Shown here in pieces: positions 1 to 64,000 of a DNA stretch of 64,000 bases (the first letter of the stretch is position 1; every line of letters begins with the position of its first letter). The notes beneath the pieces were generated by a model. That model was given only the letters and a program-made list of their open reading frames with translations. It made no database searches and was not told where the DNA came from. The position numbers were made by a program, and so were the translations under genes. Source of the stretch: Saxibacter everestensis (GTDB lineage Bacteria; Actinomycetota; Actinomycetes; Actinomycetales; Brevibacteriaceae); the NCBI RefSeq assembly GCF_025787225.1, contig NZ_CP090958.1, positions 1,703,856 through 1,767,855 of the forward strand, in the 5' to 3' direction.

Positions 1-2
1 TG

Positions 3-794
3 GGAGCACGCCCGCTCGAGGTGCTTCGGCACTTCTCGCGGCTGTATGCGAATCCGCGCAATGTCGATGAGCTGGCCGAACAGCTTGGGATCACCGCCTT
101 CTCGAATCGCACGATACGCCGGCTGTCCGGCGGTCAGCGCCAGCGCGTTGCCCTGGCCGCGGCGCTCGTCGGAGGCCCGTCGCTGGTCTTCCTGGACGAG
201 CCGACCGCCGGCCTCGATCCGCAGACGCAGCTCGTGGTCTGGGAACTGGTTGAACAGCTGAGGGACAGCGGGGTGGCCGTCGTGCTGACCACACACACCA
301 TGGAGGACGCCGAGCGGCTTGCGGATCAGGTTTTCATCTTCGATATCGGTGAGGTCGTCGCCGCGGGCACCCCGGCGGAACTCACCGGCGGTTTCTCCGA
401 CGACGGCAACTGCGAGTTTCTCCGCTTCGATGGCCCGGCCGACCTCGACCTCGGAACGCTCCGGCTCGCGCTGGGCGCGAATCGCCAGGCCGGGCACGAC
501 GGACCGGGCGCGAATCGCCAGGCCGGGCACGGCCAACCGGGAGATGCTGGTTCGATGAGCCACGGCCAGCTAGACAGAAACGGGCTGCTGGTTGAAACTG
601 GCCGACCAGATGCAATCGAGCTTTCGGAGGGGCCGTCCGGCCACTATCAGCTGACCGGCCGGATCACCCCGCGCGTTCTCGCCACCGTGACTGCCTGGTG
701 CGCCGATCATGACCTGATGCCACGTAATCTTTCGGTCGGGCGACGCACACTGGAAGACGTCTTTCTCGAACTGACTGGAAGGACGCTTCGATGA
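3..794 (+). CDS. ABC transporter ATP-binding protein, 5' truncated by window edge
   Basis: ATP-hydrolysing subunit of an ABC-2-type exporter. The open frame runs in from the left edge, so the Walker A part lies outside; the GTG at 21 is an internal codon, not the likely start. Visible are the ABC signature LSGGQRQR, Walker B with LVFLDEP, a D-loop (AGLDPQ) and an H-loop (TTHTMEDAERL). The stop overlaps the permease start as ATGA (791-794), so the two are translationally coupled. The C-terminal part contains an 11-residue duplication (GANRQAGH...). The position beside ctaA matches a conserved actinobacterial ABC exporter locus. The substrate is unknown; a link to heme or cytochrome assembly is inferred from context only. 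Confidence 0.88.
   Translation, partial: GARPLEVLRHFSRLYANPRNVDELAEQLGITAFSNRTIRRLSGGQRQRVALAAALVGGPSLVFLDEPTAGLDPQTQLVVWELVEQLRDSGVAVVLTTHTMEDAERLADQVFIFDIGEVVAAGTPAELTGGFSDDGNCEFLRFDGPADLDLGTLRLALGANRQAGHDGPGANRQAGHGQPGDAGSMSHGQLDRNGLLVETGRPDAIELSEGPSGHYQLTGRITPRVLATVTAWCADHDLMPRNLSVGRRTLEDVFLELTGRTLR
473..538 (+). repeat. 33-bp in-frame tandem duplication inside the ABC ATPase
   Basis: Two adjacent 33-bp units (473-505 and 506-538) begin identically with gggcgcgaatcgccaggc and differ only near their 3' ends. They encode two 11-residue copies in the linker after the nucleotide-binding core. The length is a multiple of three, so the frame is preserved. Confidence 0.85.
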
Positions 795-1585
795 CCAGCA
801 CGCAGGACTCGTTGCCGCGCACTGCCGTGCCCGAGCAGGCAGTCGCAGCGCCAGCCGTCCGCCGGGTGCTGGCGCAGGCCGAGTTGGAGAGCAAGCTCAT
901 TCTTCGCCACGGCGAACAACTGCTGCTCTCGCTGGTGCTGCCAGTGCTGCTTCTGATCGGTCTGGGCACCACCGGAATCATGGCCGCGCTGCAGGTCGAC
1001 CTGAACGGCATGCAGCGGCTCGATATGGCAACGCCGGGCGTTCTTGCGCTGTGCATCGTCTCAACCGCCTTCACTGGGCAGGCGATAGCCACCGGATTTG
1101 ACCGTCGATACGGCGTCCTCCGGTTGCTTGCCACGACACCGTTAGGCCGCTCGGGCCTCCTGCTCGGCAAGATCATCGCGGTTCTGCTGGTTGAGCTGGT
1201 CCAGGTCGTCGTCATCTGCGGGCTTGCCGCGGTCCTGGGCTGGCGACCGCACGCCGAGGCCTTCGTCCCCGTCGTCGTGACCATAGTTCTCGGCACCACT
1301 GCCTTCACCGGACTCGGCCTCCTGATCGCCGGCACGCTGCGGGCCGAAGCGACCCTGGCCGGCGCAAACCTGCTCTGGGTACTTTTCCTGGTCGGCGGCG
1401 GCCTGGTCGTCCCGGCCAACGGCGCGCTGGCACAGGTCGCTGACTTCCTGCCATCTGCTGCGCTCGGCAACGCTATGCGCGCCGGCATGCTCGGCGGAAA
1501 CATCCCCTGGCTGGCGTGGCTCATCCTCGCCGTCTGGGCCCTCGGTGCCGGGCTGGCCACCATGAAATGGTTCAAGTGGAGTTAG
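791..1585 (+). CDS. ABC-2-type transporter permease
   Basis: Integral membrane partner of the upstream ATPase; 264 residues. After a hydrophilic N-terminus of about 45 residues come roughly six hydrophobic segments (for example LLLSLVLPVLLLIGLGTTG and LVELVQVVVICGLAAVLGW), typical of ABC-2 permeases. The start ATG overlaps the ATPase stop. The last codons overlap in-frame upstream start options of ctaA, so the three genes are probably cotranscribed. The substrate is unknown. Similar ABC-2 modules sit next to ctaA in other actinobacteria, which suggests, without proving, a role linked to respiratory cofactor or membrane biogenesis. Confidence 0.87.
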   Translation: MTSTQDSLPRTAVPEQAVAAPAVRRVLAQAELESKLILRHGEQLLLSLVLPVLLLIGLGTTGIMAALQVDLNGMQRLDMATPGVLALCIVSTAFTGQAIATGFDRRYGVLRLLATTPLGRSGLLLGKIIAVLLVELVQVVVICGLAAVLGWRPHAEAFVPVVVTIVLGTTAFTGLGLLIAGTLRAEATLAGANLLWVLFLVGGGLVVPANGALAQVADFLPSAALGNAMRAGMLGGNIPWLAWLILAVWALGAGLATMKWFKWS

Positions 1586-1602
1586 TTCGAGTGGAGTCGG
1601 CA

Positions 1603-2583
1603 GTGAACAACCAAGCGGAAGCACCCAGCTCTGGGGTGCTCAGCCGTCGGATCCGAATTCTGGCCTGGCTGACTCTGGTCTCCCAGGCAGGAATCGTCAT
1701 CACCGGGGCGCTGGTCCGGTTGACCGCATCGGGCCTGGGTTGCCCGACCTGGCCGCGGTGCACCGACCAGTCATACGTCAACACCCCCGAAATGGGCATT
1801 CACGGCTACATCGAGTTCGGCAACCGGACCCTGACATTTGTGGTCGCGGCAATCGCCGTGCTCACCCTGATCGCACTCTGGAAGATCCGGCGCGAGCGTC
1901 GCGATCTCTGGACACTCGCTGTAGTGCTGCTGTTCGCGGTGCCCCTCCAGGCGGTGATCGGTGGAATAACGGTTCTGAGCAACCTCAACCCCTGGGTCGT
2001 CGGCCTGCATTTCCTGGCCTCGGCGATTATGGTCGCGCTAGCCACGCTCATGGTCCGCCGCGTATCTGACTCAGGTGCAGCGCCGGCGCGGGTAGTCCCG
2101 CCGGTTGTCAGCAGACTCGGCTGGGCGATCCTGGCGCTGATGATCATCGTCGTGGTCAATGGCGTGATGGTCACCGGCGCAGGCCCGCATTCCGGCGACC
2201 ACGGTGCGGCGCGGAATGGCCTCGATCCGACCTGGATCACCCGGCTGCATGCGGCCCCGGTCTACCTACTCGTGGCGGCTACTGTGGCTGCGCTCGTGCT
2301 GACCGCGCGCAGTCGGCGCGCGGCCGGCGCCGACCAGCTGGCCGAACCGCGGCGGGCTTTGATGACGTTGCTTATCGTCGAGCTCGCGCAGGGCGCAATC
2401 GGCTATACCCAGCACTTCCTGCACCTGCCTGTCGCGCTGGTCGTACTGCACATGCTCGGCGCAGTTACACTGATCGCGGCCGCCGTGGCGGCAGTGGACT
2501 CGATGTATCAGCGGCCGCCGCTAATGCAGCTTCCCGACAACGGCGAGAACACACCTAGCTCAGCCTCGGCCGAAACGCTCTAG
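1603..2583 (+). CDS. ctaA: Heme A synthase
   Basis: Membrane enzyme that oxidises heme O to heme A for aa3-type cytochrome oxidase. The 326-residue protein has about eight transmembrane segments and CtaA hallmarks: TASGLGCPTWPRC near residues 41-53 with the extracytoplasmic cysteine pair, EFGNRT after a histidine, HFLASA, and C-terminal histidines in QHFLHLP and VVLHMLGA. GTG 1603 is chosen because GGAG lies six bases upstream. GTG 1591 and ATG 1567 are in-frame alternatives, and a longer frame from 1516 would overlap the permease. Its partner CtaB is encoded convergently 1 kb away. Confidence 0.93.
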   Translation: MNNQAEAPSSGVLSRRIRILAWLTLVSQAGIVITGALVRLTASGLGCPTWPRCTDQSYVNTPEMGIHGYIEFGNRTLTFVVAAIAVLTLIALWKIRRERRDLWTLAVVLLFAVPLQAVIGGITVLSNLNPWVVGLHFLASAIMVALATLMVRRVSDSGAAPARVVPPVVSRLGWAILALMIIVVVNGVMVTGAGPHSGDHGAARNGLDPTWITRLHAAPVYLLVAATVAALVLTARSRRAAGADQLAEPRRALMTLLIVELAQGAIGYTQHFLHLPVALVVLHMLGAVTLIAAAVAAVDSMYQRPPLMQLPDNGENTPSSASAETL

Positions 2584-2635
2584 ACGCCGCGCAGAAGAAC
2601 GACCCGGAGCAAATTCTGCGCCTAAGGAGGAAGCA

Positions 2636-3508
2636 GTGCCTCAGGACGCCCCTTCCGCGACACTGGAACGAGCGGTCAGCTTGCTGTCGGCGGAGCCAAT
2701 CTTCGTTCTCACTGGTGCGGGCATGAGCACAGACTCCGGCATCCCGGACTACCGCGGCCCGGACTCCGTGCCGCGCACCCCGATAACGTATTCGACGTTC
2801 CTGCGCGACGAGAGTGCCCGGGCTCACTATTGGGCGCGCAGTTACGTCGGCTGGGCCAGCTTCGGCACCGCCGCCCCGAATGACGGGCATCTGGCCCTGG
2901 CGGAGTTGCAGGAACGACAGCAGCTCACCGGCGTCGTCACCCAGAATGTAGACGGCCTGCACCAGCGCGCCGGGACGAAAGACGTCATCGACCTCCATGG
3001 CCGGCTGGATCGTGTTCGATGCCTGAACTGTGAGAATTATTTCGACCGGCACGAAGTGTCAAGGTGGCTGGGCCAGGCAAACCCGTCGTTCGCCGCCAGG
3101 CTTCCCGAGCTGCAGCGTGATGCTCAGTCCGCGCCCGATGGCGACGCCGAGGTCGACAAAACGGACGAGTTCGTCGTGGTGGCCTGTCCTATCTGCGGCG
3201 GCATCCTCAAGCCCGATGTGGTGTTCTTCGGCGAACAGGTGCCAAGGGAACGTGTGGATGCCTGCTACCGGCAGGTTGAAGCGGCGGCAGCCGTCTTGGT
3301 GCTGGGCTCTTCGCTGACCGTAATGTCCGGGCTGAGATTCGTCAGGCACGCGGCTCGGCGGCAGCTGCCGATCGTGATTGTCAATCGGGGAAAGACTCGG
3401 GCTGATGACATCGCCATGGCCCAACCGGCCATGCGGCTTCATCTTGATTCGGGCGTCAGCGAGTTCCTGCGCGACTACCTGAAGCTGCTAGTGACTAGCA
3501 GAAGCTGA
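2636..3508 (+). CDS. Sir2-family NAD-dependent protein deacylase (sirtuin)
   Basis: Removes acyl groups from protein lysines using NAD+. The 290-residue protein has the nucleotide-binding GAGMS (27-31), the catalytic-core QNVD (103-106), catalytic His121 in DLHG, and four zinc ligands (Cys129, Cys132, Cys184, Cys187). It also has KPDVVFFGE and the late GSSLTV and IVNRG motifs, so all key residues are present. The GTG start follows an excellent AAGGAGG. It resembles class II/SIRT4-like bacterial sirtuins by its YRGPDS N-terminus, but substrate preference cannot be read. The stop codon is the first triplet of a 17-bp tandem array. It lies between the two heme-A genes, possibly only positionally. 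Confidence 0.92.
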   Translation: MPQDAPSATLERAVSLLSAEPIFVLTGAGMSTDSGIPDYRGPDSVPRTPITYSTFLRDESARAHYWARSYVGWASFGTAAPNDGHLALAELQERQQLTGVVTQNVDGLHQRAGTKDVIDLHGRLDRVRCLNCENYFDRHEVSRWLGQANPSFAARLPELQRDAQSAPDGDAEVDKTDEFVVVACPICGGILKPDVVFFGEQVPRERVDACYRQVEAAAAVLVLGSSLTVMSGLRFVRHAARRQLPIVIVNRGKTRADDIAMAQPAMRLHLDSGVSEFLRDYLKLLVTSRS

Positions 3509-3624
3509 ACCTGGCTGAGACCTGAAGCTGGCAGTGCCCTGAACCTGGCTGACACCTGAACCTGGCTGAGACCTGAAGCTGGCAGTGCCCTGAACCTGGC
3601 TACGACCAGAACCTGGCTACGACC
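3506..3624. repeat. 17-bp tandem array, seven units, covering both convergent stop codons
   Basis: Seven contiguous 17-bp units run from 3506 to 3624. The commonest unit is tgaacctggctgagacc; units 2 and 5 are tgaagctggcagtgccc. Units 1-3 are nearly repeated as units 4-6, a 51-bp higher-order period. The first triplet of unit 1 is the sir2 stop; the last unit contains the ctaB stop (3617-3619, opposite strand). Unit length is not a multiple of three. Confidence 0.95.
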
Positions 3625-4636
3625 AGATGTTGAAGAACGGATCGACCGCCACCGCGAGGAAGAGCACCGACAGGTACGTGATCGAGCCGTGAAACAGCTT
3701 CATCGCCCGCAGCTGGGTTCCTTCGAGACCCTGCTTCACCCGATGCTGCAACATGTATGCCTGAGCCAGGAACCACGCGCCAGCCGCGACGGCTGCCACG
3801 GTATAGATCGGTCCCATCGGGGCAAGCGGGATCAACGCCAGCGATGCGGCAACCATTGCCCAGGAATACAGGATGACCTGCCGACCGACCGAACGCGGTG
3901 GTGCCACGACTGGGAGCATCGGCACCTCTGCCGCCTCATAGTCGGCCCGGTACTTGATCGCGAGCGGCCAGTAGTGCGGAGGGGTCCAGAAGAAGATCAC
4001 CAGGAACAGCAGCAGCGGCTCCCAGCTGAGCGACCCTGTCACCGCCGACCAGCCGATCAGAACGGGCATGCAGCCGGCTGCGCCTCCCCAGACGATGTTC
4101 TGCGAGGTGTGACGCTTGAGCACCATGGTGTAGACGACGGCGTAAAGCAGGATTGCGATCGCGGTAAGCCCCGCGGTGACCCAATTGGTGAAACCGCCGA
4201 GCCAGAGAATCGATAGGGCACCGAGCACCAGCCCGAAAATCAGCGCGGCCCGGGGACTGATCTCGCCGGTAACCAGCGGCCGGTCCGAGGTGCGGTGCAT
4301 GACCGCATCAATGTCGCGGTCGTAATAGCAATTGAGCGTACTCGCCGAAGCCGCGGCAAGCGCCCCGCCGATCAGCGTCGTCACGATCAGCATGATCGGC
4401 GGAAGGCCGCCCTGGGCCAGGAACATCGTTGGCGCGGTCGTGACCAGCAGCAGTTCGATCACTCGTGGCTTGGTCAACGCTACGTACGCCGCGAACGTCG
4501 AGCGCTTCTTCTTCGGCCGCTGATCCCCGGGATGCAGGGGGCCAGCCGGATCAGTCGAACCGGACGAGCCGCTTCCGATGGCAGCTGCGTCTGGTGTGCC
4601 GGCATGCGCCGATGCCCGCGGATGAAGTGCCGTCAC
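3617..4636 (-). CDS. ctaB: Protoheme IX farnesyltransferase (heme O synthase)
   Basis: UbiA-family membrane prenyltransferase that adds a farnesyl group to heme b, giving heme O for CtaA. The 339-residue protein has a hydrophilic N-terminal extension of about 45 residues, then [10 protein letters not shown], the prenyl-diphosphate/Mg motif NCYYDRDID (102-110), and the second loop with [15 protein letters not shown]. About nine hydrophobic helices are visible. The GTG start at 4636 has an AT-rich TAGATA six bases upstream, a possible leaderless promoter, so the start is moderately sure. It is divergent from tkt, as in many actinobacteria. The last codon and stop fall in the 17-bp array. Confidence 0.94.
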
Positions 4637-5052
4637 GTTGGTTATCTATCCTTAAATCCGGTCCCGCGCTGCTTGGGTCCATCTGAAGCGTCAGGCCCTT
4701 GGCCAGCTTCGAATTCTGCCGAGCACACGCGATGCTTGGTATCCCTTACAAAGTTTTCTACGTTCTGTAGATCAACCGCCGTGCCCATCCTAACGCCTCC
4801 TACCCCGGTCGGGGGCAGCGGGATCGGTGTTTCCGGCTGGCGGACACAGGGGTTCGGAAATCGGCTCTACGCGGTAGGGTTGGCCGTGGCGGTAAAACCA
4901 TGATCCACCGCTGCTCACGCTGGCGTGATAACCGTCGCCTGCGTGGTTGGGTGACGATTGTCGCAAGAGCGAAGTCGCGTGGATCGATTTCAATCATCGA
5001 CCCGTGTGATTGCCGTACGCAACGGCAACACAGAAAGAGGTTCTGGAAGGCA
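4637..5052. other. Divergent intergenic region ctaB / tkt
   Basis: About 415 bp without a convincing gene. It holds AT-richer stretches (near 4640-4660 and 4735-4775) likely to contain the ctaB promoter. Further right, TAGGGT near 4875 could be a -10 element for tkt. GGAAGG lies just before the tkt ATG. Open frames here (for example 4900 onward) are upstream extensions of tkt without ribosome-binding support. No tandem repeat is present. Confidence 0.5.
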
Positions 5053-7131
5053 ATGCCCACACTGAATTGGTCAGACAAAGACTTGCGCGCGGTGGATACC
5101 GCCCGAATCCTTGCCGCAGACGCGGTCCAGAAGGTCGGCAACGGCCACCCCGGGACGGCGATGAGCCTTGCTCCGGCGGCCTACCTGCTCTATCAGAACG
5201 TGATGCGCCACGACCCGAGTGATTCCCACTGGCTTGGTCGCGACCGTTTCGTGCTTTCTGCCGGTCATAGCTCGCTCACCCAGTACGTTCAGCTCTACCT
5301 CTCCGGATACGACCTCGCGCTCGATGACCTCAAGGCCTTGCGCACCTGGGGGTCCAAGACTCCGGGTCACCCCGAGTACCGGCATACCGACGGTGTAGAA
5401 ATCACGACCGGCCCCCTGGGTTCCGGCCTCGCCTCGGCCGTCGGCATGGCGTTCGCCGGCAGGCGCGAGCGCGGTCTGCTTGATCCGGAAGCTCCTGCGG
5501 GCCAGTCCCCCTTCGACCACAACATTTACGTGATTGCCTCCGATGGCGATCTCCAGGAAGGCGTTTCCGGCGAAGCAAGTTCCCTGGCCGGCACCCAGCG
5601 CCTCGGCAACCTGATCGTGATCTGGGACGATAACCGGATCTCAATCGAGGACGACACCTCGATCGCTTTCACCGAAGACACCGCCGCGCGCTATGCGGCC
5701 TACGGCTGGCACACCCAGCATGTCGATTTCACCGCCGGTGGCGAGTACACCGAGGATGCCGAAGCTCTTTACGCCGCGATTACCGCTGCAAAGGAAGAGA
5801 CTGACCGGCCTTCCTTCATCCGGCTGTCGACTGTTATCGGCTGGCCCGCTCCCGACGCGCAGGGCACGGGTGCCGCCCACGGCGCGGCACTCGGCGATGA
5901 CGAGGTCGCAGCAACCAAGAAGGTCCTCGGCTTCGACCCGGAACGCACATTCCAGGTGGACGACGAAATCCTCGACCACGCCCGCGAGGTTGTCGAACGC
6001 GGCAAGAAGGCGCACTCCGAGTGGGACGCGAACTATGCGGCATGGCGCGAGGCTAATCCGGAGCGGGCGCAACTGCTCGACCGGCTCGCCGCGCGTGGAC
6101 TTCCAGCTCAGTGGGAGCAGAAGCTCCCGGTTTTCGAGCCTGATGAGGAAAAGGGCCTCGCCACCCGCGCGGCATCCGGCAAGGTGCTCAACGCCATCGC
6201 CGGTGTGCTGCCCGAACTGTGGGGCGGTTCCGCCGACCTCGCCGGCTCGAACAACACCACGATCGACGGCGAGCCCAGCTTCCTGCCGACCGACCGTTCA
6301 AGCAAGAAGTTCCCCGGTGAGCCCTACGGCCGTACGCTGCACTTCGGCGTCCGCGAGTTTGCCGCCGGGCTGATCTGCAACGGCATCGCGCTGCACGGCC
6401 TCACCCGGCCGTACATGGGCACGTTCCTGGTTTTCAGTGACTATCAGCGTGCAGCAGTGCGGCTGGCAGCCATCCAGAAGGCCCCGGTCACATTTGTCTG
6501 GACCCACGATTCAATCGGACTCGGCGAAGACGGCCCGACCCACCAGCCGGTCGAACACCTGTCCTCACTGCGCGCCATCCCCGGCCTGGACATCGTCCGT
6601 CCCGCCGATGCCAATGAGACCGCGGTCGCGTGGAAGACCATCCTGGAGAACCACGATCGACCTACCGGCCTCGCACTGACCCGGCAGAATGTGCCGACGT
6701 ATGACCGGAACGTCTATGGCTCCGCGGCAGGGACCGCACGAGGTGCCTACGTCTTCTCGGAAGCCTCGAATGGCTCGCCTCAGGTACTACTGCTCGCCTC
6801 CGGCTCCGAACTGCAGCTGGCCGTCGAAGCGGCCAAGGTGCTCGAGGCCGCCGGAACGCCCACCCGCGTAGTCTCGTTCCCGTCGCAGGAGTGGTTCGAG
6901 AACCAGGACGAGGCCTACCGCGAGTCGGTTCTGCCGTCATCGGTCAAGGCACGGGTTTCGGTGGAGGCAGGTGCCGCGATGAGCTGGCACCGTTACGTCG
7001 GGGACGCCGGTCGCTGCGTATCGCTGGAACACTTCGGTGCTTCCGCGGATTACAAGACGCTCTACCGTGAGTTCGGCATCACATCGGACGCGGTTGTTGA
7101 GGCTGCTCGCGCCTCGCTTGACGCAGTTTAA
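5053..7131 (+). CDS. tkt: Transketolase
   Basis: Thiamine-diphosphate enzyme moving two-carbon units between pentose-phosphate and glycolytic sugars. The 692-residue length is normal. Motifs in order: [10 protein letters not shown] (29-38, catalytic His32), [14 protein letters not shown], the ThDP/Mg motif DGDLQEG...[44 protein letters not shown], and the pyrimidine-site stretch [22 protein letters not shown] 5053 matches family N-termini (MPTLNW...); the frame is open to 4900 but without family similarity. It is the first gene of a pentose-phosphate operon and is followed 80 bp later by tal. Confidence 0.97.
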
Positions 7132-7211
7132 CCACATCTCGATATCGCACATGCGCCCGGCGGTTGCCGGTTCGGCTCAACGGCGACCGCCGGGCGCGAA
7201 ATGGAGAAATC

Positions 7212-8351
7212 ATGACTGAAGTAGCTACCAGCCCGCTGTCCACCCTCTCGGCCCAGGGTGTCTCGGTATGGCTCGACGACCTGTCTCGCGAGCGGATCAA
7301 CTCTGGAAATCTGCAGGACCTGATCGACACCCGCGATGTCGTCGGCGTCACAACGAATCCAACCATCTTTGCCGCCGCGCTTGCCAATGGCGAGGCCTAC
7401 ACAGACCAGGTACGCGAACTTGCGGCAGCCGGCACCGATGACGCCGCGGTGGAGAAGGCGGTGTTCGAGATCACGACAGCCGACGTTTCGGCGGCGGCCG
7501 ATGTTTTCGCCCCGGTCGCGGAGCGTACGGGCGGCGAAGACGGCAAGGTTTCGATCGAGGTCGATCCGCGCCTCGCGCGGGATACCGACGGGACGATCGC
7601 CATGGCCAAGCAGCTGTGGGAGCGGATCGGAAAGAACAACGTACACATCAAGATTCCAGCCACGGTCGAGGGCCTTCCGGCGATTACCGCCGCGATTGCC
7701 GAGGGAATCAGCGTCAATGTGACCCTGATCTTCACGCTCGAACGCTACCGCCACGTCGTGGAGGCGTACCTGGCCGGACTGGAGAAGGCCAAGGAGAAGG
7801 GGCTCGACCTCTCCTCGATTCACTCGGTTGCCTCGATCTTCATCTCGCGTGTGGACACCGAGATCGACAAGCGTCTGGACGAGATCGGCACTCCGGCGGC
7901 CAAGGAGCTGCGCGGCAAGGGCGGACTCGCCAATTGCCGGCTGGCCTACCAGATCTACGAAGAGCTTTTCGCAACGCCGCGCTGGCGTGCGCTTGCCGAC
8001 GCGGGCGCCAACAAGCAGCGTCCGCTGTGGGCTTCCACCGGCGTCAAAGATCCCAGCTATCCCGACACGATGTACGTGACCCAGCTGGTTGCCCCGAACG
8101 TGGTTAACACCATGCCGGAGAAGACCCTGCAGGCGTTCAATGACCACGGCAGCATCGAGGGCCCGACGGTGATCGACACCTATGCCGAGTCCGATGCCGT
8201 ACTCGATGCCCTGGCGGCAACCGGGATCTCGTACAACGAGGTGATGGATGAGCTGGAAGAAGAGGGTCTGAAGAAGTTCGTCGACAGCTGGACCGAACTG
8301 CTGGCGACCGTGCAGGACGAACTGGTCAAGCACGCGGGTGAGGCCCGATGA
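7212..8351 (+). CDS. tal: Transaldolase
   Basis: Transfers dihydroxyacetone units between sedoheptulose-7-phosphate and glyceraldehyde-3-phosphate. 379 residues, the long TalB-like form common in actinobacteria. Motifs: the N-terminal GVTTNPTIF, the Schiff-base lysine in [18 protein letters not shown], and the C-terminal region with WASTGVKDP and [11 protein letters not shown] 7212 is preceded by GGAG with five-base spacing, which favours it over the longer frame from 7164. The stop overlaps the pgi start (ATGA), coupling synthesis of the two enzymes. In some actinobacteria these two proteins are fused; here they remain separate. Confidence 0.97.
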
Positions 8352-10021
8352 GCCACAAGGAACTCGCGGACGCCCGGTCCGCCGACGGTTCGCTGCGGCT
8401 GAATTTCGGCTATCCGGACCAGGAAGCCTACGAGGAGAACCTTCAGGACCTGATCAGGGATTCGGTTGCGAGCCGGATTGCTGCTCGTGACGCCACACTG
8501 TGGGGCCCCGATGCCGAGAGCGAGGCGTCCATCCGGCTTGCCTGGGTCGACCTGGCCGAGAGCTCTCGCCCGCTGATCAATGAGATCATTGCTCTTCGCG
8601 AGGAACTCCTCGCCGAGGGACTCGATCACATCGTGCTTGCCGGCATGGGCGGCTCTTCGCTGGCGCCGGAGGTCATCTGCGGCACCGATGGCGTGCCGCT
8701 GGTGACGCTGGACACAACCGATCCCGGTCAGGTCGCGGCCGCAATCGCAGACGACCTTGACCGGACCGTTCTCGTGGTCTCATCGAAGTCCGGCGGCACA
8801 GTCGAAACTGATTCGCACCGGCGCGCCTACCAGGCAGCGTTCGAGGCGGCCGGCATCGACCCGGCGTCCAGGATAATCGTCGTCACCGACCCCGGCTCGC
8901 CGTTCCAGACGCTCGGTGAAGAGGCCGGATACCGCAAGGTCTTCCTCGCCGATGCACAGGTCGGCGGGCGCTACAGCGCGCTGACCGCATTCGGGCTGGT
9001 GCCTTCGGGGCTGGCGGGTGCCGATATCGAGCGTCTCCTGGATGACGCAGCCGCGGTCGCACCCTCACTGACCGACGACAGCAAGGACAATCCTGCGCTG
9101 CGGCTGGGCACCCTGCTCGGCATGGCCCACTGGCGTGAAACCGAGAAGCTGGTGTTCGCCGACAACGACTCAGGGTTGGTCGGCTTCGCCGACTGGGCGG
9201 AGCAGCTGATCGCCGAGTCGACCGGCAAGGACGGTCACGGACTGCTGCCGGTAGTCACCGAGGGACTTGGCGCCCCCGGCTTCGATGATGCCCGCGCGGA
9301 CGCCGTGGTCGTGTATCTCGGCGAGCCGGATGCCGGGCCACACCCCACCTCGGGGTTCGGCGTCAGTGTCGCCGGTCCGCTTGGTGCGCAGATGCTGCTT
9401 TGGGAATACGCGATCGTGATCGCCAGCCGGATGATCGGCATCAATCCATTCGACCAACCCAATGTCGAAGAGGCCAAGATCCAGGCCCGGCAACTCCTGG
9501 ACAATCCAGAGGCCAGCGCCGCAGGAGAACCCCTTTTCGTCGACAACGCGATTGAAGTGTACGGCTCCGACGAACTTCTCGGTTCGGCTGCCTCGGTCAG
9601 CGAGGCGCTTGGCACGTTCTTCCGCGCCGCGCCTGACTATGGCTACATCGCCATCCAGGCCTACCTGGACCGCCACGGTGACGCAGCCGCGGCAGAGCTT
9701 CGGGCCGACATCGCTCGCAGGACGGGGCTGCAGACAACGTTCGGCTGGGGACCACGATTCCTGCACTCCACCGGGCAGTACCACAAGGGCGGCCACCCGA
9801 ACGGGGTGTTCCTGCAGATAACCGCCGAGCACGACCAGGATCTGGCAGTTCCGGATCGCCCCTACACCTTCGGTGTGCTCCAGCTGGCCCAGGCCTTGGG
9901 CGATGCCGAAGCGCTGCGAAAAGCAGGACATCCGGTCCTCCGCCTGCACCTGCAGGACCGGGATGCCGGACTGGCACAGATCCGCTCAGCCGTCTCACAC
10001 CTGAAGGGATCACGTGACTAA
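8348..10021 (+). CDS. pgi: Glucose-6-phosphate isomerase
   Basis: Interconverts glucose-6-phosphate and fructose-6-phosphate, returning pentose-phosphate carbon to the start of the oxidative branch. 557 residues with two SIS-type sugar-phosphate folds: [11 protein letters not shown] near residues 99-109, [10 protein letters not shown] (phosphate-binding), VVTDPGSP, then [21 protein letters not shown] with PNVEEAK, and [13 protein letters not shown] near the C-terminus with catalytic histidine and glutamine. It overlaps tal by four bases and zwf by eight, consistent with one polycistronic mRNA. The subfamily is the one usually linked or fused to transaldolase. Confidence 0.95.
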
Positions 10022-11546
10022 CACCCGTGCTGAGAACCCGTTACGGGATCCTCGGGATCGCCGGCTGCAACGAATCGCCGGCCCGTCCAGCCTGGTGATC
10101 TTCGGCGTGACCGGCGATCTCTCCCGTAAGAAGTTGCTTCCCGCCGTCTACGATCTGGCCAACCGCGGCCTGTTGCCGACCGGCTTCGCCCTGGTCGGCT
10201 TCGCACGACGGGACTGGGAAGACCAGGACTTCGCCCAGCTTGCCCACGATGCGATCAAGGAGTACTCCCGCACCCCGTTCCGTGAGGAGGTCTGGGCGCA
10301 ACTTGCAGAGGGAATCCGCTTTGTCCCCGGCGAGTTCGACGATCCGGAGGCCTTCGAACAGCTGCGTACCACCATCGAGGAGTTGGACGCGGTTCGCGGC
10401 ACCAACGGCAATCACGCCTTCTACCTCTCTGTTCCGCCGAAGTTCTTCGCCGTCGTCTGTGAGCAGCTGGCCAGCACGGGGCTCGCGGCGTCCACGGACG
10501 ACCAGTGGCGTCGCGTTGTAGTGGAGAAGCCATTCGGGCACGACCTCGCTTCCGCACAAGCCCTGAACGCCACGGTCGAACAGGTGTTTCCTGCTGATTC
10601 GGTATTCCGGATCGACCACTACCTGGGCAAGGAAACGGTCCAGAACATGCTGGCACTGCGGTTCGCCAACCAGCTCTGGGAGCCGATCTGGAATTCGAAC
10701 TACGTCGACCACGTGCAGATCACGATGGCTGAGGATATTGGCATCGGCGGCCGGGCTGGGTACTACGACGGCATCGGCGCGGCACGTGACGTCATCCAGA
10801 ATCACCTGCTGCAGTTGCTTGCGCTGACCGCGATGGAGGAACCGGTCTCCTTCTCGGCCCGCGACCTGCGTGCAGAGAAGGAGAAGATCCTTTCGGCGGT
10901 CAGGCTGCCCAAAGACCTGTCGGCAAGCACGGCACGCGGGCAGTACTCCTCCGGCTGGCAAGGCGGAACAAAGGTTGTTGGCTACCTCGAGGAAGACGGA
11001 ATCGACCCGGCCTCCACGACCGAAACCTACGCCGCCGTCCGGCTGGACATCGATACCCGGCGTTGGGCCGGCGTGCCGTTCTACCTCCGTGCCGGTAAAC
11101 GGCTGGGGCGACGGGTCACCGAGATTGCGATCGTGTTCAAGCGCGCACCACACCTGCCGTTCGAATCCACGGCGACGGAGGAACTTGGCCAGAACGCACT
11201 CGTGATCCGGGTTCAGCCGGATGAGGGCGTGACGATCCGGTTCGGATCGAAGGTGCCCGGAACCCAGATGGAGGTCCGTGACGTCACCATGGACTTCGGC
11301 TACGGCCATGCCTTCACCGAGGCGTCGCCCGAGGCGTATGAGCGGCTGATCCTCGACGTCCTGCTCGGAGAGCCGCCTCTTTTCCCACGACATGAAGAGG
11401 TCGAACTCTCGTGGAAGATCCTGGATCCGATTGAAAAGTACTGGGCCACGCTCGGCCAGCCCGAACAATACGGCCCCGGAACCTGGGGCCCGGCAAGCGC
11501 CGACGCCCTGATGGCAGCCGAGGGCCGGCACTGGAGGCGACCATGA
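10014..11546 (+). CDS. zwf: Glucose-6-phosphate 1-dehydrogenase
   Basis: First oxidative pentose-phosphate enzyme, producing 6-phosphogluconolactone and NAD(P)H. 510 residues. N-terminal dinucleotide motif GVTGDLSRKKLLPAVYDL, substrate-binding and catalytic RIDHYLGKETVQNML (near residues 201-215), VVVEKPFGHDL and FYLRAGKRL. The GTG start at 10014 overlaps the pgi stop; the stop overlaps opcA as ATGA. Pairing with OpcA is typical of actinobacteria and cyanobacteria, where OpcA aids assembly or activation. A 555-codon antisense frame opposite the gene is a codon-bias shadow. Confidence 0.97.
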   Translation: MTNTRAENPLRDPRDRRLQRIAGPSSLVIFGVTGDLSRKKLLPAVYDLANRGLLPTGFALVGFARRDWEDQDFAQLAHDAIKEYSRTPFREEVWAQLAEGIRFVPGEFDDPEAFEQLRTTIEELDAVRGTNGNHAFYLSVPPKFFAVVCEQLASTGLAASTDDQWRRVVVEKPFGHDLASAQALNATVEQVFPADSVFRIDHYLGKETVQNMLALRFANQLWEPIWNSNYVDHVQITMAEDIGIGGRAGYYDGIGAARDVIQNHLLQLLALTAMEEPVSFSARDLRAEKEKILSAVRLPKDLSASTARGQYSSGWQGGTKVVGYLEEDGIDPASTTETYAAVRLDIDTRRWAGVPFYLRAGKRLGRRVTEIAIVFKRAPHLPFESTATEELGQNALVIRVQPDEGVTIRFGSKVPGTQMEVRDVTMDFGYGHAFTEASPEAYERLILDVLLGEPPLFPRHEEVELSWKILDPIEKYWATLGQPEQYGPGTWGPASADALMAAEGRHWRRP

Positions 11547-12742
11547 TTGTCGATCTGCCAAGCACGAATGCCAGCAAGGTGTCCCGCGCGCTTGTCGACC
11601 TGCGCGAGCAGGGCGGCGCGGTAACCCTTGGCCGGGTGCTGACCCTGGTGATTCCGACTTCGGACCAGAACGCCGAGACCGCGATCGAGGCAGCCAACGA
11701 AGCGTCACGGGAACACCCGTGCCGAGTGATAGTCATCGGTTCGGGTAACCGTCGTGCCAGTGCGCGCCTCGATGCCCAGATCCGTCTGGGCGGCGATGCG
11801 GGCGCCTCGGAGGTCATCGTGCTCCGTGGCTACGGCCCGCTGGCAGATCCGGAAATTCAGGACGGCTTGGTGATGCCGTTGCTGCTTCCAGATGCTCCGG
11901 TAGTGGCCTGGTGGCCGGGAGCGGCGCCGCGGAAGGTTTCCGAGTCTCCGATTGGCCGGATCGCCCAGCGCAGGATTACCGACGCCGCGAACCAGCCTGC
12001 CCCGAAGAAGTTCCTGGAGCAGCTTGCCAAAAGCTATGCCGATGGCGACACCGACCTTGCGTGGACCCGGTTGACGCCGTGGCGCGCGCAGCTTGCCGCG
12101 GCACTCGACTTGCCGCCCTATGAACCGGTGAAATCAATCGTGGTCAAGGGCGCCGGTGACTCCCCGAGCACCGAGCTGCTGGCCGCCTGGCTTCAGCTCA
12201 GCCTCAAGGTTCCGGTCAGCCGGCAGACGGTCCCCGCCGCGGGAGGATCCGGTATCGCCGGAGTTCTGCTGAAGCGGGAGCATTCGTCTGTCGAGTTGCA
12301 TCGCCTGACGCCGACCACTGCCGAACTGAAGCAGCCGGGCCGGCCGAGCCAGGAGATTCCGTTGCCGCGCAGGAATCTGCGGGACTGCCTGGCCGAGGAA
12401 CTACGCCGACTGGACTCCGACGAGGTTTACGGTGAGGTGCTGCTCAGCGGCGCCAAGCCGACCCGACCGGCCGGGAAGCGGGGATCGCCTGCTGGCAAGG
12501 CTGGCAAGACTGGCTCTAGCAAGGCTGCCGCTGGTAAATCAGCTTCCGCGTCGAGCACGAAAGCCGCCGGAAAAGCTGCTGGCAAGACTGCCGGTAGCAA
12601 GTCTGCCGGCAGCAAATCTGCCGGTAGCAAGTCTCCCGCTCGCACCAGCGCCGCTGGCGAAACTGCCGACGGCGCGACGAAGGCCGCTCCGGCCCAGAAC
12701 AGTCCCGCCGGATCCGGCAGCACGGAAGCGGCAGCGCAGTGA
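11543..12742 (+). CDS. opcA: Glucose-6-phosphate dehydrogenase assembly protein OpcA, with Lys/Ala-rich tail
   Basis: Allosteric or assembly partner of Zwf. 399 residues; the first ~310 show the OpcA core (MIVDLPSTNASKVSRALVDL, then VMPLLLPDAPVVAWWPG and RRITDA). From about residue 315 it continues into an atypical low-complexity tail rich in Lys, Ala, Gly and Ser, with repeats AGKTAGSKSAGSKS. The tail resembles histone-H1-like or nucleoid-associated tails and is extra to the usual length of about 300-330. It is encoded partly by 15-bp tandem units. ATGA overlap with zwf, GTGA overlap with pgl. Whether the tail matters for Zwf is unknown. Confidence 0.93.
   Translation: MIVDLPSTNASKVSRALVDLREQGGAVTLGRVLTLVIPTSDQNAETAIEAANEASREHPCRVIVIGSGNRRASARLDAQIRLGGDAGASEVIVLRGYGPLADPEIQDGLVMPLLLPDAPVVAWWPGAAPRKVSESPIGRIAQRRITDAANQPAPKKFLEQLAKSYADGDTDLAWTRLTPWRAQLAAALDLPPYEPVKSIVVKGAGDSPSTELLAAWLQLSLKVPVSRQTVPAAGGSGIAGVLLKREHSSVELHRLTPTTAELKQPGRPSQEIPLPRRNLRDCLAEELRRLDSDEVYGEVLLSGAKPTRPAGKRGSPAGKAGKTGSSKAAAGKSASASSTKAAGKAAGKTAGSKSAGSKSAGSKSPARTSAAGETADGATKAAPAQNSPAGSGSTEAAAQ
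12593..12637 (+). repeat. 15-bp tandem units encoding GSKSA in the OpcA tail
   Basis: Three consecutive 15-bp units (12593-12607, 12608-12622, 12623-12637), for example ggtagcaagtctgcc, differ at one or two positions each. They encode Gly-Ser-Lys-Ser-Ala/Pro. Looser AGK/AAGK repeats extend the pattern upstream to about 12485. Confidence 0.85.
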
Positions 12743-13467
12743 CCGCCAGCCCGGTCATCGTCTCCTGCCAGGACCGTTCGGCGGTGGCACAGCGCGCTGC
12801 CGGTGACCTGATAGCGCATATCGAAGGCGTCCCTGCCGGCACTGCGGTACATATCGCCGTGACCGGCGGTGGCGTCGGGATAGCGACCTTGGCCGAATTG
12901 GCGAAGAGCCCGCGGCTAGCGGAGGCTTCCCCAGGTCGTGTGCATCTATGGTTCAGCGACGAACGGTACGTGGACGCGGGCAGCCAGGATCGCAATGACA
13001 TTCAGGCAGCAGCGACTTGGGGTCCAGGGTTTGTCATTCCGGAGGCGAACATCCACCGAGTGGCGGGCGCCGATAGCGGTCTGAGTGCCGAGGCTGCCGC
13101 CACTAACTACGAGACCGAGATCGGCCGTGCGAAAGCCGCCTTTGACGTCGTATTGCTGGGGATGGGTCCGGATGGGCATGTTGCCTCGTTGTTTCCCGGG
13201 CATCCCGGGGTCAGCGACAAGCGCACCGGGGTGATCGCCGTGCACGACTCCCCCAAGCCACCGCCTGACCGGGTTTCGTTCACCATGCCGCTGATCCGGT
13301 CGTCGGACCGGGTGTGGGTCATTGCCTCAGGCGCCGAAAAGGCGCCAGCGGTCAAAGCGGCGCTCAGTCCGGCATCGACCGCCGAGGACGTCCCCGCGTC
13401 CGCCGCGCGCGGACAGTTGGAATCCCGGTTCTACCTCGATACCGAAAGCTCCAGCCTGCTGGACTAA
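12739..13467 (+). CDS. pgl: 6-phosphogluconolactonase
   Basis: Hydrolyses 6-phosphogluconolactone made by Zwf. 242 residues, DevB/NagB-like fold. Motifs: VTGGGVGIATL (residues 34-44), WFSDERYV (substrate site), LLGMGPDGHVASLFPGHP with the catalytic histidine, and VTMPLIRSSDRVW-type strand (here FTMPLIRSSDRVW). The GTG start overlaps the opcA stop. It is the last gene of the tkt-pgl operon; a hairpin follows five bases after the stop. Confidence 0.96.
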   Translation: MTASPVIVSCQDRSAVAQRAAGDLIAHIEGVPAGTAVHIAVTGGGVGIATLAELAKSPRLAEASPGRVHLWFSDERYVDAGSQDRNDIQAAATWGPGFVIPEANIHRVAGADSGLSAEAAATNYETEIGRAKAAFDVVLLGMGPDGHVASLFPGHPGVSDKRTGVIAVHDSPKPPPDRVSFTMPLIRSSDRVWVIASGAEKAPAVKAALSPASTAEDVPASAARGQLESRFYLDTESSSLLD

Positions 13468-13471
13468 GCGT

Positions 13472-13491
13472 GCGTCGTTTACACACGACGC
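13472..13491 (+). terminator. Hairpin after pgl
   Basis: Perfect 7-bp stem gcgtcgt / acgacgc with a six-base loop, starting five bases after the pgl stop. There is no T-run, as is common for actinobacterial terminators. Probable end of the pentose-phosphate operon. Confidence 0.6.
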
Positions 13492-13630
13492 CCCACCCAC
13501 GGGAGAGGCTTGGAGCCCCAGTATCGACTACTAAGCCTCCCAACGGCCCGCGGAGCCTGCTCGAGCAGCCAACCCCAAGGCCCGAGCGACGCGAACAACA
13601 AGCGAGTTACCTACTGCGCGGGTACGAAAA

Positions 13631-13667
13631 AGCGCGAGCCCGCTGAGTGAATCAGCAGGCTCGCGCT
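13631..13667 (-). terminator. Rho-independent terminator of secG
   Basis: A 16-bp stem (13631-13646 with 13652-13667, one G-U-type mismatch) with loop gtgaa. On the minus strand it is followed by a T-run (complement of aaaaa at 13627-13631). It lies 15 bp beyond the secG stop and closes that convergent transcript. Confidence 0.85.
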
Positions 13668-13681
13668 TCAGTCGCGGGGAT

Positions 13682-13927
13682 CTATACGGTGAAGCGAATC
13701 ACCAGTCCCAAGGCGATGATCGTCGCACCCCAAATCACTGCGACAAGGGTGGTGAAGCGGTTCAAGTTCCGCTCGGCAACCCCTGAGGACCCCAGGTTGG
13801 AACTCATGCCACCACCGAACATATCGGACAGCCCGCCGCCCTTGCCCTTGTGCATCAAAATAAGCATAGTGAGGAACAGGCTGGTGAGCAGCAGGATGAC
13901 GAGCAGCACAACGTGCAGTACTTCCAC
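13682..13927 (-). CDS. secG: Preprotein translocase subunit SecG
   Basis: Small membrane subunit of the SecYEG translocon that aids SecA-driven export. 81 residues with two transmembrane helices (about 4-24 and 58-78) joined by a Gly-rich cytoplasmic loop containing HKGKGGGLSDMFGG, the SecG signature, and the conserved RNLNRFT before helix two. The ATG is preceded by GGAAT-like sequence. Location next to tpiA-pgk-gap is the standard actinobacterial arrangement. An efficient terminator follows. Confidence 0.96.
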   Translation of the reverse strand: MEVLHVVLLVILLLTSLFLTMLILMHKGKGGGLSDMFGGGMSSNLGSSGVAERNLNRFTTLVAVIWGATIIALGLVIRFTV

Positions 13928-14003
13928 GGAGATTCCTTAAAAATCGGGTTCATCGTCTATGCCGTGAACTATGGCCGGAGACAACCGAGTCACTAGTCTA
14001 GCG

Positions 14004-14801
14004 TTAAAGTCCGACCTGATGTTGCTGGAACCGGCAGATCGCGGCGAACTCTTTGGGATCGAGGCTTGCGCCGCCGACCAATGCGCCGTCCACATCCGGC
14101 TTTGCCATAATGCTGGCGACATTGGACGACTTCACCGAGCCACCGTACAGAACTCGGACCGACGCAGCGACATCCGCGGAGAACAGCTCGACGAGGGTGG
14201 ACCGAAGTGCCGCAGCAACCTCCTGTGCATCCTCAGGTGTCGCCACCTCACCGGTGCCGATCGCCCAGACGGGCTCATATGCCACTACGAGAGTTGCGGC
14301 CTGCTCAGCGGTGAGGTCACGTACGGCGGCCTTCAGCTGTCCGGTCGCATGCGCGACCTGGTCACCGGCCTGCCGTACCTCCAGGTTCTCGCCCAGACAG
14401 AGGATCGGCACCAGGCCGTGCCGGTAGGCGGCGGCCACTTTCGCCGCAACGACCTCGTCATTCTCGGCGTGGTACTCGCGTCGCTCGCTATGCCCCACGG
14501 TTACGTAGCTGCACCCGAGCTTGGCAAGGAACGCTCCGGAGGTGTCGCCGGTGTAGGCGCCGGAGTCCTTGGCGGATAGGTCCTGGGCACCGTAGCGAAG
14601 GTCGAGCTTGTCGCCCTGCACCAGTGTCTGCACGCTGCGGATGTCGGTAAACGGCGGCAACACGACGGCCTCAACCTGTGAGTAGTCGTGCTTGGCGTCC
14701 TGCAGGGTCCACGCCAGCTTCTGCACCGTGCTGATTGCCTGGATGTGATCCAGGTTCATCTTCCAGTTTCCCGCGATCAGGGGAATTCTCTTGTCTGCCA
14801 C
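14004..14801 (-). CDS. tpiA: Triosephosphate isomerase
   Basis: Interconverts dihydroxyacetone phosphate and glyceraldehyde-3-phosphate. 265 residues, TIM barrel. Visible: AGNWKMN with substrate Lys14, VGHSERR with the catalytic histidine near residue 100, [11 protein letters not shown] with the catalytic glutamate near 173, and the C-terminal phosphate loops YGGSVKSSN and ALVGGASL. The GTG start begins one base after the pgk stop, indicating coupling. Third glycolytic gene of a gap-pgk-tpiA set on the minus strand. Confidence 0.97.
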
Positions 14802-14802
14802 G

Positions 14803-16029
14803 CTATTTCTCCAAAACTGTCAGTCCGGGCAATTCCTTGCCCTCGAGGTATTCGAGGCTTGCGCCGCCGCCGGTCGAGATGTGCCCGAAGTCGTCGTCTG
14901 CGAAGCCCAGGGCGCGAACAGCGGCGGCCGAGTCGCCCCCGCCGATGACGCACAGGCTACCGTCAGCCCGTTTCGTGAGCTCCGCACAAGCCGCTGCCAC
15001 GGCCTTGGTGCCTGCCGAGAACGCATCGAACTCGAAAACGCCCATCGGTCCGTTCCAAAACACTGTGTGTGCGGCCTCGATATGCCGGGCGAACCCCGCG
15101 GCAGACTCCGGTCCAATGTCCAGGCCGAGCGCCTCGGCTCCTGCGGCCGATCCCTCGAGATCGTCGGCAGGCCGGACCTCGTGACTGGCGTCGGCGGCAA
15201 AGGCGGAGGCCATCACGATGTCAGTCGGCAGGACCAGGTCTACGCCGCGCTTGGCAGCCTGGTCGATATAACCGCGCACCGTCTCGATCTGGTCGTCTTC
15301 CAGGAGGCTCTTGCCGACTTTGTGTCCGAGCGCGGCGAGGAAGGTGAAAACCATGCCGCCGCCGATCAGCAGAGCATCGGCCCGCTCAAGCAGATTGTCG
15401 ATCACCCCGAGTTTGTCGGAAGCCTTAGAGCCGCCGAGAACGACGACATACGGGCGGGGTGGGTCGCTGGTCAGACGTTGCAGCACCTCGACCTCGGACC
15501 TGACCAGGCCTCCGGCCGCATGGGGCAGCCGTTCGGCGATGTCGTACACGCTGGCTTGCTTGCGATGCACCACCCCGAATCCGTCGGAGACGTAGAAGTC
15601 CGCGAGCCGGGCCAGCTCATCCGCGAAGGCGCCACGTTCGGCGCCGTCTTTCGAGGTCTCCCCCGGGTTGAATCTCAGGTTCTCAAGCAGAACAACGTCG
15701 CCGTCGCTCATTGCCGCCACCGCCGCCTGTGCAGATTCCCCTACGGTGTCGTCGGCGAACACGACTTCCCGACCGATCGCTTCGGCCAACGGGGCAACAA
15801 TCGGCCGCAGCGAAAATTGCGGCTCCGACTCTCCCTTGGGGCGCCCCAGATGAGCCATCACAATAACCCTGGCGCCAGCATCCGCCAGCGCCTTGCATGT
15901 CGGAGCCGAGGCGTTGATCCGGCCCGGATCCGTGATCTTATCGCCATCAAGCGGCACGTTCAGGTCACTACGGACCAGAACCCTTTTGCCTTTCAGCTCG
16001 GCGGGGTCAGACAGAAAACTAATGCTCAC
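14803..16029 (-). CDS. pgk: Phosphoglycerate kinase
   Basis: Makes ATP from 1,3-bisphosphoglycerate. 408 residues in two Rossmann-like lobes. Motifs: [11 protein letters not shown] (residues about 20-30), [21 protein letters not shown], hinge and nucleotide lobe with [30 protein letters not shown], and GGGDSAAAV. The GTG start at 16029 (VSISFLSD...) lies about 90 bp after the gap stop, with a strong terminator-like hairpin between. tpiA follows after one base. Confidence 0.97.
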
Positions 16030-16057
16030 CGATCATCCGTTCGTAGGGAGTAAAAAG

Positions 16058-16087
16058 CCGGGGCGCACGACTCACGGTGCGCCCCGG
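16058..16087 (-). terminator. Strong hairpin with T-run between gap and pgk
   Basis: A perfect 11-bp GC-rich stem (16058-16068 with 16077-16087), loop of eight bases, followed on the minus strand by CTTTTT. It is a canonical intrinsic terminator 30 bp after the gap stop. It would make pgk-tpiA dependent on read-through or on an own promoter, giving excess gap mRNA. Confidence 0.85.
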
Positions 16088-16118
16088 GTACTGCTTTAAA
16101 CTTCGACGCCGCGGCGAT

Positions 16119-17327
<1,209 letters not shown>

Positions 17328-17420
17328 CTAGTGCGTTCGCGGCCCGGCAGCAGTAGCCGGGTATTAGCTGCGTCACATTCAGCCGTTTCGTGCGCCGACT
17401 GTTTCGTGCATCGCCAACGG

Positions 17421-17630
17421 CGTCCGGTTCGTGCGCCAGCCGTTTTGTGCACCAGCGTCCGGTTCGTGCGCCAGCCGTTTTGTGCACCAGCGTCCGGTTC
17501 GTGCGCCAGCCGTTTTGTGCACCAGCGTCCGGTTCGTGCGCCAGCCGTTTTGTGCACCAGCGTCCGGTTCGTGCGCCAGCCGTTTTGTGCACCAGCGTCC
17601 GGTTCGTGCGCCAGCCGTTTTGTGCACCGG
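17421..17630. repeat. 35-bp tandem array, six units, between sodA and gap
   Basis: Six head-to-tail 35-bp units start at 17421, 17456, 17491, 17526, 17561 and 17596. The first five are identical by eye and the sixth differs only near its end. Each begins cgtccggttcgtgcgccagc and contains ccgttttgtgcacc. Degenerate precursors occupy about 17380-17420. There are no unique spacers, so this is not CRISPR. The unit is not a multiple of three and lacks stops in several frames, producing spurious open frames on both strands. Confidence 0.95.
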
Positions 17631-17653
17631 CCGTACCAGTGGCCAGGAACGAC

Positions 17654-17697
17654 AAGAGGCGGAGACTTCGCACTGCTGTGCGACTTCTCCGCCTCTT
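17654..17697 (-). terminator. Hairpin downstream of sodA
   Basis: Long inverted repeat (17654-17672 with 17679-17697): a 12-bp and a 5-bp stem separated by a two-base mismatch, six-base loop. It lies 56 bp beyond the sodA stop on the minus strand. No T-run follows. Likely sodA terminator, placed between the gene and the 35-bp array. Confidence 0.65.
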
Positions 17698-17752
17698 CAC
17701 GGTGTGGAAGGAATCGGAAACCCGTTTAAGCTCCGATCACGGTGATTGGTGC

Positions 17753-18376
17753 TTAAGGAACAATTAGTCCCTGGGTCTGGCTGCGGGCAGCGGCGAGGCG
17801 CTCGGCGACATCGGCCCAGTTGACCACATTCCAGAACGCCTTGACGTAGTCAGCCTTCACGTTCTTGTACTGAAGGTAGAACGCATGCTCCCACATATCC
17901 AGGAGTAGCACGGGGACCTGTCCGAGTGGCACGTTGCCCTGCTGATCGAACAGCTGAACGATGTTCAGGCGCTGACCTAGGATGTCCCAGACCAACATTG
18001 ACCAGCCGGAGCCCTGGATACCGGTCGCATTTGCCTCGAACTGACCACGGAATCCATCGAACGAACCGAAAAACTCATCGATTGCCGCTGCGAGCTCACC
18101 GGTTGGCTCGCCGCCGCCCTCGGGGCTCAGGTTCTTCCAGAAAACGCTGTGGTTGACGTGGCCGCCGAGGTTGAACGCCAGGTTCTTTTCGAGCTGGTTG
18201 ATCGTGCCGAACGAGTTGTTGGCGCGCGCCTCTTCAAGCTGCTCTAGAGCTGTGTTCGCGCCGGCGACATACGTGGCGTGGTGCTTCGAATGGTGCAGCT
18301 CCATGATCGCGCCGGAGATGTGTGGTTCCAGAGCGCCGTAGTCGTACGAGAGCTCAGGCAGGGTGTATACACTCAC
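17753..18376 (-). CDS. sodA: Superoxide dismutase (Mn/Fe type)
   Basis: Dismutates superoxide. 207 residues from the GTG at 18376, which follows TAGGAGG closely; the frame runs on to 18415 without family similarity. Metal ligands predicted by homology: His28 (in ELHHSKHH), His76 (HVNHSVFW), Asp160 and His164 (LDMWEHAFY). [10 protein letters not shown] and [17 protein letters not shown] complete the C-terminal domain. Mn versus Fe use cannot be decided here. No signal peptide, so cytoplasmic. It is a single-gene unit with a hairpin and a 35-bp repeat array downstream. Confidence 0.96.
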
Positions 18377-18604
18377 GAATCCTCCTAAAAGTTCCGTCGT
18401 GGCGGGGAGCACCACCGACGGTATGCAGATGCAGTTCTTACCTTACGCGTCGCCATTCAGGCCGAACAGGCAGCCCCAAAAGGCCCCCCGGCAGCGAAAC
18501 AACGACTCATCCAACCCTAGAACCTCAACATCGGTTCAGGTCAATGTCAGGGCGACGACGGCATGCGATCATCGGCACGAAAGGCCGCCGGCCGAACAAG
18601 GCGT

Positions 18605-19588
18605 TCAGTCCGCCTCAAGCATCTCCGGCGTCAGATTTGCTTCCGTGCCCGGTATCCCCTGGTCGGCCGCCTTCTTGTCGGCCATTGCGAGAAGACGGCG
18701 GATCCGGCCCGCGACGGCGTCCTTGGTCATCTGCGGATCGGCGAGCTGACCCAATTCCTCAAGGCTCGCCTGCTTGTGTTCCAGCCGCAGCGTGCCCGCA
18801 TAGCGCAAATGTTCCGGCACGTCGTGATCGAGGATTTCCAGGGCACGCTCGACCCTGGCGCCCGCGGCAACGGCGGCCCGCGCGGAGCGCCGCAGGTTGG
18901 CGTCGTCGAAATTCGCCAGCCGGTTCGCTGTGGCGCGAACCTCGCGCCGCATCCTGCGTTCCTCCCACGCCATCACCGCGTCATGAGCACCCATCCGGGT
19001 CAGCAGGGCGGCAATGGCATCGCCATCGCGGATCACCACGCGATCGACGCCGCGGACTTCGCGGGCCTTCGCGGGGATATCAAGACGACGTGCGGCTCCG
19101 ACCAGGGCAAGAGCCGCCTCAGGGCCGGGACAGGTCACCTCGAGCGCAGACGAGCGTCCCGGTTCGGTCAACGACCCGTGCGCCAGGAAGGCGCCGCGCC
19201 ACACAGCTTCGGCATCCGCGGTCGAACCGTTAACCACCTGGGAGGGCAACCCGCGAACCGGACGTCCTCTGTTGTCCAGCAGCCCGGTCTGCCGGGCCAG
19301 CGCCTCGCCTTCCCGTACCACCCGGACGACGTAGCGCTTGCCGCGCCGCAGCCCCGAAGCATTCATCACCAGTACGTCACTCGCGTGACCGAAGAGATCC
19401 TTGATCTCACTCCGGATCCTGCGAGCAGCCGAGCCGGTATCGAGTTCGGCCTCGACCACGATCCGGCCGGAAATAATGTGCAGCCCGCCAGCGAAGCGAA
19501 GAGTTGCGGAAACCTCGGCTTTTCGAGCGGATGCTCTGGTGACTTCGAATCGCGATAATTCGTCCTTCACCTGTGCTGTCAAAGCCAT
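18605..19588 (-). CDS. whiA: WhiA, sporulation/cell-division regulator family
   Basis: DNA-binding protein with a degenerate LAGLIDADG homing-endonuclease-like N-terminal domain and a C-terminal helix-turn-helix. 327 residues. N-terminus [16 protein letters not shown] and the LRFAGGLHI region are diagnostic; the C-terminal HTH covers [20 protein letters not shown]. In streptomycetes it controls sporulation septation; in non-sporulating Gram-positives it affects division and chromosome organisation. It lies in the conserved uvrC-rapZ-yvcK-whiA order, about 110 bp after yvcK. Confidence 0.95.
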
Positions 19589-19696
19589 CTAGGAAATCCT
19601 GCCGTCAGTCCGTTGTCTGCTGTGGGTAGCTGCCTGCTGCGTTATGCGCAGACCATGATTATGCCGCGATAGTGACGTCAGCGCCATCGAGGCCGG

Positions 19697-20725
19697 TCAC
19701 CACGCATCGTCGCTCAGCACGCCGGCGGTAATGAAAACATCACGGTAAGCCGCGGCCAGCCTCAGGCTGTCATGCTGTGCCCGTCCTCGTTTGGCCAGTG
19801 GCCTGCGGACCAGTTCAGCATCGAAAATGTCAGCTGATGCCTGGCCGAGGTCGTCCTCAAGGGCCGCCGCCTTCTGATCGACCAGTATGTAGTCGAAACG
19901 CAGTTTCGGCGCGTGGTGCGACAACGCTTCAAGGTGTCCCCGGACCGTCATGCCGGACGTCTCACCATCTGCCGAAATCAGATTCATGGTGAGACATTTC
20001 ACTGCCGACGATCCAACGATTGCCTCGGAAAGTTCGGGTACCAGCAGGTGCGGCATCACCGAGGTGTACCAGGAGCCGGGACCGAGGTTCAGTACATCGG
20101 CCGCGTGCACCGACTCGAGCGTCTCCGCCCTGGCCGGCGGATCGGCCGGATCCAGCCTGAGCTGGGTGACCACGCCTTCGGTGAGGGCGAGCTTCGACTG
20201 ACCGCGCACCAGCGTCAACCGGTCCGGATGCAGTCCGGCGACGTCAGCCTCGATTGCCAGCGGCACCGACGACATCGGTAGCACCCGGCCCTGGGCATCG
20301 AGCAGCCGTGCCATCCAGTCGAGGCCGTCGACGTGGTCCTGCAGCAGCTGCCAGAGGGCAGAAATCAGCAGGTTTCCAACCGAGTGGCCGTTCAGCGGCC
20401 CATCGCTCGTGAACCGGTGCTGGATGACGTCGCGCCAGGTGCGCCCCCACTCGCTGTCATCACAGAGCGCGGCAAGCGCCATTCTCAAATCTCCCGGGGG
20501 CAGGCCGCCCAGTTCCTGTCGTAGCCGGCCGGAGGAGCCTCCGTCGTCGGCGACGGTGACCACAGCGGTGAGCTTCTCCGTTATCAGGCGCAGGGCCGAC
20601 AGCGCGGCGTAGAGACCGTGCCCACCTCCGAAGGCAACAACTTTCGGTCCTGCAGCCTCATCGTGCTTCGGCGACAGGGACCGGCGGGGCACGGGATAGC
20701 CCGAACGGGTGCTGCCCGTCATCAT
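19697..20725 (-). CDS. yvcK: YvcK/CofD-like gluconeogenesis factor
   Basis: 342 residues. Nucleotide-sugar-binding Rossmann-like protein needed in Bacillus and mycobacteria for growth on gluconeogenic carbon and for normal cell envelope. Motifs: [10 protein letters not shown] (residues about 29-38), [31 protein letters not shown]-like [16 protein letters not shown], and [16 protein letters not shown]. The ATG overlaps the rapZ stop. The first ~25 residues are variable, so a later start is possible. Part of the conserved uvrC-rapZ-yvcK-whiA block. Confidence 0.94.
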
Positions 20726-21648
20726 TCACGCCCCAGATCACGGTGCACTATCGAGGCGTTAAGAGATTTGAGCTTGTCGAGCCGGCGTCCGAGTTCGACC
20801 GCGATTGCGACCGAGCGATGCTTTCCGCCGGTGCAGCCAATCGCAATCGTGGCGTACCGGCGATTCTCCCGAAGGTAGCCTTCGATAACCGGTTCGAGTG
20901 CCGCCTCGTAGCGGCTGATGAAGGTGTCCGCGCCGTTCTGGCCGAGCACGAAGTCACTGACCGGCTGGTCCGTTCCCCGCAGATCCCGCAGATGGGGCAG
21001 CCAGTAGGGATTGGGCAGGAACCGCACATCGGCGACATGGTCGGCATCGACCGGGATCCCGTACTTGAACCCGAAGCTCATCACCGTCAGCCGCAGCGAC
21101 GGACTGTCGGAATCACCGAAAGCGTCGGTCACCGCGCGGGCGAGTTCATGAACGTTCAGCCCGGTCGTGTCGATCAGTAGGTCTGCGCTGGCCCGGATTT
21201 CGGCCACCAGGTCGCGCTCATTGGTGATGCCGTCGAGAATTCTTCCCTCGCCCTGCAGGGGATGCGGTCGACGGACGGACTCGAACCGGCGTACGAGCGC
21301 CTCGTCCGATGAATCGAGAAAGAGCACCCGCAGGGTCACGCCCTGATCGCGGAGCTCCCTTAGCGAAGGAGCGAGGTCGGAGTAGAGCGAGCGGCCGCGC
21401 ACGTCGACGACGACGGCGAGCTTTGGCAGCGCACCGTCGGCCCGGCCGACCAGCTCGGCGAGCGGCTTGAGCATCTGCGGCGGAAGGTTATCGACGACAT
21501 ACCAGCCGAGGTCTTCGAGAACGTTGGCCGCGGTTGTCCGGCCCGCCCCGGACATTCCGGTGACGATGAGTACTTCGGGCCCGTTACCGGGAGGACGGGA
21601 TGAACCCGACGTGCTCCCAGCGCTGAGCGTGCCACCAAGGGACGTCAT
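20722..21648 (-). CDS. rapZ: RapZ-family nucleotide-binding protein
   Basis: P-loop protein; in E. coli an adaptor controlling glmZ sRNA decay and amino-sugar synthesis, in actinobacteria of unclear role. 308 residues from ATG 21648, chosen because GGGGAGG lies about seven bases upstream; an upstream in-frame start at 21666 lies before this site. Walker [42 protein letters not shown], and C-terminal [16 protein letters not shown], the phosphosugar-binding domain. Overlaps yvcK; 95 bp after uvrC. Confidence 0.95.
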
Positions 21649-21743
21649 TCTGGTTCCTCCCCGCATTGAAGACCCGACAACCGAGATCTACTACCTCAAC
21701 TGTAGCCAGTCGTACCCACTGTCCGCGCCTCGCCCGGGCCGCG

Positions 21744-24086
21744 CTACCCAGCCTGGGCTGTGTTGCTGGCCCGGGCTGTGTTGGTGACCTGGGGCTTGTT
21801 GCTCGGGCCAGCCGTCTCGGCAGGGTTAGCTGTGTCGTTCGGGTCAATGGCGTCGTTGGCCTCAACCGTGTCGGCCGGGCTGGCCGCATCAGCCGTGTCG
21901 TCCGGCTCAGCGGTGCTGTTCGGGTCAACATGACCGTTGGCCTCAGCGGTGTCAGCCGAGTTAGCCGTGTCGTCCGGCTCAGCGGTGCTGTTCGGGCCAG
22001 CCGTCTCGGCAGGGTTAGCTGTGTCGTTCGGGTCAATGGCGTCGTTGGCCTCAGCCGTGTCTGAACGAAGCGCTACAGAGATCGCTTCCGCAAGCTTCGG
22101 GCCGATGCCCTCGACTGCTGTAATTGCTTCGGGTGTTGCCGCACGAATCTTCTTCACGGACCCGAAGTGTTTCAGCAGTGCCTTCTGCCGGGACGCGCCG
22201 AGCCCCGGCACATCATCCAATGAACTACGGGTCATGGCTGTGCTGCGCCGTTTGCGGTGGAAACTGATTGCGAAGCGATGCGCCTCGTCGCGGAGGCGCT
22301 GGAGCAGGTAGAGCCCCTCACTGCCTCGCGGCAGGATTAGCGGGAACTCGTCATCGGGAACCCAGACCTCCTCAAGCCGCTTGGCCAGCCCGCAAATTGC
22401 GACGTCGGTTATGCCGAGATCGCTGAGTGCCCGCACCGCCGCCGCCACCTGTGGCGGCCCACCATCGACCACTAGCAGGTTGGGCGGATAAGCGAAGCGC
22501 TTTGCCATGCCCCGTTCGGCCGGTGAATCGATTTCCTCGACCGCCGCCGCAGCAATAGCGACCCGGCTGATCCCACTGGCCGAGTCGTCGGCGGCTGAGC
22601 CGGCATCGGAGGAATCGGCAGTCGACTGCTCGCTCGCGAGTTCTGCTGCCCGGGTCTCAGCGTCGGCCTCCGCCGCCATGACATTCTGTTCGTTCTCCAG
22701 GTAGCGGCTGAAGCGTCGGGAAAGCACGTCGTACATGCTCGCCGTGTCGTCCCTGGCCGCCTCGTTACGGACAATAAAGCGGCGGTACTCGGACTTCCGC
22801 GCCATCCCGTCCTCGAAAACAACCATCGAGGCGACCACATTGCTGCCCTGGGTGTGCGAAACGTCGAAGCACTCGATCCGCAACGGTGCGTCATCGAGGC
22901 CGAGAGCCTCCTGAATCTCCTGCAGCGCCTGGCTGCGGTTCGTCAGGTCTCCGGCGCGGCGGGTCTTGTGCAACACCAGTGCGTGCTTGGCGTTCTGCTC
23001 GACGGTTTCCATCAGGTTTCGCTTGTCGCCGCGCTGCGGGATCCTGATATCAACCTTGGCGCCCCGGCGCTGGCTCAGCCAGGCCACCACTTCGTTCGCG
23101 TCCGGCGGCAGGTGCGGAACCAGTACCTCCCGGGGAATCGATTCCGCCTCCGCCTCGCCGTATACCTGCTGCAGCAAGTGTTCGACCAACTCCGCCGGAC
23201 TGGCATCCTCGACTCGCTCCACGACCCAGCCGCGCTGACCCCGGATCCTGCCTTGCCGGACGTGGAAGACCTGCACAGCGGCTTCGAGCTCATCGTCGGC
23301 GACGGCGAAGATATCGGCGTCGGTTGAATCGTTGAGTACGACAGCGCTCTTGTTCAGGACCTTCTTCAGGGCGTCGAGATCATCCCGGAGCCGGGCTGCG
23401 CCCTCGAAATCAAGCTCCGCGGCGGCTTCCTTCATCCGGCGTTCCAGCTGCCCGATGAATTTGCCCGTTTGCCCGCCCATGAAGGCACTGAAATCGTCGG
23501 CCAGCGTGCGGTGATCCTCCGGGCTGATCCTTCCCACGCACGGAGCCGCGCACTTGTCGATGTAGCCCAGCAGGCACGGACGGTTCGCACGCTGCGCGCG
23601 CTTGAATACGCCCGGTGAACAGGTTCGGATCGGGAATACTCGCAGCAACAGGTCCAGTGTCTCCCGAATCGCCCAAACATGCGTGTACGGCCCGAAGTAT
23701 TTGACCCCCTTCTTCTTTGCGCCACGCATTACCTGGGCGCGGGGGAACTCGTCGCCGAGTGTGACAGCGAGGTACGGATAGGATTTGTCGTCGCGGAACT
23801 TTACGTTGAACCGCGGCTCGAACTCCTTGATCCAGGTGTATTCCAGTTGCAGCGCTTCGACCTCGCTGGATACCACGGTCCATTCGACTGAGGCGGCCGT
23901 GGTGACCATGGACTGGGTTCGGGGATGCATTCCGGCCAGGTTGGCGAAATAGGAGGTCAGCCGGGAGCGAAGGTTCTTCGCCTTGCCCACGTAAATGACG
24001 CGACGATGCGAATCCCTGAATCTGTACACCCCCGGCAGATTCGGGATCTCCCCGGTCTTGGGACGATAGGTCTGCGGGTCAGCCAC
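21744..24086 (-). CDS. uvrC: Excinuclease ABC subunit C with extended low-complexity tail
   Basis: Nuclease subunit of nucleotide excision repair that cuts both sides of a lesion after UvrB loading. 780 residues from GTG 24086. Domains: GIY-YIG nuclease (GVYRF...[14 protein letters not shown], residues about 19-43), cysteine cluster, UVR motif (about 205-235), RNase H-like C-terminal nuclease ([20 protein letters not shown]) and tandem HhH ([26 protein letters not shown]). An Ala/Ser/Asp-rich insert lies inside the second nuclease. The last ~90 residues are an acidic Thr/Asn/Ala/Asp-rich repeat tail absent from typical UvrC. The start overlaps the HAD stop by eight bases, so the much longer open frame to 24389 is rejected. 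Confidence 0.95.
21803..22061 (-). repeat. 70-bp direct repeat pair in the uvrC 3' tail
   Basis: 21803-21872 and 21992-22061 are 70-bp copies with one mismatch, 189 bp apart (63 codons), both in frame. They encode [20 protein letters not shown]-like segments. Shorter related units (gtgtcgtccggctcagcgg) lie between them. Confidence 0.9.
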
Positions 24087-24933
24087 TTGCGCTCGATCCT
24101 GTCTTGTCTTGCAGGCTAGTCTCGTCGTGCAGGCTAGTCTCGTCGTGCAGACTGGCCTCGCCGTGCAGGCTGGCCGCGTCGTGCAGACTGGCTTCGTCGT
24201 GCCGGCTGGCCTCGTCATGCAGGCGGGTTTCGTCGTGCAGCTGAGGGAACCGCGCAGCCAGGATTGCCGCAAGTTCGTCCGCATCGCCGGCAATGGCCAC
24301 GGCGCCTGCGGATTCAAGTTCGCCCGCCGCCGCGAAACCCCAGCCGACACCCACGCAATCCAGACCGTGCTCGGCCGCGCCAGACACATCGTGCCGGCGA
24401 TCGCCGATCATCACGGCGTCCCGGGCATCCGACAGCGAGTACTGGCCAAGCACCGCAGCAATCACATCCGCCTTCGTCCGCGGCGCTCCATCGACGACAT
24501 CACCTTCCACCAGGTCGAAGATATCGAGACCGCCATGCATCTGCAGAATCTGCACGGCGAACTGCCGGAGCTTCGAGGTAGCTACCGCAACGATTGCGCC
24601 GCGGGACCGCAGCTCCCGGGCAAGGTCAAGCACCCCTGGATACAGGCTCGTCGCCGCCGGTCCGTGCTCCGAGAAGTACGCCCGGTAATACTCCGCGCCT
24701 CGGGCTGCGAGTTCCGGAGTCATCCCGGGCAGACTCAGCAGATTCTGCAACAGCGGCGGCCCGACGAAGCTACACAGCACGGCTGCGTCAGGTTCTGGCC
24801 GGCCGAGTTCGCGCAGCGCATGGAGCATCCCCGCAGCAATCCCCTGGCCCGGGTCGGCGATAGTGCCATCCAGGTCGAAGAGAATCAGCGGACGTTCGGC
24901 ACTGATCGTCGTCTGCAGCGCACGCAGCGTCAC
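24079..24933 (-). CDS. HAD-family hydrolase with repeat C-terminus
   Basis: Haloacid-dehalogenase-type phosphatase resembling phosphoglycolate phosphatases. 284 residues. Motif [11 protein letters not shown] (residues about 18-27), motif [10 protein letters not shown], motif [18 protein letters not shown], and a helical cap. The ordinary fold ends near residue 230; then come LHDE(T/A)S hexapeptide repeats. The GTG start overlaps the uvrA stop (GTGA) and the end overlaps uvrC. It is therefore translationally coupled between two excision-repair genes, suggesting, by inference only, clean-up of a sugar- or nucleotide-phosphate by-product of repair. Confidence 0.9.
24111..24236 (-). repeat. 18-bp tandem array, seven units, in the HAD 3' end
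   Basis: Seven consecutive 18-bp units from 24111; the first two are identical (gcaggctagtctcgtcgt) and the others differ at one to four bases. In frame on the minus strand they encode hexapeptides of type LHDETS. The array ends about 25 bp before the uvrC start region. Confidence 0.93.
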
Positions 24934-27905
24934 GCCAGGACCTCCGCGAGGAACTTGCCGGTGTAGCTGCCCGCAACTTTGGCAACCTCCTCCGGGGTCC
25001 CCTCGGCGATAATCCTTCCACCTCCACGTCCGCCCTCGGGACCGAGATCGATAACGTGGTCTGCATTCGCAATCACGTCGAGGTTGTGCTCGATCACCAG
25101 CACGGTATTCCCCTTGTCGACGAGTCCCTGCAACACAATCAGCAGCTTTCTGATGTCCTCGAAGTGCAATCCGGTTGTCGGCTCGTCAAGAACGTACACA
25201 GAGCGACCGTTTGATCGTTTCTGCAGCTCGCTCGCCAGCTTCACCCGCTGAGCTTCTCCGCCGGAAAGCGTTGTTGCCGGCTGGCCAAGCCGCACATAAC
25301 CGAGACCGACGGAAACCAGCGTCTTCAGGTGCCGGGCGATCGGCGGCACGGCAGCGAAGAACTCCGAGGCCTCCTCGATCGGCATGTTGAGCACATCGGC
25401 AATGGTCTTCCCCTTGAAATGGACTTCAAGGGTCTCCCGGTTGTACCTCGCGCCATGGCACACCTCGCAGGGTACATAGACGTCGGGAAGGAAGTTCATC
25501 TCAATCTTCAGAGTTCCGTCGCCCTTACACGCCTCACAACGGCCGCCTTTGACATTGAACGAGAACCGTCCAGGCAAGTAGCCGCGCACCTTAGCCTCGG
25601 TTGTCTCAGCGAACAACTTGCGCATGTGGTCGAAGACACCGGTATAGGTCGCCGGATTGGATCGCGGTGTGCGGCCAATCGGGCTTTGGTCGACGTGGAC
25701 CACCTTGTCCAGATGCTCCAGGCCTTTTACCGCCTTATGCCGGCCCGGCACCCGGGAAGCGCCATTGAGCTGGTTGGCCAGCGTTGTGTAGAGGATGTCA
25801 TTGACCAGGGTTGACTTCCCCGAACCAGAAACTCCGGTAATCGCCGTCAGCACGCCGAGCGGAAATTCCGCCGTGACGTTCTGCAGGTTGTTCTCATGGG
25901 CCCCGGTCACCACCAGTCGGCGGTTGGCATCCTTGGCCCGTCGTTTCTCCGGAACCGGAATGCTGCGCCGCTTGGATAGATATGCCCCGGTCAGTGACCG
26001 TTCCGCCTCGAGCAGTCCTGGAACCGGGCCCGAGTACACGACTTCTCCGCCGTGCTCACCAGCGCCCGGCCCGATGTCTACGATCCAGTCGGCGATGTTG
26101 ATCGTGTCCTCGTCGTGTTCGACCACGATCAGCGTGTTGCCAAGGTCGCGCAGCCGGGTCAACGTGTCGATCAGCCGGTGATTGTCGCGCTGATGCAGTC
26201 CGATTGACGGCTCATCCAGCACGTACAACACGCCAACAAGTCCGGATCCGATCTGGGTGGCCAACCGGATCCGCTGCGCCTCCCCGCCGGAGAGCGAGCC
26301 GGAGGGCCGATTCAGGGAGAGATACTCCAGCCCGACATCCAGGAGGAAGCCGAGGCGCGCATGGATTTCCTTCATAACCTGGGCGGCGATCTTCGTATCA
26401 CGCTCGGAAAATGCTATGTCGGCGAGGAAACGCGCCGACTCGTCCAGCGGCATGGCACACACATCCGCGATCGACTTTCCGCCGACCAGAACGGCCAGCG
26501 ACTCAGGTCGCAGCCGGGTGCCGTTGCAGACCGGGCACGGGATCTGCCGCATGTAGCCTTCATACCGCTCCCGGGCATAATCCGACTCGGTCTCGGAGTG
26601 CTTCCGGTGGATGTACGGTGACACACCTTCGAAACCGGTTGTGTATGAGCGTTCCCGGCCGAACCTATTCCGGTACTGGACGTGAACCTTATAGTCCTTG
26701 CCGACCAGGATGGCGTTCCGCTGACGTTTCGTGAGGTCCTTCCACGGCGTTGTCATCTCGAAGCCGAGTTCCTCGGCAAGACCAGTCAGCAACCGGTTGA
26801 AGTACTCGGCCGTGCCCGGACCGATCGACCAGGGCACGATCGCGCCCTCGATAATGCTGAGCTCGTCATTTGGCACGATGAGCGTCTCATCAACTTCCAG
26901 CCGAGTACCGATACCGACGCACTCCGGACAGGCTCCGAACGGGGAGTTGAAGGAAAACGTGCGCGGCTCGATCTCGTCCAACGCCAACGGGTGCTCGTTC
27001 GGGCAGGCCATGTGTTCCGAGAACTGGCGCTCCCGGTGTGGCGACTCCGCTTCAATGTCAACGAAGTCGGCTACCAGTTGCCCGCCGGCCAGGCCAAGAG
27101 CGGTCTCCACCGAGTCGGTGAGTCGCTGCCGGGCGGACTTCTTCACAGCGAGCCGATCAACCACAACACTGATGGTGTGCTTGATCTGCTTCTCCAGTTT
27201 CGGCGGGCTCGACAATTGCACGAGCTCACCGTCGACGATCGCCCGGGCGTAACCCTTGGACTGCAACTCGGCGAAGACATCGACGAATTCGCCCTTGCGC
27301 GCCCGCACTATCGGGGCCAGCAGCTGGAACCGGGTCCCATCCTCCATCGCCAGCAGCTGATCGACGATTTGCTGCGGCGTCTGCCGGGTGATCGGCTCAC
27401 CGCAGACCGGACAGTGCGGTTTACCGGCACGGGCCCAGAGCAGGCGGAGATAGTCGTATACCTCGGTGATCGTGCCGACGGTTGACCGTGGGTTGCGGCT
27501 GGTCGATTTCTGGTCGATGGATACAGCGGGAGACAGTCCTTCGATGAAATCGACGTCCGGCTTGTCCATCTGGCCGAGGAACTGCCGCGCGTAGGCCGAC
27601 AGCGACTCGACGTAGCGGCGCTGGCCTTCGGCAAAGATCGTGTCGAATGCCAGCGAGGATTTTCCGGAGCCGGAGAGCCCGGTGAAGACGACGAGTGCAT
27701 CTCGCGGGATGTCGATGTTGATATTCCGCAGGTTGTGTTCCCGGGCGCCACGGACCGAAAGCGTGTCGGTCAGCGATCCGGCCTGCGAAGGAACCGGCAG
27801 CGTTGACTCAGCTGCTGAGCCAGCTAATGATTGGGCCGATTCCACGAATGCTGCGGGTCCTCCGGCAGGGCCCGCGGCAGCTATTGTGCGCTTCTTAGTA
27901 GTCAC
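24930..27905 (-). CDS. uvrA: Excinuclease ABC subunit A
   Basis: Damage-sensing ATPase of nucleotide excision repair. 991 residues with two ABC modules: Walker [10 protein letters not shown] (about 75-83) and GVSGSGKST, signature motifs [15 protein letters not shown] and [14 protein letters not shown], and two zinc-finger modules (CPVCGEPI...; CEACKGDG...CEVC). The N-terminus is about 45 residues longer than in E. coli. GTG 27905 is supported by a promoter whose -10 box lies exactly six bases before it, implying a leaderless transcript. HAD and uvrC follow with overlapping codons. Confidence 0.97.
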
Positions 27906-27911
27906 GGTTCC

Positions 27912-27934
27912 ACTCTATGACGCGGCACTGACAG
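27912..27934 (-). promoter_or_regulatory. PafBC/RecA-NDp-type promoter of uvrA
   Basis: On the minus strand: CTGTCAGTG (27934-27926), eight bases, then TAGAGT (27917-27912), then six bases and the GTG start. It matches the mycobacterial LexA-independent DNA-damage consensus tTGTCRgtg-N8-TAnnnT. The same architecture precedes uvrB. Confidence 0.8.
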
Positions 27935-27957
27935 TCACCGAAAGATGAGTCCGTGCT

Positions 27958-27963
27958 TACACT
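27958..27963 (+). promoter_or_regulatory. -10 element of the metallo-beta-lactamase-fold gene
   Basis: TACACT ends exactly six bases before the ATG at 27970, so transcription should begin at or beside the start codon. The 64-bp gap holds this promoter and the divergent uvrA promoter. Confidence 0.6.
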
Positions 27964-27969
27964 CTAGTC

Positions 27970-28674
27970 ATGACTGAAACAACGAGTAGTGCCGCGACCG
28001 GCGACGGCGATTACACCGGACATGTTGAGCCGATGGGCCCGTCCGCACGACGTGATCTCGGCAATGTTTGCATTGTTAAGGTCAGCGTCTCGGAGCAGGA
28101 CAACAACTGCTACTTCGTGATCGACCGGATCAGCAGCTCAGCAGTCATTATCGACGCTGCGGATAATGCCGACCGGATTCTCGAGGCGTTGTCCGCGCAG
28201 GGCGTGGAAGCCAGGAAAGTCGAGCTTCTCGTCACCACCCACCAGCACTGGGACCACCACAGGGCGCTGCCCGAACTTGTCGAGGCGACGGCAGGACGCA
28301 CAATGGCCGGCGCAGAGGACGCGGATGCCCTCCCGGTCGGCGTCAACCAGACCCTGCTGCACGGCGATGAGCTGGCTTTCGGCCAGAGCAGCTTCGAGGT
28401 GATTGCGTTACGGGGGCACACTCCGGGATCGGTTGCGCTGCTGTATCGCGATCCAGACGGGACCGCCCACCTGTTCACCGGCGACAGCCTCTTCCCGGGC
28501 GGCCCGGGCAAGACCAACTCGGAACAGGAATTCAATCAGCTGATGGACGATCTGGACGAGCGGGTCTTCGCTGGCCTGCCGGACGACACCTGGATCTATC
28601 CCGGCCACGGCGACGACACAACACTGGGCGCCGAGCGGCCACAGTTGCAGGCTTGGCGGGAACGCGGCTGGTAA
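27970..28674 (+). CDS. Metallo-beta-lactamase-fold hydrolase, glyoxalase II-like
   Basis: 234 residues, cytoplasmic. Metal-binding HQHWDH (His91, His93, Asp95, His96), then LRGHTPGSVALL, FTGDSLFPGGPGKTNS, and a late PGHGDDT histidine: the full glyoxalase II-like metal set. Substrate unknown; thioester hydrolysis is the family norm. It is divergent from uvrA with a 64-bp shared promoter region, an arrangement seen in other actinobacteria including mycobacteria, so a link to damage or electrophile detoxification is plausible but unproven. The transcript appears leaderless. Confidence 0.9.
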   Translation: MTETTSSAATGDGDYTGHVEPMGPSARRDLGNVCIVKVSVSEQDNNCYFVIDRISSSAVIIDAADNADRILEALSAQGVEARKVELLVTTHQHWDHHRALPELVEATAGRTMAGAEDADALPVGVNQTLLHGDELAFGQSSFEVIALRGHTPGSVALLYRDPDGTAHLFTGDSLFPGGPGKTNSEQEFNQLMDDLDERVFAGLPDDTWIYPGHGDDTTLGAERPQLQAWRERGW

Positions 28675-28690
28675 CGCCGGCGGTCCGCCC

Positions 28691-28760
28691 TAATGGCAAT
28701 ACCTGCGGCTTGCCCGCCCCCTTGGTAATGCCCGCTGGCTTGCCCGCAGGCATGCCTGCC
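28691..28760 (+). repeat. Degenerate duplication after the metallo-beta-lactamase-fold gene
   Basis: Two loose copies, about 30-34 bp apart, share taatg and then the exact 11-mer ggcttgcccgc (28707-28717 and 28737-28747). It follows the stop codon within 17 bp. Weak, but of the same kind as the other post-stop repeats in the window. Confidence 0.5.
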
Positions 28761-28800
28761 ACCGCGATAAGCAGTCTCAGCAGCCACAAAGGAATCGACT

Positions 28801-29094
28801 ATGCCTTCGTACCGGGTGTCGCTAGAGATCGGCATAGTTAAGGCCGGCGTCGACCCGGCGACGCTGCTGCCACGAGCTGTAAACAACCTGCAGCAGACGA
28901 CGCTTGTCGAAAGCAATAGCGTCGAGATCGTCGCCGGTGTGCCGATGATCCGGCTACGCTTTCTCGCGCTGCACGACCGTCAGGCCGTCACGCTGGCGGA
29001 CTCGATGCGCGAACACGTTTCCACTCTCGCCAGCACCGGACGGATGGACGTTCTTGCCCGCAGAGGTAATCGCTGGCAGCCCGCCCGACGCTAG
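28801..29094 (+). CDS. Conserved-looking small hypothetical protein, 97 aa
   Basis: No family recognised. ATG 28801 has AAAGGA seven bases upstream, and the frame shows normal high-GC codon use. The sequence has no signal peptide or membrane segment; it alternates strands and a central helix (AVTLADSMREHVSTLAS) and ends basic (RRGNRWQPARR). It follows the metallo-beta-lactamase-fold gene by 126 bp on the same strand. Its stop codon is part of a short duplicated segment. Function cannot be inferred. Confidence 0.65.
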   Translation: MPSYRVSLEIGIVKAGVDPATLLPRAVNNLQQTTLVESNSVEIVAGVPMIRLRFLALHDRQAVTLADSMREHVSTLASTGRMDVLARRGNRWQPARR

Positions 29095-29125
29095 CTCATC
29101 GATCCGCGCCAGCTCATCGATCCGC
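29093..29125 (+). repeat. 15-bp duplication overlapping a stop codon
   Basis: agctcatcgatccgc occurs at 29093-29107 and 29111-29125 (period 18). The first copy includes the last two bases of the TAG stop of the 97-residue gene. Confidence 0.75.
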
Positions 29126-29136
29126 AGGAAACGGCC

Positions 29137-29538
29137 CTAGCCTAGGGGCCCGGGCACGTCGTTTCCGAGCCGCGCGCGCAGCCGGTCAATCTCACGACGC
29201 TGCTTCTTGGTCGGGCGGCCCGATCCCCGGTCCCGAAGCACCGGCAGCGGCACTTCGGTGCGCGGCGGGGGCGGTGGGCTGTTATCGATCAGGCACTCCG
29301 CGGCTGCGCTCGCCGCGACGCGTTTGGTCACCAGGCGGGTGACGACCACGATCCGCTCCACACCGGACTTCCGTACCCGTACCTCATCACCGACCCGCAC
29401 AGCCTGCGCGGCCTTGGCCCGTTCACCGTTAATCCGGACGTGGCCGGCACGACACGCTGCCGTTGCGGCCGACCTCGTCTTGTATAACCGCACGCCCCAG
29501 ATCCAGCTGTCGACACGAGCCTTACCGCCGGGATCCAT
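29137..29538 (-). CDS. S4-domain RNA-binding protein, Hsp15-like
   Basis: 133 residues. The N-terminal half is an S4 fold: VDSWIWGVRLYKTRSAATAACRAG, then VRINGERAK and VRVGDEVRV. In E. coli the relative Hsp15 (HslR) binds free 50S subunits carrying stalled peptidyl-tRNA. The C-terminal half is basic (GRPTKKQRREIDRLRARL) after a proline run. The ATG begins a single-gene unit, convergent with the 97-residue gene. Role in ribosome rescue is inferred from the family. Confidence 0.88.
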   Translation of the reverse strand: MDPGGKARVDSWIWGVRLYKTRSAATAACRAGHVRINGERAKAAQAVRVGDEVRVRKSGVERIVVVTRLVTKRVAASAAAECLIDNSPPPPPRTEVPLPVLRDRGSGRPTKKQRREIDRLRARLGNDVPGPLG

Positions 29539-29607
29539 GCCATAACTCTAGGCACGCACAACGGCGCCGCGAAACAGACAGCCGGGCCCGGCGTGATTCA
29601 AGTGGTC

Positions 29608-29904
29608 TTAGCCGCCGGCAACTGACTGGATCACCTGCACGTCCTGACCCGCGCCAATGACAGTCTTCTCGCCGTCCAGGTTCCGGATGTCCTCGCCATC
29701 GAGATAGAGGTTCACGTAGCGCCGGATCGCCCCCGTCTCATCCCTCAGCCGGCGGTCCAGAATCGGATAGGCTTCGGCAAGCTCATCCAGCAAGCCCTCG
29801 ACAGTCGAGCCCACCGCCAGTGCGACCGTGACGTTCTCCTGGTCACCGATCAGCGCCGTCAGCGTGCGTGGAAGCCGGATCAGCACCTCGTGCGTTTCGC
29901 TCAT
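29608..29904 (-). CDS. MoaD/ThiS-family ubiquitin-like protein
   Basis: 98 residues with a beta-grasp pattern and a free C-terminal Gly-Gly (SVAGG), the feature adenylated and thiocarboxylated in sulfur carriers or conjugated in ubiquitin-like modifiers. Core motifs: VGSTVEGLLDELAEAYP, YVNLYLDGEDIRNLDG, VIGAGQDVQVIQSVAGG-type ending. No molybdopterin, thiamine or cysteine-synthesis genes are nearby. It overlaps the upstream Asp-box propeller gene by ATGA, so the two form one unit. The function of this pair is not established. Confidence 0.9.
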   Translation of the reverse strand: MSETHEVLIRLPRTLTALIGDQENVTVALAVGSTVEGLLDELAEAYPILDRRLRDETGAIRRYVNLYLDGEDIRNLDGEKTVIGAGQDVQVIQSVAGG

Positions 29905-31001
29905 CGGTCACCGACAACCGCTGCCCGAACGCACAGCACATCGGGGAGGTTGCCGACGACGTGATCGAAGCCCTCGCCCTCATTCGAACTCGCGTAGACG
30001 TCTCCGCCGCGAGTGCCGAAATATACGCCAACCGGATCAGCCTCATCGACGGCCGCCGCATCGCGCAGCACCGTGTTGTACTCGGCCTGGGGCAGACCAT
30101 TGTCCAGCCGTCTCCAGCTGTTGCCCGCGTCATCGGTGCGGTGCACCGCGAGCCTGCCATCCGGCGGAATCCGCTCGCCGTCGGCCTTCATCGGGATCAC
30201 CCAGGCAGTTCCCCCGGCGCGCGGGTGGGTCAGCATGACAAAGCCGAAGTCGGAAGGTAGACCGTCCGCGATGGACTTCCATGTGTCGGCGTTGTCATCG
30301 GAGCGGTACACGCCGTGATGGTTTTGCGCGTACAGTCGCTCGGGCACTTCTCCGTCCCGGGCGATCTTGTGCACGCACTGGCCGAACTCGGGATTCGGGT
30401 CGGGCAGGAAGTACGCCGAAATACCTGTATTGCGCGCCTGCCACGAGCCGCCGCCATCCGTCGAGCGGTATACGCCGCCGGTGCTCATGGCAACGTGGAG
30501 CATTTGCGGATCGGTGGGGTCCGGAGCAACAGAGTGCGCCGCCGCTCCCCCATATCCGGCTCCCCATTCGGCGCGATGCGGGTGGTCCCAGAGCCCCCGG
30601 TTCAACTCGAAGTGTTCACCGCCGTCGGTGGACTTCCACAACGAGATCGGCTCACAGCCGGCCCACACCACGCCCGGCCGGTCAGCGGAGTCCGGTTTGA
30701 TCTGCCAGACTCGGGCCAGCGCCGCCCCGGTGTCGTCGGGAAACCGGATAGCGCCGTGGTCCGGCTCTTGCCAGCTGGCGCCGAAGTCGTCGGAATGGGC
30801 GACAGTCGGGCCCCAGTGCTCCGATGTCACGCCCACCATGATCCGGGTGCGCCCTTCACGGGTATCGATACCGATGCTGGGAATCTCATACATCAGGAAG
30901 TGCGGACCGGACAGCTCCCAGGACTTCCGGTCCTGGCTCGAGGCCAGCCACAGTCCCTTCTTGGTGCCGATTGCGAGGACGACTGCTCCGTTGCTGGTCA
31001 T
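29901..31001 (-). CDS. Asp-box (BNR/sialidase-like) beta-propeller protein
   Basis: 366 residues from ATG 31001. Seven Asp-box-like repeats at about residues 21, 70, 124, 180, 234, 289 and 338 (for example HSDDFGASW, KSTDGGEHF, RSTDGGGSW, RTDDAGNSW), spaced near 55 residues, predict a seven-bladed propeller. No signal peptide and no obvious sialidase catalytic set, so it is probably a cytoplasmic scaffold or an unknown enzyme. The longer frame to 31085 is basic and unsupported. Its stop overlaps the MoaD/ThiS start. Annotation as sialidase would be unsafe. Confidence 0.85.
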   Translation of the reverse strand: MTSNGAVVLAIGTKKGLWLASSQDRKSWELSGPHFLMYEIPSIGIDTREGRTRIMVGVTSEHWGPTVAHSDDFGASWQEPDHGAIRFPDDTGAALARVWQIKPDSADRPGVVWAGCEPISLWKSTDGGEHFELNRGLWDHPHRAEWGAGYGGAAAHSVAPDPTDPQMLHVAMSTGGVYRSTDGGGSWQARNTGISAYFLPDPNPEFGQCVHKIARDGEVPERLYAQNHHGVYRSDDNADTWKSIADGLPSDFGFVMLTHPRAGGTAWVIPMKADGERIPPDGRLAVHRTDDAGNSWRRLDNGLPQAEYNTVLRDAAAVDEADPVGVYFGTRGGDVYASSNEGEGFDHVVGNLPDVLCVRAAVVGDR

Positions 31002-31095
31002 GCGCCTATCCAACCACCGCCGTGCCGCGAGTCGCAATGGCTTCGGGAGATTCTTCGTTGAACGGCCGGGCGTGTGACGGGTCACACGTTGGAGG

Positions 31096-31118
31096 TTAGG
31101 TTAGGCATGCTTTAGTAT
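31096..31118 (+). promoter_or_regulatory. DtxR/IdeR-type iron box and -10 of siderophore reductase gene
   Basis: ttaggttaggcatgcttta (31096-31114) matches the 19-bp DtxR/IdeR consensus at about 14 positions, including the full left half. It overlaps the -10 TAGTAT (31113-31118), which ends six bases before the ATG. Iron-bound repressor here would block RNA polymerase directly. Confidence 0.75.
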
Positions 31119-31124
31119 CGGGTC

Positions 31125-32039
31125 ATGACGATGACCGACCAACACGTGCAGACCCCGTACCGCGCCTTCCGAGTCAGGGTGGCCAGGACAACCCGGCTCA
31201 GCGCCAGCTTCGTCCGGGTCACATTCACCGGCGATGACGTCCGTCTGCTTCGCGCCGACGCCCCTGACCAGCGGATCAAAGTCGTGTTGCCGGCTGCCGG
31301 CCAAGACCGGGTGGAGTTCGACGGCGGACCGGGCTGGTACGACGCGTTTAAGCTGAGCGATCCAGCGCACCGGCCAATCCTGCGCACCTACACCATCAGG
31401 GCGATCCGGCCGGATGACGACGAGGTGGATGTCGACTTCGTGCTGCATGGCGACAGCGGGCCGGCCTCGGGCTGGGTCAGCGGAGATCCGCTCGGCCGGG
31501 AGATCGTGTTGTTCGCACCAACCCACGAGTACTCGGGAGAGGTGGGTGGTTTCGAGTGGAAGCCACCCGCGCATGCAGTTGACCTGTTGCTCGCGGCCGA
31601 CGAAACCGCGGTGCCCGCGGTCGCCGGCATCCTGGAATCCCTTCCCGCGGACGCCACCGGGCAGGTTTTTCTCGAGGTGCCGGATGCTTCGGACGCCATC
31701 GAACTGCACAGGCCAGCCAATGTTCGCGTCACCTGGTTGCCGCGCGGCGCAGACACAGTAGCCGGCGCCGCGCTGGTCCAGGCAATCAGGTCGGCTGAGA
31801 TCAAGACGGCCGCGTCTGTTGCCGAATCCGATCCGTCCTTCCAGCTGGACGACATCGATGTCGATCGGGACATCCTCTGGGAGGTGACCGAGGACAACGA
31901 CATTCCGTTCTACGCATGGATTGCCGGGGAAGCTGGTGCCGTGAAGGCAATCCGGCGCCATCTGGTCAACGACCGCGGGATCGAACGGAAGACCATCACT
32001 TTCATGGGCTACTGGCGGCTCGGCAAAGCCGAGATGTAA
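31125..32039 (+). CDS. Siderophore-interacting protein (FAD-dependent ferric-siderophore reductase)
   Basis: 304 residues. N-terminal FAD-binding barrel (ARTTRLSASFVRVTFTGDDV; RTYTIRAIRPDDDEVDVDFVLHG; GPASGWV) and C-terminal SIP Rossmann-like domain (LLAADETAVPAVAGILE, FYAWIAGEAGAVKAIRRHL). It reduces Fe(III)-siderophores in the cytoplasm to release iron. The iron box over its promoter supports iron-starvation induction. It stands alone, with no siderophore synthesis or uptake genes nearby. ATG 31125 fits a leaderless start; ATG 31131 is in frame. The last five codons and stop begin a series of 15-bp repeats. Confidence 0.94.
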   Translation: MTMTDQHVQTPYRAFRVRVARTTRLSASFVRVTFTGDDVRLLRADAPDQRIKVVLPAAGQDRVEFDGGPGWYDAFKLSDPAHRPILRTYTIRAIRPDDDEVDVDFVLHGDSGPASGWVSGDPLGREIVLFAPTHEYSGEVGGFEWKPPAHAVDLLLAADETAVPAVAGILESLPADATGQVFLEVPDASDAIELHRPANVRVTWLPRGADTVAGAALVQAIRSAEIKTAASVAESDPSFQLDDIDVDRDILWEVTEDNDIPFYAWIAGEAGAVKAIRRHLVNDRGIERKTITFMGYWRLGKAEM

Positions 32040-32098
32040 ACGGCTGAGCTGTAACCGGCCGGGTGTAAACGGCTGAGCTGTAACCGGCTGAGACGTGA
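32025..32098 (+). repeat. Tandem duplication of final codons and stop of the siderophore reductase gene
   Basis: Five units of 14-15 bp: aaagccgagatgtaa (gene end), acggctgagctgtaa, ccggccgggtgtaa, acggctgagctgtaa, ccggctgagacgtga. Each ends in TAA or TGA. The third is one base short. Confidence 0.85.
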
Positions 32099-32123
32099 CA
32101 GTGGCCTCGGATCTGCCGGGCAG

Positions 32124-34640
32124 CTAGATCTCGTTCACGTCGATCACTCGCACCACTGCGGTGCCCTGCTCGTCCGACTCCGCCAGATCAACCTCAGCGC
32201 TGATGCCGAAGTCGTTGTTGCCCTCCGGGTCGGCAAAGATCTGCCGTACCTGCCAGATGTCCGCACCCTTTTCAATGATCAGCATGGCGCTGCTACGCGC
32301 TTTGGCATCCGTGCCCAGATGGTCGTAGTTATCGAAGTAGTTCTCCATCGCTTCTGCCCAGCGGCCGGCATCCCAGCCGTCCCCGGCATCCAGCTCGCCA
32401 AGTGCCTGATACTGCCGGCGGGCTGCCAGGTCCACCCGCCTGAACAGCGCATTGCGCACCAGCACCATGAACGCCCGCGGATTCGCGGTCACTCCGGTTT
32501 CGACCGGAACTGGCGCCCGAACCTGGTCGGGAACGTCGGTGCCAGGATCCGTCAGAGCAGCCCACTCCTCCAGCAGGCTGGAGTCGACCTGGCGGACGAG
32601 CTCTCCGATCCAGTCGATCAGGTCGTGCAGCTCGGGCGTCTTCTTATCATCGGGAATCGTCTGCCGCATGGTCCGGTAGGCGTCGGCCAGGTATCGGAGC
32701 ACGGCTCCCTCGGCCCGAGGCAATTTGTAGAAGGAGACGAACTCGGTGAAGGTCATTGCCCGTTCGTAGAGGTCACGCACGACCGACTTCGGTTTGAGAT
32801 CGAAGTCCGACACCCACGGCTGGGTCTGCCGATAGATCGCGAACGCCTCATCCAGCATCTCGGCCAATGGGCGCGGATACGTGACGTCCTCGAGTAACTC
32901 CATCCGCTCCTCGTATTCGATGCCCTCGGCCTTCATCGCCGCAACGGCCTCGCCACGCGCCAATGATTCCTGGCCGCGAAGCACGGCCCGCGGCTCGTCG
33001 AGGGTGGCTTCCAGCACCGAAATGACGTCGAGCGGGTAGCTCTCCTGCTCCGGGTCGAGCAAGTCGATAACGGCAAGCGCGAACGGGGACAGTGGTTGGT
33101 TGAGCGCAAAGTTCGGCTGCAGCTCGGCAACCACCCGGAAACGCACTACCGGCTCGCCGTCGACTGCAGCCGTGTACCGCTCCAGCACCCCGGCCGTGAG
33201 CAGAGTCCTGCCAATACTGATCGCTTGTTTCATCAGGGCAAGCTGACGCCGACGCGGCTCGTGGTTATCTTCCAGCAAGTGCCGGATCACGGCCACGCTG
33301 TCGCCGCCGCGAGCCAACAGGTTCAGCACCATCGCGTGATTAATCGTCAGGTGCGATTCGAGAGTTTCCGGCGTCGACGACACCAGCCGGTCAAAGCTGC
33401 CTTCGCCCCAGGAAACGAAACCTTCCGGTGCCTTCTTCTTGACGATCTTCCGGCGCTTCTTCGCATCATCGCCGGCCTTCGCCAGCGACTTCTGGTTTTC
33501 AATCACATATTCGGGCGCCTGCACGACGACAGTTCCGGCATCGTCATACCCGGCGCGCCCGGCTCGCCCCGCGATCTGCTGGAACTCGCGTACCGAAAGC
33601 TGACGCATCCTGACGCCGTCGAACTTGGTCAGGGCAGTCAGCAGCACGGTCCTGATCGGCACGTTGATGCCGACCCCGAGGGTGTCAGTGCCGCAAATCA
33701 CCTTGAGCAACCCCTGCTGGGCAAGCTGTTCGACCAGCCGCCGATATTTCGGCAGCATACCGGCGTGATGCACGCCGACCCCGTGCCGAAGCAGCCGGGA
33801 AAGCACCTTGCCGAAGCCGGTGCTGAACCGGAATCCACCGATAGCTTCGGCGATGGCGTCCCGCTCACTCCGGCTGGCGATACCCGCGCTCGTGAGCGAT
33901 TGCGCCTGGTCGATCGCGGCCACTTGCGCGAAGTGCACTATGTAGATCGGTGCCTGTTTGGTGCTGAGCAGTTCCCCGATCTGCTCATGCAGAGGCGTGG
34001 TCGAGTAATAGAAATGCAATGGAACCGGCCGGATAGTCGAGGTGACATCCGCGGTCGGTCGCCCGGTACGGCGGGTCAGGTCCTTGGCAAGTTCGCTCAC
34101 ATTGCCGAGTGTCGCCGACATCAAAATGAATTGCGCCTGGGGCAGTTCGATCAGCGGCACCTGCCAGGCCCAGCCACGCTGTGGGTCGGCATAGAAATGA
34201 AACTCGTCCATCACGACCTGTGCCACATCCGCGTCCGCGCCTTCGCGCAGGGCGACATTGGCAAGAATCTCCGCTGTGCAACAGATGATCGGCGCGGCCG
34301 GGTTCACCGCCGTGTCCCCCGTCATCATTCCGACGTTGCGCGCGCCGAACACGTCGACGAGCGAAAAGAACTTCTCGGACACCAGCGCCTTCAACGGCGC
34401 GGTGTAGAAGGAGCGTCTGCCATTGGCCAGCGCAGCGAAATGCGCGCCAAGCGCGATCAGGCTCTTGCCCGAACCGGTAGGCGTGCTGACAATGACGTTC
34501 GACTCGGAAACGACCTCCAGGAGCGCCTCCTCCTGAGCGGGATACAGCTCAAGGCCCTGCTCCGTCACCCACGCCTCGAACGCATCGAAGATTGCCTCCG
34601 GCTGGCCGGCAAGGGTGGGGGGTACCTCGAGAGTTTTCAT
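32124..34640 (-). CDS. Ski2-like DEAD/DEAH-box helicase (DUF3516 type)
   Basis: 838 residues from ATG 34640 (frame open to 34679). N-terminal RecA domain: STPTGSGKSLIAL (Walker A), YTAPLKALVSEK (Ia), VVMDEFHFYAD (DExH-like motif II), LMSATLGN (III). Second RecA domain: FGTDTLGVGINVPI-type stretch (GTDTLGVGINVP) and QQIAGRAGRAGYD (VI). The C-terminal half is the DUF3516 region common in actinobacteria. Likely an RNA helicase in RNA turnover; not experimentally defined. No clear ribosome-binding site, so the start is the weakest point. Confidence 0.88.
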   Translation of the reverse strand: MKTLEVPPTLAGQPEAIFDAFEAWVTEQGLELYPAQEEALLEVVSESNVIVSTPTGSGKSLIALGAHFAALANGRRSFYTAPLKALVSEKFFSLVDVFGARNVGMMTGDTAVNPAAPIICCTAEILANVALREGADADVAQVVMDEFHFYADPQRGWAWQVPLIELPQAQFILMSATLGNVSELAKDLTRRTGRPTADVTSTIRPVPLHFYYSTTPLHEQIGELLSTKQAPIYIVHFAQVAAIDQAQSLTSAGIASRSERDAIAEAIGGFRFSTGFGKVLSRLLRHGVGVHHAGMLPKYRRLVEQLAQQGLLKVICGTDTLGVGINVPIRTVLLTALTKFDGVRMRQLSVREFQQIAGRAGRAGYDDAGTVVVQAPEYVIENQKSLAKAGDDAKKRRKIVKKKAPEGFVSWGEGSFDRLVSSTPETLESHLTINHAMVLNLLARGGDSVAVIRHLLEDNHEPRRRQLALMKQAISIGRTLLTAGVLERYTAAVDGEPVVRFRVVAELQPNFALNQPLSPFALAVIDLLDPEQESYPLDVISVLEATLDEPRAVLRGQESLARGEAVAAMKAEGIEYEERMELLEDVTYPRPLAEMLDEAFAIYRQTQPWVSDFDLKPKSVVRDLYERAMTFTEFVSFYKLPRAEGAVLRYLADAYRTMRQTIPDDKKTPELHDLIDWIGELVRQVDSSLLEEWAALTDPGTDVPDQVRAPVPVETGVTANPRAFMVLVRNALFRRVDLAARRQYQALGELDAGDGWDAGRWAEAMENYFDNYDHLGTDAKARSSAMLIIEKGADIWQVRQIFADPEGNNDFGISAEVDLAESDEQGTAVVRVIDVNEI

Positions 34641-34818
34641 CACTAGTGATCTTGCCTCAGAAGCCGTGTCGCGCACCAACTCCGGCGAGAGCGTGCTTCA
34701 CCCGATCCGACCGGGCCTCCTGTCCGGAGCCTGTCCGGATACCCCTAGGCTGGAAACCAGGACGGCGAATCGCAAAGCACGATACGGCAGAAGCACAGTG
34801 ACGAGGTACGGAGGATCA

Positions 34819-35106
34819 ATGCCGCTTTTTCTGGTGCAGTACAGCTACAGCCCGGACATCGAGCGACGGCTTGCAGAACGACCCGCGCATCGCGAGTGGT
34901 TGGGGGGCCTGTTCGACGAGGGCAGGTTGGTCGCTGCCGGTCCCTACGCCGATGACGGTGCACCCGGCGGGCAGCTGATCATCCGGGCCGAGACGGCGGG
35001 CGCCGTCGAAGAGCTACTCCCTGACGATCCCTACGCCCAGATCGGCGTGATCGCGGACGCCACCATCCGACAGTGGACCGTCGTCTTCGGCCCGTGGCAG
35101 GACTGA
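34819..35106 (+). CDS. YciI-family protein
   Basis: 95 residues. Compact ferredoxin-like fold of the YciI/DGPF family: MPLFLVQYSYSPDIERR, a conserved histidine in RPAHREWL, LVAAGPYADDGAPGGQLII, and DDPYAQIGVI. ATG 34819 has GGAGG five bases upstream; the longer frame from 34615 is spurious. Biochemical role is generally unknown; some relatives act as small-molecule lyases or dimeric subunits. The GH15 gene follows after 7 bp, suggesting one transcript. Confidence 0.9.
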   Translation: MPLFLVQYSYSPDIERRLAERPAHREWLGGLFDEGRLVAAGPYADDGAPGGQLIIRAETAGAVEELLPDDPYAQIGVIADATIRQWTVVFGPWQD

Positions 35107-35113
35107 ATCCGAT

Positions 35114-37078
35114 ATGACCACCCCCATCGAGAACTACGCCCTGATCAGCGACTGCCACACCGGGGCACTCGTCGGCGCGAATGGCAGCATCGATTGGCTC
35201 TGCCTGCCACGCTATGACTCCCCCGCGATGTTCGCTGCATTGCTTGGCACCGAGGACAACGGACGTTGGCTTATCGCGCCGAACGACGACGCTGCCTCAG
35301 TGCGCCGCGAATACGTCGGCGACAGCTTCGTGCTTCGTTCGGTCTGGACGACGCCGACCGGCACCGTGGAGGTCATCGATGCGATGCCGGTCCAGGACCG
35401 GCGAGCGGACATCATCCGCCGGATACGGGGCATCAAGGGAACTGTCGAAATGCGGCAGGAACTTGAGATCCGTTTCGGATACGGAGACGTCGTGCCCTGG
35501 GTTCGACGGCTGGACCATACCCCAGACCTGTCGGCGGAGCCACCTGCGGAAGAGGCCGACCAGCCCACGTCACGGCGGCGCGACTCGGTCAGCTCCGGGC
35601 CGTCGGTGCCATCGCATCCCTACAGCGTGGACGACCCCGACGACCGCAAAGCGCTTGTCGCGGTGGCCGGCCCAGACGCGGTGAAGCTTCGCGGCCCGCA
35701 CCTGCCTTCGGCGACCGATATGCGGCACGAAGGCACCTTCCAGGTGGCCGAAGGTGAGACGCTCGATTACGTAATGACCTGGTTCCCCTCGCACCGGAAG
35801 CCACCCGGGCCGCTGAAGGTGACCGAACGGCTCGAGCACACTATCGACTACTGGCACAACTGGGCCCAGCGGAGTGACGCCAAGTACCCGTATCAGGAGG
35901 CGGTCACACGTTCGCTCCTCGTGCTGCGGGCGCTGACCCATGAAGACACCGGCGGTATCGTTGCCGCGGCCACTACCTCACTGCCGGAACGGTACGGCGG
36001 CGAACGTAACTGGGACTACCGGTACTGCTGGCTGCGAGACGCCGCACTCACGCTCGAGGCGTTACTCTCTCATGGCTACAGCGACGTAGCCGGGCACTGG
36101 CGTAACTGGTTGCTTCGTGCCGTTGCCGGCGACCCGGAGGATCTGCAGATAATGTACGGCCTCGCCGGGGAGCGTGACCTGCCGGAGCGCGAGTTGGAAC
36201 ATCTGAACGGCTACGCCGGTTCCAGGCCGGTCCGGGTGGGGAACGCCGCGGTGGACCAGTACCAGGCGGATGTGCTCGGTGAAGTGATGGTGTCACTGGA
36301 GATGGCGCGCCACGCCAACGTCGTCGAGGATGCCTTTTCCTGGCCGTTGCAGCGCACCCTGCTTGGCCATCTGGCGAAGAACTGGAAGGAGCCGGACAAC
36401 GGAATCTGGGAAGTCCGCGGCGAACGTCAGCACTTCACACATTCCCGCGCGATGCTGTGGGCCGCTTTCGACCGAGGAGTGCGGGCAGTGGAGGAATACG
36501 GCCTGAGCGGCGATGCCGAGTCGTGGCGAAACCTCCGGGACAGCATTGCCGACGAAATAGAGGCAAACGGCTTCGATCGCCGCCGCAACACCTACACCCA
36601 GTACTACGGTTCAACCACCGTGGACGCTTCGCTGCTGCAGCTTGCCCAGATCGGCTACCTGGCCTACGACGATCCGAGAATGCTCGGCACGGTTGCCGCA
36701 CTTGAGCGGGACCTGATGCCCGATGGTCTGCTGCTGCGCTACGACACCGACGAGGGCGTCGACGGGCTACCACCGGGAGAGCATCCTTTCCTGGCCTGCT
36801 CCTTCTGGCTGGTCGAGCAGTATGCGAAGTCCGGCCGGCTTCCGGACGCCCGGCGGCTGATGGATCGGTTACTCGGCCTGCGCAACGAGCTTGGCTTGCT
36901 GTCCGAAGAATACGACGTCAGGAACGAGCGGATGCTCGGAAATTATCCACAGGCATTCAGCCACCTCACCCTGGTGCGTGCCGCCGACGCGATCCATCAG
37001 GCCTCCGAGGAAGCCGCGGACCAGGATGTGAGCCGGCCCAGGCAGGATGCCGACTGGATCGACCCTGGATCGAACTAG
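35114..37078 (+). CDS. Glycoside hydrolase family 15 protein (glucoamylase/trehalase-like)
   Basis: 654 residues. N-terminal beta domain (YALISDCHTGALVGANGSIDWLCLPRYDSP) and (alpha/alpha)6 barrel with NWDYRYCWLRDAALTLEAL, NAAVDQYQADVLGEV and FSHLTLVRAA. Mycobacterial homologues of this form hydrolyse trehalose; others act on maltose or starch ends. No signal peptide, so an intracellular trehalase or glucoamylase is likely. A polar, probably disordered insert (about 140-170) interrupts the first domain. Cotranscribed with the YciI gene; followed by a bidirectional terminator. Confidence 0.93.
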   Translation: MTTPIENYALISDCHTGALVGANGSIDWLCLPRYDSPAMFAALLGTEDNGRWLIAPNDDAASVRREYVGDSFVLRSVWTTPTGTVEVIDAMPVQDRRADIIRRIRGIKGTVEMRQELEIRFGYGDVVPWVRRLDHTPDLSAEPPAEEADQPTSRRRDSVSSGPSVPSHPYSVDDPDDRKALVAVAGPDAVKLRGPHLPSATDMRHEGTFQVAEGETLDYVMTWFPSHRKPPGPLKVTERLEHTIDYWHNWAQRSDAKYPYQEAVTRSLLVLRALTHEDTGGIVAAATTSLPERYGGERNWDYRYCWLRDAALTLEALLSHGYSDVAGHWRNWLLRAVAGDPEDLQIMYGLAGERDLPERELEHLNGYAGSRPVRVGNAAVDQYQADVLGEVMVSLEMARHANVVEDAFSWPLQRTLLGHLAKNWKEPDNGIWEVRGERQHFTHSRAMLWAAFDRGVRAVEEYGLSGDAESWRNLRDSIADEIEANGFDRRRNTYTQYYGSTTVDASLLQLAQIGYLAYDDPRMLGTVAALERDLMPDGLLLRYDTDEGVDGLPPGEHPFLACSFWLVEQYAKSGRLPDARRLMDRLLGLRNELGLLSEEYDVRNERMLGNYPQAFSHLTLVRAADAIHQASEEAADQDVSRPRQDADWIDPGSN

Positions 37079-37101
37079 CCAGCGCCGGCGGTGAAACTGC
37101 G

Positions 37102-37152
37102 AACACGGTGCAGGAACGCGAGCGTATTCAGCCTGCGTTCCAGCACCGTGTT
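37102..37152. terminator. Bidirectional terminator between GH15 gene and terC
   Basis: 18-base arms (37102-37119 and 37135-37152) form a stem with a single mismatch around a 15-base loop. It lies 23 bp after the GH15 stop and 24 bp after the convergent terC stop, with short T-runs at the arm ends. Confidence 0.8.
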
Positions 37153-37176
37153 TGCACCCTTAGCCGGGTCGTCCGA

Positions 37177-38253
37177 CTAGCTATCCCGTGAGTGGTCCTG
37201 CACGACCTCGACATCGGCGTCAGCGTCGGCGTCGGCGTCAGCGTCGGCGTCGGTGTCGGTGTCCGCAGACGCCGCCACCCGCTTCTCGTCATGCGACATC
37301 TTGATCAGGCTGGCGATCGTGGCGAGAGCCATTGTGCCGACGATCACGCCGAGCGAGACCCAGGTGCTGAATTCAGGCGCCCAGCTGATGTGTTCGCCGC
37401 CGTTGATGAACGGCAGCTCGTTCTCGTGCATGGCATGGAATACCAGCTTGACCCCGATGAAGGCGAGGATGACCGCGATGCCGTACTTGAGGTAAACCAG
37501 ACGATCCAGCAGGCCGCCGAGAAGGAAGTAAAGCTGCCGCAGGCCCATCAGCGCAAAGATGTTCGCGGTGAAGACTAGATAGGGGCTTTGGGTGATGCCG
37601 AAGATGGCCGGAATGGAATCCAGGGCAAACATCACATCGGTCGTGCCGATCGCGATGAAGACGAGCAGCATCGGCGTGAAGAACTTTTTGCCGTCAATTA
37701 CAGTCTTCAGTTTGTTGCCGTCGAACTCCGAAGAAATGTTGATCCGCTTCCGCAGGATCCGGATCAGCGCATTGTCCTCGTTCTCGTCATCGTCACCGCT
37801 GAATGCCTGGGTGTAGGCGGTGTACAGCAGGAACGCGCCGAAGATGTAGAAGATCCAGCTGAAGTTTGAGATCAGCTGCGCGCCGAGCAGGATGAAGACA
37901 CCGCGGAAGACCAGGGCCAGGATGATACCGACCATCAGCACTTCCTGCTGGAACTTTCGCGGCACGGCGAACCGTCCCATGATGATGACGAACACAAACA
38001 GGTTGTCGATGCTGAGGCTGTACTCGGTGAGCCAGCCGGCCAGGAACTGGGCACCGTGCTCGGCGTCGCCGAGCAGGAACATCAGACCGGCGAAAACCAG
38101 GGCCAGCGCAACATAGAAGGCAACCCAGAGGCTTGCTTCTTTCATTGACGGCACGTGCGGCCGCTTGATCACAAGCAGCAAATCACCGACGAGGATGAGT
38201 ACGAGTACGACAAGTGAGCCGATCTCGAACCACAGGGGTAGGGCGAGGTCCAT
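37177..38253 (-). CDS. terC: TerC-family membrane protein with acidic repeat tail, probable Mn exporter
   Basis: 358 residues with about nine transmembrane helices. Family signatures with paired acidic residues: LSIDNLFVFVIIM (about 83-95) and GTTDVMFALDSIPAIFG (about 205-221). TerC/Alx proteins export or balance manganese. The gene sits behind a yybP-ykoY-type Mn riboswitch, which supports that role. The C-terminus ends in a run of Asp-Ala repeats (TDTDADADADADADADVEV), possibly a metal-binding or purely elastic tail. The ATG has AAAGG seven bases upstream. Confidence 0.93.
   Translation of the reverse strand: MDLALPLWFEIGSLVVLVLILVGDLLLVIKRPHVPSMKEASLWVAFYVALALVFAGLMFLLGDAEHGAQFLAGWLTEYSLSIDNLFVFVIIMGRFAVPRKFQQEVLMVGIILALVFRGVFILLGAQLISNFSWIFYIFGAFLLYTAYTQAFSGDDDENEDNALIRILRKRINISSEFDGNKLKTVIDGKKFFTPMLLVFIAIGTTDVMFALDSIPAIFGITQSPYLVFTANIFALMGLRQLYFLLGGLLDRLVYLKYGIAVILAFIGVKLVFHAMHENELPFINGGEHISWAPEFSTWVSLGVIVGTMALATIASLIKMSHDEKRVAASADTDTDADADADADADADVEVVQDHSRDS
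37214..37249 (-). repeat. 18-bp repeat encoding the Asp/Ala tail of TerC
   Basis: tcggcgtcagcgtcggcg is present twice in tandem (37214-37231 and 37232-37249) and continues as a diverged copy to about 37265. In frame on the minus strand it gives alternating Asp and Ala. Confidence 0.85.
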
Positions 38254-38300
38254 TCGGGGCCTTTCGAGTTATTCGTGCAGACGTTCGTTTCGCTCATTTA

Positions 38301-38432
38301 TTGTGCTTACGGCACAACGAAACCCGAAAGTCTCTCCCGCATTGGTTAAAACAATGCCACCGCGCCCGGAACCTCGCTGGTGAAGCTCGTGCTGACGTCC
38401 GCGGTGTTTTGGGATACTCCCCTTCGCTGGGT
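38301..38432 (-). promoter_or_regulatory. yybP-ykoY manganese riboswitch upstream of terC
   Basis: Read on the minus strand: GAAGGGGAGTA (38415-38425), stem CACCGCG/CGCGGTG (38400-38406 with 38358-38364), the conserved ACGTCA just inside it and CCGG before its 3' strand, hairpin GCATTG/CAATGC (38352-38357 with 38339-38344), then CTTTCG (about 38325-38330) to close P1. Order and motifs match the Mn2+-sensing yybP-ykoY aptamer. A further hairpin TTGTGC/GCACAA (38301-38317) may be the expression platform. About 50 bases separate it from the terC start. Confidence 0.82.
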
Positions 38433-38550
38433 CAATCCTAACCGATCGGAAGCGAACCCGTCTCAGCTAGCGTGCCGTGGCCAACCGGAGCCCAAGCAAT
38501 GACGCGCCGTGGCGCACCCGGGCCGAGCACACCCAAGCACACGGGCGAGT

Positions 38551-38650
38551 GGCCCAGTCCAGGCGTGACCGGGCCGAGCGAACCCAGTCCGGGCACGCTG
38601 GCGGCCAGCCGCGACCAGTCCAGGCGTCCCCGCTAGGCGTGACCGGCCGA
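38551..38650. repeat. Degenerate repeats around the uvrB stop codon
   Basis: aggcgtgaccgggccga (38561-38577) recurs as aggcgtgaccggccga (38635-38650), which overlaps the uvrB stop and last codons. Between them cccagtccaggcg-like segments occur near 38553, 38583 and 38613. The rest of 38441-38632 holds no gene. Confidence 0.65.
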
Positions 38651-40765
38651 TTTCATCTGGCGTAGCTCCTTCTTCAATTCGGACAGTTCGTCGCGCAACC
38701 TCGCCGCCAGCTCGAACTGCAGCTCGGCTGCGGCGCCGTGCATCTGTTCGGTCAGCTGGGTGATCAGATCTGCGAGATCGTTGGCAGGCAGCTCCGCGAG
38801 CTTGCCGGTTCGAGCGTGTCCCTCGCCGGGCACCGGAACCTTCCGGCGGGTGGCGGCGTCCGCGAGCAGTTCCGCGGTGTCGGCGTCTTCCCGGCGGAGC
38901 GAATCGGTGATGTCGGCGATCTTTTTGCGAAGCGGCTGGGGGTCGACGCCTTTTTCCAGGTTGTAGGCGACCTGCTTCTCCCGGCGGCGATTCGTTTCTT
39001 CGATCGCGAACTGCATCGACGGCGTTACCCTGTCGGCGTACATGTGCACCGCACCCGAGACGTTTCGGGCCGCCCGCCCGATCGTCTGAATCAGCGAGGT
39101 CGACGAACGCAGGAAACCTTCTTTGTCCGCGTCGAGAATGGCAACCAGTGAAACCTCCGGCAGGTCGAGTCCCTCACGCAGCAGGTTGATCCCGACCAGG
39201 ACGTCGAATTCGCCGCTGCGCAGTTCGCGAAGCAGCTCGACCCGCCGCAGTGTGTCGACATCGGAGTGCAGATACTGCACCCGCACGCCGTGCTCAAGGA
39301 AGTAGTCGGTCAGGTCCTCGGCCATCTTCTTGGTCAGTGTCGTGACCAGGATGCGTTCGTTCTTCGCCACCCGAGCGTGAATTTCGCCCAGCAGGTCGTC
39401 GATCTGGCCCTTGGTCGGTTTGACCACCACCTCCGGATCGACCAGACCCGTCGGCCGGATAATCTGTTCGACGAAGCCATCGGACTGGCCCATCTCGTAC
39501 TTCCCCGGCGTCGCCGACAGGTACACCCGCTGGCCGATCCGATCCAGGAACTCCTCCCAGCGCAGCGGCCGGTTGTCCATCGCACTCGGCAGCCGGAAAC
39601 CGTGCTCAACCAAGGTGCGCTTCCGGGACATGTCTCCTTCGTACATTCCGCCGATTTGCGGGACTGTGACATGCGACTCGTCGATCACTAGCAGGAAGTC
39701 TTCCGGGAAGTAGTCCAGCAGGCAGTTTGGCGCAGATCCTTTTTCCCGGCCATCGATGTGCCGGGAGTAGTTCTCGATGCCCGAGGTGAAGCCGACCGAC
39801 TGCATCATCTCGAGGTCATACGCAGTCCTCATCCTTAGCCGCTGAGCCTCAAGCAGCTTGTTCTGCTTCTCAAGTTCGTCGAGCCGCTCCTGAAGTTCGG
39901 CCTCGATCGCGGTCACCGCACGGTCCATCCGCTCAGGGCCCGCAACGTAGTGGGACGCCGGAAAAACATGGATGGTTTCTTCGTCGCGCACGATCTCGCC
40001 TGTCAACGGATGCAGTGTGTACAACTTGTCGACTTCGTCGCCGAAGAACTCGATCCTGATGGCGAGTTCCTCGTACTGCGGGATGATCTCGACGGTGTCG
40101 CCACGGACCCGGAACGTGCCTCGGGTGAACGCCATATCGTTTCGGGAGTACTGCATCGACACGAAGTGCCGGAGCAGGTCGTCCCGGCTGACCTCGTCGC
40201 CGACGTTGAGCGTGACCATCCGGTCCACGTACTCCTCGGGCGTACCGAGGCCGTATATGCAGGAAACAGTCGAGACCACGACGACATCCCGCCTGGTCAG
40301 CAGGGCGTTGGTGGCCGAGTGCCGGAGCCGCTCAACCTCGTCATTGACCGACGAATCCTTTTCGATGAAGGTGTCGGTTTGCGGTACATACGCTTCCGGC
40401 TGGTAGTAGTCGTAGTACGAAACAAAGTACTCGACCGCGTTGTTCGGCAGGAGCTCACGAAACTCATTGGCCAGCTGCGCTGCCAGAGTCTTGTTCGGCG
40501 CCATCACGAGGGTAGGACGTTGCACCTGTTCGATCAGCCAGGCAGTCGTCGCCGATTTTCCGGTTCCGGTGGCGCCGAGCAGCACGACATCCCGTTCGCC
40601 TGCCGACAGCCGCTCGGTCAGCTCCTTGATCGCTGTCGGCTGATCACCGGACGGCGAGAAGTCACTGATCACCTCGAACGGTGCCACGGTACGCGTCACA
40701 TGCGGACGGTGCCCGATCTTCGGCAGTGGCCGGGTAGCGTCCGTCATCGTGTCATCTCTGCTCAT
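38633..40765 (-). CDS. uvrB: Excinuclease ABC subunit B
   Basis: DNA-damage-verifying helicase-like subunit loaded by UvrA and acted on by UvrC. 710 residues. Walker [14 protein letters not shown], beta-hairpin region with [26 protein letters not shown] (motif II), [34 protein letters not shown] (motif VI), and C-terminal UVR motif ([19 protein letters not shown]). ATG 40765 is chosen because the -10 box lies exactly six bases upstream, as for uvrA; ATG 40771 and 40747 are alternatives. Single-gene unit controlled by a damage-type promoter. Confidence 0.97.
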
Positions 40766-40771
40766 ACTCAT

Positions 40772-40794
40772 ACGCTACGCGCTGGCACTGACAG
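40772..40794 (-). promoter_or_regulatory. PafBC/RecA-NDp-type promoter of uvrB
   Basis: Minus strand: CTGTCAGTG (40794-40786), eight bases, TAGCGT (40777-40772), six bases, ATG at 40765. A 16-bp core, gcactgacagtcaccg, is shared exactly with the uvrA upstream region. Matches tTGTCRgtg-N8-TAnnnT. Confidence 0.8.
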
Positions 40795-40809
40795 TCACCG
40801 GGTGAGGCT

Positions 40810-40838
40810 GACGCCCGACGCGTAACACGTCGGGCGTC
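40810..40838 (-). terminator. Terminator after livF
   Basis: Perfect 11-bp stem gacgcccgacg / cgtcgggcgtc (40810-40820 with 40828-40838), seven-base loop. It lies between the livF stop and the uvrB promoter, separating the liv operon from uvrB. No T-run. Confidence 0.75.
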
Positions 40839-40866
40839 GCACCCGAGACTGGTTGCACGACCTCCG

Positions 40867-41580
40867 TCAGGCAACGCCCAGATAGGCCTCTTTCACGGCA
40901 GGATCGGCCAGAATCTCGGCACCAGTGCCGCGGTGCGTGATCTCGCCGGACTCCAGCACATACGCGCGATCCGCGATGGCTAGCGCCTGGTTGGCGTTCT
41001 GTTCCACCAGCAGAATCGTGGTGCCCTGTTCATGAATCTGCCGAACGATCTTGAAAATCTGCCGGATGAACTGCGGAGCAAGCCCCATCGATGGCTCGTC
41101 GAGCAGCAAAAGCTTCGGCTCACCCATCAGTGCCCGGCCGATCGCCAGCATCTGCTGCTCCCCACCGGACATCGTGCCGCCGGTCTGGGTCTTCCGCTCG
41201 GCAAGCCGCGGGAACAGGTCGAAGACCCGCTCCAGATTGGCCGCATATTTTTTGTCCCGCTTACGGGTGTAGGCGCCCATGTCGAGGTTCTCGAGCACTG
41301 TCATGTTCGGGAAGATACCGCGGCCTTCCGGCGCGAGCGAGATGCCGCGGACGACCCTGACGTGTGCCTTCACTTTTGTGATGTCGTCGCCATCGAACCT
41401 GATACTTCCGGTAGAGGCCTTGAGCAGTCCGGAGACAGCACGCATCGTCGTGGTCTTGCCCGCGCCGTTGGCGCCGATCAGCGTTACGATCTCCCCCTGG
41501 TCGACCGATAGCGACATCCCCGTGATTGCCTGAATGCGGCCGTAGTGCACCGTGATGTCGTCGAGCTCAAGCAGCGCCAT
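40867..41580 (-). CDS. livF: Branched-chain amino acid-type ABC transporter, ATPase LivF
   Basis: 237 residues. Walker A GANGAGKTT (about 35-43), Q-loop, signature MSGGEQQMLAIGRAL, Walker B LLLLDEPSMGLAP, and H-loop LLVEQN with the LivF-type QNANQAL. Second ATPase of a five-gene LivKHMGF importer on the minus strand. The start overlaps the livG stop by 14 bases. Substrate (Leu/Ile/Val or another small amide or amino acid) is not readable from the ATPase. Confidence 0.94.
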   Translation of the reverse strand: MALLELDDITVHYGRIQAITGMSLSVDQGEIVTLIGANGAGKTTTMRAVSGLLKASTGSIRFDGDDITKVKAHVRVVRGISLAPEGRGIFPNMTVLENLDMGAYTRKRDKKYAANLERVFDLFPRLAERKTQTGGTMSGGEQQMLAIGRALMGEPKLLLLDEPSMGLAPQFIRQIFKIVRQIHEQGTTILLVEQNANQALAIADRAYVLESGEITHRGTGAEILADPAVKEAYLGVA

Positions 41581-42436
41581 CGTCGGCCTCTTCTCCCAGG
41601 TAGGCGGCGACTACCGCCGGGTTCTCCCGAATGGCCTTCGGCTTGTCGTCGGCGATCTTCTTACCGAACTCGAGCACGACGATCCGGTCCGTCACGCCCA
41701 TCACCAGCTTCATATCGTGTTCGATCAACAACACCGTGTAACCGTCGTTGCGGATCGTGCGGATGAGCGCCATCAGCTCTTCCTTTTCGGCGGGATTGAA
41801 CCCTGCCGCCGGCTCATCCAAGCACAACAGCTTCGGATCCGTCGCCAGTGCGCGAGCAATTTCCAGTCGTCGCTGATAGCCGTATGGCAGGTTGCGCGCC
41901 TGGAACTCGGCCTTGTCTGCGATGCCGACAAACTCCAGCAGCGCCATCCCCCGGTCGATCGCCGTCCGCTCCTCACGGTAGTGCCGTGGTGAGCGGAACA
42001 ACGCTCCCCAGACACTTGTCTTGTGCCGGGCGTCCAGACCCACGATCACGTTCTCCAGCGCCGACATCTCGCCGAACAGCCGGATGTTCTGGAATGTCCT
42101 GGCCAGGCCGGCCTGGGTTATGTGGTGCTGTTTACGGCCGACGATCGAGTTGCCCTCCAGCAGCACAGTGCCGCTACTTGGTTTGTATACCCCGGTCATC
42201 GCGTTGAAGCAGGTGGTTTTGCCAGCGCCGTTGGGTCCGATCAGGCCCAAGATCTCGCCGCGCCTGATATTGAACGACACCGAGTCGAGAGCGGTCAGGC
42301 CGCCGAATTTCACCGAGAGATTCTCGATTTCAACCAGGTTCTCGCCCTCTTCCACGGCGATTTCACGTTCCGGCGCGGCAAGCTGCGCCACCTCTGAATC
42401 CAGGTCAGGGACCGGTGCGGGAGCGTTCTCAGTCAT
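41567..42436 (-). CDS. livG: Branched-chain amino acid-type ABC transporter, ATPase LivG
   Basis: 289 residues from ATG 42436, which has AAGGAGG upstream and overlaps the livM stop as TGATG. The longer open frame to 42829 is antisense-like noise. An acidic extension of about 40 residues precedes the ABC core: LIGPNGAGKTTCFN, LARTFQNIRLF (LivG-specific Q-loop), RRLEIARALA, LCLDEPAAGFNP, VLLIEHDMKLVMG. Works with LivF as heterodimer. Confidence 0.94.
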   Translation of the reverse strand: MTENAPAPVPDLDSEVAQLAAPEREIAVEEGENLVEIENLSVKFGGLTALDSVSFNIRRGEILGLIGPNGAGKTTCFNAMTGVYKPSSGTVLLEGNSIVGRKQHHITQAGLARTFQNIRLFGEMSALENVIVGLDARHKTSVWGALFRSPRHYREERTAIDRGMALLEFVGIADKAEFQARNLPYGYQRRLEIARALATDPKLLCLDEPAAGFNPAEKEELMALIRTIRNDGYTVLLIEHDMKLVMGVTDRIVVLEFGKKIADDKPKAIRENPAVVAAYLGEEADDGAA

Positions 42437-43626
42437 CAGCTCTCCTCCTTTGCCCGGCTGGTCCGCGTTCGTGATTCGGTACTTCTGCCGAGCGCCTCGA
42501 CTTTGGCACGCACCGTCTTGCCAAATGTCAGCAGCTGCTGGCGCGCGCCGAGCAGGCCCTGCGGCCGGAAGATCATCAGAAGCACGAGTGCCACGCCGAA
42601 AATCAGATATTTGTACTCCGCTATAGCGGTGAATCGCAGCGGGATATAGGACACCAGCGCACCACCGACGATGGCGCCGACCTTGTTTCCGGCACCGCCA
42701 AGGACCACAGCGGCCAGGAACAGGATCGAGGTCTGTACGTCGAACTTCTGGTTGTTGACGAAGCCGACCTGACCCGCGAACAATGCCCCGGACAGGCCGC
42801 CGATAGCGGCGCCGATCGCGAATGCCCACAGCTTGTACTTGAACGTCGGCACTCCCATGATCTCTGCCGCGTCCTCATCTTCCCGGATAGCGTTCCAGGC
42901 GCGACCCACTCGGCTGCGTTCCAGGTTGCCGAGCAGCAGCATGACGATGATGATGATCGTCACGGTCAGCCAGTACCAGGGCAACCCCTCGGAGTTCGCG
43001 AAGATCGGCGTGCCGTCGGCGTTGGTGCCCGGAGGCCGCCCTACGTTTTGGAAACCGGGCTGGCCCTTGAGTGCGGGCACGATAGTTGCCAGCAGGCGGA
43101 TGATTTCGCCGAATCCGAGAGTCACAATCGCCAGGTAGTCACCCCTGAGCCGCAAAGTCGGTATTCCCAGACAGACCCCGAACACGACGGTGACCACCAT
43201 GGCGAGCGGCAACGTCCAGAGGTACGGAATGTGAATGTAGCTGGAGTCGCTGCTGGTCCAGAGCGCCGCCACATAGGAACCGACCGCGAAGAAGCCCACG
43301 TAGCCGAGGTCGAGCAGGCCGGCCTGGCCGACGACGACATTCAGGCCGAGCGCGACGAGCGCGAACCTGGCCATGTCGAAACAGGCCAGAGCGAAGTTGT
43401 TACCGGGCTCCGTGGTGATGATCGGCGGGTTCAGCACAGGCAGCAGGTAGACCAGGACCACGACGATGATCAGGACCAGCCACTGCTGCATCCGTGGCAT
43501 CCGCTCCCATTTATCCCAGAGGCCCTGGAACCGGTTGTGCTTCTTCGTGGGCTCCGCCTGCCGATCCTGCGCCGCCTGCGCGGCAGCTGCCCCGGGCAGC
43601 GGCGTCTGTCCATCTGTTGTACTCAT
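42436..43626 (-). CDS. livM: Branched-chain amino acid-type ABC transporter, permease LivM
   Basis: 396 residues from ATG 43626 (ATGA overlap with livH). A hydrophilic N-terminal stretch of about 50 residues precedes roughly ten membrane helices. LivM signatures: LGLNVVVGQAGLLDLGYVGFFAVG, GIPTLRLRGDYLAIVTLGFGEI, RVGRAWNAIREDEDAAEIMG (EAA-like loop), and AVVLGGAGNKVGAIVGGALV. The frame open to 43719 has no support. Cotranscribed with livH, livG and livF. Confidence 0.94.
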   Translation of the reverse strand: MSTTDGQTPLPGAAAAQAAQDRQAEPTKKHNRFQGLWDKWERMPRMQQWLVLIIVVVLVYLLPVLNPPIITTEPGNNFALACFDMARFALVALGLNVVVGQAGLLDLGYVGFFAVGSYVAALWTSSDSSYIHIPYLWTLPLAMVVTVVFGVCLGIPTLRLRGDYLAIVTLGFGEIIRLLATIVPALKGQPGFQNVGRPPGTNADGTPIFANSEGLPWYWLTVTIIIIVMLLLGNLERSRVGRAWNAIREDEDAAEIMGVPTFKYKLWAFAIGAAIGGLSGALFAGQVGFVNNQKFDVQTSILFLAAVVLGGAGNKVGAIVGGALVSYIPLRFTAIAEYKYLIFGVALVLLMIFRPQGLLGARQQLLTFGKTVRAKVEALGRSTESRTRTSRAKEES

Positions 43627-44615
43627 GCCCGTACCTTCCCGAGGTCGCTTCCGAGGACGCCGTTCGGCCGAACCATCAGCACCAGGACAAGGACGACGAA
43701 GCACACCACGTCGGTCCACTGTGCACTGCCGAGCAGAATCTGACCGTAATTACCGATCAGGCCCAGCAGGAATCCGCCGAGCAGCGCGCCGCGTACATTG
43801 CCGATCCCGCCGAGAACGGCGGCGGTGAAGGCCTTGATCCCGAGGATGAAGCCGCCGATGTACTGCACGCCGGAAGGAATCTTCATGACGTAGAACAACG
43901 CGGCCGCGCCGGCCAGCAGGCCGCCGATCACGAATGTGGTCATGATGATGCGTTCCTTGTTCACCCCCATCAGGGTGGCGGTGTCCGGATCCTGCGCGAC
44001 GGCTCGAATGCCGCGGCCGGTGCGGGTCCGGCGGATGAACTGGTCCACCACAACCATCATCACGATCGCAGCGGCGACGATCACGATCTGCTGACTGTCG
44101 ATGATGGTGCCGAATACGTCGAAGACTGGGTAAGGCCTGAACATGATCACGGCAGGCTCGGGATCCGGACCGCGGATCAGTCGAATGATGTACTGGACCG
44201 CAAAGGAGGCACCGATAGCGGTGATCAGGAAGACCAGGCGCGGCGCGTTCTTGCGCCGCAGCGGCCGATAGGCCACCCGCTCCAGGACCAACGCCATCAC
44301 TGCAGCGGCCAACATCCCGACGATGCCGGCCAAAACCAGGTTCAGGATTATTGCGCCGATGGAGAGATTCGGCGCGGAGGGGCCGAAGCCGAGGCCGGAG
44401 AGGGTGAAGACGACGGCGTAGGCGCCGACGATGAACACCTCGGAGTGGGCGAAATTGATCAGATTGAGCACGCCGTAGACCAGCGTGTAGCCGAGCGCGA
44501 CCAGCGCGTAGATCGCGCCGAAGGTAAGCCCGTCAAACGTCGCCGACCAGAAATTCTGGCCAAGGCTGGCGAAATCGAACGTCACCCACTCGTCGGCGGC
44601 AAGAATAGTTGTCAC
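43623..44615 (-). CDS. livH: Branched-chain amino acid-type ABC transporter, permease LivH
   Basis: 330 residues, about eight membrane helices. LivH motifs: GAIYALVALGYTLVYGVLNLINFAHSE, RTRTGRGIRAVAQDPDTATLMGV (ATPase contact loop), and GIKAFTAAVLGGIGNVRGALLGG. GTG start. It follows the binding-protein gene after about 80 bp containing a stem-loop, a usual device to lower permease relative to binding protein. Confidence 0.94.
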   Translation of the reverse strand: MTTILAADEWVTFDFASLGQNFWSATFDGLTFGAIYALVALGYTLVYGVLNLINFAHSEVFIVGAYAVVFTLSGLGFGPSAPNLSIGAIILNLVLAGIVGMLAAAVMALVLERVAYRPLRRKNAPRLVFLITAIGASFAVQYIIRLIRGPDPEPAVIMFRPYPVFDVFGTIIDSQQIVIVAAAIVMMVVVDQFIRRTRTGRGIRAVAQDPDTATLMGVNKERIIMTTFVIGGLLAGAAALFYVMKIPSGVQYIGGFILGIKAFTAAVLGGIGNVRGALLGGFLLGLIGNYGQILLGSAQWTDVVCFVVLVLVLMVRPNGVLGSDLGKVRA

Positions 44616-44641
44616 GAAGAAGTCCTTGGGAGCTTTATGAC

Positions 44642-44671
44642 GAGGGGCTCACCCGTCCGGGCGAGCCCCTC
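44642..44671 (-). terminator. Attenuating stem-loop between binding-protein gene and livH
   Basis: Arms gaggggctc (44642-44650) and gagcccctc (44663-44671) pair perfectly, and the interior adds cccg/cggg. It follows the binding-protein stop by 22 bp, with no T-run, suggesting partial termination or mRNA 3'-end protection. Confidence 0.7.
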
Positions 44672-44693
44672 CCCATCGAGGAACGTTGAGTGG

Positions 44694-45920
44694 TTAGAGT
44701 GCTCCGACGGAGACGATCTTGCCGTCTTCGACCTTGTAGCCGTAAACCGCGGCCTCGGCCAACTCCCCCTTCTCGTCCCACTTGTACTTCTTGCTCAGGC
44801 CGTTGGCGTCGTAGCCCTTGACCCAGGCCTTCAGATCCTCGCGCGTCGTCTTGCCCTTGTCGATGCCGGCCAGCAGCACGGTGGCCGCATCGTAGCCCTC
44901 GATCGAGTACGTTCCCGGCGCCTTGCCGTCTGACACCTTGGTGTAGGCAGCAGAGAAGTCCTTGATCAACTCGCCCGGGATACAGGGGCAGGTGAAGTAC
45001 GCGTTCGACGCAGCGTCGCCGGCCTGTTCGATGAAGGCGTTGTCCTTCAGCCCGTCCGGCCCGATGAAGGTGCCTTCGAAGCCTTTGCCGACCAACTGGC
45101 TGTCGAACGGCGCACCCTCGGCGTAGTAGCCGGAGAAGAACACTGCGTCCGGCTTGGCGTTCATCACCTTCGAGATCGTCGCGGAGAAGTCTTTCTGGCC
45201 GGTGGTGACCTTGTCGACTCCGGCGACCTTGTCGCCCAGCGCTGCCTGCGTCGTCTTGGACAGCCCGATGCCGTACTCGGAATCATCCTCGATCACGTAG
45301 ACCTTCTTTGCACCGAGCTTGTCGGCGAGCTGACCGACGGCCGGTCCCTGGACGTTGTCATTGCCCAGGCCACGGAAGAAGGTGGTCCAGCCGTTCTCAC
45401 TCAGTCCCGGGCCGGTAGCGGCCGGTGTGATGTGCACAAGCCCCTTTTGTTCCAGAATGTTGCCGGTCGCCTTCGACTCGCCGGAGAACGGCAGGCCAAC
45501 GATTCCGATGATGTCCTCGACACTGGCGGCCTGGGTCGTCGGACCGGTCGCCTTATTCGGGTCACCTTCGGTGTCGTACTTCTTGAACTGCACCTGGCAG
45601 TCTGGATTTGCCTCGTTGTGCTGGTCGATGGCCAGCTGCACGCCATTGAAGATGTTCACGCCGAGCTGCGCGTTGGGACCGGTCTCGGCGCCAACGTAGG
45701 CAAGCGTTGTCTTTGCGTCACATTTCGCCTTGCCGTCACCGGCCGGCAGAACGGCATCTGCGGGTACTTCGACTGTATCCAGGGCAGGGAGGTCTTTCAG
45801 GCCGCCAGCCGCCGATTCCGACCCGCCGCCCTCGCTTGGCTGATTTGCGCAACCCGATGCGACGAGCGCGAGCACGCCGGCCGCGGCGAACGCACCGATT
45901 AATTTCCTAGACCGGGGCAT
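44694..45920 (-). CDS. livK: Branched-chain amino acid-type ABC transporter, substrate-binding lipoprotein
   Basis: 408 residues. Lipoprotein signal with lipobox VASGC (Cys24), then the periplasmic-binding type I fold: TLAYVGAETGPNAQLGVNIFNGVQLAIDQHN, GIVGLPFSGESKATGNILEQ, FFRGLGNDNVQGPAVG, YVIEDDSEYGIGL, and YSIEGYDAATVLLAGID. ATG 45920 has GGAGG before it. First gene of livKHMGF. The ligand cannot be assigned with confidence; Leu/Ile/Val is the default. Confidence 0.92.
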   Translation of the reverse strand: MPRSRKLIGAFAAAGVLALVASGCANQPSEGGGSESAAGGLKDLPALDTVEVPADAVLPAGDGKAKCDAKTTLAYVGAETGPNAQLGVNIFNGVQLAIDQHNEANPDCQVQFKKYDTEGDPNKATGPTTQAASVEDIIGIVGLPFSGESKATGNILEQKGLVHITPAATGPGLSENGWTTFFRGLGNDNVQGPAVGQLADKLGAKKVYVIEDDSEYGIGLSKTTQAALGDKVAGVDKVTTGQKDFSATISKVMNAKPDAVFFSGYYAEGAPFDSQLVGKGFEGTFIGPDGLKDNAFIEQAGDAASNAYFTCPCIPGELIKDFSAAYTKVSDGKAPGTYSIEGYDAATVLLAGIDKGKTTREDLKAWVKGYDANGLSKKYKWDEKGELAEAAVYGYKVEDGKIVSVGAL

Positions 45921-46241
45921 TAGTCCTCCGTTTTTCGTGAATCCCACAGTGGGTACTTGGGTTTACCTGATCAGTGATGAAACCGCACAGCGTCTCAAGC
46001 GAAGAAGACATGAAATTTCATCGTGATAATTCTCACCATTGTGATGGCTCCTTAGGTTTTAGCAAGACAGCTGGCGAACCCTCTACTCTTTTTGGACACA
46101 TTTTGGTCACAGCTCTTCCGGCGGTAACGCACTGGAGAACGGCTGCTTCGAAAATTTGCTCCGCTGCGTCGTCGTTCTGCGCCGTCGCCGCGCGAGCGCA
46201 GGGATGATTCCAGGCGCCGAGGACACCGGTCCCGGCATAGC
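45921..46241 (-). promoter_or_regulatory. AT-rich control region of the livKHMGF operon
   Basis: About 320 bp with no gene, clearly less GC-rich than its surroundings between about 45980 and 46110. It contains the perfect 12-bp palindrome atgaaatttcat (46010-46021) and two gtgat boxes (46023-46027 and 46039-46043). It likely carries the promoter and regulator sites (Lrp- or CRP-like possible, not assignable). Confidence 0.5.
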
Positions 46242-46268
46242 GAGGGAGGGCCCCGATGGAGCCCTCCC
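46242..46268 (-). terminator. Terminator after the second binding-protein gene
   Basis: Perfect 9-bp stem agggagggc / gccctccct (46242-46250 with 46260-46268) with a nine-base loop, 35 bp beyond the stop. On the plus strand it is followed by ttt, so termination of plus-strand transcription is also possible. Confidence 0.7.
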
Positions 46269-46302
46269 TTTCAGCGGTATCGCCGGCTTTGCCGTGGCCT
46301 GT

Positions 46303-47571
46303 TTACTGGGCCGGGGCGGCTTCCCGCGTGTCGAGCGTCGTCAACTCACCCTTCTCGTTGTAGCCATAGACCTCGATCGTCGCTTTCCCGGGCTCACCAG
46401 CCGCAACGAAGTCCAACGGCCCGCTGGCGCCGTCGTAGTCGATGTCCTTGCCATCATCGAGCAACGTCTTGCAGTCGGCGAACGATGTGCACTTCTCGCC
46501 ATCCTTGGTGACGTTCACGACTTCGGCCTTGAAGTCGTTCGCGTCAGTGGACTCCGTCGCCTGCGCCGCAAGCGCGATCACGTTGACACAGTCGTAAACC
46601 TGGGGGGCGAACTGCAACTCTTGCAGGTCGGGCGCGAAGGCTTTGAGCTCTTTGGTGAATTCGGGGTTGTCGGCCGAAGCCGGCGCAGTTCCCTTCATCC
46701 CGGCAAGCACATCGGGGTTGTTTGGATCAACCAGTGTGGCGAGGTCGGTGTTGCGCAGCCCGTCCGCGCCGTAGAGCCCTACCTTGTCCGGGGTCAGACC
46801 GGCCTCGATCAGGCCCTTGAGAATCTGCGTTCCTTCCTCGAAAGCAATCACCGCCACGGCATCCGGCTTGGAACTGACAATCTTCTGGACCGTGGCATTG
46901 AAGTCGGTCGTCTTCGGGTCGTACGCCTCGTTGACCGCCACCGTCGCGCCACCATTTTCCAGCGCCTTCGCGGTTGCGTCAGCCAGGCCCCTGCCGTAAT
47001 CGTCGGCCCTGGCAGCAATCGCGATCTTGCTGTGTCCGTCACCCGTGATCACGTCTGCCAATACGGGGCCTTGGAGAGCGTCCGACGGTGCGGTGCGAAA
47101 GTACAGATCGTCATCCTGATAATCAGTGAATGTCGGTGCGGTATTGGAACCAGAGCATTGAGCGACCCCGGCACCGGTGATCTTATCGATGATCGCCAGC
47201 GACATGCCCGAAGCCGCCGCTCCAATCACCGCGTTGACGTTGGCGTTAAGCACTCGATCGGCCGACTGCGATGCGATCGCCTGATCGTTGGCCTCATCGC
47301 CTCCGACCGGATCGGGGATCTCATTGCCGAGCACACCGCCAGCGTCGTTGATCTCCTTGATGGCGAGTTTCATCGCTTCGATCTGTGGCGGACCGAGATA
47401 GGCGAGGTCGCCGGTCTCCGGGAGAACGTAGCCCAGCTTGAGGGGCTCGCCGCCGGCATCGCCTCCGCCTGTGTCGCCACCGCCTCCCCCACCATTTCCG
47501 CCACAGGCTGTGAGGGCGAGCATCACCGCGGCGGTAGCGCCGACAGCCTTCATCCAGATTCGCGTTTGCAT
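46303..47571 (-). CDS. Second branched-chain amino acid-type substrate-binding lipoprotein
   Basis: 422 residues. Lipobox LTAC (Cys23) followed by a Gly/Asp linker, then type I binding fold: LKLGYVLPETGDLAYLGPPQIEAMK, AVIGAAASGMSLAII, GSNTAPTFTDY, ARADDYGRGLADA and VAVIAFEEGTQILKGL. ATG 47571 has AGGAG upstream. It is divergent from livHMGF set 2, its probable transport partners. Sequence differs clearly from the first binding protein, so a different ligand is likely. Confidence 0.92.
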   Translation of the reverse strand: MQTRIWMKAVGATAAVMLALTACGGNGGGGGGDTGGGDAGGEPLKLGYVLPETGDLAYLGPPQIEAMKLAIKEINDAGGVLGNEIPDPVGGDEANDQAIASQSADRVLNANVNAVIGAAASGMSLAIIDKITGAGVAQCSGSNTAPTFTDYQDDDLYFRTAPSDALQGPVLADVITGDGHSKIAIAARADDYGRGLADATAKALENGGATVAVNEAYDPKTTDFNATVQKIVSSKPDAVAVIAFEEGTQILKGLIEAGLTPDKVGLYGADGLRNTDLATLVDPNNPDVLAGMKGTAPASADNPEFTKELKAFAPDLQELQFAPQVYDCVNVIALAAQATESTDANDFKAEVVNVTKDGEKCTSFADCKTLLDDGKDIDYDGASGPLDFVAAGEPGKATIEVYGYNEKGELTTLDTREAAPAQ

Positions 47572-47847
47572 GGGATCTCCTCGCACGCAGCGTCGGACAT
47601 GCGGCGGCGGATCGGTTGTATGAGGCCATTCGACTTTTTGCCGGCCGCCGTTGCCTCACAGTCTCCCGATGTGGCGAGAGTAACAGACCTACCGGCCAAA
47701 GGCGGCTGACGTGACCAACATGTTACGGGTCCGTATCCCGCTGCTGAGGTTCGCCTGCCGACAACGGAATTTGGTCCTTGCCGCAACGGTTTGGTTACGT
47801 TCGCTCGCCCGCTGCGGCAAGGCTTTATCGCCCAGAGAGCTGAAGCT

Positions 47848-49269
47848 ATGCTCCGAGTCAAGCAACGTGGATCGGAGTCCAGCGTGGGCGTGCGGGTCAT
47901 GGCCATATTCGCGGCACTCTTCGTCGTTCTGCTCAGTGCCTCCGGCGTTTTCGGCGTAAGCACGGAAGCCGGCTCCAGTCGGCCGGAAACGCGCGCCCAG
48001 GCCAGCAGCGAGTCGGTCAGGGGCACCCTGAAAGACCCGGACTCCAAGCCGGTGCCCGGCGTATCCGTCAGAGTTGCGCAGGGCGAAGCCGAGATCGGTA
48101 CGGTCAAAACCTCGGACGACGGCACTTGGACGATCCCCGTACCCAATCCAGGGACCTACACCGTCATCCTCGACGCCAGCACGCTGCCAACCGGGGTTCA
48201 CCTGCGCACAAGCGGCGGGGAAAATCTGGCCGACGTCGTAGTGCGCCCCGGGCAAGCGCGCACGGTGATCTTCCCGCTCATCCTCTCCAGCCAGGCGCAG
48301 CAACCGCGAGAGGGAGTTCCCTCCGCACCGAAGTCCACAGATGCACAAGAGACCCTGGACGCGGGTCCTGCCACAAGCAGAAGTTTCGGCGGCCGCCTCA
48401 TCCAGCAGGTCGTCGAAGGCCTGAAGCTCGGCGCAATCATCGCTATCACCGCGGTCGGGCTGTCCCTGGTGTTCGGCACCACCCGGCTGATCAACTTCGC
48501 CCACGGCGAACTCGTCACTATCGGCGCGATTGCCGCCTACTTCTTCAGCACGCGGCCATTCGGGCTGCCGATGGTGCTTGCCACCCTGATAGCGATCGTC
48601 GTGGGCGGGGCCATCGGGTTTTCCATGGATCGGGTCGTGTGGCGGCCAATGCGGGCCCGCAGCGCCGGGCTGATCCAGATGTTCATCATCTCGATCGGCA
48701 TCTCCCTCCTGCTGCGCCACCTTCTGCTCGCGCTGTTCGGCTCACGCCGACAGCAGTACGACCAATACACCCTGCAGCAGGCGATGCACTTCGGACCGCT
48801 CTCGATCGCGCCACGCGACCTGATCATCACCATCCTTTCCGTTCTGGTGCTGATCGGTGTCGCTCTGATGCTGCTGCGCACCCGGATCGGCAAAGCCACC
48901 CGTGCGGTAGCCGATAACAAGGACCTCGCCGAGGCATCGGGAATCGACGTCAACAAGGTGATCTCCGTCGTATGGGTCATGGGCGGCGGTCTTGCCGCGC
49001 TGGGTGGTGTCTTCTACGGCCTGACCGAAGCGGTCTATTGGGACATGGGTTTCAATCTGCTCCTACTGATGTTCGCCGGTGTCATTCTCGGCGGCCTCGG
49101 CAACGCGTTCGGCGCGGTGGTCGGTAGTTTCGTCATCGGGCTGATCGCCCAGCTGTCCACCTTGTGGTTCCCCGCTGAATTGCAGAACGCGTGGGCCCTG
49201 CTTGCGCTCATCGTGGTTCTGCTGATCCGTCCGCAAGGCATCCTCGGCCGAGCCGAGCGAGTGGGATAG
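47848..49269 (+). CDS. LivH-type permease fused to an N-terminal extracellular carboxypeptidase-regulatory-like domain
   Basis: 473 residues from ATG 47848; GTG 47884 (GGAG six bases upstream) is an equally good start. A signal-like helix (VMAIFAALFVVLLSASGVFG) is followed by an exported domain of about 110 residues: VRGTLKDPDSKPVPGVSVRV, IGTVKTSDDGTWTIPVPNPGTYTVIL, typical of carboxypeptidase-regulatory/CnaB-like beta sandwiches. From about residue 185 comes a full LivH permease (AIIAITAVGLSLVFGTTRLI, NFAHGELVTIGA, AGVILGGLGNAFGAVVG). The plain LivH in the other set lacks the extra domain, which may dock the binding protein or the cell wall. Confidence 0.9.
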   Translation: MLRVKQRGSESSVGVRVMAIFAALFVVLLSASGVFGVSTEAGSSRPETRAQASSESVRGTLKDPDSKPVPGVSVRVAQGEAEIGTVKTSDDGTWTIPVPNPGTYTVILDASTLPTGVHLRTSGGENLADVVVRPGQARTVIFPLILSSQAQQPREGVPSAPKSTDAQETLDAGPATSRSFGGRLIQQVVEGLKLGAIIAITAVGLSLVFGTTRLINFAHGELVTIGAIAAYFFSTRPFGLPMVLATLIAIVVGGAIGFSMDRVVWRPMRARSAGLIQMFIISIGISLLLRHLLLALFGSRRQQYDQYTLQQAMHFGPLSIAPRDLIITILSVLVLIGVALMLLRTRIGKATRAVADNKDLAEASGIDVNKVISVVWVMGGGLAALGGVFYGLTEAVYWDMGFNLLLLMFAGVILGGLGNAFGAVVGSFVIGLIAQLSTLWFPAELQNAWALLALIVVLLIRPQGILGRAERVG

Positions 49270-49277
49270 GAGGACTG

Positions 49278-50270
49278 GTGGATTTCCTCAGCGTGATCGC
49301 CAATTCTGTCCGGGGGGCATTCGGGCCTGAAGCGTCCATTTACGCCCTGGCTGCCATCGGCTTGAATATCCACTTCGGCTACACCGGCCTGCTCAACTTC
49401 GGTCAGGTGGCCTTCATGCTGGTCGGCGCCTATGGGGTGGCGATCAGCGTCACTACATTCGGCTGGTCGTTGTGGGCAGGGATCGGCGTCGGGATCCTTT
49501 GCGCTGTCATACTCGCGTTGATCCTTGGCATCCCGACGCTTCGGCTGCGCGGCGATTATCTCGCGATCGCGACGATCGCTGCCGGCGAAGTCCTGCGCTA
49601 CTTCTACCGCTCCAGCTACGCCGAGCCGACTACGGGCGGGGTGTTCGGCCTCAGGCAGTTTGCGGACACCTTCTTCGAACTGAACCCCTACGAGCCCGGC
49701 AGGTACGGTTTCGGGCCGGTGGTATTCGATTCGCGATCTTTGTGGGTTATGACCGTCGGATGGGCGTTGGTCGCGCTTGCGGCAGGCATGACATACGTAT
49801 TGATCCACAGCCCTTGGGGTCGGGTGCTCCGTTCGGTCCGCGAGGACGAGCTGGCGGCCCGCAGCCTGGGGAAGAACGTATACGCAATCAAGATGCAGAG
49901 CCTCGTGCTAGGCGGAATCCTCGGAGCACTTGCCGGGGCACTGCTTGCGATCAACGTGCAGTCGGTTTCCCCTGACAGCTACAACCCGGTCGTCACCTTC
50001 TACCTGTACGCGATTGTGATCCTGGGCGGGGCCAGTCGGGTGCTTGGCCCTGTCCTCGGATCGATCATCTTCTGGTTCCTGGTCACCTTCCTCGATGCTT
50101 TCCTGCGGCAAGCGACCTCGTCCGGACTGATCCCTGCGTCGCTCCTCAGCGGTTCAGACGTCGGCGCGGTGCGGTTCGCCTTCGTCGGCCTGATCTTGAT
50201 CCTGTTGATGATGTTCCGTCCCGCCGGCATCCTCGGAAACCAGAAGGAGCTGCGCCTCGATGTCCGATAA
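49278..50270 (+). CDS. livM: Branched-chain amino acid-type ABC transporter, permease LivM (set 2)
   Basis: 330 residues from GTG 49278, four bases after AGGAGG that overlaps the upstream stop. About nine membrane helices. LivM motifs: AIGLNIHFGYTGLLNFGQVAFMLVG, GIPTLRLRGDYLAIATIAAGEV, SPWGRVLRSVREDELAARSLG and VILGGASRVLGPVLGSI. Its last codons and stop are part of a 19-bp segment duplicated 36 bp downstream, which also supplies two alternative livG starts. Confidence 0.93.
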   Translation: MDFLSVIANSVRGAFGPEASIYALAAIGLNIHFGYTGLLNFGQVAFMLVGAYGVAISVTTFGWSLWAGIGVGILCAVILALILGIPTLRLRGDYLAIATIAAGEVLRYFYRSSYAEPTTGGVFGLRQFADTFFELNPYEPGRYGFGPVVFDSRSLWVMTVGWALVALAAGMTYVLIHSPWGRVLRSVREDELAARSLGKNVYAIKMQSLVLGGILGALAGALLAINVQSVSPDSYNPVVTFYLYAIVILGGASRVLGPVLGSIIFWFLVTFLDAFLRQATSSGLIPASLLSGSDVGAVRFAFVGLILILLMMFRPAGILGNQKELRLDVR

Positions 50271-50310
50271 CAACTCCGCGTCCGATTGCGGCTCGATGTC
50301 CGATAACAAC
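50256..50310 (+). repeat. Duplicated livM end / livG start (36-bp period)
   Basis: ctcgatgtccgataacaac occurs at 50256-50274 and 50292-50310. Each copy contains an ATG in the livG frame and the TAA that ends livM in the other frame. The protein therefore begins MSDNNSASDCGSMSDNN. Confidence 0.93.
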
Positions 50311-51234
50311 GGTGCCAACGGACTGGCCGCCCGGGCCGAGGCCGTCAGCGCCGCCGCAGAGCAAACCAGGTCCGCCACCGAGGCACGCGCGCTGGCGGGC
50401 GTCGAACCAATACCCGGGGTAGCGAAGCCGGATCCAATCCTGATCGTGGACAACGTGTCCCGCTATTTCGGCGGTTTGCGTGCCATCAGCGTCGACCACC
50501 TGGAGGTGCAGCGCGGCGCGATCACAGCGTTGATCGGTCCGAACGGGGCAGGAAAGACGACGTTCTTCAACGTGCTTACCGGATTCGACTCCGCCGACTC
50601 AGGCAGCTGGCGCTTCGAAGGCGTTCCGCTGCAATCGCTTCCGGCGTACAAGGTGGCCAGGCTCGGCCTGGTCCGGACCTTCCAGCTCACCAAGGCACTG
50701 ATGCGTTTGACGGCCCTGGAGAACTTGATGCTCGGCGCGACTGGGCAGCGCGGCGAGCGTTTCTTCCCGGCCCTGCTCAAACCCTTGTGGAGCGGCCAGG
50801 AACGAAAGATTGCGGAACGCGCCGACCGGCTGCTGAACGGCTTCTCCCTGACGCGCATGCGCGACGAGTTCGCCGGCACATTGTCCGGCGGGCAGCGAAA
50901 ACTCCTTGAGATGGCCCGGGCACTCATGGTTGAGCCGACGATGGTGATGCTCGACGAGCCGATGGCCGGGGTCAATCCGGCGCTTACCCAGTCGCTGCTT
51001 GGGCACGTCCGGGAGCTTCGTGACAATGGCATGACCATCGTCCTCGTCGAACACGATATGGATGTCGTGATGGGCATCAGTGACTGGATCGTCTGCTTTG
51101 CCGACGGCGAGCTGATTGCCGAGGGCCGTCCGGACGACATCCGGGCCAATCCCGCCGTGATCGACGCCTATCTCGGCACCTCACGGACGACGGAAAACAG
51201 TTCAGAACCGAACGATCATGAGGACAAGAAATGA
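50260..51234 (+). CDS. livG: Branched-chain amino acid-type ABC transporter, ATPase LivG (set 2)
   Basis: 324 residues. A 55-residue polar N-terminal extension, partly a duplication, precedes the ABC core: LIGPNGAGKTTFFN, VRTFQLTKALMRLTALENLMLGA, LSGGQRKLLEMARAL, VMLDEPMAGVNP, IVLVEHDMDVVMG. ATG 50260 has AAGGAG ten bases upstream; the duplicate ATG 50296 is a second possible start. Overlaps livM and livF. Confidence 0.93.
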   Translation: MSDNNSASDCGSMSDNNGANGLAARAEAVSAAAEQTRSATEARALAGVEPIPGVAKPDPILIVDNVSRYFGGLRAISVDHLEVQRGAITALIGPNGAGKTTFFNVLTGFDSADSGSWRFEGVPLQSLPAYKVARLGLVRTFQLTKALMRLTALENLMLGATGQRGERFFPALLKPLWSGQERKIAERADRLLNGFSLTRMRDEFAGTLSGGQRKLLEMARALMVEPTMVMLDEPMAGVNPALTQSLLGHVRELRDNGMTIVLVEHDMDVVMGISDWIVCFADGELIAEGRPDDIRANPAVIDAYLGTSRTTENSSEPNDHEDKK

Positions 51235-51965
51235 ACGATCCAGAGCCGATCCTCCGCTCAGTTGACCTCGTCGCGGGCTACCTCCCGGACGTCAACATCC
51301 TCAATGGCTGCAACGTCACCGTCGGCGCCGGTGAACTCGTCGGGATCATCGGACCGAACGGCGCGGGGAAATCGACGCTGATCAAGGCCATGTTCGGCCT
51401 CGTGCCCGTCCGTGGCGGCCAGGTGCTGCTCCGTGGCCATGAGATCACCGGGACCGCCGCGCACAAAATGGTGGCACGCGGCCTCGGATATGTGCCGCAG
51501 AACGACAATGTGTTCCCCTCGCTGACCATCGAGGAGAACCTGCAGATGGGGATGTTCCTCCGCCCGAAGGAGTACCCCAGCCGCTTCGCGGCCGTCAGCG
51601 AGCTGTTCCCGCTGCTGAGCGAGCGTCGCGCGCAGAAATGCGGTTCGCTCTCCGGCGGCGAGCGGCAGATCGTCGCAATGGGCCGGGCGTTGATGACCGG
51701 CCCCGAGGTGTTGTTCCTCGACGAGCCGTCCGCCGGGTTGTCGCCCCTGATGCAGGACACGGTTTTCGAGTCGATCAAACGGATCAGCGATGCCGGGGTA
51801 TCGATCCTGATGGTGGAGCAGAACGCCAAACGGTGTTTGGAGATCAGCAACCGCGGATACGTGCTCGATCAGGGTCGCGACGCGTACACGGGCACCGGGC
51901 GTCAACTCCTCAATGACCCGAAGGTGATCGAGCTGTATCTGGGCACGCTCGCCCGCCGGGCTTAG
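51231..51965 (+). CDS. livF: Branched-chain amino acid-type ABC transporter, ATPase LivF (set 2)
   Basis: 244 residues. Walker A IGPNGAGKSTLIKA, Q-loop GYVPQNDNVFPSLT, signature LSGGERQIVAMGRAL, Walker B LFLDEPSAGLSP, H-loop LMVEQNAKRCLEIS. Starts with ATGA overlap of livG. Last gene of the plus-strand livHMGF set; a hairpin follows within 65 bp. Confidence 0.94.
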   Translation: MNDPEPILRSVDLVAGYLPDVNILNGCNVTVGAGELVGIIGPNGAGKSTLIKAMFGLVPVRGGQVLLRGHEITGTAAHKMVARGLGYVPQNDNVFPSLTIEENLQMGMFLRPKEYPSRFAAVSELFPLLSERRAQKCGSLSGGERQIVAMGRALMTGPEVLFLDEPSAGLSPLMQDTVFESIKRISDAGVSILMVEQNAKRCLEISNRGYVLDQGRDAYTGTGRQLLNDPKVIELYLGTLARRA

Positions 51966-52027
51966 CCCGAACTCTTTCGAACGGGCCGGAGCGAGTGTGC
52001 CGTAAAGCGGGTTAGACCGCCCCGCTG

Positions 52028-52044
52028 TGGCCGGATTCCGGCCA
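52028..52044 (+). terminator. Compact hairpin after livF (set 2)
   Basis: tggccggattccggcca is a perfect palindrome around a single base, giving a short tight stem 62 bp after the livF stop. No T-run. Possible operon end. Confidence 0.55.
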
Positions 52045-52152
52045 TGCGGCAAGAATGGGGACGGCGGCAATTCGAGGCACCGGCCCGCTCTGCCGCCAGT
52101 AACCGACAGCACGCGCGGATAGCCTGCGCGGCGTGAGGAGAGGATGCATCGC

Positions 52153-52584
52153 ATGCCACAGCCTTTAGTCAGCAAAGCCCACACAATCTGGAACGGATCA
52201 CTCACCGATGGTTCCGGCAAGGTAAGCCTGGACAGCTCCGGACTCGCGACCTTCGATATTTCATGGAAGGCCCGTTCCGAGGCTCACAACGGAACCACGA
52301 CTCCCGAGGAACTCATCGCTGCGGCGCATTCCGCCTGTTTCTCCATGGCCCTGTCGAATGGCCTGGCCCAGAACGACACCCCGCCGCAGGAACTGCACAC
52401 TTCGGCAGATGTCGCATTCGTCGCAGGTGAGGGCATCACCGGAATTACGCTCAATCTGCTGGCGACCGTCGAGGGGCTCGATGAAGCAAAGTTCCAGGAG
52501 ATCGCGGCAGATGCCAAGACCAACTGCCCGGTCAGCCAGGCACTGGCCGGCGTGGACATCACGCTGAAAGCCAGACTCGCATAG
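52153..52584 (+). CDS. OsmC-family peroxidase-like protein
   Basis: 143 residues. Thiol-dependent reduction of organic peroxides is the family activity. The two redox cysteines are present: Cys62 in AAHSACFSMALSNGL and Cys125 in KTNCPVSQALAG. Also the N-terminal WNGSLTDGSGKVSLDSSG typical of the Ohr/OsmC OsmC branch. ATG 52153 preferred over 52144, which begins directly at the AGGAGAGG. Stand-alone gene; its stop codon is the first unit of a tagtcg microsatellite. Confidence 0.93.
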   Translation: MPQPLVSKAHTIWNGSLTDGSGKVSLDSSGLATFDISWKARSEAHNGTTTPEELIAAAHSACFSMALSNGLAQNDTPPQELHTSADVAFVAGEGITGITLNLLATVEGLDEAKFQEIAADAKTNCPVSQALAGVDITLKARLA

Positions 52585-52611
52585 TCGTAGTCGTAGTCGT
52601 AGTCGCAGTCG
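52582..52611 (+). repeat. Hexanucleotide microsatellite starting at the osmC stop
   Basis: tagtcg is repeated four times, then cagtcg once, beginning exactly with the TAG stop (52582-52584). Each of the first four units supplies an in-frame TAG. Confidence 0.95.
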
Positions 52612-52660
52612 GCTAGGGCCGGTACGGCGACTAAGCCGAAACAGCCCCACGCCAGGATAG

Positions 52661-52702
52661 GACCGGCTGGGAGGTCATTGAACAGTGGCTTCCCAGCCGG
52701 TC
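52661..52702. terminator. Hairpin whose loop contains the coaE stop codon
   Basis: Perfect 12-bp stem gaccggctggga / tcccagccggtc (52661-52672 with 52691-52702). The coaE stop (52675-52677) is in the 18-base loop. On the plus strand it is followed by ttt, so it may also end osmC transcription. Confidence 0.75.
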
Positions 52703-53883
52703 TTTGCTATCCAGGCGTGCAGGGCCGGCTCAGCGACATCGCTGAACCACGGTTCCTTGGCCATGGCGTAGCCGTTGCCATCAGGATCGTGGCTGTGTTC
52801 GGAGGCGATCCGCCGCTTCAGTCGCTCGTACTCGTCTCGCCATCCTGGCTCCGCCCGCAACCAGTCGCGAAAAGCCAGGGCGTAACGCCAGTTGGCCGCG
52901 CCGAACACCCGAACGTGCAGGTTGACCGCTCGCCCAGGGTCGGCTTCCCGATGGAACCGTTTGCCCCAGGCCTCATGCTCGGCGGAGAACATCGGTTTCG
53001 GCGTGTCGAATAAGTGCCGGCCGGGTGGAAAACCGATCCAGGCCAGGCGATCGGCCATTTCGTCGGCATCGGCAAGCGATCGGACCGCCATCTGCAGGTC
53101 AATCCGATCCTTGGCGCCCAGCCCGGGTACCGAGGTCGAGCCGATGTGGTCGATCGCAAGCACACCCGCCCCGCCCGCACGACGAATTCGCTCGCTAATC
53201 CGCCGCGCCTGGGCGGGCCAGGATGGATCGGCGGCAACTATGACCACCGGCCCGGAGTTGTCGGTCAGTTGCCGGGTGCGAACATTTCTTTCGAACGGGA
53301 CCAGGCGCTGGCGCCAGATCCGGTCGAGTTCCATCCGTGTCTGTTCGGGCGCTCGCTCGTTGTCCAGCCAGATGTCCGCCACGGCCCGGCGCTCGGAATC
53401 GTCCGCCTGCGCGCGGATCCTGGACAGGGCGTCTTCCCGGCTCATTCCCCGTTCACTGATCAGCCGGCGAAGGCGTTCCGGCTCAGAGGCCGCCACCACC
53501 ATGACCAGGTGGTACTCGGCCTGCATGGCGTTCTCCACCAGCAGCGGCACATCGTGGACGACGATCGAATCGGCTGGGGCTTCCGCAAGCCGGTGCGAAA
53601 AGAGCTCTCGCACGGCGGGATGGACTATCGCATTCAGACGCGCCCTTGCCTGCTCGTCATTGAAGATCACCCGGCCCAGCGCGGGACGGTCAAGGGTGCC
53701 ATCCGGAAGCATCACATCCGGGCCGAAGGCGTCGGCAATCGCTTCGAGGCCGGGCGAGCCGGCTTCGACCGCCTGCCGAGCAAGCAGATCCGCATCGATA
53801 ACCACAGCGCCGAGGTCGGCTAGCCGAGTGGCGATCATTGATTTACCGGCCGCGATTCCGCCGGTCAGTCCGAGTAGCAGCAC
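52675..53883 (-). CDS. coaE: Dephospho-CoA kinase fused to a GrpB (UPF0157) domain
   Basis: Last step of coenzyme A synthesis. 402 residues from GTG 53883. N-terminal kinase (1-200): LGLTGGIAAGKS Walker A, VIDADLLARQAVE, IVVHDVPLLVE and RIRAQADDSERRAVAD. C-terminal half (about 220-400): GrpB-like nucleotidyltransferase fold with IDHIGSTSVPGLGAKDRIDLQM and LHVRVFGAANW. The same fusion exists in mycobacterial CoaE, where the second domain is thought to aid folding or regulation. The frame continues to 54006 without homology. Downstream of the membrane-protein gene by 34 bp. Confidence 0.93.
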   Translation of the reverse strand: MLLLGLTGGIAAGKSMIATRLADLGAVVIDADLLARQAVEAGSPGLEAIADAFGPDVMLPDGTLDRPALGRVIFNDEQARARLNAIVHPAVRELFSHRLAEAPADSIVVHDVPLLVENAMQAEYHLVMVVAASEPERLRRLISERGMSREDALSRIRAQADDSERRAVADIWLDNERAPEQTRMELDRIWRQRLVPFERNVRTRQLTDNSGPVVIVAADPSWPAQARRISERIRRAGGAGVLAIDHIGSTSVPGLGAKDRIDLQMAVRSLADADEMADRLAWIGFPPGRHLFDTPKPMFSAEHEAWGKRFHREADPGRAVNLHVRVFGAANWRYALAFRDWLRAEPGWRDEYERLKRRIASEHSHDPDGNGYAMAKEPWFSDVAEPALHAWIAKTGWEATVQ

Positions 53884-53917
53884 GCCGAACAGGCTATCCG
53901 ATCCGATGTCGCCCGGC

Positions 53918-55735
53918 TTAGCCGACCGGCACCACCCATACGCCGTCAACCAGCCGGGCAGGGCTGTCGAGGACGCTGCCGGTCCATGCCGCAGTCTCAG
54001 CCGCACCGACAGGCAGCCACGGGTTATCCGCGATCAGGACGAAGTCGATGCCCTGTGACCTCAGTGACTCCGCGGCTGCCCGGCCCTGGGCCGAATCCGG
54101 AGCGTAGAAGCTACCGGACTGGTTTGCGGCATCGACCGCGGCGTCATAGGGGTCGTCCAGTGCCTGGTAGATCACCGAGTAGCCCAGCGCTGAACCGATG
54201 AAGTACCCGCCAGTGTCGGCGTAGCGCATGCCGGCTACGGCCTGCCAGACCATCGCCTCATCGGCGTGCGGCTCAGCCAGGGCTCGCGCACGTGGCACGG
54301 TCTTGACCACGTCTCCGGCGCCGATGACCTCGCTGACCGATCCGTTTGTGAAGAACTGCGGAATGCTCACGGCGCGGGCCGGGACCGGTGCCGGGAACAC
54401 GAAGATCAACGCGATGGCTCCGGCCAGGTACCCGGACCATCGACGGTGAGCGCGCAAGATGTCGAAGCTGACCGCCGCTAGTATCGCCGCGGCCAGGGTC
54501 ACGAACAGAGCAAGCCGCATCGGCAGCACATTGGCGATAACGGGAACCAGCTCGAACATCCGCCACGGCAGCACCAGGCCTTCGACTGGATTGCCTGCGA
54601 AGTACAGCACCGAGCCGAGCGACAGCAGCCATGCGATGGCCCCGGTGAGTGCGATAGGAACAACCACAGCCGGCACGTTCGCCCGGCGGCGCAACACGAC
54701 GGCGATCAACGCGAGCACAAGCAGCGGAACACCTAGGTACAGACCCCGCTCGGCGTCGTCTATATAGCCGGACCGGCCGTAGTCCCAGCCTGGGAAGGGA
54801 TTGAGCGCCGTGGTCGGCACCGGCAGCACAAGGTCGAAGAAGTCGTTGTCCCAAATGCCGTGCGGCCGAATAGCGGCTGCCGGCCGGGAGCCGCCGGCAA
54901 TCAGCATGACCAGCAAGGGCAACCCCACAACCAAGGCAATCAGCACCGAGCCAACGCTGCCGAGCAGCAATCTCCGGGCAATCGCCGGGACCTGTCCCCA
55001 CCGAACGCTGGCCAGCACCAGGAGCCCGAGCAACGTCATCAGCGCCGTGGAAGCCAGCACCTCGGTCGACAGATACATCTGGAAGCCGACGGCGACTCCG
55101 AGGCGCAGCACGATTCCGCGAAGCCGGCTATCGGTGGCCACCAGGTCGTAGACCGCACCGGCCACGATCGGCGGGAGGATGGCGAAGCTCAGGTTCAGGT
55201 GGCCGCCACTTTGAGCCACGATGTAGCTGGAAAAGCCATAAACCAGACCGGCAAGACACGCTGCCGGAACGCTTGCCCAGCGGCGCGCAGCACAGGCGGC
55301 GGCCAGCGCCGAGGCGACCGGTGAAGCAACAATCAGCAGGTTGTACGAAACAACCGGTCCGGCCAGCAGGGTCACCGGAACCATCGGCAATGCCAACCCA
55401 AGCACGGACGTATTCCAGGCGCCGTTTACGCCGTCCGGATGATTCATCATCGTGCTGAACAACAAGGAGCTGTCGGTGCCCCCGGTGAACCAGCCGCGGA
55501 CGACGGCGGCCGCATGAGCGAGCCACCAGATGAACAGCGAGCTGTCGTCATTCGTTGCGAAAACCCGGGCGCCGACATCCCGCAGAACCGGCAGATACAC
55601 CAGCACCGAGACGACTAGCAGCAGTGCCGCATACCGAACGACCCAGCTTCGCGCACAGTCACGCAACAACGTGCGCAGACGCGAGTGGGGCCCCCCGTCA
55701 GCAGACAGGGAGCCCCACTTCATGCCAATCGTCAT
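53918..55735 (-). CDS. Polytopic membrane protein of unknown function, possible GT-C glycosyltransferase
   Basis: About 605 residues, roughly 11-12 membrane helices. N-terminal part has an extracytoplasmic loop with Asp-Asp (FATNDDSSLFIWW) and HPDGVNGAWNTS, features like lipid-linked sugar transferases of GT-C type; a C-terminal extracytoplasmic globular region of about 150 residues follows. No definite family recognised. Start uncertain: ATG 55735 or 55723, both just after rpsA, while a terminator-like stem (about 55684-55718) lies over the first codons. May be cotranscribed with coaE. Confidence 0.7.
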   Translation of the reverse strand: MTIGMKWGSLSADGGPHSRLRTLLRDCARSWVVRYAALLLVVSVLVYLPVLRDVGARVFATNDDSSLFIWWLAHAAAVVRGWFTGGTDSSLLFSTMMNHPDGVNGAWNTSVLGLALPMVPVTLLAGPVVSYNLLIVASPVASALAAACAARRWASVPAACLAGLVYGFSSYIVAQSGGHLNLSFAILPPIVAGAVYDLVATDSRLRGIVLRLGVAVGFQMYLSTEVLASTALMTLLGLLVLASVRWGQVPAIARRLLLGSVGSVLIALVVGLPLLVMLIAGGSRPAAAIRPHGIWDNDFFDLVLPVPTTALNPFPGWDYGRSGYIDDAERGLYLGVPLLVLALIAVVLRRRANVPAVVVPIALTGAIAWLLSLGSVLYFAGNPVEGLVLPWRMFELVPVIANVLPMRLALFVTLAAAILAAVSFDILRAHRRWSGYLAGAIALIFVFPAPVPARAVSIPQFFTNGSVSEVIGAGDVVKTVPRARALAEPHADEAMVWQAVAGMRYADTGGYFIGSALGYSVIYQALDDPYDAAVDAANQSGSFYAPDSAQGRAAAESLRSQGIDFVLIADNPWLPVGAAETAAWTGSVLDSPARLVDGVWVVPVG

Positions 55736-55797
55736 GCTTCCATTCTCTTGGCAACGCCGGACGAACGCGACGCAGCGCAAGGAACGAAAAGTTACGA

Positions 55798-57300
55798 CTA
55801 GTTTCCTGCGAGCTTCTCACGCAGAGCAGCAAGCGCCTCATCGGTTGCGAGGGTGCCGGAATCGGCAGCCTTCTCATCCGAGGAGTACGAGGAAGCAGAG
55901 GAGGACGACGACGACGATGCCGGAACCTCGTCAGCGGAACCCTCGTCTTCACCGGCGGCTGCGTCAGCTGCGTTCGCCGCGGCAACCTGCTTCTTGTGCT
56001 CTTCCCAGCGTGACTGAGCAGCAGCGTACTGGTGCTCCCACTCTTCACGCTGCTTGTCGAAGCCTTCGAGCCATTCCTGGGTCTCCGGGTCGAAGCCCTC
56101 GGGGTACTTGTAGTTGCCCTCGGCGTCGTATTCCTGAACCATGCCGTACAGGGCTGGGTCGAGGAACTCTTCGGCGTCTGGGTCTACGCCCTCATTGGCC
56201 TGCTTCAGCGACAGCGAGATCCGGCGACGCTCAAGGTCGATATCGATGACCTTGACGAAGATGGAATCATCGACGTTGACGACCTGCTCTGGCAGATCAA
56301 CGTGACGCACGGCCAGTTCGGAGATGTGCACGAGGCCTTCGATGCCGTCTTCGACACGAACGAACGCACCGAACGGAACCAGCTTCGTGACCTTACCCGG
56401 GACAATCTGACCGATGGCGTGCGTCCGGGCGAACTGCTGCCATGGATCTTCCTGAGTCGCCTTGAGCGAGAGCGAAACGCGCTCGCGGTCCATGTCGACA
56501 TCGAGAACCTCGACAGTGACCTCGTCGCCGACCGTGACGACCTCGTTCGGGTGGTCGATGTGCTTCCAGGAGAGCTCGGAAACGTGAACCAGACCGTCTA
56601 CGCCGCCAAGGTCCACGAAGGCACCGAAGTTGACGATGGAGGACACGACACCAGGGCGGACCTGGCCCTTCTGCAGGGTCTGCAGGAAGGTGTGCCGAAC
56701 CTCGGACTGGGTCTGCTCCAACCAGGCACGGCGGGACAGCACAACGTTGTTGCGGTTCTTGTCCAGCTCGATGATCTTCGCATCGACCTGCTGGCCGATG
56801 TATGGAGCAAGGTCGCGGACGCGACGCATTTCGACCAATGAAGCTGGCAGGAAGCCACGCAGGCCGATGTCGAGGATGAGACCACCCTTGACAACCTCGA
56901 TAACGGTACCGGTGACAATGCCGTCTTCTTCTTTGATCTTTTCGATGTCGCCCCAGGCACGCTCGTACTGAGCGCGCTTCTTCGACAGCATGAGGCGGCC
57001 TTCTTTGTCCTCTTTCTGGAGAACAAGCGCTTCGACCTCGTCGCCAACGGATACGACCTCGGAGGGATCCACATCGTGCTTGATCGAAAGCTCGCGGGAA
57101 AGAATTACACCCTCGGTCTTGTAACCGATGTCGACCAAAACCTCGTCGCGATCAACCTTGACGATCGTGCCTTCGACGATGTCGCCATCGTTGAAGTACT
57201 TGATCGTGGCGTCGACTGCAGCGAGAAAATCTTCAGCAGATCCGATGTCATTGACAGCGACCTGCGGTGTTGTCGCCTTTTCGGGCGTCGTGGTGGTCAT
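55798..57300 (-). CDS. rpsA: 30S ribosomal protein S1
   Basis: 500 residues. Four S1 RNA-binding repeats, each with the VLVDIG, GFLPAS, VHVSELSWKH or VHISELAVRH pattern, at about 35-105, 120-190, 205-275 and 290-360. Actinobacterial N-terminus VNDIGSAEDFLAAVD. Ser/Asp-rich flexible C-terminus (about 440-485). ATG 57300 matches family N-termini; upstream in-frame ATGs at 57327 and 57333 exist. Precedes the membrane-protein and coaE genes on the same strand, as rpsA-coaE order is common in actinobacteria. Confidence 0.97.
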   Translation of the reverse strand: MTTTTPEKATTPQVAVNDIGSAEDFLAAVDATIKYFNDGDIVEGTIVKVDRDEVLVDIGYKTEGVILSRELSIKHDVDPSEVVSVGDEVEALVLQKEDKEGRLMLSKKRAQYERAWGDIEKIKEEDGIVTGTVIEVVKGGLILDIGLRGFLPASLVEMRRVRDLAPYIGQQVDAKIIELDKNRNNVVLSRRAWLEQTQSEVRHTFLQTLQKGQVRPGVVSSIVNFGAFVDLGGVDGLVHVSELSWKHIDHPNEVVTVGDEVTVEVLDVDMDRERVSLSLKATQEDPWQQFARTHAIGQIVPGKVTKLVPFGAFVRVEDGIEGLVHISELAVRHVDLPEQVVNVDDSIFVKVIDIDLERRRISLSLKQANEGVDPDAEEFLDPALYGMVQEYDAEGNYKYPEGFDPETQEWLEGFDKQREEWEHQYAAAQSRWEEHKKQVAAANAADAAAGEDEGSADEVPASSSSSSSASSYSSDEKAADSGTLATDEALAALREKLAGN

Positions 57301-57671
57301 AAAAGTAGGGACTCCGTTGATGGACATTTGCATAGTGCTTCACTTCCGGCCCCGGCGATCACAGCGATCGTCCGATTCCCTTCATGAAGCAGCTGCGTAG
57401 TAGATGGACAGGTACAGTATTGAATTGCAGATTGACATGTGAAACTGATCGTCGAAACCACCAACCGAAACACATTGTGAAACAGTGAGTGACTAGGCGA
57501 ACAGAATCGAAAATCACATCAGTTCTGATTGCATGCGCGGCCGGTTTCATCCCGTGAGACTTAGCGAAGCTGCCTGCCGGTGACTTGCTCAGTTACTTGC
57601 AGGCCTGCCCGCGATCGCACAGCACTGCAACCAGCATTGCGCACACACGCGACAAGCTTACCATCTAGAAA
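57301..57671. other. Divergent promoter region rpsA / methyltransferase
   Basis: About 370 bp, AT-rich between 57400 and 57540, without a gene or tandem repeat. It should contain the strong rpsA promoter on the minus strand. On the plus strand TACCAT (57659-57664) ends seven bases before the GTG of the methyltransferase gene and may be its -10. Confidence 0.5.
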
Positions 57672-58520
57672 GTGGGAATGTACTCAATGACGGAAGGCGA
57701 CAGCGCCGGCAATATTATCAGCGGTGGCTACCTTTCCATCGGCGCCGAAGAGTCGGTCCGGGCCAACCGGACCTACTGGGACGGTTCGGCGGAGGAATAC
57801 CTCAAGGATCACGGCAGCTTCCTTGGTGCGAGCCAGTTCGTCTGGTGCCCGGAGGGGCTCAACGAGGCCGACGTTCACCTGCTTGGTGACGTCCGGAACA
57901 GGGACGTTCTGGAAGTCGGCTGCGGCGCCGGCCAGTGCAGCCGCTGGCTCGCTGAGCAGGGCGCGCGCGCCGTCGGCGTGGACTTCTCCCCCGGAATGCT
58001 TGAGCAAGCACGCCGTTTGCAGGAAGAGCATCCGCTGAGCGATGGCGCCGTGCCGCCCACGCTACTGGAGGCCGACGCCCGTCATCTGCCGTTCCAGGAC
58101 GACTCCTTCGACCTCGCTTGTTCTGCCTACGGTGCGCTTCCGTTCGTGCAGGATGCCGAGTCCGCGCTGTCCGAGGTCGCCAGGGTACTGCGGCCGGGCG
58201 GACGATGGGTCTTCTCCGTCTCGCACCCGATTCGCTGGATCTTCCCCGACGTTCCGGGTGAGGCTGGCCTCACCGTCGAATACTCGTACTTCGACCGGAC
58301 GCCCTATGTCGAGCTGGCTCAGGACGGTTCACCGATCTATGCCGAACACCACCGGACGATCGGCGACTGGGTTTCGCTTATCACCCGCGCGGGATTCGCG
58401 CTGCGCGACGTCACCGAACCCGAATGGCCGGAGTCGAACACCAGTGCCTGGGGCGGCTGGTCGCCGCTGCGCGGGTCGCTGATGCCGGGGACAATGATCT
58501 TCAGCTGCGAGCTGGCGTAG
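57672..58520 (+). CDS. Class I SAM-dependent methyltransferase
   Basis: 282 residues from GTG 57672; ATG 57678 and 57687 are in-frame alternatives. Motif I VLEVGCGAGQCSRWLAEQGARAVGVDFS (about 82-109), motif II EADARHLPFQDDSFDLACS, post-II LSEVARVLRPGGRWVFSVSHP. The substrate is unknown; the sequence resembles small-molecule or lipid methyltransferases of the UbiE-like class. Conserved location between rpsA and polA in actinobacteria. Possibly leaderless. Confidence 0.88.
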   Translation: MGMYSMTEGDSAGNIISGGYLSIGAEESVRANRTYWDGSAEEYLKDHGSFLGASQFVWCPEGLNEADVHLLGDVRNRDVLEVGCGAGQCSRWLAEQGARAVGVDFSPGMLEQARRLQEEHPLSDGAVPPTLLEADARHLPFQDDSFDLACSAYGALPFVQDAESALSEVARVLRPGGRWVFSVSHPIRWIFPDVPGEAGLTVEYSYFDRTPYVELAQDGSPIYAEHHRTIGDWVSLITRAGFALRDVTEPEWPESNTSAWGGWSPLRGSLMPGTMIFSCELA

Positions 58521-58792
58521 CGTTGGTTTGGGTCGAGAATCCGCGCTTGGGCACGGGAATGGCGGCCCCGCCTGGGGCGCGGCGGACGGCGGAATCGTCT
58601 CGCCCATCTCGCTCGTCCCTCGCTCGAAATGCCCGACCACACCCTGACGAGGCCGTCGTCCCCACGCGGGCTCTGGGTGTTCTCATCGCCGATCGTGGGT
58701 TTAGCCGCGAAACGTCGAAAACAACCGAGCTCTCAGCATCAAATCCACGACTGACCCATGACAATGAAGTCAAACCAACCCCCGTAAGCGGG

Positions 58793-61510
58793 TTAGTGGG
58801 CGGCCTCGTGCCAGGAGCGGCCGTAGCCGACATTGACGTCGAGCGGAACGTCAAGATCCGCGGCGCCTGCCATTTCGGTGCGGACAATCTGTTCAACCAC
58901 ATCTCGCTCGCCGGAAGCGATCTCGACAATGATCTCGTCGTGCACCTGAAGCAGCATTCGGCTCTTCACTCCGGCATCCCGGAGCGCGCGATCCACGCCG
59001 AGCATGGCGCGCTTCATGATGTCCGCCGCAGACCCCTGGATCGGCGCGTTGAGCGCGGCACGCTCCGCCATCTCGCGGCGCTGCCGGTTGTCGCTGGTCA
59101 GGTCCGGCAAGTAACGTCGGCGGCCGTAGATCGTCTCGGTGTAGCCGGTGCGCCTCGCCTCGTCGACGACGGTAGCCAGATAGGTCTGCACGCCGCCGAA
59201 ACGCTCGAAGTACTCGTTCATCAAGGCTCGGGCCTCTTCGACGCTGATCCTTAGCTGGCGCGACAACCCGAAGGGGCTCAGCCCGTACACCAGCCCGTAC
59301 GACATCGCCTTGACCTTGGAACGCATCTCCGAGGTGACGTCGCTCTCGTCGACGCCGAACACGCGGGCCCCGACGAATCTGTGCAGGTCCTCCCCCGCCA
59401 GGAACGCCTCCTGCAGCCCGGCATCGCCGGAGAGATGGGCCATGATCCGCATTTCGATCTGACTGTAATCTGCGGTCAGCAGGCACTCGAAGCCTGCATC
59501 TGCCGAGCCCTTCCCGACGACGAAGACTTCACGAATCTGCCGGCCGGCATTTGTCCGCACCGGGATATTTTGCAGATTCGGGTCAGTCGAGGACAGCCGT
59601 CCGGTCGCGGCCACGGTCTGCTGATACGTAGTGTGAATCCGGTCGTCATCCGCAATCGACTTCCGCAGTCCCTCGACGGTCTGCTTCAGCCGCGTGCTGT
59701 CCCGGAACTCCAGCAGGTGCTGCAGGAAGGGGTGCTCGGTTTTCACGTAGAGGTCGGCCAACGCCTCGGCGTCGGTCGTGTATCCGGTCTTGGTCCGCTT
59801 GGTCTTCGGCATGTCCAGTTCATCGAAGAGCACGACCTGAAGCTGCTTCGGCGAACCGAGGTTGATCTGTTTTCCGATCGTTGCGTACGCCGCGTCTGCC
59901 GCCAATTGAGCAGCTGCTGAGAATTCCGCCTCGAGTGCGCCGATCCGGTCGAGGTCCACGGCGACGCCGGCGTTCTCCATTCCGGCCAGTACCCGCATGA
60001 CCGGAAGCTCAAGCTCGGAGAGCAGTTTGGTGGAGTTCTTCTCCACCAGTTCGGGGACCAAGGCCTCGTGCAGAAGCCGCACGGCCTCGGCACGCTGCCC
60101 GGCTGCCCGCGCTTCCGCGCTCCCGCCATCGAGATCGAGGCTGAGCTGTTCGCCGGAATCCGCCGCGTCGGGCAGCGACATGCCGAGGTGGCGGACAGCA
60201 AGGTCGTCGAGCTGGTAGCTTCGCTGGTCCGGATGCAAAAGATATGCAGCTAGGGCGGTGTCGTCGACCAGCCCGCCGATACTCATGCCACGGGCGGCCA
60301 ACGCCTGCAATGCTCCCTTTGCCTCGTGCATCACCTTCGGCACCGACTCGTCGGCGAGCCAGGCGGCAAGCGCCTTGTCACCGACCTCATCCAGCTCGTT
60401 GAGATCAATCACAACAATACGTTCGGCGAGAGACTGGTCCGGCGACGCAATCGCGATCTTCGCAACATCGCCGGTGCCCTGCGCCCAGTGGCCGAGAGCC
60501 TGGACACCGACCGGACCCGCGGTCGCCGCGCTCAGCCACTTCATCACGTCATCCGGGGCAAGCAGAGCCGGTTCTGCCTCCAGAGACGAGGTGGTCTCGG
60601 TCTCGTCCGGCGTTTCGGCGAACAACCGGTCGCGCAGCACGCGGAACTCAAGGGCGTCGAACAGCTGATGAACGGCTTCGCGGTTCGGCTGCGTGCGCGC
60701 TGCGTCATCCAGACCGAAGTCCAGGTCCACGTCACGCACGAGCAGGTTCAGACGTTGATTACGCAGCACTGAATCGATGTGCTCGCGAAGGTTGTTGCCT
60801 GCCACGCCGGGAATCTTGTCCACGTTAGCGATCACGCCGTCGAGACCGCCGTACGTTGCGATCCACCTGGCCGCGGTTTTCGGCCCGACCTTGGGCACAC
60901 CCGGCAGGTTATCGGCCGATTCGCCGACCAGGGCCGCGAGCCCCGGGTAGTTGTCCGGCGTCACCCCGTACTTCTCCTCGACGGCAGCCGGGGTCATCCG
61001 CACCATGTCGGACACGCCCTTGCGGGGGTACAGTACCGTCGTCCGGTCGCTCACCAGCTGCAGGCAGTCCCGATCGCCTGACATCAGCAGAACGGAGTAT
61101 CCCTCCTGACTGGCCTGGGTCGCAAGCGTGGCGAGCACGTCGTCAGCCTCGAAGCCGGCCTTGGTCACCACCGGGATGTTGAAGGCGGCCAGTACCTCCT
61201 CAACGAGGGCAACCTGGCCCTTGAACTCGTCCGGCGTCTTTGAGCGCCCCGCCTTGTACTCGCTGTACTCCGCGAGTCGAAATGTCTCACGGGAGAGGTC
61301 GAATGAGACGACGCAGTGCGTGGGCTTCTCACTGCCCAGCACGTTGATCAGCATCGAGGTGAAGCCATACACGGCGTTCGTGTGCTGGCCGGTCGCGGTG
61401 CTGAAGTTCTCCACCGGGAGGGCGAAGAACGCACGATAGGCCAGGGAGTGGCCATCGATCAGCAGCAGGGAACGTTCATCGGCAGGGGTCAGGGTCTTTT
61501 CGCTCACCAT
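58793..61510 (-). CDS. polA: DNA polymerase I
   Basis: 905 residues. N-terminal 5'-3' exonuclease (LLIDGHSLAYRAFFAL, FEADDVLATLA, LMSGDRDCLQLVS, NLPGVPKVGPKTAARW), a middle domain in which the usual 3'-5' exonuclease acidic residues are not evident, and a C-terminal polymerase: LTADYSQIEMRIMAHLSGD, KAMSYGLVYGLSPFGLSRQL (finger helix), QVHDEIIVE. Processes Okazaki fragments and fills excision-repair gaps made by the UvrABC proteins encoded in the same window. ATG 61510; 20 bp separate it from the divergent thioesterase gene. Confidence 0.97.
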   Translation of the reverse strand: MVSEKTLTPADERSLLLIDGHSLAYRAFFALPVENFSTATGQHTNAVYGFTSMLINVLGSEKPTHCVVSFDLSRETFRLAEYSEYKAGRSKTPDEFKGQVALVEEVLAAFNIPVVTKAGFEADDVLATLATQASQEGYSVLLMSGDRDCLQLVSDRTTVLYPRKGVSDMVRMTPAAVEEKYGVTPDNYPGLAALVGESADNLPGVPKVGPKTAARWIATYGGLDGVIANVDKIPGVAGNNLREHIDSVLRNQRLNLLVRDVDLDFGLDDAARTQPNREAVHQLFDALEFRVLRDRLFAETPDETETTSSLEAEPALLAPDDVMKWLSAATAGPVGVQALGHWAQGTGDVAKIAIASPDQSLAERIVVIDLNELDEVGDKALAAWLADESVPKVMHEAKGALQALAARGMSIGGLVDDTALAAYLLHPDQRSYQLDDLAVRHLGMSLPDAADSGEQLSLDLDGGSAEARAAGQRAEAVRLLHEALVPELVEKNSTKLLSELELPVMRVLAGMENAGVAVDLDRIGALEAEFSAAAQLAADAAYATIGKQINLGSPKQLQVVLFDELDMPKTKRTKTGYTTDAEALADLYVKTEHPFLQHLLEFRDSTRLKQTVEGLRKSIADDDRIHTTYQQTVAATGRLSSTDPNLQNIPVRTNAGRQIREVFVVGKGSADAGFECLLTADYSQIEMRIMAHLSGDAGLQEAFLAGEDLHRFVGARVFGVDESDVTSEMRSKVKAMSYGLVYGLSPFGLSRQLRISVEEARALMNEYFERFGGVQTYLATVVDEARRTGYTETIYGRRRYLPDLTSDNRQRREMAERAALNAPIQGSAADIMKRAMLGVDRALRDAGVKSRMLLQVHDEIIVEIASGERDVVEQIVRTEMAGAADLDVPLDVNVGYGRSWHEAAH

Positions 61511-61530
61511 GCCAGCCTAAGCTGTCTGGA

Positions 61531-61995
61531 ATGAATGATCATCTCAAGACATCGCTTACGTCGTCGGCAGAGCCGTCGGACGCCGACATCCTGCCGTTCA
61601 TGGCCGGGCACGCCGAGGGAACCCTGGTCGAAAGAATGGGAATCAGGTTCACCGAGGCCAGCCGGACCCGCGTGGTTGCCACCATGCCGGTGGAAGGAAA
61701 CACCCAGCCGTACGGGCTGCTACACGGTGGTGCCCACCTCGTGCTGGCCGAAACGCTTGGCTCGATGTCCGCCGCCTATCTCGCCGGTCCGGACCACATT
61801 GTGGTCGGCATCGAGATTGGCGCAACGCATGTCCGCGGCGTGAGGTCCGGCCTGGTCACCGGCACGGCAGAGGCCATCCATGTCGGCCGCACCCTGATTT
61901 CTCACGAGATCAAGATGACCGACGAAGAGGGAAAGCTGCTATCCACTGTGCGCATGACTAACCTGGTCCGGACCAAGCCTCCCGCCGCGACGTAG
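61531..61995 (+). CDS. Hotdog-fold thioesterase (PaaI-like)
   Basis: 154 residues. Hotdog core with LVERMGIRFTEASRTRVVATMPV, the active-site stretch YGLLHGGAHLVLAETLGSMSA and VVGIEIGATHVRGVRSG. Hydrolyses acyl-CoA thioesters; menaquinone-pathway DHNA-CoA or phenylacetyl-CoA relatives are possible, but no context favours either. Divergent from polA with only 20 bp between starts; TAAGCT ends seven bases before ATG, so a nearly leaderless mRNA is possible. This position next to polA is conserved in actinobacteria. Confidence 0.92.
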   Translation: MNDHLKTSLTSSAEPSDADILPFMAGHAEGTLVERMGIRFTEASRTRVVATMPVEGNTQPYGLLHGGAHLVLAETLGSMSAAYLAGPDHIVVGIEIGATHVRGVRSGLVTGTAEAIHVGRTLISHEIKMTDEEGKLLSTVRMTNLVRTKPPAAT

Positions 61996-62053
61996 CCCAC
62001 TGGCCGCGGGAGTCGCAGTTTGCGAAGAAGCCCGCTGGCCGCGCGAGTCGCAG
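61996..62053 (+). repeat. 35-bp-period duplication immediately after the thioesterase stop
   Basis: cccactggccgcgggagtcgcag (61996-62018) recurs as a copy with two changes at 62031-62053. A second pair of gcggcc(a/g)ggttcg segments follows to about 62100. The repeats fill the space to the convergent pdtaR stop. Confidence 0.8.
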
Positions 62054-62102
62054 GCTGCACGCCGTGCGGCCAGGTTCGACTCCGCGCGGCCGGGTTCGCG
62101 CT

Positions 62103-62756
62103 TTAGCGCTTCTTACCCACCTGGGCGAGCACGGTCTCTGCCACCTCACGCATGGTGAGCCGACGATCCATCGAAGTCTTCTGGATCCAGCGGAACGCGT
62201 CGGGTTCGGTGAGGCCCATGTTCTCGATCAATGAGGCCTTGGCCCGGTCGACCAGCTTGCGGGTTTCGAACCGGTCCTGCAGGTCGGCAACCTCGGATTC
62301 CAGCGCATTGATCTCGGCGTGCCGGGACAACGCGATCTCCAACGCGGGCGCGAGGTCATTGGCAGTGAAAGGCTTGACCACGTACGCCATCGCGCCGGCG
62401 TCCCGCGCCTTTTCCACCAGCTCACGCTGGGAGAAGGCGGTCAGCAGCACAACCGGAGCGATCCTGGCCTTGGTGATGCGTTCGGCTGCGGAGATACCGT
62501 CCAGCACCGGCATCTTGATGTCCATCACGACCAGATCAGGACGCAGTTCCTCGGCGAGACGGATCGCCGATTCACCGTCGGCGGCCTCACCGACAACGTC
62601 GTAACCGATCTCACGGAGCATCTCAACGATGTCCAGGCGGATGACGGCCTCGTCCTCGGCAACGACCACGCGTCGCACCGGGGCCACGCTGCTGGCGTCA
62701 GCGGCAATGAACTGAGGGGATGCCGGGCTTGAGTCTGGTTCAGAATCTTGAGTCAC
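62103..62756 (-). CDS. pdtaR: ANTAR-domain response regulator PdtaR
   Basis: 217 residues. N-terminal receiver: VVAEDEAVIRLDIVEML, phosphoacceptor Asp79 in LVVMDIKMPVLDG, and conserved Lys in YVVKPF; C-terminal coiled coil and ANTAR RNA-binding domain (LVDRAKASLIENMGLTEPDAFRWIQKTSM). When phosphorylated, ANTAR proteins bind tandem RNA hairpins and prevent termination. The cognate kinase PdtaS is not in the window. GTG 62756 sits six bases after TAGGAT, so the mRNA is predicted leaderless. A neighbour of polA in mycobacteria too. Confidence 0.96.
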   Translation of the reverse strand: MTQDSEPDSSPASPQFIAADASSVAPVRRVVVAEDEAVIRLDIVEMLREIGYDVVGEAADGESAIRLAEELRPDLVVMDIKMPVLDGISAAERITKARIAPVVLLTAFSQRELVEKARDAGAMAYVVKPFTANDLAPALEIALSRHAEINALESEVADLQDRFETRKLVDRAKASLIENMGLTEPDAFRWIQKTSMDRRLTMREVAETVLAQVGKKR

Positions 62757-62762
62757 GCTTCA

Positions 62763-62768
62763 ATCCTA
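62763..62768 (-). promoter_or_regulatory. -10 element of pdtaR
   Basis: TAGGAT on the minus strand, followed by exactly six bases and the GTG start, the same spacing as in uvrA, uvrB, the siderophore reductase and the metallo-beta-lactamase-fold genes. Confidence 0.65.
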
Positions 62769-62877
62769 AACGCCACGGCAGGGCCAGCGTCACGGCGGCC
62801 ACGCGATTCGTGCCACAGTGCACTTTTCGATATGCTGAACTAGGTTTTTCCGGCGTAGCGCCGCAAATGACCGATAG

Positions 62878-62959
62878 GCCGGATTGGCGGAATTGGCAGA
62901 CGCGCCGCACTCAAAATGCGGTATCGAAAGATGTGTGGGTTCAAGTCCCACATCCGGCA
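62878..62959 (+). tRNA. tRNA-Leu (anticodon CAA)
   Basis: Full cloverleaf: acceptor GCCGGAT/ATCCGGC, D arm, anticodon stem CCGCA/TGCGG around loop CTCAAAA (anticodon CAA, reads UUG), long variable arm typical of Leu, and T arm GTGGG-TTCAAGT-CCCAC. The encoded end is A followed by CCG, so CCA is added after transcription. TATGCT at 62831-62836 is a plausible -10. An insertion sequence begins directly after the gene. Confidence 0.95.
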
Positions 62960-62967
62960 CCGTGTGT

Positions 62968-63009
62968 GATGAGTCGGGACATCGTTTACGGATGAGTCGG
63001 GACATCGTT
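62968..63009. repeat. Two direct copies of a 19-bp motif at the IS end
   Basis: gatgagtcgggacatcgtt occurs at 62968-62986 and 62991-63009 (period 23). Probably subterminal transposase-binding sites or one terminal repeat duplicated at insertion. Confidence 0.85.
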
Positions 63010-63053
63010 GACATAGAGAGCTCGCCTTGGTCTTCGGATCGGGGCGGGCTCTT

Positions 63054-64000
63054 TTATTGTCTGGGTTGGTAGTCGCGGTCGGGGTCGATGGTGAGTTCGC
63101 GGAGGATTTCTCCGGTGGTGGTTTCGGTGATGACTACGTCGCGGTTGTGGATGAGCATGAGCACGGGCTTGTGGGCGTGGGCGCGTCCGATGCCGATGTG
63201 GCGTAGGCGTGCGTTGTAGCGCAGGGAGATTTTTCCTGTGGTGTCGATGCGGTCGGTGCGGATCCGCCAGTGGCCGCCTTGCCGGGCGTTGAGGGGTTGG
63301 GCTTTTGGGGTGTTGTTGTAAACGTTGGCGGGTGTGCGTCGGTCCAGGGCGCGATGGGGGCGTTCGTGGTTGTAGATCTGCCGGAATTTTCCCAGTTGGT
63401 CGTTGAGTTCGATTAGGGTGTGCGCGGCGGGTTGACCGGTGAGCCATTTCTTCAGGGTTTGGTGGAAGCGTTCGATCTTGCCCTGGGTCTGCGGGTGTCC
63501 GGGTGAGCCGTTCTTCTGGGTGATGTTCAGGGCTGCGAGGAGCGTTTCGAAGCCGTTGCGTCCGCCTTTGCCGCCTGCGAAACGGGCGGTGTAGACGAGG
63601 CCGTTATCGGTCAACGTGGAGGCGGGGAGCCCGTAATAGCTGGAGGCTTGGGCAAAGGTGTTCACGACGACGGTTCCGGTCACGGGCCGGTAGGCGGTGC
63701 AGGCTAGTAGGTAGCGGGAGTGGTCGTCGAGGAAGTTGAGAATTTCTACGTCGGTGCCATCAGCCAGGGACCAGTGGGTGAAATCTGATTGCCAGGTCTC
63801 GTTTGGTTGGGCTGCTTCGAAGCGGTGGAGTGAGGTTTTGGGGCGTTTTTTCGGTTCCGGGGTGATCAGTCCTGCGGCGTGCAGGATGCGGCGGATGGTC
63901 GAGGTCGAGGGGGTGGCGTGTCCTTGGCGTTGTAGGTGCCATGCGATGGTTTGCGGGCCGGCGTCGAGCCCGGCAGCTTGGAGCTGCCTCGGAGGTGGAC
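63054..64000 (-). CDS. IS481-family transposase, 5' end outside window
   Basis: Continuous frame from the right edge to the stop at 63054. Near the edge it has the remains of the N-terminal helix-turn-helix (GPQTIAWHLQRQGHATPSTS, RRILHAAGL), then the rve catalytic core. All three DDE positions are visible: Asp in TWQSDFTHW, Asp in STLTDNGLVYT, Glu in TQGKIERFHQTLKKW. NHERPHRALDRRTP is the usual late motif. No frameshift or stop, so the element may be active. The GTG at 63683 is internal, not a start. Confidence 0.92.
   Translation of the reverse strand, partial: PPPRQLQAAGLDAGPQTIAWHLQRQGHATPSTSTIRRILHAAGLITPEPKKRPKTSLHRFEAAQPNETWQSDFTHWSLADGTDVEILNFLDDHSRYLLACTAYRPVTGTVVVNTFAQASSYYGLPASTLTDNGLVYTARFAGGKGGRNGFETLLAALNITQKNGSPGHPQTQGKIERFHQTLKKWLTGQPAAHTLIELNDQLGKFRQIYNHERPHRALDRRTPANVYNNTPKAQPLNARQGGHWRIRTDRIDTTGKISLRYNARLRHIGIGRAHAHKPVLMLIHNRDVVITETTTGEILRELTIDPDRDYQPRQ

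Follow-up and report, generated by a model that had tools for sequence, protein, structure and literature searches.

The closest described counterparts of the promoter analysed here are the mycobacterial RecA-NDp/PafBC promoters, whose consensus is printed as tTGTCRgtg-N8-TAnnnT (PMC5656591). UvrABC and recA are given as members of the PafBC regulon in M. smegmatis, and the motif is described as extending to other actinobacteria (PMC8223512). In the mechanism presented for M. smegmatis, PafBC is located between region 4 of sigma-A and the -26 element (PMC11804915).

The spacing to the start codon relates the locus to the leaderless mRNAs of mycobacteria and Streptomyces, whose 5' end follows TAnnnT at a distance of about 6 nt; for S. 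lividans, initiation is reported at 6.3 nt after the -10 (PMC8079986). Among damage-response genes, a leaderless start was shown experimentally for lexA of M. tuberculosis (PMC2897130). Unlike the uvrA gene studied here, M. tuberculosis lexA is regulated by LexA and not by PafBC.

The uvrA promoter site and its probable operon

In the window, the whole 64,000-nt stretch of DNA that was analysed, the minus strand reads CTGTCAGTG-CCGCGTCA-TAGAGT at 27934-27912, followed by GGAACC and then GTG (27905-27903). In agreement with the preliminary description, all specified positions of the consensus are matched except the first T, which is a C here. Its second claim, that no GAAC-N4-GTTC LexA site lies upstream, also holds: GAACNNNNGTTC with up to one mismatch does not occur between 27033 and 28521, and no LexA-like box is found within 600 bp upstream of uvrA. 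The locus shares with the mycobacterial promoters the arrangement TGTCRGTG-N8-TAnnnT, the repair genes downstream and a genome encoding both PafB and PafC. It differs from them in its start codon only 6 nt past the -10, in the lack of a LexA box near uvrA and in the first base. As this base is C, not T, in 23 of the 33 sites with spacer 8 found in the genome, the apparent mismatch reflects the genome's own preference. The site and the genes downstream are as follows.

27926..27934, minus strand: PafBC recognition element CTGTCAGTG (-26 element), a motif match
27912..27917, minus strand: -10 hexamer TAGAGT, 8 nt past the recognition element, a motif match
27905, minus strand: predicted uvrA transcription start at the G of GTG (leaderless), placed 6 nt past the -10 and by the ATG/GTG peak at +6/+7 over the 33 own-genome sites
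24930..27905, minus strand: uvrA, 991 aa, GTG start (NF001503/TIGR00630)
24079..24933, minus strand: HAD-family hydrolase gene, 4-nt overlap with the uvrA stop
21744..24086, minus strand: uvrC, likely GTG start at 24086, 8-nt overlap with the HAD end

The uvrA product matches NCBIfam NF001503 with 1560.6 bits. The start of the HAD gene overlaps the uvrA stop within GTGA, and the GTG of uvrC at 24086 lies inside the end of the HAD gene. The overlaps of 4 and 8 bases make one transcript likely, and from them uvrA, the HAD gene and uvrC are likely to be co-induced. A sigma-70 scan called no minus-strand promoter at the uvrA site, which is expected since the -35 box is absent.

We consider it very probable that the uvrA promoter is PafBC-dependent, belongs to the RecA-NDp class and fires on the GTG, giving a leaderless mRNA, and that it probably also serves the HAD gene and uvrC. 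Our confidence comes mainly from the enrichment of the motif, the presence of pafB and pafC and the recurrence of the site within the family. Upon DNA damage, single-stranded DNA would activate PafBC, a step transferred from M. smegmatis by homology. The activated PafBC, lying between the -26 element and region 4 of sigma-A, would enable RNA polymerase to transcribe from a promoter that lacks a -35 box. Initiation about 6 nt past TAGAGT would then fall on the GTG and yield a leaderless uvrA mRNA, with ribosomes starting at its 5'-terminal GTG. For uvrA we infer, within this scheme, promoter activity, the transcription start and leaderless translation as well as damage induction, PafBC dependence and RecA independence. 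As a PafBC promoter, the uvrA site is well supported and of an ordinary kind, and PafBC control of uvrA is already known from mycobacteria; what deserves further attention is how PafBC promoters are phased to start codons across the class.

Two further features were noted at this locus. The C-terminus of the HAD protein carries a six-residue repeat (like LHDEAS), encoded by an 18-bp tandem repeat of 7.5 copies at window positions 24106-24240. On the other side of the promoter, an MBL-fold gene diverges from uvrA.

27958..27963, plus strand: -10 TACACT of the divergent MBL-fold gene, whose ATG (27970) follows after 6 nt; a PafBC element at the appropriate distance is absent

With its arrangement TACACT-N6-ATG, this gene and uvrA have two predicted leaderless starts back to back, 64 bp apart.

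The motif and its regulator in the genome

With up to two mismatches allowed, the window contains 8 motif matches against 2.66 expected, and none of 100 shuffles reaches 8. In the whole 4.05-Mb genome, TGTCRGTG-N7..9-TANNNT is found 35 times, compared to 4 times for the pattern read backwards. The spacer is 8 in 33 of the 35 matches, and the reversed spacer-8 control gives a single one. Given this genome-wide enrichment, the uvrA site is unlikely to be a chance match.

The genes downstream of the sites were named by family scans, with mfd, dnaE and gyrB/parE entering the scans as fragments. Nine of the 33 sites precede genes of repair or replication, namely recA, uvrA, uvrB, dinB, mfd, a rarA-like ATPase, dnaE, gyrB/parE and an AlkZ-like glycosylase, while ten precede eight DUF222 genes. 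The other 14 lie before DUF3000, YgjP-like, two GNAT, glyoxalase-like (2 sites), ABM, NmrA-like, ABC-transporter, 2Fe-2S and Rv2525c-like genes, before a 59-codon frame, or before nothing convincing. Four matches lack a convincing gene start in their vicinity and probably arose by chance, namely L017 and L029 with spacer 8, L019 with spacer 7 and L039 with spacer 9; L017 and L029 are kept in every count of 33. The excision-repair genes carrying the motif in the window are uvrA and uvrB, the latter with the following features.

40772..40794, minus strand: second PafBC site in the window, CTGTCAGTG-N8-TAGCGT, 6 nt to the uvrB ATG
38633..40765, minus strand: uvrB, 710 aa, predicted leaderless (TIGR00631)

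PafB (L045:4012-5004:-) and PafC (L045:3040-4011:-) come from two distinct genes that lie side by side and share their strand with pafA and a 20S proteasome alpha gene, all within 7 kb. They match the Arthrobacter PafBC structure 6SJ9 with E values of 1.5e-60 and 4.8e-64, respectively, and also match chains of 7P5X and 9FND. For M. smegmatis PafB, the variants R181A, Y196A and R181A/R204A/R208A are reported to have lost the binding of single-stranded DNA (PMC11804915). In an alignment to chain AY of 7P5X, the positions of R181, Y196, R204 and R208 are occupied by R, Y, R and R in the protein encoded here.

The preliminary description had proposed a PafBC-type promoter for uvrA, a reading tied to the presence of pafBC in the genome and to further copies of the motif at recA and uvrB. 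Both regulator genes are present and sites were found before both repair genes, and the reading is supported; the leaderless consequence of the spacing is an addition made here. With this, what mycobacterial work has established on the PafBC damage response is extended to another actinobacterial family, together with a concrete gene list.

Across a class sample of 148 genomes, in which PafB was scored as present at E <= 1e-20, the 138 PafB-positive genomes contain 1863 motif matches (control 67), or 13.5 per genome, with a distribution confounded by clade. The 10 PafB-negative genomes contain 25 (control 5), and the four of them that are at least 90% complete contain 3 (control 1). Exceptions occur both ways: five PafB-positive genomes (G041, G047, G083, G146 and G152) have no match, and the incomplete PafB-negative genomes G096 and G052 have 13 and 6. 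Two of the four complete PafB-negative genomes come from family f29, in which even the PafB-positive members reach no more than 1-4 matches. Because of the confounding by clade and these exceptions, the relation between motif number and PafB presence fits but is weak.

By its motif, the multicopy DUF222 family is placed under a putative PafBC-type damage promoter. The genome has 13 DUF222 genes (loci L156-L169), one of them with an HNH match, and the strict motif is found at 8. At three further loci (L166-L168), TGTCAGTG is combined with an imperfect -10 (GAGCAT or CAGCAT) and an ATG 6-7 nt on. Two DUF222 genes (L020 and L041) are preceded by a tandem pair of PafBC sites, 93 bp apart. The family presumably resembles the mycobacterial 13E12 repeat family. 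At L032, the rarA-like gene with its PafBC site diverges from the glyoxalase-like gene. Two copies of the latter occur 540 bp apart, one truncated and one intact, and each carries a PafBC site. The 59-codon frame at L027, whose ATG follows a PafBC site after 6 nt and which has a weak DUF5795 match below the curated cut-off, possibly encodes a small damage-induced protein.

Phasing of the motif to start codons

Of the 33 own-genome sites, 18 have an ATG or GTG at +6 (9 sites) or +7 (9 sites) after the -10. No ATG or GTG occurs at +3, +4, +5, +8, +9 or +10, and positions +0, +1 and +2 account for 4, 3 and 1 sites; at +6/+7, TTG is never found and CTG once. One of the 18 phased sites, at 1826995, opens only a 17-codon frame, apparently a truncated duplicate. 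In 39 genomes, the relatives and our own, the motif with RTG at +6/+7 was found 210 times, against once for the control. The 148 class genomes have RTG at +6/+7 in 959 of 1888 motif matches, compared to 5 of 72 in the reversed control and 5-6% expected from base composition alone, while CTG or TTG is present there in 41. The phased fraction varies, from 90 of 133 in the own order (10 genomes) and 233 of 490 in family f34 to 1 of 18 in genome G141. The contrast between RTG and YTG at these positions agrees with M. smegmatis, for which only ATG or GTG is reported to initiate at the leaderless position (PMC4633059).

Judged from start-codon phasing, about half of the PafBC regulon looks leaderless. 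Published leaderless fractions are 26% of the genes with a primary start in M. tuberculosis (PMC3898074), and 17% and 21% in S. lividans and S. coelicolor (PMC8079986), although these values refer to other genomes and other definitions (for M. tuberculosis, a start within 5 bp). Unlike these 17-26% of transcripts, about half of the PafBC motif matches fit the leaderless arrangement, and PafBC promoters would, if this is true, fire on the start codon at about twice the published genome-wide fraction. A mapped case to the contrary is the mycobacterial RecA-NDp operon of Rv1955, with a leader of about 50 nt (PMC2897130). A link between leaderless mRNAs and PafBC was not found in the open-licence literature searched.

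We lean, with some reserve, towards the broader view that the PafBC regulon may be largely leaderless by design, coupling the sensing of single-stranded DNA to leaderless translation, and that the control of uvrA may switch between PafBC and LexA-type elements while the core is kept. If true, repair proteins could be made without Shine-Dalgarno initiation under damage. Should RNA data confirm the bias, one could test whether leaderless translation is favoured in damaged actinobacterial cells. The phasing also offers a check on start-codon annotation, in that an ATG or GTG 6-7 nt past a PafBC -10 is probably the true start.

The uvrA start and upstream regions in related loci

Core homology of UvrA begins near residue 46, which leaves residues 1-45 as an extension. 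Ahead of the core block, the window has in-frame ATG, GTG or TTG at codons 1 and 21 only, so that one of the two must be the translation start. Many named loci have a GTG 93 nt before the core block; in the window and in L127, CTG stands there. Codon 21 is a GTG with GGAGGA 12 nt before it, and the extension lies outside the conserved profile, both of which would suit a PafBC-type promoter giving a leadered mRNA translated from codon 21, with the spacing to the first GTG being incidental. We regard this as improbable, since the same exact phasing is common to 18 of 33 sites, L127 from another genus retains the GTG at +6 although its extension is different, and a codon periodicity runs from the first GTG onward in related loci.

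The periodicity was determined for 14 closely related loci of equal extension length, 13 from one related genus of the family and L047, named Brevibacterium; four more loci of the former genus, whose extensions have a different length, were left out, two with and two without the element. Pairwise differences in this set amount to ~8% in the 30-nt motif plus spacer versus ~55% in the preceding 35 nt (ungapped), a conservation that is partly due to choice because the loci were picked for equal extension length. For codons 2-14 after the GTG, variation by codon position is 0.119, 0.120 and 0.291, thus highest at the third (column-shuffle p = 0.018, uncorrected for ancestry).

The upstream regions were compared in 30 loci of relatives, the own included; 38 genomes had a strong uvrA match, and 30 of them yielded a locus. 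TGTCR-N11-TANNNT with a GTG at +6/+7 precedes uvrA in 17 of the 20 own-family loci (own included) and in 2 of the 10 loci outside the family (L129 and L134). The own-family upstream region closely resembles that of the Brevibacterium contig L047, a resemblance that suggests the order and family taken here as those of the window. With the element present, the start in L131 and L133 is at +70 and +8, respectively; in L136, the motif reads TGTCC and a start at +6/+7 is lacking. L132, a truncated contig in which uvrA is not preceded by a normal upstream region, was scored as a miss. In seven of the 30 loci (L128, L130, L135, L147, L148, L149 and L150), TANNNT-N6/7-GTG is found without the element. 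These loci, such as L128 and L130, show that a -10 at 6-7 nt from the GTG can exist at uvrA on its own, as it would in an ordinary sigma-A promoter consisting of a -10 only, with TGTCAGTG present by chance and uvrA constitutive. With 33 spacer-8 matches against 1 control per genome and the recurrence of the element in the own family, such a promoter is a very unlikely explanation of the window site. Judged from few loci, the control element of uvrA appears to change, with the core promoter and the start codon being kept. A strict rule that loss of the element at uvrA means loss of pafBC was rejected, as G012, G020 and G035 lack the element and yet have PafB; likewise, in L148 and L150 the element is absent before uvrA although PafB is present. 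In these two loci, the palindrome CGAATATATATTCG and no PafBC element precedes the leaderless uvrA start.

Of 80 named actinobacterial uvrA loci, 79 were used, L084 having no recognisable core; in L046 and L091 the available DNA starts no more than 14 bases from the gene, and for lack of upstream sequence they were scored as misses. TGTCR-N11-TANNNT lies at most 450 bp before the core block in 52 of the 79. In seven of these, from Brevibacterium, Piscicoccus, Mobilicoccus, two Cellulomonas, Ornithinimicrobium and one Nocardioides, it is followed by a start codon at +6/+7, and in two more Cellulomonas loci by one at +8; by look-up, Piscicoccus, Brevibacterium and Ornithinimicrobium belong to the Micrococcales. 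Sixteen named Streptomyces loci have TGTCAGTGGCT-N5-TANNNT before uvrA and are similar to the window in this respect. Unlike in the window, their first in-frame ATG or GTG is mostly 42-48 nt on (14 of 16; 56 nt in L104 and 9 nt in L086), and for this reason they look leadered.

The same loci bear on a control of uvrA by LexA, besides or in place of PafBC. Mycobacterial uvrA is listed under both pathways (PMC8223512), and exact GAAC-N4-GTTC is present upstream of uvrA in 2 of the 30 relatives' loci (L135 and L147, with a one-mismatch form in L149) and in 4 of the 79 named loci. For uvrA of the window, where the search at up to one mismatch gave no such box between 27033 and 28521, we attach very little weight to LexA control and retain PafBC as the likely regulator. 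In four Cellulomonas loci (L051, L052, L053 and L056), a one-mismatch LexA-like box (GAAC-N4-GTGC) is located just upstream of the PafBC element, and dual control of uvrA by the two is possible there.
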